Below are positions 1-54,439 of a DNA stretch of 54,439 nt, piece after piece (position 1 is the first letter of the stretch; the number at the start of each line of letters is the position of its first letter). The notes under the pieces were generated by a model. It was given only the letters and a program-made list of their open reading frames with translations. It was not told the origin of the DNA and searched no databases. The DNA is taken from assembly GCA_024681775.1 (NCBI GenBank), contig JAILAF010000095.1:1-54439 (forward strand), written 5' to 3'. The position numbers were made by a program, and so were the translations under genes. This stretch comes from Lachnospiraceae bacterium. GTDB lineage: Bacteria; Bacillota; Clostridia; Lachnospirales; Lachnospiraceae.

Positions 1-1241
1 ACCTCCCGCAGGGAGACCACCATGGGCAGAAGCAGCCCCACGTTAGCGTATGCGGATGCCCGCAGGATGGCGCGGAGCTGGGTCTTAAACAGATCCCGCA
101 TGGTGAGGCTCAGCCGGATCCCCCGGAGTCCCAGGGCCGGATTGTCCTCGACGGGAAGATGCAGGTAATCGGGACATTTGTCGGAGCCCACATCAAAGGT
201 CCGCAGGATCACGGGACCGGGCGCCATCTGCTCGATAACCTGAAGGTAACTTTCGAATTGTTTTTCCTCATCCGGAGCTGCGGTACTGCCCAGGTATTGC
301 ATCTCCGTCCGGAAGAGACCGATGCCGTCTGCACCGCTCCGCAGAACGGCAGCCATATCCGCAGGGCCCGAGATATTGGCACAGATCCTGACGGTCCTGC
401 CCTCTGCCGTCACAAAGGGCTCTGCCTTTTGCGCAGCGGCATTCTCCGCTTCCTTCCGAAAGGCTTCCTGCTTCTCCTGCAGGTGCTTTAAGGTATCCGC
501 ATCCGGTTCGATGATCAGGGTTCCTTCCGTAGCGTCCAGGACGGCCTCTATGCCGTTTGTTACGCCCTCCATTCCATCCGGCACCACGATCCCGGGGATG
601 CCCATACCTCTGGCCAGAATGGCGGTATGGCTCTCATATCCACCCTTCCCGGTGACGATACCCAGGATGGATCCGGGAACGCTGCGCATCAGATCCGAGG
701 GAGTGATCTCCTCCCCTGCAAGGATCACGCTTTCTCCGGCGAATGCGTTTCCCGCTTCACCGGTCAGGATCTCCAGCAGACAGTTTCGAATATCCTTAAA
801 ATCCGCCCCGCGATCCCGCAGGAAAGGATCCGGCATTCCGGCATAGCGGGCGGCCTGGGCGTCCAACACCTCCGAAACCGCTTCCTCCGCAGTGCATTTC
901 CGGTCTTCCAGGACTTCCAGGATCTCTCCCAGTAGGAGCTCATCTTGGAGCATCACGGCGTGGGCACGAAAAATCTGCGCCACTTCTTCCCCGGCGGAAT
1001 AGGCTGCCTTGCGGGCCAGTTCCTCCTGATGGGTCACCGCCCGGGCAAATGCCGCTTTCAGGCGGTCTCTTTCCGAACCATCCCCCGCGGTGCCGCCTGC
1101 TTCGGAAGGCCCCATCCCATTCGCGGAAATCCGCTTCCCTGTGAGGTTGTCCGAATTTCCGACACCTCTGTCAGCGCCTGCGATCCGGACCTTTCCGATG
1201 GCGATCCCGTCCGATAATCTGTTCCCTTTGATCTGTTGCAT
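1..1241 (-). CDS. ptsI: PTS enzyme I (phosphoenolpyruvate-protein phosphotransferase), 3' end missing
   Basis: Enzyme I autophosphorylates from phosphoenolpyruvate in the cytoplasm and passes the phosphate to HPr, feeding all PTS sugar transporters. About 413 residues are visible and the C-terminus is cut by the left edge. The phospho-histidine motif GGYESHTAIL is present (His about residue 205), followed by the PEP-binding TIM-barrel segments GIGLFRTEMQYL, ILRTFDVGSDK and NPALGLRGIRLS. The start ATG at 1241 has GGAG six bases upstream; an overlapping ATG at 1246 is in another frame. It begins only 34 bases after trpA with no terminator between, so it probably shares the trp transcript. No ptsH is visible upstream. 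Confidence 0.95.
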   Translation of the reverse strand, partial: MQQIKGNRLSDGIAIGKVRIAGADRGVGNSDNLTGKRISANGMGPSEAGGTAGDGSERDRLKAAFARAVTHQEELARKAAYSAGEEVAQIFRAHAVMLQDELLLGEILEVLEDRKCTAEEAVSEVLDAQAARYAGMPDPFLRDRGADFKDIRNCLLEILTGEAGNAFAGESVILAGEEITPSDLMRSVPGSILGIVTGKGGYESHTAILARGMGIPGIVVPDGMEGVTNGIEAVLDATEGTLIIEPDADTLKHLQEKQEAFRKEAENAAAQKAEPFVTAEGRTVRICANISGPADMAAVLRSGADGIGLFRTEMQYLGSTAAPDEEKQFESYLQVIEQMAPGPVILRTFDVGSDKCPDYLHLPVEDNPALGLRGIRLSLTMRDLFKTQLRAILRASAYANVGLLLPMVVSLRE

Positions 1242-1275
1242 TGCATTCTCCAAAAAGTGCGCTACTGTCTTTCGA

Positions 1276-2046
1276 CTACCGGAGCGCATCCTTCATGGAT
1301 CTTACATAGGCACCCACCTGCGCGGGCGCTTCTTTGCCGTAACGCTCCAGGAGTCTGATGATGGCAGATCCGACGATGGCTCCGTCGGAGATATCCGCCA
1401 TTTTGCGGGCCTGGGCAGGCTCGGAAATACCGAAGCCGATGGCACAGGGCACGCTCGCATTCTCCCTCACCACCTGCACGATGGAGGCGAGATCCGTCTT
1501 GATCTCGCTGCGTACGCCGGTGACGCCCAGGCTGGAGACGATGTAGATAAAGCCTTCCGCTTCCCGTGCGATCATGGCAATGCGATTCTCGGAGGTCGGT
1601 GCGATGAGGGAGATCAGATCCACGCCGTAGGTATGGCAGGCAGGAAGGAACTCCTCCTTCTCCTCAAAGGGCAGGTCCGGCAGGATCAGCCCGTCGATGC
1701 CCACCTCACTGCAGGTGCGGATAAAACGCTCCGCGCCGTAGGAGAATACCACATTGGCGTAGGTCATAAACACCATAGGTATTGTAACATCCTTTCGCAG
1801 ATCACGCACCAGGTCAAATACCTTATCCGTGGTCATGCCTCCCTTCAGGGCCCGCAGGTTCGCTCCCTGGATCACGGGGCCCTCCGCGGTGGGATCCGAG
1901 AAAGGGATCCCCAGTTCGATGAGATCCGCTCCCGCAGCCACCATTTCCCGCACGCAGGCCGCCGTGGTCTGCGCATCGGGATCGCCCACGGTGATGAAGG
2001 GGATAAATGCCTTTCCGTTTGCAAAAGCTTCCGCGATCTTACTCAT
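1276..2046 (-). CDS. trpA: Tryptophan synthase alpha subunit
   Basis: TrpA cleaves indole-3-glycerol phosphate to indole and glyceraldehyde 3-phosphate and channels indole to TrpB. The 256-residue length suits the family. The catalytic Glu lies in ELGIPFSDP, and the following AEGPVIQ has Glu where the E. coli enzyme has catalytic Asp60. The phosphate-binding end has GFGIS and VGSAI. The chosen ATG (MSKIAEAF) follows a GGGGAGG site and overlaps the end of trpB by 8 bases. A longer reading frame starts 12 codons upstream but lacks a better ribosome site. Confidence 0.95.
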
Positions 2047-3229
2047 GAATATCCTCCCCTCTGTAGCGGGCAATGGCCGCACAGTCCTTGTCTCCTCTTC
2101 CGGAAATGGTGATGATGATGATCTGATCCTCCCGCATCTGCGGTGCGATCTTCATGGCATGTGCCACCGCATGGGCGGACTCGATGGCAGGGATGATGCC
2201 CTCGGTACGCGCCAGATATTCAAAGGCATTCACCGCTTCCTCGTCAGTGACGGGCACGTACTCCGCACGGCCGATGTCGTGGAGATGGGCATGCTCCGGT
2301 CCGATGCCGGGATAGTCCAGTCCCGCGGAAATGGAGTACACCGGTGCGATCTGACCGTACTCGTCCTGGCAGAAATAGGACTTCATCCCGTGGAAGATCC
2401 CCAGCCTGCCGGTGGCAATGGTGGCTGCCGTTTCAAAGGTATCCACACCTCTGCCCGCCGCTTCACAGCCGATGAGTCTGACACCCTCGTCGGGAATGAA
2501 ATGATAGAAACTGCCGATGGCGTTGGATCCGCCGCCGACGCATGCCAGCACCGCATCCGGAAGTCTGCCTTCCTTCTCCAGGATCTGGGCCCTGGTCTCT
2601 CTGGAGATCACGGCCTGGAAGTCTCTGACGATGATGGGGAAGGGGTGAGGTCCCATGACGGAACCCAGGCAGTAATGGGTATCCTCGATCCTGCTGGTCC
2701 ACTCGCGCATGGCCTCGGAAACCGCATCCTTCAGGGTGGCGGTGCCGGTCTTTACCGGGATCACCTCAGCTCCCAGCAGGCGCATGCGATACACGTTCAG
2801 AGCCTGACGGATGGTATCCTCTTCTCCCATGAAGACCACGCACTCCATACCCATCAGTGCTGCAGCGGTGGCAGTGGCAACGCCGTGCTGTCCTGCGCCG
2901 GTCTCTGCGATGAGACGGGTCTTGCCCATCTTTTTGGCCAGCAGCGCCTGCCCCAGCACGTTGTTGATCTTGTGGGCGCCGGTATGGTTCAGATCCTCTC
3001 TCTTCAGATAGATCTTCGCTCCTCCCAGATCCCGGGTCATCTTCTCCGCATAGTAGAGCCTGGAAGGTCTCCCCGCATAGTCATTTAACAGAGCGGTGAG
3101 CTCTGCATTAAACTCCGGGTCGTCCTTGTAATGATCGTAGGCCTTCTCCAGCTCGATCACTGCATTCATGAGGGTCTCGGGGATGTACTGTCCGCCGTGG
3201 ATCCCGAATCTTCCCTTTTCGTTCGTCAT
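2039..3229 (-). CDS. trpB: Tryptophan synthase beta subunit
   Basis: TrpB is the PLP enzyme that condenses indole with serine to give tryptophan. At 396 residues it is full length. The PLP lysine is in HTGAHKINN (Lys about 87) and the phosphate loop is [10 protein letters not shown]. The N-terminal [13 protein letters not shown] is typical of TrpB1, the partner of TrpA. Its start overlaps the trpF stop as ATGA, suggesting translational coupling. Confidence 0.97.
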
Positions 3230-3849
3230 ACTGTCTTCTCCTCATTTCCTTCTTCGGATCTAACGGCAGCGGCAAATGCTGCCATCTTCTCCTGGTCCTT
3301 CACCCTGTCTGTCTCGATGCCGGAGCTCACATCCAGCCCGTAGGGATGCAGCTGCCGAAGGGCCTCCGCCGCATTTCCGGGATGTAGTCCTCCCGCCAGG
3401 AGATAATCCCTGCCCACATCCCGCAGAAGGGACCAGTCAAAGGTTTCTCCCGTGCCGGCACCGGAATCCAGTAACACCAGGTCCGCAGAGCTTTTTCTCG
3501 CTGCCTGTACATCCTCCGCATTCCGCACCCGGAAGGCTTTTATGACAGGCTTGTCAGTCAGCTCCCGGAGTCTTGCGATATAGCCTTCATCCTCAGCTCC
3601 GTGGAGCTGTGCCATATCGATCGTGCCCCGCGCAAGCAGCGCAGCGATCTCTTCCGGCCTTTGGTCTACAAAGACCCCCACTGCAGGGATCCCGGGATCC
3701 AGCATTGCTTTCAGCGCCTCTGCCTGCTCTCCCGTCACCTGCCGGGAACTTCCCTTTGCAAATACGAAACCCACATAGTCCGGCCGGATCCGATTTGCCG
3801 CGGCGATATCCTCCGGGCGCCGCAACCCGCAGAATTTGATCTTTGTCAT
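3226..3849 (-). CDS. trpF: Phosphoribosylanthranilate isomerase
   Basis: TrpF performs the Amadori rearrangement of N-(5'-phosphoribosyl)anthranilate. The 207-residue protein starts with [12 protein letters not shown], which holds the catalytic Cys (KxCG motif). [14 protein letters not shown] and LAGGLHPGN form the phosphate-binding part of the barrel. It is a free-standing enzyme, not fused to TrpC as in enterobacteria. It overlaps both neighbours by four bases (ATGA). Confidence 0.95.
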
Positions 3850-4628
3850 AAGGTTCCCCGGAGCTCAGCAAGCTTCCTTGTTTTATCCGCAGCCCGCATC
3901 AGGGTCTCTCCCACCAGCACGGCTCCCGCGCCGATGCGGGTGATGCGTTCCACATCCTCCCGACCGCTGACACCGCTCTCGGAAACAAAGAGTACCTCCG
4001 GCGGCACCAGACTGCGAAGCCTTGCGCTGTTACCGGTATCCACGGAGAAATCCTTCAGGTTCCGGTTGTTGACGCCCACGATCCGGGCGCCCGCTTCCAG
4101 CGCCATCCCGATCTCCGCTTCGTCATGGGCTTCCACCAGGGCGGAGAGCTCCAGCTCGTCACAGATCTCCCGGTACTCCTTTAGCTGCGCCGGGGACAGG
4201 ATGGAGCAGATGAGCAGCACCGCCGATGCCCCCAGGGTGGCGGCTTCGTAGATCATGTATTCATCCACCGTAAAGTCCTTCCGCAGACAGGGGATGAAGA
4301 CATTCGCCGCGATCTCCCGAAGATATGCATCGGATCCCAGGAACCACTTAGGCTCCGTCAGCACCGAGATGGCATCCGCTCCCGCTTCCTCATATTCCTT
4401 TGCAATCTGCAGATAGGGAAAGTCCGGTGCGATGAGTCCCTTGGAGGGGGACGCTTTTTTACATTCGCAGATAAAGGCGGGATGCTTTCCCTGCAGGGCT
4501 TTTTCAAAAGCAAACCCGGTCTTCGGCGCATCCTGTGCCATGGCCCGGATCTGTGCGGGAGGGACCTTCCTGCTGCTCTCCTCCACCCGCTCCTTCGCAT
4601 ATGCCGCGATGGTATCCAAAATGGTCAT
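3846..4628 (-). CDS. trpC: Indole-3-glycerol phosphate synthase
   Basis: TrpC closes the indole ring to give indole-3-glycerol phosphate. The 260-residue sequence shows the family landmarks FICECKKASPSKG (active-site Lys), CLRKDFTVDEYMIYEA, VEAHDEAE, VGVNNRNLKDF and VSESGVSG. It sits 9 bases after trpD and overlaps trpF by four bases, in a tightly packed trpDCFBA operon. Confidence 0.97.
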   Translation of the reverse strand: MTILDTIAAYAKERVEESSRKVPPAQIRAMAQDAPKTGFAFEKALQGKHPAFICECKKASPSKGLIAPDFPYLQIAKEYEEAGADAISVLTEPKWFLGSDAYLREIAANVFIPCLRKDFTVDEYMIYEAATLGASAVLLICSILSPAQLKEYREICDELELSALVEAHDEAEIGMALEAGARIVGVNNRNLKDFSVDTGNSARLRSLVPPEVLFVSESGVSGREDVERITRIGAGAVLVGETLMRAADKTRKLAELRGTL

Positions 4629-4637
4629 AAGGGTCTC

Positions 4638-5654
4638 CTATCGGTTACTGACCTCGATCAGCTTCTGTAATGTCTCATATGCCTTGCCCGAATCGATGAG
4701 CTCAGCTGCCAGCCCCACGCCCGCTTCAAAGGTCTCTGCCCTGCCTGCGATGTAGAGGGCTGCGCCGGCGTTCAGGAGCACCGTGTCTCTCTTGTGTCCC
4801 TTCTCGCCCTTCAGGATGGCGATGGTGGTCTGTGCGTTTTCCTCGGGCGTGCCGCCCACCAGATCCTCCTTGCTGCAGCGCTCCATCCCGAACTCCTCGG
4901 GGGTGATGGTGCGGGAGCGGAACCAGCCGTCCCGGATCTCGCAGATCCTGGTGGGTGCGCTTAAGGAGATCTCATCCAGCTTGTCCATACCGTAGACCAC
5001 CATACCGCGCTTTACTCCCAGGTTTACCAGGACCTGTGCCAAGGGCTCAACCAGATACTCGTCATAGACACCCAGCAGCTGCATGGTAGGTCTTGCAGGA
5101 TTGGTCAGAGGGCCCAGGATGTTGAACACGGTGCGGAATCCCAGTTCCCTGCGGATGGCGCCCACGTATTTCATGGAACTGTGATACTTCTGTGCGAAGA
5201 AAAAGCACATGCCCACTTCCTTCAGCAGCTCCACACACTTCTCCGGATCCTGTTCGATATTGACTCCCAGAGCCTCCAGACAGTCCGCAGTGCCGGAACG
5301 GGAGGAAGCCGCACGGTTGCCGTGCTTTGCCACCTTGGCGCCGCCTGCAGCAGCGACGATGGCAGCGGTGGTGGAGATGTTAAAGCTCTGGGCGTTGTCT
5401 CCACCGGTACCCACGATCTCCAGCACATCCATGCCGGTCTCCACGGGGGTTGCGTGCTCTCTCATGGCTGCAGCGCATCCCGCGATCTCATCGGTGGTCT
5501 CCGCCTTGGCACTCTTGGTGGAGAGGGCAGCCAGAAATGCCGCATTCTGGGTGGGGGTGGTTTCACCGTTCATGATCTCGTTCATGACGGTGTAGGCCTC
5601 CTCGTAGGTCAGGTCCTCCTTGCTGACGATTTTGACAATGGCTTCTTTGATCAT
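4638..5654 (-). CDS. trpD: Anthranilate phosphoribosyltransferase
   Basis: TrpD transfers phosphoribose from PRPP to anthranilate. The 338-residue chain has the PRPP-binding motif [15 protein letters not shown] and the anthranilate-contacting segment [25 protein letters not shown] is also typical. The start [10 protein letters not shown] at 5654 has AGGAGG eight bases upstream. A longer in-frame start at 5717 would lie in the terminator of the T-box leader and is rejected. It is the first gene of the operon; trpE and trpG are not in the window. Confidence 0.96.
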
Positions 5655-5712
5655 AATGTTTTCCTCCTGATGATCTGTTGTCTTTTGTGCTTTCTGCTGC
5701 CTTGCCCATCCC

Positions 5713-6012
5713 GTCAAAAAATAAAACGCCCCTGACAGAAAACACTGTCAAGGACGAATAAGATTATCCGCGGTGCCACCTTGAATTCACGATTTCTCGT
5801 GCGCTTAGCAGGATACAAACATATCCCCGGCATATAACGTCAGCCTGCAACGTCGCAGAATACTCGGAGCCTTTCTGACCTCACCGGCCCCTTTGACTGC
5901 GCCCTCCGCGGTCCATTTGACACTGTGTTTCTCGCTTGCTTCTCATCATCGCAAACTCTCTGTACAGGCATCAATGCCTTTATCTCCGCTTCATCGGTTT
6001 AGCGTATTAAAT
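5713..6012 (-). promoter_or_regulatory. Trp-specific T-box leader with intrinsic terminator
   Basis: T-box leaders sense uncharged tRNA and switch between a terminator and an antiterminator. The minus strand at 5782-5765 reads AAGG then TGGCACCGCGGATA, matching the conserved T-box. It is followed by a terminator stem (5755-5728, GTCCTTGACAG paired with CTGTCAGGGGC, loop TGTTTT) and a T-rich tract at 5726-5714. A UGG-A triplet at 5915-5912 is a candidate Trp specifier codon, consistent with trpD immediately downstream. Stem I was not folded in detail, so the specifier assignment is an inference. Confidence 0.93.
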
Positions 6013-6019
6013 TACAGAT

Positions 6020-6048
6020 AAGATATCATACGGTCTACGACCTGTCAA
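6020..6048 (-). promoter_or_regulatory. Candidate promoter of the trp operon
   Basis: On the minus strand TTGACA (6048-6043) is followed after 17 bases by TATCTT (6025-6020). The -35 is perfect and the -10 matches four of six. The predicted start near 6013 is just upstream of the T-box leader. The -35 begins three bases after the ispA stop codon. Confidence 0.8.
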
Positions 6049-6050
6049 GA

Positions 6051-6938
6051 TTATTTTTCTCTGTTGATCAGGGATGCGATGAGCTGCGCCAGAAAAGAAG
6101 CGTCGCCGGGAAGCCTGCGGACATTTTTCATGGCTCTGCGGGATAGCTCCTCCACCTTCGCTTCCGCTCCCTCCAGACCTGCCAGTGTCACATAGGTAAC
6201 CTTCTCGTTCTTCTCATCACTGCCCACCTGCTTGCCCAGCACGGCACTGTCGCCGGTGACATCCAGGATATCGTCACGGATCTGGAATGCGACGCCCACG
6301 TCGCTGCCGATCTGCTCCGCCAGAGCCAGCACCTCTTCCGATGCCCCTGCCAGGGCCGCACCCGTCATCAGGGCACTCTCGATCATGGCGCCCGTCTTGT
6401 TCTCATGGATGTATTCCAGGGTCTCCATGGGGATCTGCTTCCCTTCGGAAGCCACATCCACCACCTGGCCGCCCACCATGCCGCCGATGCCTGCCTTGCG
6501 GGCCAGGATCCCCAGGGCCCGGGCCGTCGCCGGTGTGCATTGCTTTTCCAGGGAAAGAAGGGCCGTTTCATAGGCGTAATTCAGGAGGCCGTCCCCTGCC
6601 AGGATGCCCATGGCTTCCCCGTACATGGCGTGGGTACTCTTCCTGCCGCGGCGATACTCGTCATTGTCCATGGCAGGGAGATCGTCATGCACCAGGGAAT
6701 AGCTGTGGATCATCTCGATGGCGGCCGCGCAGGGCCCTACCACCTCGGGATCGGCGCCTCCGCAGATATGGTACATCTCCAGCAGCATCACGGGACGCAG
6801 GCGTTTTCCCCCGCCCAGGACACTGTAATTCATGGCTTCCGCAACGGCAGCCGCAGGTCCCTCCTCCTTCGGAAGGTACCGCCGGATAAACGCATCCGCT
6901 TCTATGATCCTTCTTTCCAGTTCCTCATTGAAATCCAT
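6051..6938 (-). CDS. ispA: Polyprenyl (farnesyl/geranyl) diphosphate synthase
   Basis: This prenyltransferase adds isopentenyl diphosphate to allylic diphosphates, normally giving farnesyl diphosphate. The 295-residue protein has the first aspartate-rich motif DDLPAMDND and the second DDILD, with GGGKRLRP for substrate binding. The short spacing before the first motif suits short-chain (C15) synthases. The 109-base gap from alr holds no clear terminator. The symbol follows usual naming; product length cannot be read with certainty. Confidence 0.93.
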   Translation of the reverse strand: MDFNEELERRIIEADAFIRRYLPKEEGPAAAVAEAMNYSVLGGGKRLRPVMLLEMYHICGGADPEVVGPCAAAIEMIHSYSLVHDDLPAMDNDEYRRGRKSTHAMYGEAMGILAGDGLLNYAYETALLSLEKQCTPATARALGILARKAGIGGMVGGQVVDVASEGKQIPMETLEYIHENKTGAMIESALMTGAALAGASEEVLALAEQIGSDVGVAFQIRDDILDVTGDSAVLGKQVGSDEKNEKVTYVTLAGLEGAEAKVEELSRRAMKNVRRLPGDASFLAQLIASLINREK

Positions 6939-7047
6939 CTCTTTCCCCCACTGACGAATCGGTCATTCGGTTTCTTGGTTCTTTCGGATTCTTCGGGTCC
7001 TGCGGGCGCTTCAGGTCTTCCTGCCGCTCCGCCCGGTCCCGTGCCGT

Positions 7048-8136
7048 CTACACAAACTTCCGTGGTACACGCTCTCCTATGGTGCTGAGGATCTCATAGG
7101 TGATGGTATCGCAGGCGTCCGCAAGCTCCTGCAACGTGATGTTCTCATTGTCCCAGATCACCACTTCGTCTCCCAGTGCCACCTCCGGCAGGTCCGTCAC
7201 ATCCGCCATGAAGCTGTCCATGCACACCTTGCCGATGACGGGGACCTTCTGTCCCCGGATCAGCACCTCCCAGCCGTTGGAGAAGGTCCTGCGGAAGCCG
7301 TCGGCGTAACCGATGGGAACGGTTGCCACCTTTGTCTTGCGTGTGGTGACAAAGCTGCGGTTGTAGCCGATACCGGTGCCCTCCTTCACCTCCTTCAAGA
7401 AGGTGATGCGGGACTTTAAGGAGGCAATGGGCCGAAGGTTGATGTGCTCCAGCGTATCCTCCGCGGAGGGGTACCCGTACATGATGAGGCCGGGCCGCAC
7501 CAGATTAAACTGCGCGTCCGGATAGTTCAGAAGAGCGTTGGATGCGGCAGCATGGATGTACTTCAGCTTAAGCCCCATCTCCTTTGCTTCCTCCAGCGCG
7601 TGATTGAAGCTCCGGAGCTGTTTTTTCGTGTAATCATCGTCATTGTCCGCGGAGGAAAAATGGGTGTAGATGCCCTCCACCGTGACATTTTCCGGCAGGC
7701 CGGAGACATACTCCGGCAGACGGTCCGGATGGATCCCGGTGCGTCCCATGCCGGTGCCGATCTCCACATGAACCCTGACGGGAGCCCCGGCTCTGCCCAG
7801 CGCTTCCGCAAAATCCAAAGAGCTGATCCCGACAACGATGTCATATTTCAGGATCTTCGGGATCTCATCCGCAAAGGGCTGGTTCAGGACAAAGATCTCC
7901 TTCCGATAGCCCGTGTTTCGCAGGTCGATCCCCTCATCCACCGTGGCCACCGCTACGATATCGAAGCGGTTGATCACATCGAGCCTCCGGTTGATGTAGG
8001 TGCCGTATCCGTTTGCCTTGATGACCGGCATGAGTTTTACACCGGGTTTTACATAGTTTTCGATCTGCCGGATGTTGTAATCAAAATTCTGCAGACTGAT
8101 CTCCAGGACGGTCGGTCTCGTAATCTCCTCCGTCAT
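7048..8136 (-). CDS. alr: Alanine racemase
   Basis: A PLP fold-type III enzyme that makes D-alanine for peptidoglycan. The 362-residue chain has the PLP lysine in VIKANGYGT, GTGMGRTG, and the second catalytic tyrosine in VPIGYADGFRR. KVCMDSFMADVTD is also a family segment. The start MTEEITRP at 8136 has AGGAG seven bases upstream; a longer frame from 8163 lacks a good site. It replaces the rpe/thiN genes that often follow rsgA in Bacillota. Confidence 0.93.
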   Translation of the reverse strand: MTEEITRPTVLEISLQNFDYNIRQIENYVKPGVKLMPVIKANGYGTYINRRLDVINRFDIVAVATVDEGIDLRNTGYRKEIFVLNQPFADEIPKILKYDIVVGISSLDFAEALGRAGAPVRVHVEIGTGMGRTGIHPDRLPEYVSGLPENVTVEGIYTHFSSADNDDDYTKKQLRSFNHALEEAKEMGLKLKYIHAAASNALLNYPDAQFNLVRPGLIMYGYPSAEDTLEHINLRPIASLKSRITFLKEVKEGTGIGYNRSFVTTRKTKVATVPIGYADGFRRTFSNGWEVLIRGQKVPVIGKVCMDSFMADVTDLPEVALGDEVVIWDNENITLQELADACDTITYEILSTIGERVPRKFV

Positions 8137-8156
8137 AGCTGATCTCCTTTCCGCGA

Positions 8157-9041
8157 TCACCACTTTGTTTTCTGTGCCAGCTCACGATAGAGCAGGCAGT
8201 AATTCTCATAGCGCTCCGGGGCGATCTTCCCCTCCGCCAGCGCTTCCCGGACGCCGCAGTCACGCTCATTCACATGAGAGCATCCGGCAAACCTGCAGTT
8301 CGGCTCATACTCGGCAAATTCCGGATAAAAGGTCCACAGGTCTTCCTTCCCGATCCCCGGAAGGTCCAGGGAACTGAAGCCGGGCGTGTCAAAGATATAG
8401 GTATCATCCGTCAGGCGCAGGAGCTCGGAATGTCTGGTGGTATGCTTTCCTCTGTCGATGCGGTCGCTGACGGCACCGGTCTCCATGTGGGTCCTGCCCA
8501 GCAGGAGGTTGATGAGGGTGGATTTCCCGACGCCGCTGGGCCCTGCCACGGTGGTGGTGTGTCCCTTCAGGAGCTCCCGCACGCGGTCTATTCCCTCTTC
8601 CTTCCTGCAGCTGATGACACAGGTCACATATCCGGCATCCGCATAGATCTTCCGCAGATGCTCTCCCTCTCCTGCATCCTTCAGGTCCTCCTTGTTGAAG
8701 ATGATGATGCAGGGGAGCCCCACCTTCTCCATGTTCACCAGAAAACGGTCCAGAAGGTTTAAGGTAGGCTCCGGTCTGGCCAGTGCGAAAAGGATCATGG
8801 CCTGGTCCACATTGGCCACGGCGGGCCGGATCAGGCTGCTCCTGCGGGGCAGGATCTCCGTGATGTTCCCCAGCCTGCCTTCCGCGTCCAGGATCTCCAT
8901 ACGCACGTCATCCCCCACCAGGGGTTTTAGGGAATCCTTGCGAAAGACGCCTCTGGCCTTACATTCATAAACAAGATCGGCGACATTTACATAGTAAAAG
9001 CCGCCGATTCCTTTTAAGATTTTTCCGGTTACTTCTGACAT
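8157..9041 (-). CDS. rsgA: Small-ribosomal-subunit biogenesis GTPase RsgA
   Basis: RsgA is a circularly permuted GTPase that assists late 30S maturation. The G4 motif FNKEDL precedes the P-loop GPSGVGKSTLIN and DTPGF, as expected for the permuted order. The C-terminal zinc-binding region includes CRFAGCSHVNERDCGVREA. There is an N-terminal OB-like domain. The start at 9041 (MSEVTGKILKG) gives a 294-residue protein and follows the prkC stop by 7 bases. Confidence 0.95.
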   Translation of the reverse strand: MSEVTGKILKGIGGFYYVNVADLVYECKARGVFRKDSLKPLVGDDVRMEILDAEGRLGNITEILPRRSSLIRPAVANVDQAMILFALARPEPTLNLLDRFLVNMEKVGLPCIIIFNKEDLKDAGEGEHLRKIYADAGYVTCVISCRKEEGIDRVRELLKGHTTTVAGPSGVGKSTLINLLLGRTHMETGAVSDRIDRGKHTTRHSELLRLTDDTYIFDTPGFSSLDLPGIGKEDLWTFYPEFAEYEPNCRFAGCSHVNERDCGVREALAEGKIAPERYENYCLLYRELAQKTKW

Positions 9042-9048
9042 AGGCATC

Positions 9049-11190
9049 CTATTCGGGATCAAAGGTCACGACTCTGCTAAAGGAAACCGTGATGGTCTCA
9101 CCGGGAACCACAACGGTCTCACCGTTCTCATTGACGGTGGTGGAGCCTTCGGTGGTATAGCTGTAAGTAAAGGTCAGGATACCGCCGCCGCAGGTCAGAC
9201 CATAGTAGGTCGCACGCTCCGGGAAGTCCGTGATCTTCCGAGTAAAGATGGCGACGCCGTCATCTCCCACCAGGCTCACGGTCACTTCGGTGCCATGCTT
9301 GTACTGAGGTGCTTCCTCCGCGGTAGGAGCAGTAATGTCCTGATCGAACTTGTAGGTGATGAGTTCGGGGCCTCTGCTGACCTGCAGATTCACTGCAGTG
9401 CCGGGATCCGCATAGGAACCTTCCGCAAGGCTCTGGGAAATGACCACACCCGCTTCCACGGTATCGCTGTTTACATAGTCGATGTTGCCGATGGTAAGGC
9501 CGGACTCCACCAGAAGTGCGATGGCTTCATCCTCCTCGCGGCCGATGAGCTTCGGCACAGGGATCTTCACCACTTCGGGGCCCAGGGAGACCGTCACGGT
9601 AACCGTGCAGCCTGCGGGAGCCACTTCCGCAGCTTCGGGTGTCTGGGAGATGATCTTGCCCTCCTCCACCTCGGCGGAAAATGCGGTGGTCTTGTTCACA
9701 ACAAAGCCCAAAAGCTTTAATTTTGCCTCGGCCTCCTCGTAGGTCATACCCACGACACTGGGCATTTCCACACCCTGGGGACCGGAGCTGACCGTGATGA
9801 CCACGGTGGAATTCACGGCAACCTGCGCATCCTTCTCCACACCCGCACGGATCACCAGGCCCGCCTCAACGGTATCGGAGGTCTCATACTCGGGCTTGGG
9901 AACCAGTCCCAGACGCAACAGTGCTTCTCTGGCGTCCTCTTCCTTAGCGCCCACCACATCGGGCATGGTCACATAGGTGACCTCGTCCGTCACCGTATCC
10001 GTCTCTTCGGAAAGGATGGGGCTGGTGCCTTCGGTGGGATCCTTTGCATCGCCGGAGCGGTCCTTGCCGCCCAGGAGCTTGAAGGCCAGGATCAAAATGA
10101 TGATGACGATGACGACACCGGCCAGGATGGCCAGAATGGTGGTGATACGCTCCATCTTGGGATCGTAATCATAATCTTCATCGCCGTAGTCCTCTTCCCG
10201 GTAGTCCTCCTCATCCTGTGCCAGACGCAGGGGCTCCTCCTCCTCGAAGTCGGAAGGGGTCTGACTGTAATAATTCCCGGAACGGTTCCGGATCTGCACC
10301 ATCTCATCATCGGTCATGGAGCGGGTCTCCGCCTCCAGATCCGGATCATTGCGGACCACGAAGTCCTCATCCGGCGTGAGCAGTGCTTTTTTCAGATCTT
10401 CGATCAGCTCATGGGCATTGGCGTAGCGTCTGTCCGGTGCCTTTTCACAGCACTTCATGACAATAGCTTCCACCGCCGTGGGGATCTCGGGCACATACTC
10501 TCTGGGAGAAGGCATCTCCTCCTGGATGTGCTTGATGGCGATGGCCACGGTGGTCTCCCCGTTAAAGGGAACCCTGCCGGTGAGCATTTCAAACATGGTG
10601 ATACCGAGGGAATAAATGTCACTCTTCTCGTCCGAGTATCCGCCTCTGGCCTGCTCGGGAGAGGTGTAATGCACGGAACCCATGACATTGGAAGTGATGG
10701 TATTGCTGCTGGCGGCCTTCGCGATACCGAAGTCCGTCACCTTCACCTTCCCGTCCTTAGAAATGATGATATTCTGGGGCTTGATGTCCCTGTGAATGAT
10801 ATGATTGTTGTGGGCCGCTTCCATGCCCAGGCAGACGCCGATAGCGATGCTGACAGCCTCTTTGTAGGTCAGTCTGGCTTTTTTCTCAATGTACTTTTTG
10901 AGGGTGATGCCCTCCACCAGTTCCATGACGATGTAGTGGATATCGTCCTCTTCCCCCACGTCGTAGACATTGACGATATTGGGGTGCATGAGACCTGCCG
11001 CTGCCTGCGCCTCGGTGCGGAATTTGGAGACAAAATTCTCGTTCTCGCAAAACTCCTGCTTCAAGACCTTCACCGCCACATTGCGGCTCAGCTTCTGGTC
11101 CCTCGCCTTATATACATCCGACATCCCACCGGTACCGATCTTCTCAATGATCTCATAACGGTCACCGATGATCATTCCCATCTTAACCAT
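9049..11190 (-). CDS. prkC: PASTA-domain Ser/Thr protein kinase
   Basis: A membrane kinase that senses muropeptides or lipid II and phosphorylates cell-wall and translation proteins. The kinase domain spans about residues 10-270 with GTGGMSDVYKA, HRDIKPQNI and DFGIAKA. One transmembrane helix (ILAILAGVVIVIIILILAF) follows an acidic linker. Three PASTA repeats follow (MPDVVGAKEEDA, MPSVVGMTYEEA, VPKLIGREEDEA), then a beta-rich tail. The start at 11190 follows GAGG; the frame also extends to an in-frame TTG at 11202. It lies 8 bases after its partner phosphatase gene. Confidence 0.95.
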   Translation of the reverse strand: MVKMGMIIGDRYEIIEKIGTGGMSDVYKARDQKLSRNVAVKVLKQEFCENENFVSKFRTEAQAAAGLMHPNIVNVYDVGEEDDIHYIVMELVEGITLKKYIEKKARLTYKEAVSIAIGVCLGMEAAHNNHIIHRDIKPQNIIISKDGKVKVTDFGIAKAASSNTITSNVMGSVHYTSPEQARGGYSDEKSDIYSLGITMFEMLTGRVPFNGETTVAIAIKHIQEEMPSPREYVPEIPTAVEAIVMKCCEKAPDRRYANAHELIEDLKKALLTPDEDFVVRNDPDLEAETRSMTDDEMVQIRNRSGNYYSQTPSDFEEEEPLRLAQDEEDYREEDYGDEDYDYDPKMERITTILAILAGVVIVIIILILAFKLLGGKDRSGDAKDPTEGTSPILSEETDTVTDEVTYVTMPDVVGAKEEDAREALLRLGLVPKPEYETSDTVEAGLVIRAGVEKDAQVAVNSTVVITVSSGPQGVEMPSVVGMTYEEAEAKLKLLGFVVNKTTAFSAEVEEGKIISQTPEAAEVAPAGCTVTVTVSLGPEVVKIPVPKLIGREEDEAIALLVESGLTIGNIDYVNSDTVEAGVVISQSLAEGSYADPGTAVNLQVSRGPELITYKFDQDITAPTAEEAPQYKHGTEVTVSLVGDDGVAIFTRKITDFPERATYYGLTCGGGILTFTYSYTTEGSTTVNENGETVVVPGETITVSFSRVVTFDPE

Positions 11191-11198
11191 AGCTATCC

Positions 11199-11954
11199 TC
11201 AAACTTTGTCATTGCCGGCCTCAAACAGGATCAGCACGACAGAGATATTGTCCTTTCCACCCGCAGCATTGGCTTCATCCACCAGCCGGATCGCAGCCTC
11301 CGCAACGTCTCTGGAGGCCTTCACGATCCTGCGGATCTTCTCGTCCTCCACCATATTGCTCAGGCCGTCGGTGCACATCAGCACGATGTCCCCCGTATGG
11401 AGCTCCACCGTGAAGGCATCCGCCTTCACCTGGGGCTTGACCCCCACGGCCCGGGTGATGATGTTCTTGTCCGGGTGGTTTCGGGCGTCCTCCGGCCGGA
11501 TGCCGCCCCGCTTTACCATCTCCGCCACCAGACTGTGATCCGTGGTGATCTGCTTAATGGCAGTCTCCGTAATCACATACAGTCTGCTGTCACCGACATT
11601 GGCCACCTCCAGGTAATCTCCCACGACAGTGGCCGCCACCACGGTGGTGCCCATGCCCTCCAGCTCCGGATCCGCCGCAGCCTTGGCATAGACCTCTTCG
11701 TTGGCACGAACAATGCCCCGTTGCAGGATCTCCAGTGGATTGCGCTCCATGGAGTGCTCCACCTCATCGATCAGAGTGGTGACCGCCGCTTTCGAGGCAT
11801 AATCCCCGGCTGCGTGGCCTCCCATGCCGTCCGCTACGATAAATACGTTGGACAGATTCCCGACCGGCTCTTCCGAGGTATAGATATAATCCTGATTCAG
11901 TTTTCTCTTTTTCCCGATATCGGTTCTGGAAAAGGTCTTTAACACACTCATCAT
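11199..11954 (-). CDS. prpC: PP2C-family Ser/Thr phosphatase
   Basis: This metal-dependent phosphatase removes phosphate from PrkC and its substrates. Metal-binding motifs NQD (KLNQDYIYT), VADGMGGHAAGDYAS and DNISVVLI are present, with GDSRLY and CTDGLSN. The start is one of two tandem ATG codons; that at 11954 overlaps the rlmN stop as ATGA and gives 251 residues, that at 11951 one residue fewer. The symbol reflects the usual partner naming (also called stp). Confidence 0.94.
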   Translation of the reverse strand: MMSVLKTFSRTDIGKKRKLNQDYIYTSEEPVGNLSNVFIVADGMGGHAAGDYASKAAVTTLIDEVEHSMERNPLEILQRGIVRANEEVYAKAAADPELEGMGTTVVAATVVGDYLEVANVGDSRLYVITETAIKQITTDHSLVAEMVKRGGIRPEDARNHPDKNIITRAVGVKPQVKADAFTVELHTGDIVLMCTDGLSNMVEDEKIRRIVKASRDVAEAAIRLVDEANAAGGKDNISVVLILFEAGNDKV

Positions 11955-13021
11955 CCTTCGCTCGGGCACCGCTGTTCTTCAGCCTTGCGTCTGCGCAATT
12001 GTCCGCAGGCGCCGTCGATGTCGCGCCCAAGTTCCCGTCTAATTGTAGCATTTATCCCCATTTTTTCAAGTTTATTCTGAAAAGCCAGGACCCTGGAGCG
12101 GTCGGAAGCACGGTAATCCCGTTCCTTGATGGGGTTCACCGGGATCAGGTTGATATGGGCCCCCAGAGGGCCCGCCAGACGGGCCAGTCCGGCGGCGTCC
12201 GCATCGCTGTCATTGACGCCTCCCACCAGGCTGTACTCAAAGGTCATCCGCCTGCCTGTCTCCTCAAAGTAGGCGCCGCAGGCTTCCATCAGCTCGGCGA
12301 TGGAATACTTCCTGGCAATGGGCATCAGCGCCTGCCGCTTCTCATCCGTCACCGCATGCAGGGAAAGGGCCAGGGTGATCTGGAAATGCTCTTTGGAAAG
12401 GTCATAGATCCGCGGCACCAGACCGCAGGTACTCACCGTCACGTTTCGCTGGCTGATGTGGAGTCCGTTTTCATCCGTAAGCAAACGGATAAATATGACG
12501 AGATTGTCATAATTGTCCAGAGGCTCTCCCGTCCCCATGACCACCACATTGGAGACGCGCTCTCCCGTCTCCCGGGTGATGGCATAGATCTGCTCCAGCA
12601 TCTCCCCCACCGTCAGAGACCGCTCCAGGCCGTCCAGGGTGGAGGCGCAGAATGTACATCCCATGCGGCATCCCACCTGGGAGGAAATGCAGACGCTGTT
12701 GCCATGCCTGTAGCGCATGAACACGCTCTCGATGTAATTCCCGTCCTGCAGCTCAAAAAGGTATTTTTTCGTGCCGTCGGTGGCGGACTCCTGCACCCGC
12801 TCCACCCCCAGAGAAGTGAGGAAACAGGTCTCCTTCAGGCGCTCCCGCAGGGCTGCGGAGAGATTGGTCATTTCGTCAAAGGAAGTGCAGAGCTTCTTAT
12901 GGACCCATTCATAGATCTGGGCCGCCCGGAACTTCTTCTCTCCCATGGTCAGGAGCAGCTCCGTCAGTTCCTCCAGACTCAAGGATTTCAGATCTGTTTT
13001 TTCCGTAGACGTCTGTGTCAT
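11951..13021 (-). CDS. rlmN: 23S rRNA (adenine-2503-C2)-methyltransferase, radical SAM
   Basis: RlmN methylates A2503 of 23S rRNA and A37 of some tRNAs through a protein-bound methylene. The 356-residue protein has the radical SAM cluster GCRMGCTFCAS, the SAM-contacting VVMGTGEPLDNYDN, and the C-terminal segment EEQRC near the end that supplies the second catalytic cysteine. The start follows AAAGGA and lies 4 bases past the rsmB stop. Confidence 0.95.
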   Translation of the reverse strand: MTQTSTEKTDLKSLSLEELTELLLTMGEKKFRAAQIYEWVHKKLCTSFDEMTNLSAALRERLKETCFLTSLGVERVQESATDGTKKYLFELQDGNYIESVFMRYRHGNSVCISSQVGCRMGCTFCASTLDGLERSLTVGEMLEQIYAITRETGERVSNVVVMGTGEPLDNYDNLVIFIRLLTDENGLHISQRNVTVSTCGLVPRIYDLSKEHFQITLALSLHAVTDEKRQALMPIARKYSIAELMEACGAYFEETGRRMTFEYSLVGGVNDSDADAAGLARLAGPLGAHINLIPVNPIKERDYRASDRSRVLAFQNKLEKMGINATIRRELGRDIDGACGQLRRRKAEEQRCPSEG

Positions 13022-13025
13022 AAGG

Positions 13026-14330
13026 TTATCCTTTTCTGCGCAGTACCTGATAGAAAAATCCGTCGCAGGGGTCGGTGCCAGGCAGGAACTGCCGCCCTTC
13101 CGTCACTGCTTCGAAGGGGTATTTCTCCAGGATCCTGCGGACCTGGGTCTCGTTCTCCCGGGGGCCGATGGTACAGGTGGAATACAGAAGGATCCCGCCG
13201 GGGCGCACCATCTCCCAGGAAGCATCCACGATCCGCTCCTGCAGCAAAGCCACCTCTTCCATGCTTTCCGGGGTAATGCGGTATTTGATGTCCCGTTTTT
13301 TGCCCAGGATGCCCAGGCCGCTGCAGGGCACATCCAGGATCAGCACATCCGCCTTTCCCTTCAGGGCAGGGTCCGATTCCGTGGCGTCAAAAACCTGCGC
13401 TTCCAGCTGCCGGAATCCCAAGCGCGCAGCATTTTCCAGGATCTTTTCACATTTGTCATCGCTCCGGTCTCTGGAAATGACATGCCCGTCAGGTCCTGTG
13501 AGTTCGCAGGCCAGCAGGCTCTTTCCGCCGGGCGCCGCACAGGCATCCACCACCAGATCTCCGGGGCGTATGCCTGCTGCCGTCACCGAAAGGGCGGAGG
13601 AGGCATCCTGCACCGTAAAAAGGCCCTCCTCATATCCGGGTAGGGAGGCCACACCTTCCAGGTGCTCCGCCAGATAGATATGGTCGTAGATGGGGCTCTG
13701 CGTCATCCTCACCCCCGCTGCCGCCGCATCCTCCAGGAACCGCTGAATGCGCTCCGGAGAAGCGTCCGACCGCAGGCGAACAGACACCGGATGGACCTCC
13801 AGAAGAGCCGCCAGAAGGGACTCCGCTCCCTCCGGTCCATAGAGCTTCAGAAAGTATTCCGCCATCCACAGGGGCACGGAATAGCGCACGGACAAAAAGA
13901 AAGCCGGATCCTTTTTCTTATCCGGCAGCGGGATCTGCGCTTTTTCCCGGGAAAGGTTCCGCAGCACCGCATTGACGAATCCGGAGAGACTGCCGAAGCT
14001 CCGCTTGCGGCAGATCTTCACTGCTTCGTTCACCGCTGCTGCATCCGGTACGCTGTCCATAAAGAGGATCTGGTAAGCGCTCATGCGGATGAGGGATCGG
14101 ATCAGTGGCTTCATCTTCCGGACCGGTGTCTTGGAGAAACGGTCAATGCAATAGTCCAGATAGATCCGCTGCTCCGTGGTGCCCTCAAAGAGCCGCTTGA
14201 TAAAGGCCTTCTCGCCCTGTTCCAGGTAGTCGTATTTCGTTAAAACCCCGGAAAGCAAGACGCCGGAGTAGATTTCTTCCCGCTCCAGCGCCATCAGTGC
14301 CTCCAGAGTAATTTCTCTGACTTGATTCAT
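13026..14330 (-). CDS. rsmB: 16S rRNA (cytosine-967-C5)-methyltransferase
   Basis: RsmB methylates C967 of 16S rRNA. An N-terminal NusB-like helical domain (about residues 1-140) precedes the Rossmann methyltransferase. SAM binding is shown by VVDACAAPGGKS, and the two catalytic cysteines are in VPCSGLG and YSTCTIGPREN. The start at 14330 (MNQVREITLEAL) lies one base after the fmt stop. A longer frame to 14384 would overlap fmt by 53 bases and is rejected. Length 434 residues. Confidence 0.94.
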   Translation of the reverse strand: MNQVREITLEALMALEREEIYSGVLLSGVLTKYDYLEQGEKAFIKRLFEGTTEQRIYLDYCIDRFSKTPVRKMKPLIRSLIRMSAYQILFMDSVPDAAAVNEAVKICRKRSFGSLSGFVNAVLRNLSREKAQIPLPDKKKDPAFFLSVRYSVPLWMAEYFLKLYGPEGAESLLAALLEVHPVSVRLRSDASPERIQRFLEDAAAAGVRMTQSPIYDHIYLAEHLEGVASLPGYEEGLFTVQDASSALSVTAAGIRPGDLVVDACAAPGGKSLLACELTGPDGHVISRDRSDDKCEKILENAARLGFRQLEAQVFDATESDPALKGKADVLILDVPCSGLGILGKKRDIKYRITPESMEEVALLQERIVDASWEMVRPGGILLYSTCTIGPRENETQVRRILEKYPFEAVTEGRQFLPGTDPCDGFFYQVLRRKG

Positions 14331-14331
14331 T

Positions 14332-15264
14332 TCAGTTCCCCAAAACGGTTCCTTCCTCCAGGCTGCTTCCCAGCAGGAAAGCACTGCAGTCCATCCGCTT
14401 CTTGCCTTCCATCTGCAGCTCCAGGATCTTCAGAGACCCCTGGGCGCATGCAACCGTAAAGCTGTCCCTGTCCACGAAAAGGACGGTGCCGGGCGCTGCC
14501 TTGGTGTTCACATCGCTTAAGGCTACCCGGTAGATCTTCATCATTTTGCCATCGTACATGGTATAGGCGCCGGGCCAGGGATTCATGGCTCTCACCTGAC
14601 GGTCCAGGGACACCGCATCTCTGGAAAAGTCCAGCTTTCCCATGGACTTGCGAATCAGGGGTGCGTAGCAGCTCTCATCCTCCCGCTGGGGTCTGGCGGT
14701 GAGGCTTCCCTTCTCCAGGGCTTCCAGCGCTTCGGTGATGGCCCTGCCTCCCAACTCTGCCAGGCGGTCGTGCAGGGTTTCAAAGGTTTCATCCGCCGCC
14801 AGCACCAGCTCCTTCTGCAGCAGGATGTCGCCGGTATCCAGTCCCTCGTTCATCTCCATGATGGTGATGCCGGACCGTTCCTCCCCGTTCAGGATTACAT
14901 GCTGGATGGGGGATGCGCCGCGGTATTTGGGCAGGAGTGACGCATGGACATTGATGCAGCCGTACTTGGGCAGCTCCAGGATCTCCTTCGAAAGGATCTG
15001 TCCGAAGGCTGCTACCACGATGAGGTCGGGTGCGACGCCCCGCAAGACTTCCACTGCCTCCGGGGTCTTCACCTTCTCCGGCTGGAAAACTTCCAGTCCG
15101 TGACGCAGTGCACACTCCTTCACGGGAGAAAAGACAAGCTTGTCACTTCTGCCCTTGGCCCTGTCGGGCTGGGTGACCACCAGTGCGATCTCATGTCCCG
15201 CTGCGATGAGGCTTTCCAGACTGCCTACCGCAAAATCGGGCGTTCCCATAAAAATCAGTCTCAT
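14332..15264 (-). CDS. fmt: Methionyl-tRNA formyltransferase
   Basis: Fmt formylates initiator Met-tRNA using 10-formyltetrahydrofolate. The 310-residue chain has the N-terminal FMGTPDFAVGSLE, the catalytic region INVHASLLPKYRGASPIQ, and GITIMEMNEGLDTGDIL. The C-terminal tRNA-binding domain begins near residue 210. It lies two bases after def. Confidence 0.97.
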   Translation of the reverse strand: MRLIFMGTPDFAVGSLESLIAAGHEIALVVTQPDRAKGRSDKLVFSPVKECALRHGLEVFQPEKVKTPEAVEVLRGVAPDLIVVAAFGQILSKEILELPKYGCINVHASLLPKYRGASPIQHVILNGEERSGITIMEMNEGLDTGDILLQKELVLAADETFETLHDRLAELGGRAITEALEALEKGSLTARPQREDESCYAPLIRKSMGKLDFSRDAVSLDRQVRAMNPWPGAYTMYDGKMMKIYRVALSDVNTKAAPGTVLFVDRDSFTVACAQGSLKILELQMEGKKRMDCSAFLLGSSLEEGTVLGN

Positions 15265-15266
15265 GG

Positions 15267-15767
15267 TCAGTCCTCTCCTTCCCCTTCGACTTCTCCGTCC
15301 TCGTCATAGTTCACGGTCTGAAGCTCTCCCTCCACCAGTTCGGTGTAGAGATGCCCGTCCAGATGATCCAGCTCGTGACAGATGGCTCTTGCCAGGAGCT
15401 CCTCTCCCTCCAGAGTGATGGGATTCATTTCCGCATCCAGCGCTTCGCAGATCACGTGGTTGGGTCTGGTGACGATCCCGGCCTTCCCGGGAAGGCTCAG
15501 GCACCCTTCGGAACCGGTCTGCTCTCCCTCCTTGAATACGATCTTCGGATTGATGAGCACGTGAGGATCCTCTCCCGTAACATCGATGACCACCACGCGC
15601 TTTAAGACGCCTACCTGGGGTGCTGCCAGTCCCACGCCGCCTGCTTCATACATGGTATCCAGCATGTCCTCGATGAGCTCCCGCAGTCTGGGGGTCATTT
15701 CGGAAACCTCACGACAGGGCTTGTTCAGAACCGGATCGCCGAATTCTCTGATATTTCTGATTGCCAT
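15267..15767 (-). CDS. def: Peptide deformylase
   Basis: Removes the N-formyl group from new proteins using a metal ion. All three motifs are visible in 166 residues: GVGLAAPQVG, EGCLSLPG (Cys ligand) and HELDHLDG (two His ligands and catalytic Glu). The C-terminus is acidic (DEDGEVEGEGED). GAGG lies eight bases before the ATG. Confidence 0.96.
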   Translation of the reverse strand: MAIRNIREFGDPVLNKPCREVSEMTPRLRELIEDMLDTMYEAGGVGLAAPQVGVLKRVVVIDVTGEDPHVLINPKIVFKEGEQTGSEGCLSLPGKAGIVTRPNHVICEALDAEMNPITLEGEELLARAICHELDHLDGHLYTELVEGELQTVNYDEDGEVEGEGED

Positions 15768-15828
15768 TTTGTTTCCTCTTTCTTTTCTCCCGGCAGATGC
15801 TCTGCCGTTTCCTGCTCCCGGTGCTGTC

Positions 15829-18066
15829 TCAAAGGATGTTCACCGGGTCAAAATCAAATTGCACAAACTCGGGGCCTCTGTGGGCGGGGCCAATGAGAGG
15901 ATCCAGGCTCTCCCGCATCGCGATGAGGGATGCCGTATCCTTCCCCTTGACGTAGATCACAAAGCGGAACAGGTCCCTGACCCTGGCAAGGGCCCCGGGG
16001 GCCGGTCCCAATACCCTGCAGGTACTGCCGCTTCTTCTGCAGGCTGCCGCCAGCTCCTCCGCATACCCAAGAGTCTGCTTTTCGTTCGGCCCATAGACCT
16101 GGATCGCCAACAGGTGCCCTGCGGGAGGATAGTCCATCATGCTCCGGTAATCCATCTCCTGCCGGAAAAAGCCTTCATAATCCTGGGATGCCGCCATCTG
16201 CACAGCGTAATGATCCGGCCGGTAGGTCTGGATCACCGCCTCCCCCATCAGCTCTCCGCGCCCCGCTCTGCCCACTGCCTGGGTCAGGAGCTGGAACGTG
16301 CGCTCCCCCGAACGGTAATCTCCTTCGGAGAGAGACAGATCCGCAGCCAGGACTCCCACGAGCGTCACTCTGGGAAAATCATGTCCCTTCACGATCATCT
16401 GGGTGCCGATGAGCACGTCCGCTTCCCCATTCATAAAGGATGCCAGGATCTTCTCATAGGCGTCCTTCGTGGAAGTGGTGTCCCGATCCATCCGCAGGGT
16501 CCGGACTCCGGGCAGGAGTTCTTTCAGCTTCTCTTCCACCTGCTCCGTTCCCGCACGGAAGGGCATGAGGTAAGGGGAGCCGCAGGAAGGGCACGCCTTG
16601 GGCCTCGGCATAGAATATCCGCAATAATGGCATTGTAGCATATTTGTGCCGTGCAGAGAAAGAGTCACATCACAGTGGGGACATTTCAAGGCCTCTCCGC
16701 AGGCTCTGCAGGAAAGAAAACCCGCATACCCACGCCGGTTGAGGAACAGCATGCTCTGCTCTCCCCTGTCCATGCGGTCCCGCAAAAGCTCCTGGAGCCT
16801 TCTCCCGAAGATGGAACGGTTCCCTGCTGCCAGCTCCTCCCGGAGATCCGTGATCTCCACCCGGGGAAGGCTGCCTGCCCCCGCCCGGTCCGTGAGCCGG
16901 TAGAGCTGATACTCTCCCTTGCAGGCGGCTGCGTAGACCTCCACGGAGGGGGTTGCGCTGCCCAGGACCAGTGCCGCACCGCCTGCGTCCGCCAGATATT
17001 CCGCCACCTCTCTTGCGTGGTATTTCGGTACATTCTCGGACTTGTAGCTGCTCTCGTGCTCCTCGTCCAGGATGATGATCCCCACATTGGGAAAGGGGGT
17101 AAAAAGTGCGGATCTGGGACCGATGATCACATCGATCTCCCCTGCGATGGCCCGCTGGCACTGATCGTATTTTTCCCCGGCGCTTAAGCCGGAATGGAGC
17201 ACGCTGACCCGGTTGCCGAATCTCCGGTAAAAACGGAGCAGGGTCTGGTAGGTCAGGGCGATCTCCGGAATGAGGAAAACAGCCTGTCTGCCGTGGCGGA
17301 TCACCTCTTCGATGAGGGCCATGTAGACCTCTGTTTTCCCGCTGCCGGTCACGCCGTGGATCAGGTACCGGTTTCTGCCCTCCCATCGTCCTTCCGTCGC
17401 ATCCCCCAGGATGCCGTCCACTGCCTTCCGCTGCTGCTCGTTTAAGGTCACCCGGACCTCGGTCTCTTCCCCCAGATGCACGGGATTCCGGTACTCTCTG
17501 GTGGTGATGACCTGCAACAGGCCGCTGCGCTCCATGCCGGAAACGGTCTGGCCGCTGACGCCCAGCTTGGAAGTGACCCAGGTATAGGGGATTTCTTCCT
17601 CCTCCAGCACGGCTTCCAGGAGCCTTGCCTTGGCCCGCTGCTTCTTCCTCTGTGCCTCACCCAGCGCACTGATCAGCTCCTCCCGGGAGGCATTTGCCCG
17701 GATATAACGGAAGGTGAGCTTCTCCACACTGGCCTTGGCGGGAAGCACCGTCTTTAACGCCTGGGAAAAGGTCCCGCCGTAGCGGCGCCTGAGAAAGGCT
17801 GCCAGCTCCAGGGTCTTTTCCTCCGCGGAGACCCCCTTGGGTGCGAGCCCTGCGATCTCCTTCACGGCATCCGGCGGCATATTTACACTGTCCCGAAATC
17901 CGATGACAAAGCCCTTGCGGAGGGTATTGCCCTTTCCGAAAGGCACCGTCACGGGATCTCCGACGCTCAGCTCCGGCTGCAGATGGGCCGGCACCCGGTA
18001 GCTGAAGGGACGATCCAATTGACTGATCCTGATGTCCAGAATGACATCCGCGTAACTTTTTTCCAA
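15829..18066 (-). CDS. priA: Primosomal protein N' (replication restart helicase PriA)
   Basis: PriA is a DNA helicase that reloads the replisome at stalled forks. The 745-residue protein has an N-terminal DNA-binding domain (LDRPFSYRVP), Walker A HGVTGSGKTEVYM, DEEHESSYKS, and a zinc-binding cysteine array running from CRACGEALKCPHC to CPSCGSPYL. Helicase motif QAVGRAGRG is present. No ATG is available at the conserved N-terminus; TTG at 18066 is the likely start, 9 bases after the murE stop, with a closely spaced TAAGG. Confidence 0.94.
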   Translation of the reverse strand: MEKSYADVILDIRISQLDRPFSYRVPAHLQPELSVGDPVTVPFGKGNTLRKGFVIGFRDSVNMPPDAVKEIAGLAPKGVSAEEKTLELAAFLRRRYGGTFSQALKTVLPAKASVEKLTFRYIRANASREELISALGEAQRKKQRAKARLLEAVLEEEEIPYTWVTSKLGVSGQTVSGMERSGLLQVITTREYRNPVHLGEETEVRVTLNEQQRKAVDGILGDATEGRWEGRNRYLIHGVTGSGKTEVYMALIEEVIRHGRQAVFLIPEIALTYQTLLRFYRRFGNRVSVLHSGLSAGEKYDQCQRAIAGEIDVIIGPRSALFTPFPNVGIIILDEEHESSYKSENVPKYHAREVAEYLADAGGAALVLGSATPSVEVYAAACKGEYQLYRLTDRAGAGSLPRVEITDLREELAAGNRSIFGRRLQELLRDRMDRGEQSMLFLNRRGYAGFLSCRACGEALKCPHCDVTLSLHGTNMLQCHYCGYSMPRPKACPSCGSPYLMPFRAGTEQVEEKLKELLPGVRTLRMDRDTTSTKDAYEKILASFMNGEADVLIGTQMIVKGHDFPRVTLVGVLAADLSLSEGDYRSGERTFQLLTQAVGRAGRGELMGEAVIQTYRPDHYAVQMAASQDYEGFFRQEMDYRSMMDYPPAGHLLAIQVYGPNEKQTLGYAEELAAACRRSGSTCRVLGPAPGALARVRDLFRFVIYVKGKDTASLIAMRESLDPLIGPAHRGPEFVQFDFDPVNIL

Positions 18067-18075
18067 AACCTTACT

Positions 18076-19581
18076 CTACCCCTGAACCGGAGTGATCCCC
18101 TCTTCCCGCAGGATATCTCTGATCAGATCCCGCTCATCCATGGGATACTTGACCCCCTTGATCTCCTGATAATCCTCATGTCCCTTGCCCGCCAGGACGA
18201 TGATGTCCCCCTTACGGGCATGCAAAATGGCATAGCGAATGGCTTCCTTCCGGTCCGGGATCTCCACATATTCCCCCTTGGTGCGCTGCATCCCGGTGCG
18301 GATGTCCGCAATGATGTCCAGCGGCTCCTCAAAACGGGGATTGTCGGAGGTGATGATGGTCAGGTCCGCCAGCTGTCCGCTGACCTCTCCCATCTCGAAC
18401 CGTCTGTCTCTGGAACGGTTGCCCCCGCAGCCAAAGAGACATACCAGGCGTCCCGGCTCGTATGCGCGCAGGGAGGTGAGGATGCTCTTTAACGCCATGG
18501 CATTGTGGGCATAGTCGATGAGCAGCGTGTAATCGGGAGAAATGGGAACCCGCTCGATCCTGCCGCGGACATGGACATTCGCCATGGCCTTCAGAAGTTC
18601 CGCCGTACCCACCCCGAAATGTCTGCAGAGCAGGATGGCAGCCAGCGCGTTGTAAACACTGAATTTCCCGGGAGAAGCCACATGGACGGAAAGGGGCCAG
18701 ACCCCCTCCGTGTCAAAGGAGACTCCCAGCTGCCCGGGGCCCGTCACCAGACGGATATTTTTCGCCCGCAGGTCACAGGTTTCGCTCATGCCGAAGGATT
18801 CCAGGTCGCAGGTGTGTCCTTCCATGACCTGTGCAAAATGGGCGTCATCCCCGTTCCCGATGCCGTGTCTGCACTGACGGAACAGCAGGGACTTGCACTG
18901 CAGGTACTCTTCAAAGGTCTCGTGCTCGCCGGGAGCGATATGATCCGGCTCCAGATTGGTGAAGATACCGTAATCAAAGACAAAGCCCTGGGATCTGTGC
19001 ATCTTCAGCGCCTGGCTGGAAACCTCCATGACAACGGTGTCAATGCCGGCCTCCACCATTTTTGCAAAATACTCCTGCAGGAGATAAGACTCCGGCGTGG
19101 TATTTTCCGCATGGATGTGGGTGGCGCCGATGATGACCTCCACGGTGCCGATGAGTCCCACCTTATGGCCCGCATTTTCCAGCACGGAACGGATCATATA
19201 GGTGGTGGTGGTCTTGCCCTTGGTGCCGGTGATGCCTACCGTGGTCAGATGCTCCGCGGGATGGTCGAACCAGGCTGCGGAGAGAAATGCCAGGGCATAG
19301 CGGGTATCGGGCACCTGAAGGACGACAGCGCCCGTATCGGTGAGACCGGCCACGGGACCGGAAACCACGATGACGGAAGCCCCCATATCCGCCGCCTGCA
19401 GGGCAAAGTCATGGCCGTTCACCTTCACTCCGGGAATGCAGACAAACATACAGCCCGGGATCACCTTTCTGGAGTCATATACCAGCCCGGTCACGGTGAT
19501 TTCGGACAATTCCCTGCCCTCCGCGCCGCGGGACAGCACCTCCACTTCCAGGCCTTTCAGCAGTTCCGATAAGTTGTTCAT
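18076..19581 (-). CDS. murE: UDP-MurNAc-tripeptide synthetase, DAP-adding type
   Basis: MurE adds the third amino acid of the peptidoglycan stem in the cytoplasm. The ATP loop is ITGTKGKTTTTYMI. The substrate signature DNPRFEEP indicates meso-diaminopimelate rather than lysine. The start at 19581 (MNNLSELLKGL) follows AGGGGGGA by seven bases, giving 501 residues. An intrinsic terminator lies just upstream, so a separate promoter or read-through is needed; no clear promoter was found. Confidence 0.95.
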   Translation of the reverse strand: MNNLSELLKGLEVEVLSRGAEGRELSEITVTGLVYDSRKVIPGCMFVCIPGVKVNGHDFALQAADMGASVIVVSGPVAGLTDTGAVVLQVPDTRYALAFLSAAWFDHPAEHLTTVGITGTKGKTTTTYMIRSVLENAGHKVGLIGTVEVIIGATHIHAENTTPESYLLQEYFAKMVEAGIDTVVMEVSSQALKMHRSQGFVFDYGIFTNLEPDHIAPGEHETFEEYLQCKSLLFRQCRHGIGNGDDAHFAQVMEGHTCDLESFGMSETCDLRAKNIRLVTGPGQLGVSFDTEGVWPLSVHVASPGKFSVYNALAAILLCRHFGVGTAELLKAMANVHVRGRIERVPISPDYTLLIDYAHNAMALKSILTSLRAYEPGRLVCLFGCGGNRSRDRRFEMGEVSGQLADLTIITSDNPRFEEPLDIIADIRTGMQRTKGEYVEIPDRKEAIRYAILHARKGDIIVLAGKGHEDYQEIKGVKYPMDERDLIRDILREEGITPVQG

Positions 19582-19600
19582 GAAGAATCCCCCCTTACGA

Positions 19601-19634
19601 AAAGAAAAAGCCATTCAAGAAGACCTGAATGGCT
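19601..19634 (-). terminator. Intrinsic terminator after the response-regulator gene
   Basis: The minus-strand RNA pairs AGCCATTCA (19634-19626) with TGAATGGCT (19617-19609) around an 8-base loop, followed by TTTTTCTTTT. It lies 7 bases past the stop of the response-regulator gene and separates it from murE. Confidence 0.88.
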
Positions 19635-19640
19635 GCTTTC

Positions 19641-20399
19641 TTAATTTATCTTCTTGCGCTTCTCAAAGAAGTCATCGATGGTCCTGACAAAATCCTCGGC
19701 GGACAGGGACTTTAAGAGATACCCTTCCGGCTTCAACCCCATCACGTCCATGATGGTCTCCCGGTCGTTTCTGCTGGTGAGGAAAAAGACGGGCACACCG
19801 GCGAAATCATTCTCCGTCCGGATGATCTCCATGACCTGCTTGCCGTTGATGACCGGCATCTCGTAATCCAGAAGCATCAGATCCGGTCTGTCCAGGGTCA
19901 GATACTTAATGGCCATGGCACCGGAGTTGGCCAGGATCACCTGATATTTATCACCCAGCAGCTTTTTCACGTTCCGGAGCATCATGCCGGAATCGTCCAC
20001 CACCAGGATCTTCTTTTTTACCTGCGCGTTGTTGTTGGAAAGGAACTGATTGACCTTCTCCACGATGGCCGGAATGTCCAGAGGCCGGAAAAACTCGTCC
20101 TCGATGGCGGAATCCGGGATGATGGATTTGATGGATTCAATGTCCAGCGGCAATCCCATCAGGAAGACGGGGATCTCATTCTCCACCGCAAGATCGCGGA
20201 GATAGATGAGGGCCTGCTGCTTATCCAGCACATCCTGATCCACAAAGATCAAGATCGCACCGTCATGGATCGTATATTTGGAAAGGGTCTCCATATCCGG
20301 AGCCATTTCGATCACGTTATGCTCCAGAGAGTTCAGACGGTCCACCAGATTGCCGGTGAGATATTTCCTGCTCTCTCTGATCACCCAAGCGTTGCCCAT
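19641..20399 (-). CDS. Two-receiver response regulator without output domain
   Basis: A 252-residue protein made of two receiver-like domains. The C-terminal one (about 128-245) is canonical: acidic pair VVDDS (about 135-136), phospho-acceptor in LMLLDYEMP (Asp about 178), Thr in FFLTSR (about 208) and Lys in YLLKS (about 230). The N-terminal domain (about 1-120) has the same fold pattern, but FFRPLD places Arg where the conserved Lys is expected, so it is probably degenerate. No DNA-binding or enzymatic output domain follows. It has its own promoter and terminator. The signalling pathway is unknown; no histidine kinase is nearby. Confidence 0.9.
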   Translation of the reverse strand: MGNAWVIRESRKYLTGNLVDRLNSLEHNVIEMAPDMETLSKYTIHDGAILIFVDQDVLDKQQALIYLRDLAVENEIPVFLMGLPLDIESIKSIIPDSAIEDEFFRPLDIPAIVEKVNQFLSNNNAQVKKKILVVDDSGMMLRNVKKLLGDKYQVILANSGAMAIKYLTLDRPDLMLLDYEMPVINGKQVMEIIRTENDFAGVPVFFLTSRNDRETIMDVMGLKPEGYLLKSLSAEDFVRTIDDFFEKRKKIN

Positions 20400-20447
20400 A
20401 GTTACCTCTTTCGGGAATTCCTGTTTCCTGCAAACGGTTACAGTTAC

Positions 20448-20466
20448 GTTAGGATATTCTCCTAAC
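20448..20466. promoter_or_regulatory. Perfect inverted repeat at the predicted start site
   Basis: GTTAGGA and TCCTAAC (7 bp each) flank a 5-base spacer. The repeat begins two bases past the -10 box and covers the predicted start near 20461, a typical operator position; it could also form a short 5' RNA hairpin. Confidence 0.55.
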
Positions 20467-20467
20467 T

Positions 20468-20496
20468 ATTTTATGGTTTTGCCTGCATTCAGTCAA
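20468..20496 (-). promoter_or_regulatory. Promoter of the response-regulator gene
   Basis: Minus strand TTGACT (20496-20491), a 17-base spacer, and TAAAAT (20473-20468). Each box matches five of six consensus bases. The leader to the ATG at 20399 is about 60 bases. Confidence 0.85.
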
Positions 20497-20778
20497 TAAA
20501 AAAAGGATAAAAACTGACGGTCTGCGCAGGCCTGATATTTGTCATTTCAAAGGGGGGGTCCGGAAACGAAAATGCCCAGGACCAAGCCTGAGCACCTTCG
20601 CGTTTCTTATGAGGGGGGGAGAATAGTTGACTTTCATCAACCATCTAAGGACACTATACCGAAGAATTGTGTCTAATTTGTGTCCACGGCATAAGAAATC
20701 TATAAAACAAAATTAGAAAACTATAAACCAAAACTGAAAAATATATTACCTCAGGCCCCCGGAAAAGAAGGAATTCCC
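20497..20778. other. Non-coding stretch with a long hairpin and AT-rich segment
   Basis: I see no gene here. It contains two runs of seven G (20551-20557 and 20613-20619) flanking a long imperfect hairpin at 20563-20606, a GGACAC/GTGTCC pair, and an AT-rich stretch at about 20690-20750 with repeated TATAG. No classic U-tract terminator for the lipoprotein gene ending at 20779 could be identified. Confidence 0.6.
20563..20606 (-). ncRNA. Candidate structured RNA hairpin
   Basis: On the minus strand GAAACG and AAGGTGCTCAGG pair with CCTGGGCATTTTCGTTTC, giving about 18 bp with a two-base bulge and a six-base loop. The imperfect pairs are G-U on this strand and would be A-C mismatches on the other, so the minus strand is the likely RNA. 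Function unknown. Confidence 0.45.
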
Positions 20779-21423
20779 CTACAGGCCTGCGGTACGGGCA
20801 TACACGCTGCGGTACTGGATCGAGGATACCGCATCGTCGGACACCAGGAAGCACAGTTCCGCGCCGTTCTTCTCGTAGATGTAATACCCGTCCTCGAAGG
20901 TGTAATCCTCACCGTAGACCTCCTGCAGCTTCTCAAAGGAACTGCCGATGGAAATGCCCTCCGCCGTGGATACCAGGTCATCCCAGAAGATGATCATGCT
21001 GATCCGGTCCGTCTCCCCATCGGGATAGGTATCGATCTCAAAATGGGAATAGGTATACATCTTGTCCAGCCCCTCAAAGGCACAGCTGGCAGCTTCAAAA
21101 TAGCTGTTTGCTTCTCCCAGGGCAGCGAGAACCTCCGCCATGTCCTGATCCGGGCAGACATCACATTCGCCGCTGCCAGTGGATGCGTGGAATGCGTACC
21201 CGGCTGCCGCACTGCTCCCTTCCTGATCCTCCGCCGTATTCGCAGCGGACGCCTCCGCTTCTCCGGAAGTCTGCTCCGGCACCGTAATGGTGGCCTGGCT
21301 GCTATCCCCGGTGATCCTGTATTCTTCCTCCTCCGCGCTGCCGCAGCCGGTGAGGACGGTGCCCAGCAGCATCAGGCCTGCTGCCGCCAGTGCGAGGGTT
21401 CTGTTCCGTCTTTGCTTTCTCAT
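20779..21423 (-). CDS. Putative lipoprotein in the dlt-like operon
   Basis: A 214-residue predicted lipoprotein. The N-terminus has basic residues, a hydrophobic stretch (LALAAAGLMLLGTV) and the lipobox LTGC, so it should be exported and lipid-anchored. A low-complexity acidic/Ser/Thr linker (about 30-75) is followed by a folded domain with GECDVC and SCAFEGLDKMYTYSHFEIDTY. No catalytic motif was recognised. Its ATG overlaps the SGNH-like gene stop as ATGA, tying it to the dlt-like operon. Confidence 0.85.
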   Translation of the reverse strand: MRKQRRNRTLALAAAGLMLLGTVLTGCGSAEEEEYRITGDSSQATITVPEQTSGEAEASAANTAEDQEGSSAAAGYAFHASTGSGECDVCPDQDMAEVLAALGEANSYFEAASCAFEGLDKMYTYSHFEIDTYPDGETDRISMIIFWDDLVSTAEGISIGSSFEKLQEVYGEDYTFEDGYYIYEKNGAELCFLVSDDAVSSIQYRSVYARTAGL

Positions 21424-22505
21424 GGTTCTTCTGTGTCATTCCTTTCTTCAGCATTTGCGGCTATCTCCGCTTTTTTGCTCTCTATGTCCCCATAGTAGCG
21501 TTTCAGTTTTTCCTCCCAGCTCGCCTCCAGATCAGGCTCTCCTCTCCGGCTCGTAAGGCCGCATTCCCGGGTCAGAAGTTCCCCCAGAGATTCGGTCCAT
21601 TTCTCTGCGCCGGACAGGTTCAGATGCAAGCCCGCATCGTAGGTGTCCGTCCGGAAATCCAGCCCGATCTCCTCCAGCTCCTCTAAGGCATTTACATAGA
21701 GCAGGCCGTGGCGCTCCGCATAATCCTCCATCTGGGCATCCCACTCATCATACCAGTGGGGATACAGACTCGGTGCCTTCACCAGTACCAGCTCGATCCC
21801 TTCCGCTGCGCAGGTCTGCGTGAGGAGGTCCAGATACCGGTATGCGTTGCTGCCGAAGCGGTAATCCCCCAGAGGCTTGGCCGGCGGGATATTTTCCGCA
21901 GGGCGCACATCCACCCGCATATAGTATCCGTTGTAGGTCACGGGATCCGTGTGAAAAAGGTACTGAAAGTCCTCGCTGCCCAGCTCCGTGATCCTGGAAT
22001 GGTACCGCAGGATGGGGAAGAGATACTCGATCAGGTGCTCCTCCGGCAGCAGTGAGGCTTTGATGGCGCGGATCTTCGTGGGAGAAAGGCGCATGCCGTC
22101 CAGGGTCATGCGGTTGTATGCCTCTTTCTGTGGCTCATTATACTGCATGGAGAGGACATTGAACACGACCACCTTCGGCTTTTCATAGCGCAGGGTGTCC
22201 TCCAGCAGGTAATAGCTCTGCCAGATCAGCTGCTGGGCACTGCCGCGGATGTAGCTGTTGATGCCGTACTCCTCCCACAGAAGGGCCGGGGTGATGTTCT
22301 CGTAGAGTTCACAGTCGCCGATGAAGATCACATCATGATCCTTCACCTCGTCATAATACTCCGCGATCATGGCGCCTTCCACGATATCCGTCATGTACTT
22401 GGGGGTCACCAGGCGGGTCAGCAGTGCGAGAACGCCCACCGCGACGGCGCCCAAAAGGAGTGCCGTCAGGGCGGATCGCAACTTCCGCCTTTTTGTTTCT
22501 TTCAT
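21420..22505 (-). CDS. DltD/SGNH-like membrane-anchored protein with Cys at the nucleophile site
   Basis: Proteins of this type work with MBOAT acyltransferases in transferring acyl or aminoacyl groups to envelope polymers. The 361-residue chain has a basic N-terminus and one signal-anchor helix (about 11-33); the rest should be outside. The block-I motif reads FIGDCELYENITP with Cys at about residue 65 where SGNH enzymes and DltD have Ser. The C-terminal pair is DAGLHLNLSG (Asp about 290, His about 294). The start at 22505 follows AAGGA; the upstream in-frame extension is encoded by the intergenic repeat and is rejected. Confidence 0.8.
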   Translation of the reverse strand: MKETKRRKLRSALTALLLGAVAVGVLALLTRLVTPKYMTDIVEGAMIAEYYDEVKDHDVIFIGDCELYENITPALLWEEYGINSYIRGSAQQLIWQSYYLLEDTLRYEKPKVVVFNVLSMQYNEPQKEAYNRMTLDGMRLSPTKIRAIKASLLPEEHLIEYLFPILRYHSRITELGSEDFQYLFHTDPVTYNGYYMRVDVRPAENIPPAKPLGDYRFGSNAYRYLDLLTQTCAAEGIELVLVKAPSLYPHWYDEWDAQMEDYAERHGLLYVNALEELEEIGLDFRTDTYDAGLHLNLSGAEKWTESLGELLTRECGLTSRRGEPDLEASWEEKLKRYYGDIESKKAEIAANAEERNDTEEP

Positions 22506-22520
22506 ACTTTTTGTCCTTGG

Positions 22521-22568
22521 TCTCAAAGAAATCCTCCTCATCCGAGCAAGCTCGATTCGGATGATTTC
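22521..22568 (-). repeat. Solitary copy of the P2 hairpin of the repeat family
   Basis: This 48-base stretch is repeated at 22694-22741 with a single mismatch. It contains TCATCCGA and TCGGATGA flanking the conserved GAGCTTGCTC core (minus strand). It lies between full element A and the SGNH-like gene and looks like a partial second copy. Confidence 0.8.
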
Positions 22569-22576
22569 GCAGGGTG

Positions 22577-22762
22577 TAATGATCCACACGGATTGCTCCG
22601 TTTCTTCGAAACTCACGCAATCCTGCAAAAACTCAGAATCCGCTGATTTCCCCGCTTCGCATGGAAATCGCTACTTCTTCGTTTTTGTTCGGGTCTCAAA
22701 AAAATCCTCCTCATCCGAGCAAGCTCGATTCGGATGATTTCCTTGATCCCCTTGGATCATTA
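22577..22762 (-). repeat. Dispersed structured element, copy A
   Basis: Closed by a 9-bp terminal inverted repeat (plus strand TAATGATCC at 22577, GGATCATTA ending at 22762). Internal hairpins: P2 at 22691-22750 with GAGCTTGCTC core; P3 at 22645-22669 (GATTTCC with GGAAATC); P5 at 22590-22623 (GGATTGC with GCAATCC, inner GTTTC-TTC-GAAAC). It lacks the P4 hairpin present in copies D and E. The stop codon of the MBOAT gene (22762-22760) is part of the terminal repeat. Confidence 0.85.
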
Positions 22763-24349
22763 AAATTGATTATAAATAAACTGGCTGCTGACAAATCCGA
22801 TGCCGTATCTTCCGAAGAGGAGGGTCACCAGGAACAGTCCGAACCACAGGCAAAAGCGCACCGGGAGAGGCTTTTCCGCGATCCGGGCCCGGACTCTGCC
22901 GCTCCTGCCCAGGAGGCTCACCAGGATAAGGAGCAGGGTTCCCAGCAACAGGATGATGTAATCCGATGCCCCCAGTCCCAGCACCGTCAGACCTCTGTCA
23001 AAAAGATCCCCCAGGGAAAAATCCGCCACCATACTGCCCATCATCCGGAAGGTCAGAGGTACGTTCCGGTAGCAGTCAAACATGCGGAGCAGGCTCATGA
23101 GGAGCACGGTCCTGCAGACCTGGAAAACCTTCCAGGGCGTCTTGCCCTCCACTGCAAAACGGGCGTGGAACTTCCCATACAAAGGCTCCAGTTCCTGACT
23201 GATCATGATCACCACAAAGTTCCCCAGGCCCCAGACGATGAAGTTCCAGCTGGCGCCGTGCCAGATTCCCGTGGCAAACCAGACCGCAAAGGAGCACAGG
23301 TACACGGGAAGCCGTTTCCCGATCTGATCCCCGAAATGCTTTCTGGCGAATTTGTTCAGTTTTTGCATGCCCTTGCTGACGCTCATGGGGTAAAAGATAT
23401 AGTCCGTAAACCAGGTCCCCATGGTGATGTGCCAGCGCTTCCAGTATTCCTTGATGCCCTTGGAAAAATAGGGCCTGCGGAAGTTCTCCGTCACCGTGAT
23501 CCCCAGCATCTGCGCCGTTCCGATGGTGATGTCGATGCCGCCGGTAAAGTCCGCATAGAGCTCCAGGGCATAGAACAGCATCCCAAGAAAGACATACGCC
23601 CCCCGGAACTCCTCCGGCGAGGAAATGATGCTCTTTACCGCCACCAGCATCCGGTCCGCGATGACCAGCTTCTTAAAGTATCCCCAGAGAACGCGCTGCG
23701 CTCCGGGGGCAATGGTCCGGACAGCAAAGGGGTGTGCTTCGTAGAGACTCTCCGAAAGGTCCGAAAAACGGCTGATGGGCCCCTGGACCAGCTGCGGGAA
23801 GAAGGACACAAAGAGGGCAAAGCGCAGGAAATTCCGCTCTGCAGGGATCTTGTCCCAATACACATCCAGAAGATATCCCAGGCTCTGGAAGGTATAGAAG
23901 GAAATGCCCATGGGAACGATGAGATTCACCAGGGACAGCTCTCCGGTGCCGGTGGCCCGGAGGATGGCATTGAGATTGGTGATGGTGAAATTGGTGTATT
24001 TGAGAACGGCCAGGATTCCCAGGTTCAGAAGGAGTCCTGACAGCATGATGCGCTTTGCGGCCCTTTTTTCCCTTTCCTTCAGGCGCTTTTTTTCCTCCTT
24101 ATCCAGCGTGTCCTTCACGGAGGAAAAATAGGCCTTAAACCGCGCCTTACGGTCATCCATGGCTCTGCCGCAGAGGTAGACCGTCAGGGAGGTCACCAGG
24201 ATAAAGATCAGGTACCTGGGATCCGCCAGGGCGTAAAAGACATAGCTCGCAAGCAACAAAAAGAGCCATTGCCATTTACCGGGGATCACATAGTAAATGG
24301 CAACGGTCAGGATCAAAAATGCCAGAAATTCGTAGGATGTGAACAGCAA
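22760..24349 (-). CDS. MBOAT-family O-acyltransferase (DltB/AlgI-like)
   Basis: A polytopic membrane protein of 529 residues with about ten hydrophobic segments. MBOAT proteins pass an acyl or aminoacyl group from a cytoplasmic donor across the membrane. The family histidine is in TGIWHGASWNFIVWG (about residue 355). YWKRWHITMGTWFTDYIFYP is the usual preceding segment. The start is probably TTG at 24349, giving MLFTSYEFL as in relatives; it lies 5 bases after the carrier-protein gene. Substrate is not known. Confidence 0.9.
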   Translation of the reverse strand: MLFTSYEFLAFLILTVAIYYVIPGKWQWLFLLLASYVFYALADPRYLIFILVTSLTVYLCGRAMDDRKARFKAYFSSVKDTLDKEEKKRLKEREKRAAKRIMLSGLLLNLGILAVLKYTNFTITNLNAILRATGTGELSLVNLIVPMGISFYTFQSLGYLLDVYWDKIPAERNFLRFALFVSFFPQLVQGPISRFSDLSESLYEAHPFAVRTIAPGAQRVLWGYFKKLVIADRMLVAVKSIISSPEEFRGAYVFLGMLFYALELYADFTGGIDITIGTAQMLGITVTENFRRPYFSKGIKEYWKRWHITMGTWFTDYIFYPMSVSKGMQKLNKFARKHFGDQIGKRLPVYLCSFAVWFATGIWHGASWNFIVWGLGNFVVIMISQELEPLYGKFHARFAVEGKTPWKVFQVCRTVLLMSLLRMFDCYRNVPLTFRMMGSMVADFSLGDLFDRGLTVLGLGASDYIILLLGTLLLILVSLLGRSGRVRARIAEKPLPVRFCLWFGLFLVTLLFGRYGIGFVSSQFIYNQF

Positions 24350-24354
24350 AGTCC

Positions 24355-24585
24355 TTACTCCTCATCGGAAAGGCGCAGGATCATGGCATGCAGCGCCTTT
24401 GCGGAATTGAAATTGGCGGGAACGATCTCCCCCGCGGGAATGGTGATGTCAAAGGTATCCGTGATCTCCGTCACCAGGGTGACGATGTCAAAGGAATCCA
24501 GGATGCCGTCATCCACCAGGGCTTCCTCGGTCTCAAAATCCACATCGGGGTGCAGGTCTTCCAGGATCTCCATTAATTCTTCCAT
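24355..24585 (-). CDS. Acyl/aminoacyl carrier protein (DltC-like)
   Basis: A 76-residue acidic carrier protein. The phosphopantetheine attachment serine lies in GILDSFDIV (Ser about 31). It should be loaded by the ligase encoded just upstream and present the group to the MBOAT protein. Activation needs a 4'-phosphopantetheinyl transferase; an Sfp-type one is encoded at 39887-40621. Confidence 0.92.
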   Translation of the reverse strand: MEELMEILEDLHPDVDFETEEALVDDGILDSFDIVTLVTEITDTFDITIPAGEIVPANFNSAKALHAMILRLSDEE

Positions 24586-24615
24586 ACGTTTCTCCTTTTC
24601 TGATACGTGTACCGT

Positions 24616-26148
24616 CTATCGGGACTTTTTCTCTCCCTTATCCTTTTCGATCATCTGCTGCAACGCCTTCCGGTCCAGCTTTCCGTTGGCGGTAAGGGGC
24701 ATCTGCTCCAGCTTTCTGGTGCGGTTGGGCAGCATGTAACGGGGAAGGTGCTCCTTTAACTGCGCCGTCAGCTCTGCAGGCTCCTGATCTCCCACATAGA
24801 ACAGAAGGATCCGGTTCTTTTCTCTGTCATAAATGCAGGCGCTGAGCCGGACGCCCTCCAGTGCATTCACATTGGCCTCGATCTCTCCCAGCTCGATGCG
24901 ATGTCCCATATGCTTGATCTGGTAATCTCTGCGGGAAACAAAGATCAGGTCCCCGTTTTCATCTCTGCGGCCGATGTCTCCCGTCCGATAGATGATCTCG
25001 GGATAGGCCTTTTGCAACGGGTTCTGGACAAAGGCGGACGCCGTCTTCTCGGGATTGTTGTAATACCCCAGGGTGACGCCGGTACCGCGGATGCAGATCT
25101 CTCCTTCCTCTCCCTCGCCCGCAGGCACGTCTCCCTCCTTCAGCAGGAGGATCTGGGTGTTTTTGAAAGGTCTGCCGATGGGGATCACTTCCCCGTCCGC
25201 AAACTCCCGCTCCACCGGGTAGTAACAGCACATCCCCGTCCCTTCCGTGGGGCCGTAGAGGTTAAAGAACCGGGCATTCGGCGCAGCTTCTCTCCAGAGC
25301 TTAAGCTGCCGCACGGGAAAGACCTCGCTTCCGAAGGCCACCAGCCGCAGGTATTCCGGCCTGACCTCATCAAAGGCGCGGAAGGCGGAGATCATGGTCA
25401 TGGCGGACACCACCCAGCAGATGGTATTGATCCGATGCCCGTTCAGATACTCCAGGAGCCTGACCGGGAAGGAGAAAAGCTCTCTGGGAATCAGATATGT
25501 GGTGGCGCCGAACTTGATGGTGGGATAAAGCTCCTTTAAGCAGGCGTCAAAATACAGCGGCGTCTGGTTGCCGAAGACGGTATCCTCATCAAATCCCAAA
25601 GTCTCGGAGAGCTGCTCCACATAGTCCAGCACCGAACGGTGGCAGGCGGTAACCCCTTTGGGAACCCCGGTGGATCCGGAGGTAAAGACGATATAGATGG
25701 GATCCGTATCGATGGCGGTATCGTGACATTTCCGGAGAAGCTCTCTGTCAGGGGCCTCTTTGATCAGGTCCTCATACAAAAGGATCTCCCCTTCAAATCC
25801 CAGTGCTGCGGCCTTTGCGGCGGTCCGCTCCTGACAGATCAGGACCCGGGCCCGGCAGCTTTCCATGATGAGACCGATGCGGGTTGCGGGCATTTCCTCA
25901 TCCAGGGGTACGTAAAAGTCCCCGGCGGCGATCACGCCGAAAAAGGCGGCGATCTCCTGCGGAGAACGGTCCATGTAGATGAGGACTGGCTCCCCATGGT
26001 AGCCTTTCCCGGCAAGTACAGTGCCGATGGCGGAGAGATGATGCTCCAGCTCCCGGAAGGTCAGGGCCACTTCCTCGTCTGCGAAGGCCACCTTATCCGG
26101 GACCCGATCCACGGTATTTTTCAGATAATCCAGCACATGATTCTGCAT
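24616..26148 (-). CDS. Amino-acid adenylating ligase (DltA-like)
   Basis: This 510-residue member of the AMP-binding superfamily should adenylate an amino acid and load it on the carrier protein. Core motifs: IVFTSGSTGVPKG (about 153-165), NLYGPTEGTG, YRTGDIG, and the C-terminal LTANGKLDRKAL with the catalytic Lys. The substrate-pocket Asp of DltA is kept in QTPLYFDACLKE (Asp about 201). The DltA FCGEVLP segment reads FGSEVFP (Gly about 273), so the pocket cysteine is lost. It starts one base after the racemase stop. D-alanine is therefore not an assured substrate. Confidence 0.88.
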   Translation of the reverse strand: MQNHVLDYLKNTVDRVPDKVAFADEEVALTFRELEHHLSAIGTVLAGKGYHGEPVLIYMDRSPQEIAAFFGVIAAGDFYVPLDEEMPATRIGLIMESCRARVLICQERTAAKAAALGFEGEILLYEDLIKEAPDRELLRKCHDTAIDTDPIYIVFTSGSTGVPKGVTACHRSVLDYVEQLSETLGFDEDTVFGNQTPLYFDACLKELYPTIKFGATTYLIPRELFSFPVRLLEYLNGHRINTICWVVSAMTMISAFRAFDEVRPEYLRLVAFGSEVFPVRQLKLWREAAPNARFFNLYGPTEGTGMCCYYPVEREFADGEVIPIGRPFKNTQILLLKEGDVPAGEGEEGEICIRGTGVTLGYYNNPEKTASAFVQNPLQKAYPEIIYRTGDIGRRDENGDLIFVSRRDYQIKHMGHRIELGEIEANVNALEGVRLSACIYDREKNRILLFYVGDQEPAELTAQLKEHLPRYMLPNRTRKLEQMPLTANGKLDRKALQQMIEKDKGEKKSR

Positions 26149-26149
26149 A

Positions 26150-26863
26150 TCAGGTGATGAGCTCCTTATAGTCTCTGTTCAGCCGGCCGCAGGTCTTTAC
26201 CGCCGTCATGGCCAGCACCTCCAGGGCATCGAGATATCCTCTGCCCAGGGGGTAGTCCCGCTTGATCATGGACAGCTCTGTGCAGCCCAGAACGATGACT
26301 TCCGCTCCCGCTTCCCGCAGCTCCATGCTGACCTTTTTGAATTTGTCCATCTCCGGCTCGATTCCGGCCTTCACGTCATTGTAGATCAGGTCCATCACAT
26401 AGCGCTGTCCCTCCGCGGAAGGAATGACCTGACGGATTCCCCGGGCTTCCAGTTCCCGGGCAAAGATCCCGCTGCGGATGGTGCCGTCGGTGGCCATGAT
26501 GCCCACGGTGCCGATGCCGTGGTCCTTCAGATACTGTGCGGTCTCCCGGATCCCATGGATCACGGGAGCGCCGATGGCCTCCTGCAGTTCCTCCTGGAAA
26601 TAATGGGCCGTCATACAGGGAATGGCGATGACGGTAGCGCCGGAGCGCACCAGGCCCAGGCCGGCTCTCTTCAGCTCAGGCAGTGGGGAATCCTGGCTTT
26701 CTCCCAGGATAAATGCCGTCCTGTCCGGCGTCCCGGGAATCTGATGCAGGAGAAGCTCCAGATGCTCCTGGTCCGTTGCCGCATCCGTCATCCGGGTCAG
26801 CAGTTCCAGGAAATATGCACTTGCCATGGGGCCCAGTCCCCCGATGATACCGAGTATTTCCAT
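26150..26863 (-). CDS. Aspartate/glutamate racemase-family protein
   Basis: A PLP-independent two-cysteine racemase of 237 residues. Catalytic cysteines are in AIPCMTAH (Cys about 83; relatives usually have PCNTAH) and VLGCTELS (Cys about 194). The N-terminal GIIGGLGPMAS is typical of aspartate racemases. It heads the dlt-like operon, one base from the ligase gene, suggesting it supplies the D-amino acid. The exact substrate cannot be read from sequence. AAGGAAAG precedes the ATG. Confidence 0.9.
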   Translation of the reverse strand: MEILGIIGGLGPMASAYFLELLTRMTDAATDQEHLELLLHQIPGTPDRTAFILGESQDSPLPELKRAGLGLVRSGATVIAIPCMTAHYFQEELQEAIGAPVIHGIRETAQYLKDHGIGTVGIMATDGTIRSGIFARELEARGIRQVIPSAEGQRYVMDLIYNDVKAGIEPEMDKFKKVSMELREAGAEVIVLGCTELSMIKRDYPLGRGYLDALEVLAMTAVKTCGRLNRDYKELIT

Positions 26864-26884
26864 TTTCTTTCCTTGTCAGCTTAT

Positions 26885-26998
26885 TCAAGACAGTGAGCGA
26901 GAAATTCGCGAAGGCGATTTCTCGCGACGCAACCGTGCACTTTGAGCTCTGCGCAAATTGCGTTTGAAAAATCATATATCGATATGATTTTTCGAACA
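26885..26998. repeat. Hairpin cluster, possible divergent relative of the repeat family (B)
   Basis: Contains GTTTGAAAAATCATAT paired with ATATGATTTTTCGAAC (26962-26997, 4-base loop) and GCGAGAAATTCGC paired with GCGATTTCTCGC (about 26897-26923). The plus strand GTGAGCGAG followed by an AAATT...GATTT hairpin with a GCGAAGGC loop resembles the P3 module of copies D and E read on the minus strand. The long hairpin starts one base after the stop codon of the transglutaminase-like gene. Membership is uncertain. Confidence 0.5.
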
Positions 26999-28732
26999 TC
27001 ATTCAATATCCGGATAGTCCTCTTTGACATACATGTGGGAATTGTGATGCTCTGCGGAGTAGGCCATGAGGGTGGCATCGTCCACATAGCACAGGTAGGG
27101 ATGGTCGGAGCGCCTGCAGGCATCGAAATGGTACCAGCCCTCCCCGATGTTCACCAGATTCCAGAAATGCTTCCTGCTGGTGGGGATTTTGCAGATATCG
27201 ATATTCTCGATCCCGGCTCTGGTGAGAAGCACCTTGGAGACGGAGGCATAGGTCAGACAGTCGCCGATATGGTCCTTCAGCCCCTCATAGGCCGCAGGCA
27301 CCCAGTCCGCGTTGTCCTCGGTCTTGCCCCGGTTCTCGTAGCCGATGTTGTTGTACACATAACTGTAGATCTTCGTGATGATCTCCATGGGAGTCATCTC
27401 CGGCGTCAGGATCCGTTCCAGGACCTCATCCGCCATGGCGTTCACCACCTCCACATCGATGTCTCTGTGCAGCACCGTAACAGTGATGGTCTGAATCGCC
27501 GTATTCCCCGCCCGGTCCGTGGCAGTGTAGGTTGCGGTATACTCCCCCTCTTCCGAAGGATTGACGCCGTCCGCATCCACGGTATATTCCATCTCACCGT
27601 CGCAATTGTCCGTTGCCCGGGGGATCTGTTTGTAGGAAATCGTGTCTCCCTCGTGGATCACGATGTCATGCACACCCGTAAAGACAGGCGGTTCCGTATC
27701 TTTGATCAGCGTCAGGGTGACGCGCACGGAGGAGGCATTGCCCCCCTCGTCCCTGCCGATGAGGGACAGGGTCTGGGGATCCGGATCATCCGCATCCGGC
27801 TCTCTGTCAAAGGAATAGGTCACCATCGTGGCATCCGTCTCGGAGGTGACCAGCATCCCCGGATCCTCCAGGGCACTGGCGTAACCTTCATAATCCTGCG
27901 CCGTAAACGTGGGCGGGATGGTATCCGTGACATGGAGCAGAGAGGTATAGACATCTCCTGCCACGCGGATCTCCACCGGGATATCCCGGACTCTGTGCAG
28001 GTCATCTTCCGACAGCTCTGTCACAAATTCCCCATCCTCGATTCCCGGAAGCAGGAAATCAGCCGCCGTAAGAAAAGGGGAACCCGCTTCCACAGTCAGC
28101 TCTGGCCGCAGGGGGGAAACGGTCAGCTCGGAGAAAACCTCCGTCACATTGCTGCCCGCATCCTTCAGGAGAATGCCCACACTGTAATGACCGGGGGTGT
28201 GAAAGTCCACATCTCCGGCAAAGGAAACCGACACATCTGTCGCATCCGTGATATTTTCCACGAAATCCGCCGGCTCCGCAGTCTCGCCCAGCAGCAGGGA
28301 CAGATTCTTTGCCTCCGCTGTGGGGGCTACTGTATCCTCGATCAACAGGGTGCAGTGATAGTTGTAATGTCCGGAGTGGATGGTCAGGGCCTGCTCTCCC
28401 GGTGTCCGGGGATCCGGCAGGGGCGTGCCCGGAACGAAATAAGCATCCTCGCCGGGCCGCTTCAGGAAGTCCGCGGCAGTCACTTCCGTGCCCGCTTCCG
28501 CAATGGCGCGGGGTCTGATCCTTCCGCTGTAGTCCTGATACAGGAACCATCCGCCGGCAGAAAGGCCGCCCAGAAGCAGGAGCACGATCAGGAGGATGAG
28601 CCCTCCCCGCTTCTTCCGCCCGCCTTTCTTTTTCCGGCTCTTTTTTTCTGTTGTGTTCGTGTGGGCGGGTCTTGGATCAAAATGCTCCGTGTCAATGAAC
28701 TCCAGCCCGTCTTCCCAGTTTTGATCTTCCAT
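26999..28732 (-). CDS. Membrane-anchored transglutaminase-like protein with Ig-like repeats
   Basis: A 577-residue protein with a cytoplasmic basic N-terminus (KKSRKKKGGRKKRG), one membrane helix (about 45-65) and a large outer part. Several Ig-like/HYR repeats follow, marked by DTVAP, DTIPP, DTEPPVF and DRAGNTA. The C-terminal transglutaminase-like core has Cys in GDCLTYAS (about 492), His in RKHFWNLVN (about 522) and Asp in WYHFDACR (about 537), so the triad is complete. It may act as a surface protease or cross-linking enzyme; substrate unknown. AAAGG lies four bases before the ATG. Confidence 0.88.
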   Translation of the reverse strand: MEDQNWEDGLEFIDTEHFDPRPAHTNTTEKKSRKKKGGRKKRGGLILLIVLLLLGGLSAGGWFLYQDYSGRIRPRAIAEAGTEVTAADFLKRPGEDAYFVPGTPLPDPRTPGEQALTIHSGHYNYHCTLLIEDTVAPTAEAKNLSLLLGETAEPADFVENITDATDVSVSFAGDVDFHTPGHYSVGILLKDAGSNVTEVFSELTVSPLRPELTVEAGSPFLTAADFLLPGIEDGEFVTELSEDDLHRVRDIPVEIRVAGDVYTSLLHVTDTIPPTFTAQDYEGYASALEDPGMLVTSETDATMVTYSFDREPDADDPDPQTLSLIGRDEGGNASSVRVTLTLIKDTEPPVFTGVHDIVIHEGDTISYKQIPRATDNCDGEMEYTVDADGVNPSEEGEYTATYTATDRAGNTAIQTITVTVLHRDIDVEVVNAMADEVLERILTPEMTPMEIITKIYSYVYNNIGYENRGKTEDNADWVPAAYEGLKDHIGDCLTYASVSKVLLTRAGIENIDICKIPTSRKHFWNLVNIGEGWYHFDACRRSDHPYLCYVDDATLMAYSAEHHNSHMYVKEDYPDIE

Positions 28733-28829
28733 GGTACCTTTGTCTTTCTATCACAGACCGTTTTGGGATCTGTTATCCGCATTGGAACGGGATACACCCC
28801 CGGCATCTTTTTGTTCCGATGGCCTGTCG

Positions 28830-30596
28830 TCAGCACACATTCCGCAACAGGAACTGTACCTTTGTCTCTCCGCGATAGGTATTTAACCCCACTTCGTAGG
28901 TCACGGAGAGCTCATAATCACAGCCTCCCCGCTCCAGCGCATCCAGAGAGGCCTCCGGATAGCGGCTTTTTATGGTTTCTTCAAAGCGTTCCCCATCACC
29001 GAAATAGGTGAGAGATACGGTGCCGGACTCAGCCGTGCGCACGGTAAACCGCAGGTATTTCCCACCCTCGCCGAAACGGGAAAGGGACAGGAAATGAACC
29101 CCCTTCAGGGCAAAGAGGGGCGTCGGGTTCCCGGTGCCCACAGGCTCCAGGGCCTGCAGTTGCTCTGCCAGCTCCTTTGTGGCATAGGAAAAAGGCATTG
29201 CCGCATCGATATACACCTTATTGCGAAAATCCTCCGCTGTCAATCCGGAGCGCTCGTTTAACGCCTTCTCCAGGGCAGGGATATCCTCCCGCTTCATGGA
29301 AAGCCCTGCCGCCAGCGCATGACCGCCGAATTTCAGGAACAGATCCTTCACTTCCGTCATATGCTCAAACATATGATAGGCATCGATGGATCGGCCGGAT
29401 CCCTTGACACACTCTGCGCCGTCCGTCAGGACAAAGACAGGGTGGGCATAGCGCTCCCGGAGCTTCCCGGCGATGATCCCGGCGATGCTCTCATGGGTGC
29501 CGGGAAGGTAGATGACGTAGACATCCCGGTCCTCCAGGTGGTGCTCCTCCACGTAGCGGATCCCGCGGTCGGTGCCCTCCTGGGTCAGTTCCTTGCGGGT
29601 ATCGTTGAGGCTCTTGATCTCCTCCGCCAGCAAAATGGCATCCCGCTCGTTGGTCTCCAGCAGGAGCTCCAGCGCCGCATGGGCGCTTTCCAGCCTTCCG
29701 GTGGCGTTGATGCAGGGTCCCAGGACAAAGCCCAGGGAGTAACAGCTCAGCTTTCCCGGATCCAGGGCGTTGGCGCGCATCAGGCTCCGCAGGCCGGTGT
29801 TTCTCGTGTGTTTCATGCTCTCGATGCCGCTGCGGACAATGTTCCGGTTCTCGTTCATCAGGGGCATCACGTCACAGACCGTGCCCAGGGCGGCAAACTG
29901 CAGGAATTCATCCATGTCATCCTCGGAAAGCAAGCCTTCCGTTTTGCGTTTCATGGCCTGCATCACCTTGTAGGCGATCATGGCGCCGCAGATCTCCTTA
30001 TAGGGATAGGGGCAGTCTTTCCTGTGGGGATCCACCACTGCCGCGGCAGGAGGCAGGATCTCCTTACGGCTGCCGTCTTCTGCGATCTCATAGGGCACCT
30101 GGTGATGGTCCGTCACCAGCACCTCCACGCCCAGCTCCACCGCCCTTGCAATGGCGTCACTCGCAGCGATGCCGTTGTCGCAGGTGAGGATCACCTGAAT
30201 GCCGTCCTCCGCCGCCCTCTCCGTCATGGAGCGGTTCAGCCCGTAACCGTCCCGGATCCTGTGCGGGATCACCGCATCCGCATCCGCTCCCAGGAGCCGC
30301 AGCCCCCGGACCAGGATATAGGTAGAGGTGACACCGTCCACGTCATAGTCGCCCATGACACGGATCCTGTGGCCTTCCTGCAATGCCTTCAGCAGGCGGT
30401 CCGTCAGCAGATCCATATCCTTCATCAGGAAGGGATCATGCTGATCCGCTGCTGTCCCATAGAGAAAAGAACGGGCTTCCGGCAGATCCGTGATCCCCCG
30501 GTTGCGAAGAAGCTTCGCAACCAGGGGGTCAACGTTAAGTGCCGAAGCCCATTCCTGAAAATCTGCGGATTTTTGATGTAAAATCCACTGTTCCAT
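28830..30596 (-). CDS. recJ: Single-stranded-DNA-specific 5'-3' exonuclease RecJ
   Basis: RecJ degrades 5'-ended single strands in recombination and mismatch repair. The 588-residue chain has the DHH phosphoesterase motifs VMGDYDVDGVTS, TCDNGIA and VTDHHQVP, ALGTVCDVMPL, and the DHHA1 domain GGHALAAGLSM. The start MEQWILHQ at 30596 follows GGGAGG; the ATG four codons earlier overlaps that ribosome site. Confidence 0.95.
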   Translation of the reverse strand: MEQWILHQKSADFQEWASALNVDPLVAKLLRNRGITDLPEARSFLYGTAADQHDPFLMKDMDLLTDRLLKALQEGHRIRVMGDYDVDGVTSTYILVRGLRLLGADADAVIPHRIRDGYGLNRSMTERAAEDGIQVILTCDNGIAASDAIARAVELGVEVLVTDHHQVPYEIAEDGSRKEILPPAAAVVDPHRKDCPYPYKEICGAMIAYKVMQAMKRKTEGLLSEDDMDEFLQFAALGTVCDVMPLMNENRNIVRSGIESMKHTRNTGLRSLMRANALDPGKLSCYSLGFVLGPCINATGRLESAHAALELLLETNERDAILLAEEIKSLNDTRKELTQEGTDRGIRYVEEHHLEDRDVYVIYLPGTHESIAGIIAGKLRERYAHPVFVLTDGAECVKGSGRSIDAYHMFEHMTEVKDLFLKFGGHALAAGLSMKREDIPALEKALNERSGLTAEDFRNKVYIDAAMPFSYATKELAEQLQALEPVGTGNPTPLFALKGVHFLSLSRFGEGGKYLRFTVRTAESGTVSLTYFGDGERFEETIKSRYPEASLDALERGGCDYELSVTYEVGLNTYRGETKVQFLLRNVC

Positions 30597-30625
30597 ATAA
30601 CCTCCCATGCCGAAGGAAAACGCGA

Positions 30626-32860
30626 TCAGTTTTTCTTCTCAGCCTTGCCGACCTTTCTCATGAGGAACCAGAATGCACCGGCCAGGCATACGGAGGAGTA
30701 GCATCCGCAGGCGATACCGACCATCAGAGGCAGCGCGAAATCCCGGATGCTGGAAACACCGAGGAAGTACAGGAACGCAACCATCACGAAAGTGGTCAGG
30801 GAGGTGAAGATACTCCTGGAAAGGGTCTGCGTAATGCTTCTGTTGACCTGCTCCTCCAGGGATGCTTTGCCGTTCAGGTTCATGTTCTCACGAACACGGT
30901 CAAAGATGACGATGGTGGCATTGACGGAGTAACCGACAATGGTCAGCATGCAGGCCACGAAGGTATTGGTCACGGATACTCGGGCGATGGCGTAGAACGC
31001 CAGCACCACCAGGACATCGTGGGTCAGCGCCAGGATGGAGCTGAGACCGAAGCGGATATCCTTGAAACGGATGCGGATGTAGATCAGCATACAGATGATG
31101 GCTACGATGACGGCCACGATGGTGTCACGCTTCATCTCGTTGCTGATGGTGGAACTGATGGTCTCGGAATTGATCTGACCCTCGGTAACGCCGAAGGAGC
31201 TGATCAATGCCTGATTCAGTGCCTCTCTGGTAGCAACATCCAGGGAGGAAGTCTTGAAGATGACCTCGTTGGTGCCCTGTACGGTCTGGATCTGTACATT
31301 GCTGCCGGTAACACTTTCGATCACGGGAGCGACCTCTGCGTTCAGGTTGTCCAGATCACGGCTCTCATTGAAGTCCACGGTGGTAGCGGTACCGCCGACG
31401 AACTCCAGAGAGTAATTCAGGGCGCCGTTGCCGCGGCCCTTCTGGATGCCCATCACCACGACACCTGCCAGAATCACCACCACGCTGGCGGTGATGAATA
31501 CGAATTTCTTGGAAAGGAAGTCGGTGACCTTGTGCTCCTTCCCGATGCCAAAGAACTTGGGATCCTTCAGCCCGAGGGTATAGAAGCATCTGATCAGCCA
31601 TCTGGTCACCACCAAAGCGGTGAACATGGAAAGAACGATACCCAGTGCCAGGGTCTGTGCAAAGCCCTTCACGCTTCCGGGACCCAGGAGCAGCAGCACA
31701 ACGGCTGCGATCAGGGTGGTGACGTTGCCGTCCACGATGGCGGAAAGTGCCTTGTCGAATCCGATCTTAACGGCAGACTGTACCGTCTTGCCGGTTGCCA
31801 GCTCCTCGCGGATACGGGCGAAAATGACCACATTGGCATCCACTGCCATACCGATGGACAGGATGATACCTGCGATACCGGAAAGGGTCAGGGTCATGTC
31901 AAAGCCGTTCAGCAGAAGGACCACCAGCGCGATGTAACTGACCAGTGCCAGGGATGCTGCCAGGCCGGGGACAAAGTAAACCACGATCATGAAGACAGCC
32001 ACTACGATAAATCCGAAGAGACCGGCCTTCAGGGAAGTGCTGATGGCCTCCTGGCCGAGCTGTGCGCCCACCACCTTGGAGTGGAGCTCTTCCAGCTCCA
32101 GGCTCAGTCCGCCGATACGGATGGTGGAAGCCAGCTTCTCGGCATCCTCATAGGTGAAGGAACCGGTGATCTGCGCCACGCCGTCCGCAAGAACTGCCTG
32201 TACTCTGGGAACACTGATGAGCTGCTCATCATAGTAGATGGCGATGGTCTCACCGTTTTTGTATGCCTTCTCGGTCGCCTTGGCAAATTTCTCTCTGCCT
32301 TCGTCCGTCATGGTCAGGGATACGGCATACTCCACATTCTTCATCTGGTCGGAGGAGGATACAGCCTTGGCATCCGCCACATCCGTTCCGTAGAGAACGA
32401 TGGAACCGTCCGCGATCATCTCGTCGATGGACTTGTTCAGCTCATAATATCCGGAAGAACCGATGGAATAGTTCTGATTGCCTGCATCGTCGGTCTGTGC
32501 GATGAAATACAGGGTTCCGGGCTTGCCCAGCTCCTGCAGGATCGCATTTGCGTCGGACACACCGGGGATCTCAATGTTGATCCGGTTGTTGCCCTCCTGG
32601 TAGACCTGCGCCTCGGTGCTGTAGTTCGTCACACGCTGCTGCAGCTTGTAAATGGTATCCGCCATATCGGTGTCGCTGGGATTCTCCTCTCCCACCACCT
32701 GATAGGTGATGCTGACACCGCCTGCCAGATCCAGGCCCAGGGAAATGTCCGATGCACTCGCCGTACCGTACGCGTCCGTGCCCCAGATATCGATGTAGCC
32801 GATGCCCAGGGTGGCCAGCAGAATGATCAGCAAAATAATGACTGCCTTGCTCTTTTTCAT
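30626..32860 (-). CDS. secDF: Protein translocase subunit SecDF (fused)
   Basis: SecDF uses the proton gradient to pull exported proteins through SecYEG. SecD and SecF are fused in one 744-residue chain with about 12 membrane helices. The SecD part has LGLDLAGGVSITYQV and the periplasmic P1 region; the SecF part starts near the KFVFITASV helix and has LEFVGGTATTVDF and VGYSVNATIVIFDRVREN. The start at 32860 (MKKSKAVIILL) follows AAAGGA. It lies downstream of scfB, a common clostridial arrangement. Confidence 0.95.
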   Translation of the reverse strand: MKKSKAVIILLIILLATLGIGYIDIWGTDAYGTASASDISLGLDLAGGVSITYQVVGEENPSDTDMADTIYKLQQRVTNYSTEAQVYQEGNNRINIEIPGVSDANAILQELGKPGTLYFIAQTDDAGNQNYSIGSSGYYELNKSIDEMIADGSIVLYGTDVADAKAVSSSDQMKNVEYAVSLTMTDEGREKFAKATEKAYKNGETIAIYYDEQLISVPRVQAVLADGVAQITGSFTYEDAEKLASTIRIGGLSLELEELHSKVVGAQLGQEAISTSLKAGLFGFIVVAVFMIVVYFVPGLAASLALVSYIALVVLLLNGFDMTLTLSGIAGIILSIGMAVDANVVIFARIREELATGKTVQSAVKIGFDKALSAIVDGNVTTLIAAVVLLLLGPGSVKGFAQTLALGIVLSMFTALVVTRWLIRCFYTLGLKDPKFFGIGKEHKVTDFLSKKFVFITASVVVILAGVVVMGIQKGRGNGALNYSLEFVGGTATTVDFNESRDLDNLNAEVAPVIESVTGSNVQIQTVQGTNEVIFKTSSLDVATREALNQALISSFGVTEGQINSETISSTISNEMKRDTIVAVIVAIICMLIYIRIRFKDIRFGLSSILALTHDVLVVLAFYAIARVSVTNTFVACMLTIVGYSVNATIVIFDRVRENMNLNGKASLEEQVNRSITQTLSRSIFTSLTTFVMVAFLYFLGVSSIRDFALPLMVGIACGCYSSVCLAGAFWFLMRKVGKAEKKN

Positions 32861-32922
32861 GACTTTGGTTCCTTTCCTTCTGATAAGACTCTGTATCAAA
32901 ATACTCTGAATAGAGAATTATT

Positions 32923-34323
32923 TCAAGTCTCTTCCTCTTCTTCCGCAGCCTCCGCCGCCTTCATCATAATGGCGCATTCAATGCGCTTTCTCTGAAGCTC
33001 GCAGCCCACCTCGTACACATCGGTGATCTTGCCGTGGAAGTTGTAGGAATTGGCGGCGCATCCGCCGCTGCAGTAGAACTTGGCGAAGCATTTCCGGCAC
33101 TGCTCTCTCGCGTAGACATTGCAGACCTTGAATTCATCCCGGATATCGGTGGCGGTGATGCCCTCATCCACATTGCCCATCAGGAAGTCTTCGTTCCCGA
33201 CGAACTGGTGGCAGGGATACAGATCTCCCCAGGGAGTCACTGCCAGGTACTCGCATCCGGAACCGCAGCCGGACAGACGCTTTGCCACGCAGGGGCCGCC
33301 CTCCAGATCGATCATAAAGTGGAAGAAATTGAAAGGCTTCCCGTTCTTGCGGCGACGGAGCATCTCCTTCGCCAGCAGGTCATATTGTTCTTTCAGATAA
33401 GGAATGTCCTCCTCGCGGATGGCGTAGTCATCCTCGGGCTTCGCCACCACGGGCTCCACCGAGATCTGCTGAAATCCCAAATCCGCCAGGTGCAGGACGT
33501 CCTGCGTAAAGTCCAGATTGTAATGGGTGAAGGTACCGCGCACGTAGTAGTTCATCTGATCGCGGCTCTCCGCCACCTTCAGGAACTTGGGGACAATGGT
33601 GTCGTAGCTTCCCTGTCCGCCGCGGAAGGGGCGCATGCGGTCATTGACTTCCTTCCGGCCGTCGATGCTCAGCACCACATTGCTCATTTCCTTATTGGCA
33701 AACTCCATGATCTCATCGTTTAAGAGAATGCCGTTGGTGGTGAGGGTAAAGCGGAAGCGCTTGTTGTGCTCCTTTTCGATGGACCTGCCGTACTCCACGA
33801 TCTGTTTTACCACATCCCAGTTCAGGGTGGGCTCGCCGCCGAAAAAGTCCACTTCCAGATTCACCCGGTTGCCGGAATTCGCCACCAGGAAATCCAGGGC
33901 CTTCTTCCCCACTTCAAAGCTCATGAGCGCTCTGCGTCCGTGGTATTCTCCCTCCTCGGCAAAGCAGTATCTGCATGCCAGATTGCAGTCATGGGAGATG
34001 TGCAGGCACAGGGCCTTTACCACCGTAGGGCGCACCTTGAAGGCATCGATATAGTCCTCGTAGACATCCTTGGAAAAAAGCTGTCCTTCGCCGGCCAGCT
34101 CCAGGACCTCCTCCACCGCCTCACAGATCTCTTCCTCTTTGTAAGGAAGGCGGGCAACGTGGATCACGGCGGCCTTCATGGTCTCGGGATCCTTGATCCC
34201 TTCTTCATAGAGAGGCTCCACCAGGGGGATCATATCGTATACGATATCGTCCACCACATGTACGGAGCCGGAATTTACATCCAGAACAATGTTGTAGCCA
34301 TTGCTCTTATAAGCATGGATCAT
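32923..34323 (-). CDS. scfB: SCIFF-peptide maturase, radical SAM/SPASM
   Basis: This enzyme forms Cys-Thr thioether links in the SCIFF peptide. The 466-residue chain has the radical SAM cluster motif CNLACRYC (Cys about 113, 117, 120) and a cysteine-rich SPASM domain including SGCGSGCEYLAV, LYPCHQF and CRKCFAKFYCSGGC. An N-terminal peptide-recognition region precedes it. The ATG at 34323 has AAAGG upstream; an in-frame GTG three codons earlier overlaps that site. It lies directly downstream of the SCIFF gene. Confidence 0.95.
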   Translation of the reverse strand: MIHAYKSNGYNIVLDVNSGSVHVVDDIVYDMIPLVEPLYEEGIKDPETMKAAVIHVARLPYKEEEICEAVEEVLELAGEGQLFSKDVYEDYIDAFKVRPTVVKALCLHISHDCNLACRYCFAEEGEYHGRRALMSFEVGKKALDFLVANSGNRVNLEVDFFGGEPTLNWDVVKQIVEYGRSIEKEHNKRFRFTLTTNGILLNDEIMEFANKEMSNVVLSIDGRKEVNDRMRPFRGGQGSYDTIVPKFLKVAESRDQMNYYVRGTFTHYNLDFTQDVLHLADLGFQQISVEPVVAKPEDDYAIREEDIPYLKEQYDLLAKEMLRRRKNGKPFNFFHFMIDLEGGPCVAKRLSGCGSGCEYLAVTPWGDLYPCHQFVGNEDFLMGNVDEGITATDIRDEFKVCNVYAREQCRKCFAKFYCSGGCAANSYNFHGKITDVYEVGCELQRKRIECAIMMKAAEAAEEEEET

Positions 34324-34349
34324 AAAAAACACCTTTCGAATAACGCAAC

Positions 34350-34384
34350 AACAGACAGCGACCGCGCCGCGATCACTGTCTGTT
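34350..34384 (-). terminator. Strong hairpin between the SCIFF gene and its maturase
   Basis: On the minus strand AACAGACAG...CTGTCTGTT is extended by GATCGC/GCGGTC around a GGC loop, about 16 bp in total. No U-tract follows, so it more likely limits read-through or protects the short upstream mRNA than acts as a full terminator. Confidence 0.6.
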
Positions 34385-34410
34385 TAAGCAGCATCTAAAC
34401 GTCCCTCGGA

Positions 34411-34554
34411 TTACTTCAGCTTCTCACAGGTCTGATTGCCGACCGTGCAGGAAGTCTTGCATGCGGACTGGCAGGAAGTCTGGCACTCGCCGCAGCCGCC
34501 CTTCTTCATGGACTCCTTCAGGTTTCTGGTATTCAAAGTCTTAATATGCTTCAT
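34411..34554 (-). CDS. scfA: SCIFF ranthipeptide precursor (six cysteines in forty-five residues)
   Basis: A 47-residue peptide starting MKHIKTLNTRNLKES with six cysteines in the pattern GGCGEC-TSC-SAC-TSC-QTC. It is the substrate of the adjacent maturase, which joins cysteines to neighbouring threonines. SCIFF is widespread in Clostridia, often next to secD/secF, with a debated role. AAGGAGG lies eight bases before the ATG and a strong promoter precedes it. Confidence 0.97.
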   Translation of the reverse strand: MKHIKTLNTRNLKESMKKGGCGECQTSCQSACKTSCTVGNQTCEKLK

Positions 34555-34607
34555 GGATCTGCCTCCTTAAATATTGGCTTTTCTAAACAAAACATAAAAC
34601 CGTGTGT

Positions 34608-34636
34608 AGTATAGCACAAGATGTATTCCTTGACAA
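34608..34636 (-). promoter_or_regulatory. Promoter of the SCIFF operon
   Basis: Minus strand TTGTCA (34636-34631), 17-base spacer, TATACT (34613-34608); five of six matches in each box. Its -35 coincides with the -35 of the divergent promoter on the other strand. Confidence 0.88.
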
Positions 34637-34658
34637 GACAGGATTTTGTCAGTAAAAT
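34630..34658 (+). promoter_or_regulatory. Promoter of the DUF21/CBS protein gene
   Basis: Plus strand TTGACA (34630-34635), 17-base spacer, TAAAAT (34653-34658). The predicted start near 34665 lies after the first in-frame ATG (34621), which therefore cannot be the translation start. Confidence 0.88.
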
Positions 34659-34698
34659 TTTCCCTAATAGTACCGCATTATCGCAAAGGAGAACAGTT

Positions 34699-36054
34699 TT
34701 GGATACCCCAGGTGCCATACCCTTACAAATCTCATCCCTGATCGTTCTGGTCATTCTGTCAGCATTTTTCTCATCGGCCGAGACAGCCCTGACCGCCTGC
34801 AACAGAGTCCGCATGAAGACCCTGGAGGAGGAAGGCAGCAAAAAGGCCGCCCGTGTTAACAAAATCCTCGAAAACAACAGCAAAATGCTTTCCGCTATTT
34901 TGATCGGAAATAATATCGTCAATCTGTCCGCGTCCGCCATCGCCACGACGCTGGCGCTTCGCATCGGTCTCCTGGTGGGCATTGCCACCGGGATCCTGAC
35001 CTTTGTGATCCTGCTGCTGGGCGAGGTGGTTCCCAAGACCTGGGCCATGGTTTCCTCCGAGAAGCTTTCCCTGGCCTACGCTCCGTTGATCTCTTTCCTT
35101 ATGACGATCCTGACTCCCCTGATCTTCATCTTTGATGTGCTGGGGAATCTCATCCTGCGGATCTTCGGCATCGACCCGAAAAAGCGTGACAACACCATCA
35201 CCGAGTCCGAGCTAAAGACTTATGTGGACGCGGGACACGAGGACGGCGTCATCGAGACCGAGGAACGGAAAATGATCTACAACGTGTTTGATTTTTCCGA
35301 TTCCGTGGCAAAGGACATCATGATCCCCAGAGTCCGCATGGTCACCGTGGATGTGGAGGATACCTATGAGACCATCCGGGATGTCTTCAGGGAGTATATG
35401 TACACCCGTCTCCCCGTCTATGAGGAGGACAAGGACCACATCATCGGCATCGTCAACATCAAAGACTTCATCCTCTGCGACGATCCCGGCAACTTTAACG
35501 TCCGGGACATCATGCGCGAGGGATTTTACACTCACGAATTCAAGAAGACCTCCGACCTGCTGGAGGAGATGCGCAAGGAAACCATCAACATCGCTTTCGT
35601 CCTGAACGAATACGGCGCTACCGAGGGCATGATCACCCTGGAGGATCTGCTGGAGGAGATCGTGGGCGAGATCCGCGACGAGTACGATTCCGACGAGAAG
35701 GAGCTGGTACAGTTCATTGCGGACCGGACCTACCAGGTGGAAGCGGCCCTAAGCCTGGATGACCTGAACGAGGCCATCGGCTGCAACATCAGCAGTGAGG
35801 AATACGATTCCGTGGGCGGCGTCATCATCGAGCATCTGGATCATCTGCCGGAAGACGGCGAGGAAGTGGTGCTGGAGGACGGAACGACCCTGAAGGTCGC
35901 AGGCATGGATGACAACCGCATCGAGCATGTGCTCATCACCCTGCCGGAGCCCCCTGCCGAGGAAAGCGGCGAGGAAGCGGGCAAGGACGAAGGGTCCGCC
36001 GAAAGTAAGGAAGCCTCCGATACGGAAAACGAAAAAAGCGCGTCCGGCGAGTAA
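34699..36054 (+). CDS. DUF21/CBS/CorC-domain membrane protein (hemolysin C/CNNM-like)
   Basis: The only plus-strand gene. The 451-residue protein has an N-terminal DUF21 domain with about four membrane helices (LVILSAFFSSAETALTAC at about 15-32), a CBS pair around IMIPRVRMVTVDVEDT and HIIGIVNIKDF, and a C-terminal CorC_HlyC domain. Relatives are linked to magnesium or other cation export. The start is TTG at 34699 with AAAGGAG seven bases upstream. The tail is acidic. A terminator overlaps its stop codon. Confidence 0.9.
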   Translation: MDTPGAIPLQISSLIVLVILSAFFSSAETALTACNRVRMKTLEEEGSKKAARVNKILENNSKMLSAILIGNNIVNLSASAIATTLALRIGLLVGIATGILTFVILLLGEVVPKTWAMVSSEKLSLAYAPLISFLMTILTPLIFIFDVLGNLILRIFGIDPKKRDNTITESELKTYVDAGHEDGVIETEERKMIYNVFDFSDSVAKDIMIPRVRMVTVDVEDTYETIRDVFREYMYTRLPVYEEDKDHIIGIVNIKDFILCDDPGNFNVRDIMREGFYTHEFKKTSDLLEEMRKETINIAFVLNEYGATEGMITLEDLLEEIVGEIRDEYDSDEKELVQFIADRTYQVEAALSLDDLNEAIGCNISSEEYDSVGGVIIEHLDHLPEDGEEVVLEDGTTLKVAGMDDNRIEHVLITLPEPPAEESGEEAGKDEGSAESKEASDTENEKSASGE

Positions 36055-36070
36055 CCGGCGCGCTTTTCTT
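36034..36070 (+). terminator. Intrinsic terminator spanning the stop codon of the CBS-protein gene
   Basis: AAAAGCGCG and CCGG pair with CCGG and CGCGCTTTT around a 7-base loop that contains the TAA stop. The T-rich 3' arm is followed by CTTC. The matching A-run could let it serve both strands. Confidence 0.8.
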
Positions 36071-36106
36071 CATGCGTGAAACTGCAAAGACCGTCAAATC
36101 CAGGAA

Positions 36107-36143
36107 CCCCCGGGGCGGCTGCAAACGCCCACGGGGGATTTTT
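36107..36143. terminator. Second hairpin between convergent genes
   Basis: CCCCCG and GGCG pair with CGCC and CGGGGG, followed on the plus strand by ATTTTT. It lies 4 bases from the stop of the convergent ABC gene. The run of T favours a plus-strand terminator; on the minus strand it may mark the 3' end of the ABC operon. Confidence 0.65.
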
Positions 36144-36147
36144 GCTG

Positions 36148-37929
36148 TCAGGAAAGCTGCACGAACTGACTGTTGTAGAGTTCCTTGTAGAAGCCGTTCC
36201 GCTCCAGAAGCTCGGCATGCCTGCCCTGCTCCACGATATCGCCGTCCTTCATCACCAGGATCACATCCGCCTCCCGGATGGTGGACAGACGATGGGCCAC
36301 GATAAAGCTGGTCCTGCCCTGCATCATGTGGGTAAAGGCTTTCTGGATATTCACCTCCGTCCGGACGTCGATGGAGCTGGTGGCCTCATCCAGGATCAGC
36401 ATAGGAGGCAGGCAGAGCATCACTCTGGCGATACACAGGAGCTGCTTCTGGCCCTGGCTTAAGGAACCGCCGTCCTCTCCGATCTCGGTATCATACCCCT
36501 TCGGCAGCCGCATGATGAAATTGTGGGCATGGGCATTTTTCGCCGCCTCCACGATCTCCTCCAGGGGGGCGTCCGGCCGTCCGAAAGCAATGTTTTCCCG
36601 GATGGTCCCCTTCCGCAGCCAGGTCTCCTGCAGCACCATACCGTAGCTGCTTCTTAAGCTTCCTCTGGTCACATTCCGGATATCCGAATCTTCCACGCAC
36701 ACCGAACCGCCGATCACATCGTAGAAACGCATCAGCAGGTTGATGAGGGTGGTCTTGCCGCAGCCCGTGGGCCCGACGATGGCGATCTTCTGCCCCGGGG
36801 TCACATGCAGGTTCAGATCCCGGATCAAGGGCTTTTCGGGATCGTAGTAAAACTCCACGTCGTTAAAGTCCACTTTCCCCCTGGCATTTAACATCACCCG
36901 GGCATCGGGGGCATCCGCAGGCTCCGGCTCCGTATCGATGAGGTCAAAGATTCTCCCCGCACAGACGAAGGCATTCTGGAGCTCCGTCAGGACGCCGGAG
37001 ATCTCGTTGAAGGGCTTGGCATACTGGCTGGAATAGGCCAGGAAGCAGGACAGCTGTCCCACGGTGATGCCGCCGCGGATGGCGTAATATGCGCCGAAGA
37101 CCCCCACCCCGGCGTAGACCAGGGCATTGATAAAACGGGTGGAAGGATTCACCAGACTGGAGTAGAAAATCGCCTTCAGGGAAGCCGTTTGCAGACGCTT
37201 GTTGATCCGGTCAAAATCCTGTCTGGCCCTGTCCTGCATGGAAAAGGCCCGGACCAGCTTCTGGTTCCCCACCATCTCTTCGATGAAGGCGGTCTGCTCT
37301 CCCCGCTCCACGGATTGCTTCAGGAAGAATTCATGGGTGTGAACGGCGATGTAGCGGGCCACCAGGATCGACAGCGGGGTCAGGATCACCACCACCAGAG
37401 TGATGGGCACGTTGGTGACCAGCATAAATCCCAGGGTCCCCAGCACCGTCATCAATCCCGTAAAGAGCTGGGTAAATCCCATCAGGAGGCCATCCGCAAA
37501 GGTGTCCGCATCGGTGATGATACGACTCACCACATCCCCGGAGGGGTGGGCGTCCAGGTAGGCGATGGGCAGATTGTGCAGATGCTTCATGGCATCCTCA
37601 CGGATGTCCCGGACCACATGATAGGTCAGGTAATTGTTGCAGATGCTCATGATCCACTGGGCGATGGCGGTAATGCCCATCGTGATGCCGATGCGCAGAC
37701 AGATCTTCAGTATGTTCGCCATCCGCACCTGCCCGGGGCCCAGGAGTTCATCCACCGCATGGCCCGTAAAAATGGGGATGAGAAGCGTCAAAACCACTGT
37801 CAGTGCCGCCAGGAGCACGGACAGGATCAGGATGGGGATATAGTGTTTGATGTAAGTAAGAACGCGCTTCAGGATCCGGAGATTCTGTCCCTGATCGGGA
37901 AGGCGCTTCTTTTTGGGTTCTTCTGCCAT
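36148..37929 (-). CDS. ABC half-exporter with canonical ATPase site motifs
   Basis: A 593-residue protein with an N-terminal six-helix exporter domain (about 40-340) and a C-terminal ATPase. Walker A is VGPTGCGKTTLIN, the signature is LSQGQKQ and Walker B is MLILDEATSSID with the catalytic Glu. Paired with the exporter encoded just upstream, it should form a heterodimer of the multidrug type. The start at 37929 (MAEEPKKKR) follows AGGAG; the frame extends into the repeat array C but that part is rejected. Confidence 0.9.
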   Translation of the reverse strand: MAEEPKKKRLPDQGQNLRILKRVLTYIKHYIPILILSVLLAALTVVLTLLIPIFTGHAVDELLGPGQVRMANILKICLRIGITMGITAIAQWIMSICNNYLTYHVVRDIREDAMKHLHNLPIAYLDAHPSGDVVSRIITDADTFADGLLMGFTQLFTGLMTVLGTLGFMLVTNVPITLVVVILTPLSILVARYIAVHTHEFFLKQSVERGEQTAFIEEMVGNQKLVRAFSMQDRARQDFDRINKRLQTASLKAIFYSSLVNPSTRFINALVYAGVGVFGAYYAIRGGITVGQLSCFLAYSSQYAKPFNEISGVLTELQNAFVCAGRIFDLIDTEPEPADAPDARVMLNARGKVDFNDVEFYYDPEKPLIRDLNLHVTPGQKIAIVGPTGCGKTTLINLLMRFYDVIGGSVCVEDSDIRNVTRGSLRSSYGMVLQETWLRKGTIRENIAFGRPDAPLEEIVEAAKNAHAHNFIMRLPKGYDTEIGEDGGSLSQGQKQLLCIARVMLCLPPMLILDEATSSIDVRTEVNIQKAFTHMMQGRTSFIVAHRLSTIREADVILVMKDGDIVEQGRHAELLERNGFYKELYNSQFVQLS

Positions 37930-37959
37930 GGCAGTTCTCCTAAAAAAATTTGGGGGTGG

Positions 37960-38084
37960 GCGCTTTGCGCAAGGGGTCATTCGCAATCCGCTTCGCTACT
38001 TGCTCATGAAAAAGCGCTTTGCGCAAGGGGTCATTCGCAATCCGCTTCGCTACTTGCTCATGAAAAAGCGCTTTGCGCTTTTTC
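37960..38084 (-). repeat. Tandem array C of a 54-bp unit related to the dispersed element
   Basis: Two 54-bp units (37960-38013 and 38014-38067) are identical as read, followed by a partial third. The unit, on the minus strand, reads CATGAGCAAGTAGCG then AAGCGGATTGCGAATG, then ACCCCTTGCGCAAAGCGC, resembling the P3 flanks and P4 loop of copies D and E. A perfect 10-bp palindrome GAAAAAGCGC/GCGCTTTTTC with AAA loop (38062-38084) encodes the end of the upstream ABC protein. Confidence 0.9.
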
Positions 38085-39851
38085 AAACTGTGACTCGTAA
38101 ATCTCGCGGTAGACATCACAGGTTTCCAAGAGCTGCTCGTGGGTTCCGAGGCCTACGACAACACCCTCATCCAGAACGACGATGACATCCGCATGCATGA
38201 TGGCGGAGGCGCGCTGGCTTACGATGATCTTGGTGGTGTCTTTCAGCTCCGCGATGGCAGCCCGCATCCTGCTCTCCGTGAGGTAGTCCAGTGCGGAGGA
38301 GGAATCGTCCAGGATCAGGATCTCAGGATCCCGCACCAGTGCCCTGGCCACCGTCAGACGCTGCTTCTGGCCGCCGGAGAAGTTCTTTCCGCTGGGGGAC
38401 ACTCTGGTATCCAGACCGCCCGGCTTATCCAGGACCACCGCTTCCGCCTGGGCTCTGCGGATGGCCCTCCAGATCTGCTCTTCTGTGGCATTCGGATTGC
38501 TCCATTTCATGTTGGAGCGGATGGTTCCGCCGAAGAGCACTGCTTTCTGGGGCACCAGACCGATGCGGCTGCGCAGTTCCTCCTCGGGGATTTCGGCCAC
38601 ATTTCGTCCCTCCAGGAGGACGCTGCCCTCCGTGGCATGGTAAAAGCCGGGGATCAGATTGATGAGGCTGGTCTTGCCGGAACCGGTTCCGCCGATGATG
38701 CCAACGGTATCTCCACGATTTGCCATAAAGGAGATGTCCTTCAGGGTCTCCGCGCCGGCGCCTTCATAGGTGAGGCTCACATGGTCAAATTGCAAATACG
38801 GAACCCCCACCGCTGCCGAAGTGTCTCCGGAGTCTGCAGTGGCTGATCCCCTGACGCCGGGCTGCAGGGCAGCAATGTTCTCGCCCGCTTCGTCTTTCCG
38901 CTCATCCTCCACAGGCAGATCCAGCACATCTCCCACCCGCTTTCCGCAGGCCAGTGCCTTGGAGATGGTCACGATCAGATTTGCCAGCTTTACCAGCTCC
39001 ACCAGGATCTGGTTCATGTAGTTCAGCAGCGCCACCACCTGGCCCTGGGTCAGGTCACCGGCATTCACCCGGAGGGCACCGGTATAGATCAGATAGATGA
39101 TGGCACCGTTCACGATCAGGTAAGTTACCGGGTTCGTGACGGCTCCAACCCTGGCTACACGGGTCTGACTTTCTGTCAATAAACTGTTCTCACCCGAGAA
39201 TTTCTGCAGTTCCTGCTCTTCTCTGTGAAAGGCGCGGATGACTCTGGCACCTGCCAGGTATTCCCGGGTACTTCCCAGGACCTTGTCCAGATGGCCCTGA
39301 ACCTTGCGCTGCCCGGACATGGTCAGAAGCATGATCCCGTACACCACCAGCGCCAGGGCAGGGATCGCCACGGCAAAGATCAGACCGCTGCGCACATCAA
39401 TGGTAAAGGCCATGATCATGGCCCCCAGAACGATGATGGGGGACCGGAGGAACAGGCGCAGGGTCATATTGATGCCGGACTGGACCTGGTTGATGTCACT
39501 GGTCATCCGGGCGATGAGGGTGGAGGTACCCACCCGGTCCACACCGGTGTAGTCCAGTTCCATGATCCGGTCAAAAACCGCCTTGCGCAGGGCGGATGCC
39601 GTTCCCACAGCCGCCTTGGCAGCAAAATATTGGGCCGTCAGAGATACGGTAAGGCCCACTGCCGCCAGGAGCAGCAGCACCAGCCCCATCCGCAGGATCA
39701 GTCCCAGATCCTCACCACCGATGCCCTCATCGATGATCCGGCCCATGACCAGGGGGACAAAAAGCTCAAACACCGCTTCCAGCAGCTTAAAGAGGGGTGC
39801 CAGTGCAGCCTCTTTCTTGTACTTTTTTATGTAAACCAGCCAGTTACTCAT
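38058..39851 (-). CDS. ABC half-exporter with degenerate ATPase site
   Basis: A 597-residue partner to the next exporter. After six membrane helices the ATPase has Walker A IGGTGSGKTSLIN, signature FSGGQKQRL, and Walker B ILILDDSSSALD with Asp in place of catalytic Glu, the pattern of a heterodimer with one degenerate site. The start MSNWLVYIKKYK at 39851 follows AAGG; the frame could run to 40313 but would overlap the transferase gene. The last residues EKAQSAFS and the stop are encoded by the repeat array C. Confidence 0.9.
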   Translation of the reverse strand: MSNWLVYIKKYKKEAALAPLFKLLEAVFELFVPLVMGRIIDEGIGGEDLGLILRMGLVLLLLAAVGLTVSLTAQYFAAKAAVGTASALRKAVFDRIMELDYTGVDRVGTSTLIARMTSDINQVQSGINMTLRLFLRSPIIVLGAMIMAFTIDVRSGLIFAVAIPALALVVYGIMLLTMSGQRKVQGHLDKVLGSTREYLAGARVIRAFHREEQELQKFSGENSLLTESQTRVARVGAVTNPVTYLIVNGAIIYLIYTGALRVNAGDLTQGQVVALLNYMNQILVELVKLANLIVTISKALACGKRVGDVLDLPVEDERKDEAGENIAALQPGVRGSATADSGDTSAAVGVPYLQFDHVSLTYEGAGAETLKDISFMANRGDTVGIIGGTGSGKTSLINLIPGFYHATEGSVLLEGRNVAEIPEEELRSRIGLVPQKAVLFGGTIRSNMKWSNPNATEEQIWRAIRRAQAEAVVLDKPGGLDTRVSPSGKNFSGGQKQRLTVARALVRDPEILILDDSSSALDYLTESRMRAAIAELKDTTKIIVSQRASAIMHADVIVVLDEGVVVGLGTHEQLLETCDVYREIYESQFEKAQSAFS

Positions 39852-39886
39852 ACAAATACCTTCTGTCCAAAAGGGATGCATCGACA

Positions 39887-40621
39887 TCACTTTTGGACAA
39901 TCCTTCTGTCCGCCTTCAGACATATGCACAGACTGTATCCCGGAGCAAAAAAAATGTCCGTAAAACGCACATCCCGCAATTCCGGATTCAAAAGATCCAG
40001 ATAGTTTTTCCCCATGACGGGAAGCACGCCGCAACCAAAAGCCTTTCCGTAGGCCTCCCGTCTGGTCCAGAGCCGGTAGAAAAGCGCAGGTTTCTCCTCC
40101 CCCGCGCGGCGCAGCGCCTCCGCTTCCTCCGGGGAGAAAAACCGGTCTGCCGTCTCCTGCAGTTTCAATCCTCTGTGCTCCTGCAGATCGATGCCCACTT
40201 CCGCATCGGACAGCGCCAGGAGCACGTAGTCTCCGGAGTGGGTGATGTTGAATTTCGGAAGCGTCCCGTCCGCAAAATAAGGCTTTCCCTGGGGCCCCTT
40301 TCCATAGGGGCATTCAGGTGCCGGCCCTGCCTTTTGCAGGCGTCCCCACACTTCACAGGGATCCTGTATCCCTTCCGGGGTATCATAGCCGTTTTCCTGC
40401 GCCAGCCGCAGCAGGAGCCCCGACGCCAGTGCCCGGAGCTTTTCCTTCTCCGTGCGCCTTCCGTTCAGGATCTCCAGACGCTCTTTGTCCAGGAATCCGG
40501 CGACTTCCGAAAAAGAAAGCCCTCGGTCGGAGGGCTCTTCTTTCATTGCCTGTTGCAGGTCGGAGATCCGCATGCCGCACAGGATGAGGCAGGGATCCGA
40601 ACCTTTTTTATTCTTCCGCAT
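39887..40621 (-). CDS. Sfp-type 4'-phosphopantetheinyl transferase
   Basis: Transfers the phosphopantetheine arm from CoA to a serine of carrier proteins. The 244-residue length and motifs KPYFADGTLPKFNITHSGDY, VGIDLQEHR (metal-binding) and FYRLWTRREAYGKAFG fit the Sfp family rather than AcpS. It overlaps the end of aspS by 14 bases, with AAGGA inside aspS. The only carrier protein in the window is the DltC-like one at 24355-24585. Confidence 0.92.
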   Translation of the reverse strand: MRKNKKGSDPCLILCGMRISDLQQAMKEEPSDRGLSFSEVAGFLDKERLEILNGRRTEKEKLRALASGLLLRLAQENGYDTPEGIQDPCEVWGRLQKAGPAPECPYGKGPQGKPYFADGTLPKFNITHSGDYVLLALSDAEVGIDLQEHRGLKLQETADRFFSPEEAEALRRAGEEKPALFYRLWTRREAYGKAFGCGVLPVMGKNYLDLLNPELRDVRFTDIFFAPGYSLCICLKADRRIVQK

Positions 40622-42404
40622 CTTCTTCCTTCTCGGTGCAGAGCAGATGAAGCTCCCGGAGCTGCGCTTCCGTCACCTCGGAGGGAGCGCTCATCATCAG
40701 ATCCTGGGCGTTCTTGTTCATGGGGAAGGTGATGACCTCACGAATGGACTCTTCGCCCGTCAGCAGCATGATCATACGGTCCACACCGGGTGCTGCACCC
40801 GCGTGGGTGGGCGCACCGTAGGTAAATGCGTTGTACATTGCAGGGAACTTGGCCTTCACATCGTCCTCGCCCAGGCGGACCAGCTCGAATGCCTTCACCA
40901 TGATCTCGGGATCGTGATTACGCACGGCGCCGGAAGCGGACTCGTAACCGTTGATCACCAGGTCATACTGGAATGCGGTGATGGACAGAGGATCCACCTC
41001 GCCTCTGGCTGCCTTCTCCAGGATCTCCAGACCGCCGTTGGGCATGGAGAAGGGATTGTGACAGAACTCCAGCTCGCCGGATTCCTCTCCGATCTCATAC
41101 ATGGGGAAGTCCACGATCCAGCACATCTGATACTGCTCCTTATCCATGTGGTCGGGGCAGAGGATCCCCAGCTTGGAGCGGAGCACGCCTGCAGTCTTCT
41201 GTGCGACAGCCTTCTTGCCTGCAGCCAGCCCCACAAAGCAGCCGGGCTTCAGATCCAGGGCAGAGATGACCTGCTCCTTGATGGGCTGCACGAATTTGGA
41301 GATGCCGCCCACGATCTCGCCGTTCTCGTCCAGGCGGAACCAGTAGGTCTTCTGTGCGGTCTGCACTTCCACATCCGCGCAGAGCTGATCGATCTGCTTT
41401 CTGGTAGCGGTAAAGCCATCCACCACCACTGCCTCCACGGTATTCCCGGTGAAGGGATCGAAGCCGATGCCGGAAAGAAGCTCGCTCACGTCTTTCAGGA
41501 TCAGATCGATGCGCAGGTCGGGCTTATCGGTGCCGTATTTTTCCATGGCATCGTTGTATGCGATACGCCGGAAGGGGGCGGGGGTCACTCTCTTGTAGAT
41601 ACCGAACTCTTCAAAAATGGGAACCAGCACTCGCTCCAGAACCCCCAGGACATCATCCTGATCTGCAAATGCCATCTCCATATCCAGCTGATAGAACTCG
41701 CCGGGGGTACGGTCGCCTCTGGCATCCTCATCGCGGAAGCAGGGGGCGATCTGGAAATAGCGGTCAAAACCGGAAGTCATGAGGAGCTGCTTAAACTGCT
41801 GGGGTGCCTGGGGCAGCGCATAGAACTTGCCGGGATGCTTTCTGGCGGGAACCAGGTAATCTCTCGCACCCTCGGGAGAGGATGCGGTCAGGATGGGCGT
41901 GGAGATCTCCAGGAAGCCCTCCTTCTCCATGGCGCGGCGCAGGGCGGAAACCACCTTGCTGCGCAGAACGATATTACTCTTTACCTCGGGATTGCGCAGG
42001 TCCAGGTAACGATACTTTAATCTGGTGGACTCGTCCGCATCCTTGCTGTGATTGATCTCGAAGGGCAGCTCGGGATTGCGGTTCCTTCCCAAAACGACAA
42101 CACTGTCGGGAATCACTTCGATGTCACCGGTAGGAATCTTGGGATTCTTATTGCTGCGCTCCCGGACAGTGCCGGTAACGGTGACGGTGGATTCCTTGGT
42201 GATCCCCTTGAAAGCAGCTACCATCTCGGGGGTCTCTGCCACCAGCTGGGTGGTTCCGTAAAAGTCCCGGAGAATGAGGAAGACCAGATTGCCGCCCACC
42301 TCTCTGCTGTTCTCCAGCCATCCGGAGAGGGTCACCTGCTTGCCCACATCTGACAGGCGCAGCTCTCCGCAGTTGTGTGTTCTTGATTGAGTCAGTTTTT
42401 CCAT
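40608..42404 (-). CDS. aspS: Aspartyl-tRNA synthetase
   Basis: Charges tRNA-Asp. The 598-residue bacterial-type enzyme has an N-terminal OB fold (VTLSGWLENSREVGGNLVFLILRD), class II motif 2 FRDEDARGDRTPGEFYQLD, a GAD insert and motif 3 GAAPGVDRMIMLLTG. GGAGG precedes the ATG. It follows hisS by 71 bases, a common pairing in Bacillota. Whether it also charges tRNA-Asn is not decided here. Confidence 0.97.
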   Translation of the reverse strand: MEKLTQSRTHNCGELRLSDVGKQVTLSGWLENSREVGGNLVFLILRDFYGTTQLVAETPEMVAAFKGITKESTVTVTGTVRERSNKNPKIPTGDIEVIPDSVVVLGRNRNPELPFEINHSKDADESTRLKYRYLDLRNPEVKSNIVLRSKVVSALRRAMEKEGFLEISTPILTASSPEGARDYLVPARKHPGKFYALPQAPQQFKQLLMTSGFDRYFQIAPCFRDEDARGDRTPGEFYQLDMEMAFADQDDVLGVLERVLVPIFEEFGIYKRVTPAPFRRIAYNDAMEKYGTDKPDLRIDLILKDVSELLSGIGFDPFTGNTVEAVVVDGFTATRKQIDQLCADVEVQTAQKTYWFRLDENGEIVGGISKFVQPIKEQVISALDLKPGCFVGLAAGKKAVAQKTAGVLRSKLGILCPDHMDKEQYQMCWIVDFPMYEIGEESGELEFCHNPFSMPNGGLEILEKAARGEVDPLSITAFQYDLVINGYESASGAVRNHDPEIMVKAFELVRLGEDDVKAKFPAMYNAFTYGAPTHAGAAPGVDRMIMLLTGEESIREVITFPMNKNAQDLMMSAPSEVTEAQLRELHLLCTEKEEDAEE

Positions 42405-42475
42405 AATATTCCTCCAATATCGAAAATCGCGTATGCGTTTTTCACTTGCTTAGGGCACTGCCCGCAACGGGCTGT

Positions 42476-43735
42476 TTATTTCAGAGCCTCCAGGAAGCAG
42501 TCCCGGATGTCCTCATATCCTTCCTTCTGGAGCTGCTCCTTCTGGAACTTTCGATTCTTCATCATGCGGGTCATCAGGACCTGCTTGCCCTCTGAGCGGA
42601 GCTTCTGCGCCTCGGCGATGATGCCGCAGAGTCTCTCGCCGCCGATACCCTTCTCGATGAGGAAAGCAATCTTCTCGGAGGCGCCGGGCACCTGAAATCC
42701 GCTTTCGGTCAGGAGCAGGATGATGCGCTCAAAGCCGATGGAGAAGCCGCAGGCAGGCACGTCTGCGCCGGTGAACTTTCCCACCATCTTGTCATATCTT
42801 CCGCCACCGCCGCAGCTGCCGCCAAATTCGGGGATGGCGATCTCAAAGATCGTGCCGGTGTAATACCCCATGCCACGGACCAGGGTAGCATCAAAGACCA
42901 TGTCAAACTGCGCACTCTTGGTCGCTTCCACGGAGTCGATGATCTCACGGAGATTGGTGTGCACCTCGGGATCCAGGAAATCTCCCAGCTCCCCTGCCAG
43001 GAATCCCAGCTTGTCCTCCGCCTGCTCCATCTGTGCAAAGAGATTCAGATATCTGTCCGCTGCTTCTGCGGCAAATCCGTTCTCCAGGAGCTCTGCGCGG
43101 ACACCCTCCGCACCAATCTTGTCCATCTTGTCCATGGTGATGAATACGGAATCATAGCTGTCCTCGGGGAAGCCGCTGTAGGCTGCCATGGCCTTCAGGA
43201 TCCGGCGCTCGTTGATGCGGATCTCAAAGCCCTTGAATCCCAGCTTGCCCAGGGTGGTGGTGGTGGCCAGGATCAGCTCGATCTCCGCCAGGTTGGAAGG
43301 CTCTCCGAAAATGTCGATGTCGCACTGCATGAACTGACGGTATCTGCCCTTCTGGGGACGGTCCGCACGCCATACATTTCCCATCTGCAGCGCCTTGAAG
43401 GGGCTGGGAAGGGAAGCGGAATTGTTGGAATAGTATCTGACCAGAGGCACGGTCAGGTCATAGCGCAGGCCGCCATCCGTCACCTCTTCCTCGGTTTCGG
43501 CATCCTTCACGTTCAGCTTCTCGCCGCGCTTTAAGATCTTGAAGATCAGCTTTTCATTGTCTCCGCCCTGCTTGCTGGTCAGGTTCCCGATGGATTCCAC
43601 ACAGGGAGTCTCGATCTGGGTAAACCCAAAGCCCGCATAGGTCTCACGGATCACCTGCATCACATACTGGCGGATCCGCATCTCCTCCGGAAGGATGTCC
43701 CGCATTCCGGTGGTGGGTTTTTTGTTCATTGCCAT
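42476..43735 (-). CDS. hisS: Histidyl-tRNA synthetase
   Basis: Class II synthetase for tRNA-His, about 419 residues. Motifs: GMRDILPEE at the N-terminus, YDLTVPLVRY, WRADRPQKGRYRQFMQCDIDI (motif 2), LVRGMGYYTGTIFEI and CGGGGRYD. The C-terminal anticodon-binding domain includes LIEKGIGGE. Two close ATG codons (43735, 43729) are possible starts. The sequence upstream has a CCGGCC/GGCCGG hairpin at about 43757-43773. Confidence 0.96.
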   Translation of the reverse strand: MAMNKKPTTGMRDILPEEMRIRQYVMQVIRETYAGFGFTQIETPCVESIGNLTSKQGGDNEKLIFKILKRGEKLNVKDAETEEEVTDGGLRYDLTVPLVRYYSNNSASLPSPFKALQMGNVWRADRPQKGRYRQFMQCDIDIFGEPSNLAEIELILATTTTLGKLGFKGFEIRINERRILKAMAAYSGFPEDSYDSVFITMDKMDKIGAEGVRAELLENGFAAEAADRYLNLFAQMEQAEDKLGFLAGELGDFLDPEVHTNLREIIDSVEATKSAQFDMVFDATLVRGMGYYTGTIFEIAIPEFGGSCGGGGRYDKMVGKFTGADVPACGFSIGFERIILLLTESGFQVPGASEKIAFLIEKGIGGERLCGIIAEAQKLRSEGKQVLMTRMMKNRKFQKEQLQKEGYEDIRDCFLEALK

Positions 43736-43827
43736 AGCCTTGTTTCCTTTCCTCATCCGGCCTGCGCGGCCGGAACTTCGATCATTTTTTCTTATCGTCC
43801 GTTTCGGATCCCGACCGAGCGCCCTGC

Positions 43828-45099
43828 TCAGTCTCCGTAGGTCAGCAATACTTCCATGGAGGTCAGTCCGTTTTCTCCAAAGCAGAAGAGATAGCCGTTC
43901 TTCGGATTCTCCGGATCCTCCACGCGGTAATACAGGAAGGAACCGCTCTCCTCCGTAACGGGGGTCACGCCCATCCCTGTCAGGATGCGCATGACATCGT
44001 CGGCGCTCATCCCCAGGGTAATGCCGCCTTCCAGAGAAGCGCTGATCCCTGCGCCCGACGCTTCCGCGGAATCGCCGTAATCATAGAGGTACAGGTCTTC
44101 CACCAGGCAGTTTTCCAGGGGCTGAATGAACCCGTCCTCGTTGTACACCGTCATATCCAGCAGGAGCCCCGTGGGGACCTCCTGTCCCGTGGCAGGATCG
44201 GTCTCGTAACCCTGCTGCAGAAAGAGGGTGATAAAGGAAGAGGCGTTGCCTGCGCAGTCGTTGCTCTTCCGCTCCCGGATCTCCCAGCCGTTTTCCAGAA
44301 ATGCTTTGAGAGGCGTGCGCAGTCTGTAGTACTCTCCCTCCAGCACGTAGACATAGGAGAAGGGATCGTTCTCAAAGGCCTTGGGCGCTTTGTAATCCTT
44401 CACATATTCCGGTTCATCCCCCTTGACGTTCAGCCTGCTGACACTGTAGCCGACGGGCACCGCACCGATGCAGCTGGATGTCATGTTTTCCAAAATACCG
44501 TCACGGAAGGAAACTTCCGTGTAGATATGTTCGCTGTATTCATAGCGCCAGAGGGTCAGTCCGTCCTCCGTCACCGTCTCTTCCGTGGGCTCCCCATAGA
44601 CAGGCCGCATTTCTTCCGCGGTACTGACTCCCGACAGAAATCCTCCGGGGAACATCACATCAAGCTTGCGGTCCGCATCCGAAGCCGCGTTGTAGACATA
44701 GCCTTCCACGATGGTGTTGCCCAGAAGGACCTCGCTGTCCGCCTTGTTGTACAGGATAAAATCCAGCTCTGCGCCATCTCCGTTCCGGTAGGTCACCTGC
44801 CGGAAGTAATGGGCCCCCAGAGCGTCCAGAGACGAAATCGGTTCCCATCCCAGCTCCTGCAGCTCCTTTCCCATCATGGGAAAGGTGTAGATCACTCCGC
44901 CGACGGAAATCTGGAAGCTATAGACGGAAGATCCCAGCGTATCCGCCTCCTCTTCCGCAGCGGCCCCCAGGGAATCCAAAAATTCCTCCCGGGCGTCCGC
45001 CTCATCGCCCTCCTGCGCAGGAAGCGCCTCCTGACCGCCGCAGCCCGAAAGGAGCAGCGCCGCCAGCAGCGCAGCCATTGTTCGCATACCATTTTTCAT
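43828..45099 (-). CDS. Putative lipoprotein downstream of the GGDEF-EAL gene
   Basis: A 423-residue predicted lipoprotein. The signal has MKNGMRTMAALLAALLLSGCGG with lipobox LSGC. The mature part is acidic near the N-terminus and then shows two or three similar beta-rich segments (for example around VYSFQISVGGVIYTFP and ITLGMSADDVMRILTGMGV). No enzymatic motif was recognised. It starts 13 bases after the GGDEF-EAL gene and probably shares its transcript. Confidence 0.85.
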   Translation of the reverse strand: MKNGMRTMAALLAALLLSGCGGQEALPAQEGDEADAREEFLDSLGAAAEEEADTLGSSVYSFQISVGGVIYTFPMMGKELQELGWEPISSLDALGAHYFRQVTYRNGDGAELDFILYNKADSEVLLGNTIVEGYVYNAASDADRKLDVMFPGGFLSGVSTAEEMRPVYGEPTEETVTEDGLTLWRYEYSEHIYTEVSFRDGILENMTSSCIGAVPVGYSVSRLNVKGDEPEYVKDYKAPKAFENDPFSYVYVLEGEYYRLRTPLKAFLENGWEIRERKSNDCAGNASSFITLFLQQGYETDPATGQEVPTGLLLDMTVYNEDGFIQPLENCLVEDLYLYDYGDSAEASGAGISASLEGGITLGMSADDVMRILTGMGVTPVTEESGSFLYYRVEDPENPKNGYLFCFGENGLTSMEVLLTYGD

Positions 45100-45112
45100 T
45101 GCAAAAACATCC

Positions 45113-47164
45113 TTATTCCGCATCCGTCCCGGGAATCATCAGCTCCTCCGAAACCACCAGGTGTCCGTCCGAGATCTTCTGCGTTGCTTCTTCAAAGGGC
45201 ATGGGCTTGCCGAAGAGGTATCCCTGCAGTCTCTCACAGCCGATGCTCCTTAAATATTCGGCCTGCTCCGCGGTCTCCACGCCCTCCGTCAGGGTGCGCA
45301 TGGAAACGGCGCCGGCCAGATCCACCACATTTTTCAGTACCACACGGGCCTTGGGATTGGTTTCAAACCCCCGCAGGAAGATCATGTCGATCTTCATCAC
45401 ATCAAAGGCAAAATCCTTCAGCACGTTCAGCGCGGAATACCCGGAACCGAAATCGTCCAGCCAAATGGCATACCCCTTGTCGTGTAGTTCCGTCAGGGTC
45501 TCATGCATCCTGCTCTGGTACTGGCTTAAGGTACTCTCCGTCACCTCCACATGGATCAGCTTCCGTGGAATGCCGGCATCCCGAATGGCTTTCTCCAGCT
45601 CTCCCACCAGACCGGCACGTTCAAAGTCCACGCGGGAAAAATTCAGAGAAACGGGGATCCCGGGGAAGCCCATATCCATGGACCTTTTGATGTCCGCAAG
45701 GGCGCTGCGCATGATGGCCAGATCCAGCTTGTAGATCTGCCGGTACTCCTCCAGGATGGGAATGAAGTCTCCGGGGGACATAAAGCCGTGATCGGGATCG
45801 ATCCAGCGGGCCAGAGCCTCAAAGCCGCAGAGCTTGTGATTCTCCGCCCAGACCACCGGCTGATAGTAGGGCTTGATGTACCCGTTTTCGATGGCAGTGT
45901 CCAGATTGTTGATGATGTACTGTCTCCGGGCGAAGCTGTCCGCCATGGAGTCATCATACACCGCATAGTCGTCATCAAACTGCTTCTTGATGGTGGTGGA
46001 TGCATAACGGGCTCTGTCGCAGGCGATATTGGGGTCCGTCTCCCGGTCCGTGGGGTAGTACCCGCCTGCCTTCAGCCCCAGACGGATGCCAGTATAACCC
46101 TCACGGATCCGTTCCTTTGCCACATCCAGCTGTTTGATGTTCTGCTTCGCAGTCAGCACCACGAAATGATCATCAGACTGTCGCGCCACCAGACTCTCCG
46201 GGAAGACATCCGTCAGGATCTCCGCCGTCTTGCGCAGGAGCTTGTTACCCTCCTCATAACCGTACTTGTCATTGAAATTCCCGAAGTTCGAAATGTCCGC
46301 GAAGAGGAAGACCAGAGAGCCGGGATCCGTCTCGGGATCCTTCAGCTTCCGCCCGGCTTCGTAGACAAAATTGCTCATATTGGAGATCCCTGTGAGATCA
46401 TCCGTCACCGTCATCTTTTTCAGACTGCGGTTGGCGGACTCCAGGGATTCGTCCTTGATGGCCTCCGCTTTTCGCTGATGGTAAATGCTGAAGCTCACCA
46501 TCAAAAGGGAGATAAAGAAGGTGGCATAATTGATCCTGTCGCCGTTGGACCCGTTCACGGAGGTCAGTGCGAAATAATCCACACCGAACTTCAGGAAGCA
46601 CCAGAAGATCACAGTTAGGATCACCGTGGATGCGTAGGGGCTCCAGATCAGCAGACAGGCCACGAACAGGATCATGGTCACAAAGGTCAGGATCTGATTG
46701 CCCTTCTCATAATCGGACCTGGAGGTCACAAATCCGAAGTACAGGCAGATGTAGGAAAAAACTATGTCCAGCAGGAAGCTGAAGACTGTGAGTTTCCTGC
46801 GGAGCTTCTGATCTCCGCTGTGGGCGTTCTTACGGTAATAGGCTGCAAAGAGCAGCATCACCAGCGCCATTGCGGACAGCAGGAGGTTATCCTTCAGCAC
46901 GGTAAACAGTGTCTTGTACTTCTCCCCTTCCCGATACAGCGTGAAGCCCTTCAGGACAAGTCCCGCATCAAAGGCCTTACTGAGCTTGTAATACATGACA
47001 TAGATCTCAAGCCCGAGGATGATAAAGGACATATAAACAGAGGTATGCACATTGACATCCGCAAAATAATTGCGGACATATTCGGATTTCCGTTCAAATC
47101 CAAACCAGCCGGCCAGATTTTTCCAGAATCCGGAACGGGACTTTTCACTGCTGTTCTCGCTCAT
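45113..47164 (-). CDS. Membrane GGDEF-EAL protein, likely c-di-GMP phosphodiesterase
   Basis: A 683-residue protein with an N-terminal membrane domain of about six helices (residues 40-230), then GGDEF and EAL domains. The GGDEF site reads RQSDDHF, so it is probably inactive as a cyclase. The EAL domain keeps GFEALARW, the Asn in SLNFSRVDF, EVTES, DDFGSGYSALN, Lys in MKIDMIF and EGVET, so c-di-GMP hydrolysis is likely. The start has AAGGAGGG seven bases upstream and its own extended -10 promoter. Confidence 0.92.
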   Translation of the reverse strand: MSENSSEKSRSGFWKNLAGWFGFERKSEYVRNYFADVNVHTSVYMSFIILGLEIYVMYYKLSKAFDAGLVLKGFTLYREGEKYKTLFTVLKDNLLLSAMALVMLLFAAYYRKNAHSGDQKLRRKLTVFSFLLDIVFSYICLYFGFVTSRSDYEKGNQILTFVTMILFVACLLIWSPYASTVILTVIFWCFLKFGVDYFALTSVNGSNGDRINYATFFISLLMVSFSIYHQRKAEAIKDESLESANRSLKKMTVTDDLTGISNMSNFVYEAGRKLKDPETDPGSLVFLFADISNFGNFNDKYGYEEGNKLLRKTAEILTDVFPESLVARQSDDHFVVLTAKQNIKQLDVAKERIREGYTGIRLGLKAGGYYPTDRETDPNIACDRARYASTTIKKQFDDDYAVYDDSMADSFARRQYIINNLDTAIENGYIKPYYQPVVWAENHKLCGFEALARWIDPDHGFMSPGDFIPILEEYRQIYKLDLAIMRSALADIKRSMDMGFPGIPVSLNFSRVDFERAGLVGELEKAIRDAGIPRKLIHVEVTESTLSQYQSRMHETLTELHDKGYAIWLDDFGSGYSALNVLKDFAFDVMKIDMIFLRGFETNPKARVVLKNVVDLAGAVSMRTLTEGVETAEQAEYLRSIGCERLQGYLFGKPMPFEEATQKISDGHLVVSEELMIPGTDAE

Positions 47165-47200
47165 AAGCCGCCCTCCTTCCTGCCCAAGAAGTCAACCTTC

Positions 47201-47209
47201 ATTATATCA
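47201..47209 (-). promoter_or_regulatory. Extended -10 promoter of the GGDEF-EAL gene
   Basis: The minus strand reads TGATATAAT, a perfect -10 with a TGN extension (47209-47201). No good -35 is seen at 17 bases, as is usual for extended -10 promoters. The start near 47194 gives a leader of about 30 bases. Confidence 0.75.
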
Positions 47210-47266
47210 CAAGGGTTCTCCGTTTACTACAATGCGGATGATGGAAAAACCTTATGAAACCCTTAC

Positions 47267-48763
47267 CTATGCGAACAATTCCTCTTTCCGCTTCACCATA
47301 TCCTCTGTCATATCCATGTAGAGGCGCACGTCTTTGACATTCTCACACCTGCGGATCTGCAGAGGGGGGCCCGGCAGAACGCTTTTGCTCACCACGCCTG
47401 CTCCCAGCGCCAGAATGCTCTGGAGCTCTTCCATCATGAGCACGTTGTAATAGCCGTATTTCCCGGGCAGGGCATAGCCCACATTCTCGAAGTTCCCGGA
47501 CATGTTTTTCTGCCGGTAGAGATAGTAGGGCAAAAGCCCCATCTGTGCGGCTCCCCGGGCTGCGATCTCCATGGTCTGTGCCGTATTTTCCAGCACCGGC
47601 ATCCCCTTTTCCTCGATGATCCGGGAAAGGGCGGAAGCCCGTTTGATGGCCAGGGAATGGACCGTCAGGGACTCTGGGCGCAGGTCCTGCACCTGCTCCA
47701 TGGTATCCGCCACATCGGCGGCAGTCTCTCCCGGCAGCCCCAGGATCAGGTCCATGTTGATATTGTCAAAGCCGCATGCTCTGGCAGCGGCATAGGCTTC
47801 CCGGACCTGGGATACGGACGCTCTCCTGCCGATGACATCCAGAGTCCTCTGCTGCATGGTCTGGGCATTGATGGAGATCCGGGTGACGCCTCTGCGCTTC
47901 ATGACTTCCAGCGCCTCCGGGGTGATGGAGTCTGCTCTGCCCGCCTCCACCGTGAGTTCCGCGATATCCGTCAGATCCAGCTGTGACGCCAGTTCTCCCA
48001 GGAGTCTGTCCATCTGCATGGCAGAAAGCGTGGTGGGGGTACCTCCTCCCACATAGACCGTGTCGGGCGCTTTCCCTCCCATAAGGCGCACAGTGCCCTC
48101 CAGTTCCCGCAGCAGACAGTCCACATACCGGTCCGTCTCCCCGCGGTAAGCGGCAATGGGGAAGGAGGTAAAGGAGCAGTACAGACAGGTGCTGGGACAA
48201 AAAGGGATCCCGATGTAAAGACTGTACCCGGCACTGACTCCGGCCCCGTCATGATCAAAGCACCGCAGGAGCCCCAACTCCCTGCCGGCAATGTCCACGG
48301 CAAGCTCCGCTTTTTCTCTGCTGACAAAATGTTCCCTGCCGTAGCTCTCCAGGATCTCCTCCCGGGTCTTCCCGGCCTGCAGTGCGCGGAAAGCGGGCTT
48401 GGTGGGACGCACGCCGTTTAAGTTCCCCCAGGGCAGGCTCCGCCCCGTCTCCTCCTGCAAGATCCGGTAGAGAAAGGCTCCCAGCCCTTTTTTGAAGGTT
48501 TTATCCGTCAGCTGCTCTCCTGCCTCCGGGGCCTCGGGGTATGTCAGCTGTCTCCCGAAGATCTCTACGGAAGCGACATGCCCGTCACATTTTACGGTGC
48601 AGAAGTACCCGTCCCGTGCAGCCTCCTCCCGCGTCTCCGGGCGGGACTCGGGCACGGCCACTTTCAGATTCTTTTCAGGAAAAAAGGACCGGAGCATGGC
48701 CAAAACATCGGTCGTATAGAGCTCCGGTTCCACATAGATATATTGATTTCGAATGTCCATCAT
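47267..48763 (-). CDS. hemZ: HemZ-like coproporphyrinogen III oxidase family protein, radical SAM
   Basis: A radical SAM protein of about 498 residues with an N-terminal extension of about 165 residues typical of HemZ. The cluster motif is FCPSTCLYCSFTSFP, followed by VYVGGGTPTTLS and DLILGLPGETAADV. HemZ is annotated as oxygen-independent coproporphyrinogen dehydrogenase, but related proteins include heme chaperones (HemW), so the role is uncertain. Tandem ATG codons at 48763 and 48760 follow GGAG and overlap the previous stop. Confidence 0.85.
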   Translation of the reverse strand: MMDIRNQYIYVEPELYTTDVLAMLRSFFPEKNLKVAVPESRPETREEAARDGYFCTVKCDGHVASVEIFGRQLTYPEAPEAGEQLTDKTFKKGLGAFLYRILQEETGRSLPWGNLNGVRPTKPAFRALQAGKTREEILESYGREHFVSREKAELAVDIAGRELGLLRCFDHDGAGVSAGYSLYIGIPFCPSTCLYCSFTSFPIAAYRGETDRYVDCLLRELEGTVRLMGGKAPDTVYVGGGTPTTLSAMQMDRLLGELASQLDLTDIAELTVEAGRADSITPEALEVMKRRGVTRISINAQTMQQRTLDVIGRRASVSQVREAYAAARACGFDNINMDLILGLPGETAADVADTMEQVQDLRPESLTVHSLAIKRASALSRIIEEKGMPVLENTAQTMEIAARGAAQMGLLPYYLYRQKNMSGNFENVGYALPGKYGYYNVLMMEELQSILALGAGVVSKSVLPGPPLQIRRCENVKDVRLYMDMTEDMVKRKEELFA

Positions 48764-49434
48764 CACTCCGCCACAAAGGGGTTGTACTTTTTCTCATGTC
48801 CGATGGTGGTAGGCTCGCCGTGACCTGGATACACCTTCGTATCATCCGGCAGCACAAAGAGCTTCTCCCGCACGGAACGGACCAGGGCGCTCATGCTGCC
48901 CGTGGGAAAATCGGTCCGGCCCACGGACTCCTCAAAGAGGGTGTCTCCCGCAGGCAAGAATCCCGCTTCCTCCACATAAAAGCAGGCGCTGCCCGCCGTG
49001 TGACCGGGGGTGGCAATGACCCGGAAGGTGATGCCTGCGAGCGTAAGTTCCTCGCCATCCTTCAGATATCTGTCCGGGGTGACGGTAAAGGGTCTGCGCA
49101 TCGATGCGGACACATTCATATCAGTGTCATGCAGGAGCTCTTCCTCCGCATCCAAGGCATACAAAAGCACGGGCTCCTCTCCCCTTCCTGCTCCATATCT
49201 GTTCGCAGCTTTTTTCAGATCCTCGGCGCCCCAGATGTGATCAAAATGTCCGTGGGTCAGCAGGATCCCGCGAACATGAAATTCTTTTTCCTCCAGGCGC
49301 TCCGCGATCTCCTCTCCTCTGTCAGGGGCATCGATCACCACGCAATCCGGATTCCCCTCCCGATAGAGAAAATAGCAATTGGTTCCGTAGACGCCGATGG
49401 TCATGCGACCGATCCTGATCTCTCCCATACTCAT
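48763..49434 (-). CDS. MBL-fold metallo-hydrolase (glyoxalase II-like)
   Basis: A 223-residue metallo-beta-lactamase-fold hydrolase. Metal ligands are in LLTHGHFDHIWG, ATPGHTAG, GDTLFEESVGRTDF and YPGHGEPTT, a pattern typical of the glyoxalase II-like group. The native substrate is not known. It overlaps relA by four bases (ATGA) and hemZ by one or more, so these three genes are co-transcribed. Confidence 0.9.
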   Translation of the reverse strand: MSMGEIRIGRMTIGVYGTNCYFLYREGNPDCVVIDAPDRGEEIAERLEEKEFHVRGILLTHGHFDHIWGAEDLKKAANRYGAGRGEEPVLLYALDAEEELLHDTDMNVSASMRRPFTVTPDRYLKDGEELTLAGITFRVIATPGHTAGSACFYVEEAGFLPAGDTLFEESVGRTDFPTGSMSALVRSVREKLFVLPDDTKVYPGHGEPTTIGHEKKYNPFVAE

Positions 49435-51734
49435 CCCACACTTCTCTCGATGTCAATGACACCGCTGATACCGCGGAGCTTCTCCACCAGCCTTGCCAGT
49501 TCCTCCTTACCGGAGATCTCAAAGCTTAGGGTCAGGGTAGCGATTCCCTGCTTGTTGGTCCTGGTGTTCAGGGCGTGGATGGAAATATTGCGCTCCGTCA
49601 TGACTCTGGATATATCTGCAAGGAGGCCGGTACGATCGTTGGCGTAGATCTTGATCTCCGCCATGTAGCGCTCCTCGGAATCCGATTGCTGCCACTGGGC
49701 ATCGATAAGGCGCGCCCTTTCGAATTCCGGCAGATTCAGTACATTGATACAGTCCGTCCGGTGGATAGAGATGCCTCTTCCTCTGGTGACGAAGCCGATG
49801 ATCTCATCCCCGGGAACGGGACTGCAGCATTTCGAAAAACGAACCGACAGATCTGTCATACCCTTGACCACGATGCCGCTCTTGGCATGTCTCGTGGAGG
49901 TCCTGCCCAGTGTGGCATTGGACTCCGCGATGGAAGCCAGGATCTCCTCGTTGGTCAGGACTCTGGGATGATCCATCTCGTAGAGCTCCCGGAGGCGGTT
50001 GACGACCTGGCCCTCTTTCAAAGCGCCCCGGCCCACCGCTGCCAGGATGGAATCCCAGTCATGGTACGCATATTTGGTAATGATCTCCTGCTGGTAAGCG
50101 GGAGTCAGCATATCCGAAAGATCGATCCCCTTGGCCTTGCAGTAGGTATGGAGCAACTCCTTGCCTTTGGCGATATTGTCTTCCTTGGACTGGTTTTTGA
50201 ACCACTGATTGATCTTGCTCTTGGCCTGGGTACTCTTGACGATGTTCAGCCAGTCGCGGCTGGGGCCCTTGGTATTCTGAGAGGTGATGACCTCGATCCG
50301 GTCCCCGTTTTTGATCTGGTAATCGATGGGTACCAGCTTGCCGTTGACCCGCGCTCCCACCATGCGGTTTCCTACGGCGGAATGGATGCTGTAGGCAAAA
50401 TCGATGGGGCAGGAACCCACCGGCAGATTCTTGACCTCACCGGTAGGGGTAAAGCAATAAACATGGTCGGAGAACAGATCCAGGTCGTTCTTTAAGAGAC
50501 TCATGAACTCGCTGTTGTCGGAGAGATCCTGCTGCCACTCCAGGATCTGGCGCAGCCAGGTCAGCTTCTCCTCCTCGCCGTGGACACTGTGCAGGCCCGC
50601 GGAGTTCTCCTTGTATTTCCAGTGGGCAGCGATACCGTATTCCGCCGCCTTGTGCATCTCAAAGGTCCTGATCTGCACCTCGAAGGGCTGCCCGGTGGTA
50701 CCCATCAGGGTGGTATGCAGGGACTGGTACATGTTGGACTTCGGCATTGCGATGTAGTCCTTGAAACGGCCTGGGATCGGCATGTAATGCTCATGCATGA
50801 TGCCCAGCACCTCGTAGCAGCTCCGCACGGAATCCACGATGATACGCACCGCAAAAAGGTCATAGACCTGGTCCAGAGTCTTATTCTGGTTCTTCATCTT
50901 TTTGTAGATGGAGAACAGATGCTTTACGCGCCCGTAAACGGTGGCGTCGATGCCGGCTTCCCGGATGTATCCGCTGACCTCACCCACGATGCTCTTGATA
51001 TAGGTCTCCCGCTCTTCCTTCTGGGCATGGATGCTCCGTTCCAGCTCCGTATATGCTTCCGGCTCCAGATACATCAGTGCCAGGTCATCCAGCTGCACCT
51101 TGATCTTGCTGATGCCCAGGCGCTGTGCAATGGGGCAGTAGATATCCAGGGTCTCTCTGGCGATACGGATCTGGCTGGCGGGGCTCTGGTACTGCAGAGT
51201 CTTCATGTTATGAAGGCGGTCTGCCAGCTTGATCATTATGACACGAATGTCTTTTGCCATTGCCAGGAACATTTTCCGCAGGTTCTCCGCCTGCATCTCC
51301 AGCTTTGCCTGGTTCTGGTCCATGTCGGTGGACAGAGGGATCTGCTCCAGCTTGGTGACGCCGTCTACCAGACTGGCCACCTCGGGGCCGAACTCCCGCT
51401 CCAGGTCCTCCTCCGTCATCTTGGTGTCTTCCACCACATCATGGAGAAGGCCTGCGGCAATGGTCTCCTTATCCATCTCCAGATCCGCCAGGATAATGGC
51501 CACGTTCAAGGGATGGATGATATAGGGCTCACCGGACTTTCTCACCTGCTGACAATGGGCCTCGCAGGCGGTCTCGTAAGCCTTCTCGATCAGGGACAGA
51601 TCGTCACTGGGATGGTATCTGCGCACGGTGGCGATCAGCTGTTCATGCAATTCTTCCGGCGCCACAAAGGTCTGTACCGGCTCCACTTCCGTATCATCGA
51701 TCACATTGCTGGGTAGTTCTTTGGGATCCGTCAT
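49431..51734 (-). CDS. relA: Bifunctional (p)ppGpp synthetase/hydrolase Rel
   Basis: Controls the stringent response by making and degrading (p)ppGpp. The 767-residue protein has an HD hydrolase domain (GLLHDVVEDT, intact), a synthetase domain (GRFKDYIAMPKSNMYQSLHT), a TGS domain (VYCFTPTGEVKNLP) and a C-terminal ACT domain. Both catalytic halves look intact. The start MTDPKELPSN at 51734 has AGGAGG eight bases upstream; the ATG two codons earlier is too close to that site. Structured element D lies between it and apt. Confidence 0.95.
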   Translation of the reverse strand: MTDPKELPSNVIDDTEVEPVQTFVAPEELHEQLIATVRRYHPSDDLSLIEKAYETACEAHCQQVRKSGEPYIIHPLNVAIILADLEMDKETIAAGLLHDVVEDTKMTEEDLEREFGPEVASLVDGVTKLEQIPLSTDMDQNQAKLEMQAENLRKMFLAMAKDIRVIMIKLADRLHNMKTLQYQSPASQIRIARETLDIYCPIAQRLGISKIKVQLDDLALMYLEPEAYTELERSIHAQKEERETYIKSIVGEVSGYIREAGIDATVYGRVKHLFSIYKKMKNQNKTLDQVYDLFAVRIIVDSVRSCYEVLGIMHEHYMPIPGRFKDYIAMPKSNMYQSLHTTLMGTTGQPFEVQIRTFEMHKAAEYGIAAHWKYKENSAGLHSVHGEEEKLTWLRQILEWQQDLSDNSEFMSLLKNDLDLFSDHVYCFTPTGEVKNLPVGSCPIDFAYSIHSAVGNRMVGARVNGKLVPIDYQIKNGDRIEVITSQNTKGPSRDWLNIVKSTQAKSKINQWFKNQSKEDNIAKGKELLHTYCKAKGIDLSDMLTPAYQQEIITKYAYHDWDSILAAVGRGALKEGQVVNRLRELYEMDHPRVLTNEEILASIAESNATLGRTSTRHAKSGIVVKGMTDLSVRFSKCCSPVPGDEIIGFVTRGRGISIHRTDCINVLNLPEFERARLIDAQWQQSDSEERYMAEIKIYANDRTGLLADISRVMTERNISIHALNTRTNKQGIATLTLSFEISGKEELARLVEKLRGISGVIDIERSVG

Positions 51735-51796
51735 GCGCATTACCTCCTTTCTTTTACGTGAGATGCTCTCCCGATTCTCTTATGTTCTACTTCAAC

Positions 51797-52009
51797 TTTG
51801 ATCCTACGGACTGCTCCGTTGCTTCGCAACTCCCGCATTCCTACACTACAACAGACCGCTTTGCGCTCTGTTGTCATGCATTCGTAATCCGCTAATTTCC
51901 TGTCTTCGCAGGAAATTGCTGCTTACTCATGTTTGTACGGGTCATTTAATCAAAAATGCTCATTCATGCAAGCATGATTCCCATTTTTGATTAATGACCC
52001 TGGATCAAA
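51797..52009 (-). repeat. Dispersed structured element, copy D
   Basis: A 213-bp element closed by TTTGATCC/GGATCAAA. Internal hairpins: P2 at 51939-52000 (about 19 bp outer stem, inner CATGCTTGCATG); P3 at 51894-51917 (AATTTCCTG/CAGGAAATT); P4 at 51848-51874 (ACAACAGA/TCTGTTGT); P5 at 51808-51841 (inner GTTGC-TTC-GCAAC on the plus strand). It begins directly after the apt stop codon and ends about 60 bases before relA. Confidence 0.9.
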
Positions 52010-52534
52010 TCACTTCCCGGGATAAACGATCGCGGAGAACAGAGGGATGTCTCCCAGCTTCTCCTTGCCCTTCAGTCCGGCCAGCTCCATCAGCACGCAT
52101 ACGCCGACCACCTTGCCTCCCAGGGACTCAATGAGCTCCACCATGGCCTGGGTGGTACCGCCGGTTGCGATGAGGTCATCCACGATCAGCACCTTCTGAC
52201 CGGGCTTTATGCTGTCCTTGTGCATCTCGATGGTCGCGGTGCCGTACTCCAGATCGTAGGTCTTCTCCACCGTCTCACGGGGGAGCTTGCCCTTCTTGCG
52301 GATCAGCACAAAAGGCTTGTGATTGTTGTATGCCAGAGGAGTTCCGAAGATAAATCCTCTGGACTCGGGGCCGACAACCACGTCATAATCCAGACCGTCG
52401 ATGAGCTTCTGCATGCTTTCGATGGCCATATGTAAGCCATCCGCATCCTGCAGAACACTGGTCACATCGCGGAAAATGATCCCCGGCTCGGGGAAATCGG
52501 GAATGCTCACTACATACTCTTCAAGTTTCTTCAT
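52010..52534 (-). CDS. apt: Adenine phosphoribosyltransferase
   Basis: Salvages adenine to AMP using PRPP. The 174-residue chain has PEPGIIFRDVTSVL, VGPESRGFIFG, RKKGKLPRETV and the PRPP loop VLIVDDLIATGGT. The start at 52534 follows AAAGGA by six bases. The adjacent relA is a common neighbour in Bacillota. The 130-base gap upstream has two small GC hairpins (CTGCCG/CGGCAG and GACCGC/GCGGTC). Confidence 0.96.
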   Translation of the reverse strand: MKKLEEYVVSIPDFPEPGIIFRDVTSVLQDADGLHMAIESMQKLIDGLDYDVVVGPESRGFIFGTPLAYNNHKPFVLIRKKGKLPRETVEKTYDLEYGTATIEMHKDSIKPGQKVLIVDDLIATGGTTQAMVELIESLGGKVVGVCVLMELAGLKGKEKLGDIPLFSAIVYPGK

Positions 52535-52665
52535 ATCGGTTCCTTTCCGCATCCTGTCCGATGCTTCCGTCCTTCTTCCGGCGTGCCGCTTCCCTGACCG
52601 CTTTCCGCGGTCCGCAGCGCACCCCGTCCTTTTTGAACCAGGTACCTGCCGCTTTCGGCAGCTTC

Positions 52666-53298
52666 TTACAGTTCCTTGTCTATGGATTCACTGCTCTCTT
52701 CCCCGGCGGATGCCTCCTCCGGCTTCACCTCCGCAGCTGCCGCCACCACTTCCTCGCTCTTCTTCCACTCTCTGGAGAAAAACCGGGTGGAAAGCAGGTC
52801 CGTCACGCCGCTGAAGATCAGGCCCACGCCCAGGGCTCTCAGCAAAACCACGGCCGTTGTAAAGGGATTTGCCACCAGTATGGCACCCAGGATCAGGTTG
52901 ATCACAGCCACCACCAGAAGGCGTACCCAGGACTTCGAGTCCATGCGTTTTAAGTCGATGGCGTTCTGCAGCTTGATGCAGCCGCTGATCATCACCAGGA
53001 TCCCCAGGCACAGAGGCACCATGGAGATCACCGTCTCCCATTTCAGGATCACGATGATGCCCAGCAGGATGGCCACCAGACCGTGGAGAAAATCGTTCCG
53101 GAAATAGTTGATCTTCACATCCCGGATCAGGTAATTGATGACGAAGACAGCTCCGCCCACGATGCAGGCACCGCCCACGATGTAGATCAGGAGCTTCAGC
53201 ATGTCCTCCGGCATGATGATGGCCACCAGGCCCACCACGATATAGCACACGGAGGCAATGTAAGCGCCGGTCCTTAAGTTTTTCTGTGTTTTGTCCAT
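52666..53298 (-). CDS. DUF308 (HdeD-like) membrane protein
   Basis: A 210-residue protein with six predicted membrane helices in three pairs, as in the DUF308/HdeD family; function is unknown. A charged C-terminal tail follows (EVKPEEASAGEESSES). AAAGGAG lies six bases before the ATG. No close functional link to its neighbours is evident. Confidence 0.85.
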   Translation of the reverse strand: MDKTQKNLRTGAYIASVCYIVVGLVAIIMPEDMLKLLIYIVGGACIVGGAVFVINYLIRDVKINYFRNDFLHGLVAILLGIIVILKWETVISMVPLCLGILVMISGCIKLQNAIDLKRMDSKSWVRLLVVAVINLILGAILVANPFTTAVVLLRALGVGLIFSGVTDLLSTRFFSREWKKSEEVVAAAAEVKPEEASAGEESSESIDKEL

Positions 53299-53361
53299 AC
53301 GCAGCTCCTTTGCGGATTCTTCAAACGATGCAACGGATCACCCCGCTGCGTCGCATCATTC

Positions 53362-53402
53362 CTAAAAAAGCCACAAGAGGGCACTCCCAACGGAAAGCCC
53401 TC
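53362..53402 (-). terminator. Intrinsic terminator after the SEC-C protein gene
   Basis: Minus strand GAGGGC (53402-53397) pairs with GCCCTC (53382-53377); an inner TCC/GGA extends it. The sequence TTGTGGCTTTTTT follows. It lies about 10 bases after the stop of the gene at 53412. Confidence 0.7.
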
Positions 53403-53411
53403 CTGAATTCT

Positions 53412-53918
53412 TTACGCCTTTTTACCGCAGCACTTTTTATACTTCTTGCCACTGCCGCAGGGGCAGGGATCATTGGGATAAACCTTCGTTTCCTTGACGA
53501 TGGTGGTAGATCTCTTCTGCTCTTTGTAGAGCTCCTTGCGGGTTTCCTCGTCAAAGATGGCATCCCACTCAGGCAGGTTGTACAGCCAGTCTGCGCCGGC
53601 AGCCACCATGTTCTTGTACAGAAGGGGCTTATCGATTTCGATGCGGACCTCGGTGTCCTCCTCCATCTCCTCGATGGGGTTGGGAGTAACCAGGCTATCA
53701 TTGATGCCGTCCAGGAAGCCGGTCATCTCCATCAGGGAGAGCTCGTACTTCTCTGCCAGCTCCTTCACGGTGCCGTTGACGACCTCGTCGGGATTCTTCA
53801 GCAGCTTCTCGTATACGCCTTTCTCCTTGAGAAAGTAAACATTCCAAAGCTTCTCCAGCTTCTCTCTGCTTTCATTCTCGTTGTAGGCGATGTCTTTCCA
53901 TTGATCCAGTAATGCCAT
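53412..53918 (-). CDS. SEC-C motif protein of unknown function
   Basis: A 168-residue, mostly helical acidic protein ending in a SEC-C zinc-binding motif: [20 protein letters not shown]. This motif in SecA binds SecB and ribosomes, but here it stands alone with an uncharacterised N-terminal region ([13 protein letters not shown]). The start at 53918 has AAGGACGAGAAG upstream. It is preceded by structured element E and a strong promoter, so its mRNA would carry a leader of about 250 bases. Confidence 0.88.
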
Positions 53919-53952
53919 TTTCTTCTCGTCCTTTATATCTTTATTCTTCTTT

Positions 53953-54166
53953 GTTGATACCACGAATTGCTTCGCAGCTTCGCTGCTTTCGCACTTCTAC
54001 AGTACAACAGACCGCTTTGCGCTCTGTTGTCATGCATTCGCAATCCGCTAATTTCCTGCTTTCACAGGAAATTGCTACTTGCTCACGCTTGTACGGGCCA
54101 TTCAAACAAAGATGCTCGTTTATGCAAGCATAACTCTCATCTTTGCTTTTTGTCCCTTGTATCAAC
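53953..54166 (-). repeat. Dispersed structured element, copy E, in a transcribed leader
   Basis: A 214-bp element closed by GTTGATAC/GTATCAAC. Internal hairpins: P2 at 54095-54155 (core TATGCTTGCATA, outer CAAAGATG/CATCTTTG); P3 at 54050-54073; P4 at 54004-54030; P5 at 53964-53997 (inner GCAGC-TTC-GCTGC on the plus strand). It aligns with copy D over its whole length. The promoter at 54178-54206 would start RNA about 5 bases before the closing stem. Confidence 0.9.
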
Positions 54167-54177
54167 ATATAGACGGT

Positions 54178-54206
54178 ATTATATACGAAACAACGCCGTT
54201 TTTCAA
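54178..54206 (-). promoter_or_regulatory. Near-consensus promoter driving element E and the SEC-C gene
   Basis: Minus strand TTGAAA (54206-54201), 17-base spacer, perfect TATAAT (54183-54178). The predicted start near 54171 lies just upstream of element E. Confidence 0.88.
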
Positions 54207-54255
54207 TATATTTTGCGCTCCCGGAAGGGGTTTTTCCTATCTGACGCGGTCCCCC

Positions 54256-54439
54256 TTATTCCAGAACGATCAGCCGCTCTCCCGTGTGATGATCCAGACG
54301 ATTGTGCTCGGAGAGATACTCCTCGATCACCGCTCTGGCATCGGTGCCGATGACGCGGGGCTTCTTGTTGGCAAAGATCTCCTCCGGATCCACATGGAAG
54401 ATGTCTCCCAGATTCTTGAAATGGAATCCCTCCATGGCA
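54256..54439 (-). CDS. Unidentified reading frame at the right edge, probably a C-terminus
   Basis: About 61 residues ending GERLIVLE-stop, with GDIFHVDPEEIFANK and ARAVIEEYLSEHNRL. An ATG at 54435 could start a 59-residue protein, but the ribosome site would be outside the window, so it may be the end of a longer protein. I do not recognise the family. A run of GGGGGACC follows the stop. Confidence 0.6.
   Translation of the reverse strand, partial: AMEGFHFKNLGDIFHVDPEEIFANKKPRVIGTDARAVIEEYLSEHNRLDHHTGERLIVLE

Follow-up and report, generated by a model that had tools for sequence, protein, structure and literature searches.

The repeats found in the window, a stretch of 54,439 nucleotides from a Lachnospiraceae bacterium (contig JAILAF010000095.1), are copies of RF01699 (Clostridiales-1 RNA), a family that is very likely a MITE-like, non-autonomous transposable element built as a chain of hairpins. 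The family was already catalogued, and what is new here is its nature, which is probably that of mobile DNA and not of a regular RNA gene.

Identity, fold and distribution of the repeats

Three full copies, named D, E and A, were compared with the covariance models of Rfam. They scored 120.1, 77.8 and 77.4 bits against RF01699, all above its gathering score of 48, and the new structured RNA family proposed by the sequence-only reading was therefore rejected. No Rfam family other than RF01699, neither a known riboswitch nor a T-box, matched the three sites, which rules out both of these identities. The order of parts given by that reading, shared by D, E and A on the minus strand with P4 missing in A, was found as described (Table 1). 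Of its four hairpins, P2, P3, P4 and P5 are all present, but P4 is a removable 31-nt module, gained or lost separately, which one orthologue may have and another lack at a given site, rather than a basic part. Moreover, the interval 51797-54166 holds D and E but is not a single element, as three genes lie between both copies: apt, as the phosphoribosyltransferase gene is read, and the genes of a DUF308 and a SEC-C protein.

D and E share 81% identity over 217 nt. Copy D starts right after the apt stop codon, within the apt-relA spacer, and the MBOAT gene upstream of copy A ends with its stop codon, TAA, in the first three bases of this copy. The Rfam match of E is limited to 53995-54164 because P4 is aligned in the place of P5. 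A promoter-like site has its last base 12 nt upstream of where E starts; three such sites were found in the region by consensus match only, for 1.6 expected.

Table 1. Positions of the copies, their parts and neighbouring features in the window
Feature	Position	Strand	Basis or remark
Copy A, full element without P4	22577..22762	-	RF01699 match, fold
A: P2 hairpin	22691..22751	-	fold
A: P3 hairpin	22626..22687	-	fold
A: P5 hairpin, ends approximate	22589..22625	-	fold
Partial duplication beyond the downstream end of A, repeating most of its P2 hairpin	22519..22568	-	98% identity, 50 nt
Two tandem 54-nt units with P3 remnant (CATGAGCAAGTAGC...GCGGATTGCGAATG)	37960..38067	-	ABC-transporter gene boundary
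Copy D, full RF01699 element with P4	51797..52009	-	RF01699 match, fold
D: P1 left arm TTTGATCC	52002..52009	-	fold
D: P2 hairpin, GCTTGC loop	51939..52000	-	fold
D: P3 compound hairpin	51879..51931	-	fold
D: P4 hairpin core, within 31-nt module	51848..51874	-	fold; other copies have orthologues with and without the module
D: P5 hairpin	51808..51841	-	fold
D: P1 right arm GGATCAAA, without outer right terminus after it	51797..51804	-	fold, terminus search
Copy E, full element with P4	53953..54166	-	putative 5' UTR of SEC-C protein gene; RF01699 match, fold
E: P2 hairpin	54095..54156	-	fold
E: P3 hairpin	54031..54091	-	fold
E: P4 hairpin core, missing from orthologous remnant in sister species G008	54004..54030	-	orthologue comparison
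E: P5 hairpin	53964..53997	-	fold
Promoter-like site TTGAAA-17-TATAAT, 11/12	54178..54206	-	consensus match only

The minimum free energies of D, E and A are -88.2, -86.9 and -79.5 kcal/mol, with z-scores of -9.2, -8.1 and -8.3, and none of 200 shuffles of each folded equally well. The arms of the closing stem P1 pair as TTTGATCC/GGATCAAA in D, GTTGATAC/GTATCAAC in E and TAATGATCC/GGATCATTA in A. Covariation was followed in an alignment of 34 copies, a chosen subset with 28 copies from the genus of the window and six from other genera, from which copies with P4 such as D and E were excluded. Two-sided changes occur in 37 of its 40 pairs, including all six P1 pairs counted, which bears out the covarying closing stem of the sequence-only reading. 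Paired cells reach 95.5%, against 34.8-42.6% with the partners slid, and none of 500 shuffles matched any of five covariation measures. G.U pairs are scarce (they make up 2.4% of pairs, where shuffles have 13.4%, five tRNAs 11.9% and one T-box 16%) and low on both strands (2.4% and 1.7%). Among 49 copies of the genus, inner G.U pairs outnumber their antisense equivalent by 50 to 17 (binomial p ~7e-5, kinship ignored) and A.C 1x1 mismatches of the same folds by 50 to 8 (kinship likewise ignored). The excess over the antisense equivalent, about 3:1 on the named strand, is a sign of strand-specific pairing.

A search of the window's own genome and of other Lachnospiraceae, as that reading had suggested, returned many further copies, together with the strong covariation relative to shuffles just described. 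The own genome has 27 RF01699 matches, 21 of them above the cut-off; the matches above the cut-off are many, dispersed and of about 120-220 nt, too short for a transposase gene. In the genus, the family occurs in 28 of 31 genomes, the own one among them, the number of matches per genome ranging from 0 to 27, and in the bacterial family the element was found in 112 of 200 genomes, own included, when at most 13 candidates were scored per genome. None of 14 control genomes had the RF01699 family. A spread by viruses was considered and discarded, with only two exact terminus matches in viral contigs, both within one sequence stretch. Relatives were also seen in 13 records of a phage collection, which are unannotated human faecal contigs and maybe bacterial, and in one plasmid.

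Termini, target duplications and a candidate transposase

In other genera, near-identical copies extend about 28-36 nt beyond the Rfam model and carry inverted termini of the form TGAT-N4-GGGTCAAAAGG, the right one lying about 28-36 nt beyond P1. Six genomes chosen for their copies gave 221, 157, 106, 39, 33 and 19 terminus matches, against 0-3 for the reversed pattern; with one mismatch allowed, genome G068 gave 191 against none for the control, and with a looser pattern G132 gave 20 against 6 and G220 13 against 4. Termini at both ends were found in G068, G223, G141, G057 and G032, as well as in some copies of G132 and G220. Unpaired termini of G223 were discarded as transposon ends: reading 19 of them by eye showed many decayed copies and no recognisable transposase. 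Within 80 nt, 38 of 40 copies from other genera are followed by the outer right terminus, against none of 49 in the genus of the window, and GGGTCAAAAGG is absent from the window at up to one mismatch.

The flanks of the termini in other genera indicate target duplications. Identical 7-mers flank 38 of 73 distinct terminus pairs, against 4.0 in shuffles, and 47 of the 73 are alike in at least 6/7 positions, against 11.4, the best 7-mer match being taken where several right ends were possible. Using only the nearest right end the figures were 37 and 46, for 4.1 and 11.1 expected, and a recount after relabelling three mixed G132/G220 pairs gave 46 and 47 pairs with at least 6/7. A scan of loci, at least 120 among the matches listed, of which 80 were examined, left a separate set of 67 named loci once the records of three already used genomes were omitted; here 10 of 24 pairs were identical (0.5 expected) and 11 had at least 6/7 (2.1 expected). 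In G132, one of two pairs had at least 6/7, and in G220 none of one. The duplications are of 7-8 nt, AT-rich, mostly ATWWWAT, and accompany about half to two thirds of the copies in other genera. There the element has no transposase gene and measures about 185-260 nt, next to smaller derivatives of 38-130 nt; as read by eye, variants of 71 nt, 130 nt and near 40 nt have duplications of their own. Partial tandem arrays were seen at loci L186 and L197/L271.

In the genus of the window, the mean shared repeat around 49 copies was 3.45 nt against 3.42 in shuffled flanks, and repeats of at least 6 nt numbered 3 against 1.6, which is no excess. Given that these 49 copies show neither the outer right terminus nor duplications above chance, the clear transposon anatomy is carried to the copies of the window by homology. 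The MITE-like element with terminal inverted repeats offered by the sequence-only reading is supported at the level of the family, by the termini and their target duplications, by the size variants, and by copies that are lineage-specific and have empty sites in relatives. In the window's own genus the target duplications fail to exceed chance, and P1 is the sole end-to-end pairing.

The element would be moved in trans by a transposase that recognises its termini, for which an IS1182-like DDE enzyme is the best candidate. A 654-nt unit at locus L118 has related termini and identical flanking 7-mers, CTATTAT; it was picked out as the only one of 14 long terminus pairs with matching 7-mers. Its fragment shares 47.5% identity over 40 residues with an IS1182-like transposase piece at locus L433, which has TGATGTTAGGGTCAAAA on its 3' side. 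The NCBIfam model NF033551 (IS1182) matches with 43.7 bits for a cut-off of 270, corresponding to a partial, broken gene, and the score of an IS5 model is not far below; in Pfam, NCBIfam and PDB the L118 fragment itself fell into no family, with one chance-level PDB match. As judged from these sequence likenesses, an IS1182-like transposase is tentatively proposed as the probable mover. The search found no complete autonomous partner. An ISL3 transposase was discarded as present partner, as it appears in two of nine high-copy genomes at E <= 0.001, in only one above the cut-off, and not in G068. A 1.58-kb terminus pair in G132 was likewise set aside as an autonomous element, since its two ends are separate and enclose a transporter-like gene.

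Fate of the copies and rival explanations

In the genus of the window, homologous copies sit at different sites in sister species and many are shortened remnants. Copy D is missing in all 26 genus genomes measured out of 30 others, whose spacers are of 9-97 nt against 269 nt here, and copy A has a truncated orthologue in genome G008 and none in G013. Eight further sites tested in G008 include three clean empty sites, one of which (L005) is empty in G013 too. When the counterparts of 21 full own copies in G008 were sorted by eye, 4 were empty, 10 shortened or truncated and 7 full-length. Intact orthologues showed 30 differences in 1015 positions, against 32 in 222 in the first 45 nt downstream (six pairs, selected as intact, with L018/L196 trimmed to the last 143 nt). 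They change more slowly than the adjoining spacers, unlike neutral relics, and RNA-level constraint may act on some copies, as far as sequence divergence can tell. In five intact orthologous pairs, none of 14 changed base pairs was compensated and 10 were broken. Over all 11 aligned pairs, 518 of 645 base pairs are unchanged, 22 are changed on one side, 19 on both, and 86 are broken. As deletions make the alignment unreliable, only the five intact pairs were used, and the 19 two-sided changes were thereby left out. Copies would be transcribed together with adjacent genes, forming hairpins within the mRNA, and some settled ones may be kept for this folding.

How much of this speaks for an RNA function has to be weighed. 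A functional structured RNA, either an sRNA or an mRNA element, could have multiplied in these genomes with selection keeping its fold and mobility being ancient or incidental. Strong covariation, the G.U excess over both antisense equivalents and A.C mismatches, the slow change of intact orthologues and the promoter-like site shortly before E agree with such an RNA. Against it stand the termini with flanking target duplications in other genera, the 10 shortened and 4 absent among 21 copies in the sister species, the broken and uncompensated pairs of intact orthologues, and a G.U share below those of shuffles, tRNAs and T-box, and we regard it as unlikely. A combination comes closer, though we would still bet somewhat against it: the spreading element would be a MITE of which a minority of copies, once settled, were co-opted as mRNA elements, such as a processing site, an attenuator or a stabiliser. 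The bimodal fate of the copies fits (14 of 21 shortened or absent and 7 full-length, six of these measured and slowly changing), as does the precedent of bcr1-bcr3, MITE-like and often parts of UTRs, with bcr3 correlating with mRNA decay according to the available part of the source (PMC3446304), but the divergence comes from six pairs only, selected as intact.

The perfection of the stems could also reflect a DNA-level process, either template-switch correction of palindromes or hairpin recognition, instead of selection on RNA. Very low G.U on either strand and the rarity of one-sided changes beside two-sided ones point that way, whereas the asymmetry between G.U and A.C and the lack of any compensated change in the five intact pairs speak against it, and we regard this process as unlikely too. 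Movement without a DDE transposase, for instance by recombination between copies, with the duplications as an AT-rich coincidence, is very improbable: duplications not above chance in the genus of the window and the partial tandem arrays would agree with it, but not the 38 identical 7-mers in 73 pairs, against 4.0 from shuffled flanks of the same genome, nor the 10 in 24 against 0.5 of the separate set. The preferred reading remains a transposable element, for which a bolder version, rather doubtful at present, would be that its spread or survival depends on one strand folding into exchangeable hairpins, with modules swapped between P3 and P5, near-perfect stems and some gene-end copies serving as mRNA elements; the Clostridiales-1 'sRNA' of Rfam would in that case represent one strand of mobile DNA in its folded form.

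If the family is transposable, many Lachnospiraceae genomes hold from one to possibly a hundred RNA-labelled sequences that are mobile DNA; for scale, full copies have two termini each and G068 has the 191 terminus matches given above. Moreover, covariation alone could not tell hairpin-rich mobile DNA and RNA genes apart. As sites may be full, shortened or empty in sister species, these offer a ready system for testing the effect of a gene-end hairpin chain on mRNA.

Comparison with known systems

RU/ERIC, Correia and similar elements are short MITE-like intergenic mobile sequences like the one described here, but they live in other hosts and differ in termini and target duplications. The Clostridiales-1 RNA of the literature (RF01699, PMC2864571) is the same family, with the same host group and fold as D, E and A, but its model stops at P1 and does not include the outer hairpin and the right terminus that copies of other genera have. 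Rfam gives its type as sRNA, and a table in the available part of Weinberg et al. 2010 marks it 'y' (probably) as RNA and 'n' (probably not) as cis-regulatory (PMC2864571), in a paper whose main text lacks both 'mobile' and 'many copies'. A machine-learning study, in the portion available, also puts RF01699 in the sRNA class (PMC7682815), and the term RF01699 was not found in the main text of PMC4081043. The accessible parts of the literature gave no lead on MITEs in this bacterial group or on the terminus sequence. The relation to the IS1182 family (NF033551) is by termini only: these are related, with the same kind of 7-mer repeat at L118 and transposase pieces at L118 and L433. As the available parts of two papers describe them, bcr1-bcr3 of the Bacillus cereus group are dispersed intergenic MITE-like elements of 100-400 bp, often in UTRs or operon spacers, and bcr1 is confined to this group, its mobility being linked to a TTTAT motif (PMC3446304, PMC6542083). 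Unlike them, the Lachnospiraceae element has GGGTCAAAAGG termini and ATWWWAT duplications of 7-8 nt.

Identity, spread and covariation of the element

The copies A, D and E named by the sequence-only reading are real, and all three fold far better than their dinucleotide shuffles (see table). With cmscan each of them was identified as Rfam RF01699, the Clostridiales-1 RNA. The element is thus a member of RF01699, and because of these matches the new RNA family initially proposed is discarded. In its tabulated entry, the Clostridiales-1 motif is rated a probable RNA that is unlikely to be cis-regulatory, with Clostridiales and the human gut as sources (PMC2864571). The window's own genome holds 27 matches, 21 of them above the cut-off. 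Copy numbers range from 0 to 27 across its genus, with matches in 28 of 31 genomes including this one. A draw from the family gave matches in 112 of 200 genomes (own included), where at most 13 candidates per genome were scored and many genomes had at least 13. The 13 copies fetched from G068, a genome of another genus, are near-identical to one another and occupy unrelated sites, a pattern that corresponds to recent amplification. Tandem arrays of the element also occur in G068 (L186 and L187, period ~146 nt) and in the sister species G008 (L197/L271).

Covariation was analysed in a 34-copy alignment, in which the window's genus is represented by 28 copies and other genera by six, and which showed two-sided changes in 31 of the 34 pairs given by RNAalifold. 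Once the closing stem P1 was added, the figure was 37 of 40 pairs, with 95.5% of cells paired; none of 500 shuffles reached any of five covariation measures, and sliding the partners lowered the paired cells to 34.8-42.6%. The covariation originally claimed for P1 was upheld in all six of its counted pairs, with a pairing level (86.5%) below that of most other helices.

Coordinates and scores of the features described
Feature	Location	Score, bits (gathering score)	Fold z	Remarks
Copy A	window 22577-22762, minus	120.1 (48)	-8.3	
Copy D	window 51797-52009, minus	77.8 (48)	-9.2	
Copy E	window 53953-54166, minus	77.4 (48)	-8.1	
Second P2 hairpin of A	window 22519-22568			near-identical, 173 nt off; partial duplication beside element
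Two identical 54-nt tandem units	window 37960-38067			P3 remnant; boundary of two ABC-transporter genes; first unit overlaps start of ORF 36148-37986
T-box leader	window 5747-6003, minus	79.2 (93)		below gathering score; sole T-box match found in own genome
Transposase-fragment unit	L118:1501-2154 (G220)			
Terminus pair, another size class	L317:6024-6375			352 nt; identical flanking 7-mers (AAATAAT)

Lineage-specific sites and a hairpin module

Copy D lies between apt and relA. Among 30 other genomes of the genus, apt was matched in 27 and the relA start also in 26, and in all 26 the spacer measures 9-97 nt versus 269 nt here. Copy A is full here, truncated in G008 and missing from G013, a further relative, and E, also full here, is truncated in G008. 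A flank search with eight further own copies located every site in G008, three of them cleanly empty (2-8 nt between flanks) and five with remnants of 39-68 nt. Judged by eye, the 21 full own copies correspond in G008 to four empty sites, 10 shortened or truncated copies and seven full-length ones. The site of L005 is empty in G013 as well as in G008. By parsimony, D, A and L005 are gains; for L010 and L013, which have no outgroup, either gain or loss may apply. At several loci (L001, L208, L197, L198 and window 22760-22762, by eye) the gene upstream apparently takes its stop codon from the first bases of the element.

Hairpin P4, with the core ACAACAGAGCGCAAAGCGGTCTGTTGT in D and E, is a module. 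Exactly 31 nt long, it is absent from the G008 orthologues of two other own copies (L017/L195 and L019/L199) and from the E remnant in G008, while the reverse case (L270/L011) has P4 in G008 and not in the own copy. A search for its pattern found 15 places in G000, nine in G008, one in G005 and none in G024 (reversed control, 0), many of them outside the element, within a two-hairpin repeat that runs from GAATAAGCCC...GGGCTTATTC into ACAATAGAGCGCGAAGCGGTCTATTGT. One such repeat lies within a copy of Clostridiales-1 at L243, which is the same locus as L018. This repeat, GAATAAGCCC...GGGCTTATTC plus ACAATAGAGCGC..., is a second dispersed one beside the element, present at L242-L252, L255, L259 and L260 (G008 and own genome), and its second hairpin resembles P4, with paired changes. 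G223, from another genus, has a 258-nt form with a different extra hairpin in the region of P4; this hairpin, between P3 and P5, is GGCGCC-rich (L160-L162, L164, L165).

Transposon anatomy in other genera

In 40 stretches fetched from six genomes of other genera (G068, G141, G057, G032, G132 and G223), flanks diverge immediately outside the element, and similarity extends ~28-36 nt beyond the Rfam 3′ end through GGTATCA and a small hairpin, e.g., GGGGCAAAATACCTTTTGACCCCTACATC. The left end is mirrored as an inverted repeat at the far right end, giving termini TGAT-N4-GGGTCAAAAGG; the right terminus follows 38 of the 40 copies and deviates at one or two places in G141 and G057. Allowing up to two mismatches, the terminus pattern had 19 matches in G132, 221 in G068, 39 in G141, 157 in G223, 106 in G057 and 33 in G032, whereas its reversed control matched 0-3 times. 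When the pattern was relaxed, matches numbered 20 versus 6 in G132 and 13 versus 4 in G220.

At the fetched loci, flanking 7-mers are identical in 38 of 73 distinct terminus pairs (4.0 with shuffled flanks) and alike at six or more positions in 47 (11.4 shuffled); taking the nearest right end only, these values are 37 and 46 versus 4.1 and 11.1. The duplicated sequence is mostly ATWWWAT. In a set of 67 named-genome loci (from at least 120 found, 80 were examined and 13 from G068, G223 or G141 dropped), 10 of 24 pairs had identical 7-mers, with 0.5 expected. Derivatives of 71, 130 and ~40 nt each carry their own duplications, judged by eye, and therefore it seems that nothing but the termini is needed to define the unit that moves.

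No transposase gene was found inside the elements inspected. Among 14 long terminus pairs, only L118 has matching flanks, a 654-nt unit with ends TGATTAGGATGTCAAAAGG and GGATTAGGGTGTCAAAAGA between perfect 7-nt duplications (CTATTAT/CTATTAT), which encodes a short transposase fragment with VADGAYSG. Its one relative in the phage collection (48.6% over 37 residues, MT838951.1, L433) adjoins a broken gene matching Pfam DUF772 (40.6 bits, cut-off 23.1) and, weakly, IS1182 (43.7 and 33.7 bits, cut-off 270). A terminus TGATGTTAGGGTCAAAA lies ~415 nt past the second piece, the left end of that element being beyond the contig, and a CCTTGAAAA motif is found 45-50 nt inward of all three ends (both of L118, one of L433). 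An IS1182-like partner may be suggested from these two loci as a lead, not as proof.

RNA or DNA constraint, and standing among known elements

Evidence from G.U pairs, base-pair changes and divergence points in both directions. The stems are near-perfect inverted repeats, since G.U pairs make up only 2.4% of the folds (52/2144), versus 13.4% in shuffles, 11.9% in tRNAs (n=5) and 16% in a T-box leader (n=1). The named strand is nevertheless favoured, because inner G.U pairs exceed their antisense equivalents both in the genus (50 to 17, 49 copies) and in other genera (34 to 10, 40 copies). Across five intact orthologous pairs, 315 of 329 base pairs are unchanged, four moved to or from G.U, 10 are broken and none is compensated. 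Over six such pairs 30 of 1015 element positions differ, a smaller share than in the flanks (141/1704 upstream and, for five of these pairs, 32/222 immediately downstream). On our reading this is a mobile element whose hairpins are important on one strand, with some of its copies being retained.

In the window's own genus, the 49 copies gave no duplication signal and none has the outer right terminus, so the claim of mobility for the window's copies rests on the shared family, the empty sites and a shared left end, e.g., TGATACAAGGGTCAAAAG in the own copy L014. These copies are either an older form minus its right end or the product of another way of moving. No paper naming Clostridiales-1 as a mobile element was found in searches of open PMC papers. 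Altogether, the element behaves like a MITE, the other option of the sequence-only reading, with the defining features present in the other genera examined. The known repeats that it resembles most closely are bcr1-bcr3 from Bacillus cereus, which are described as MITE-like and frequent in UTRs (PMC3446304, PMC6542083).
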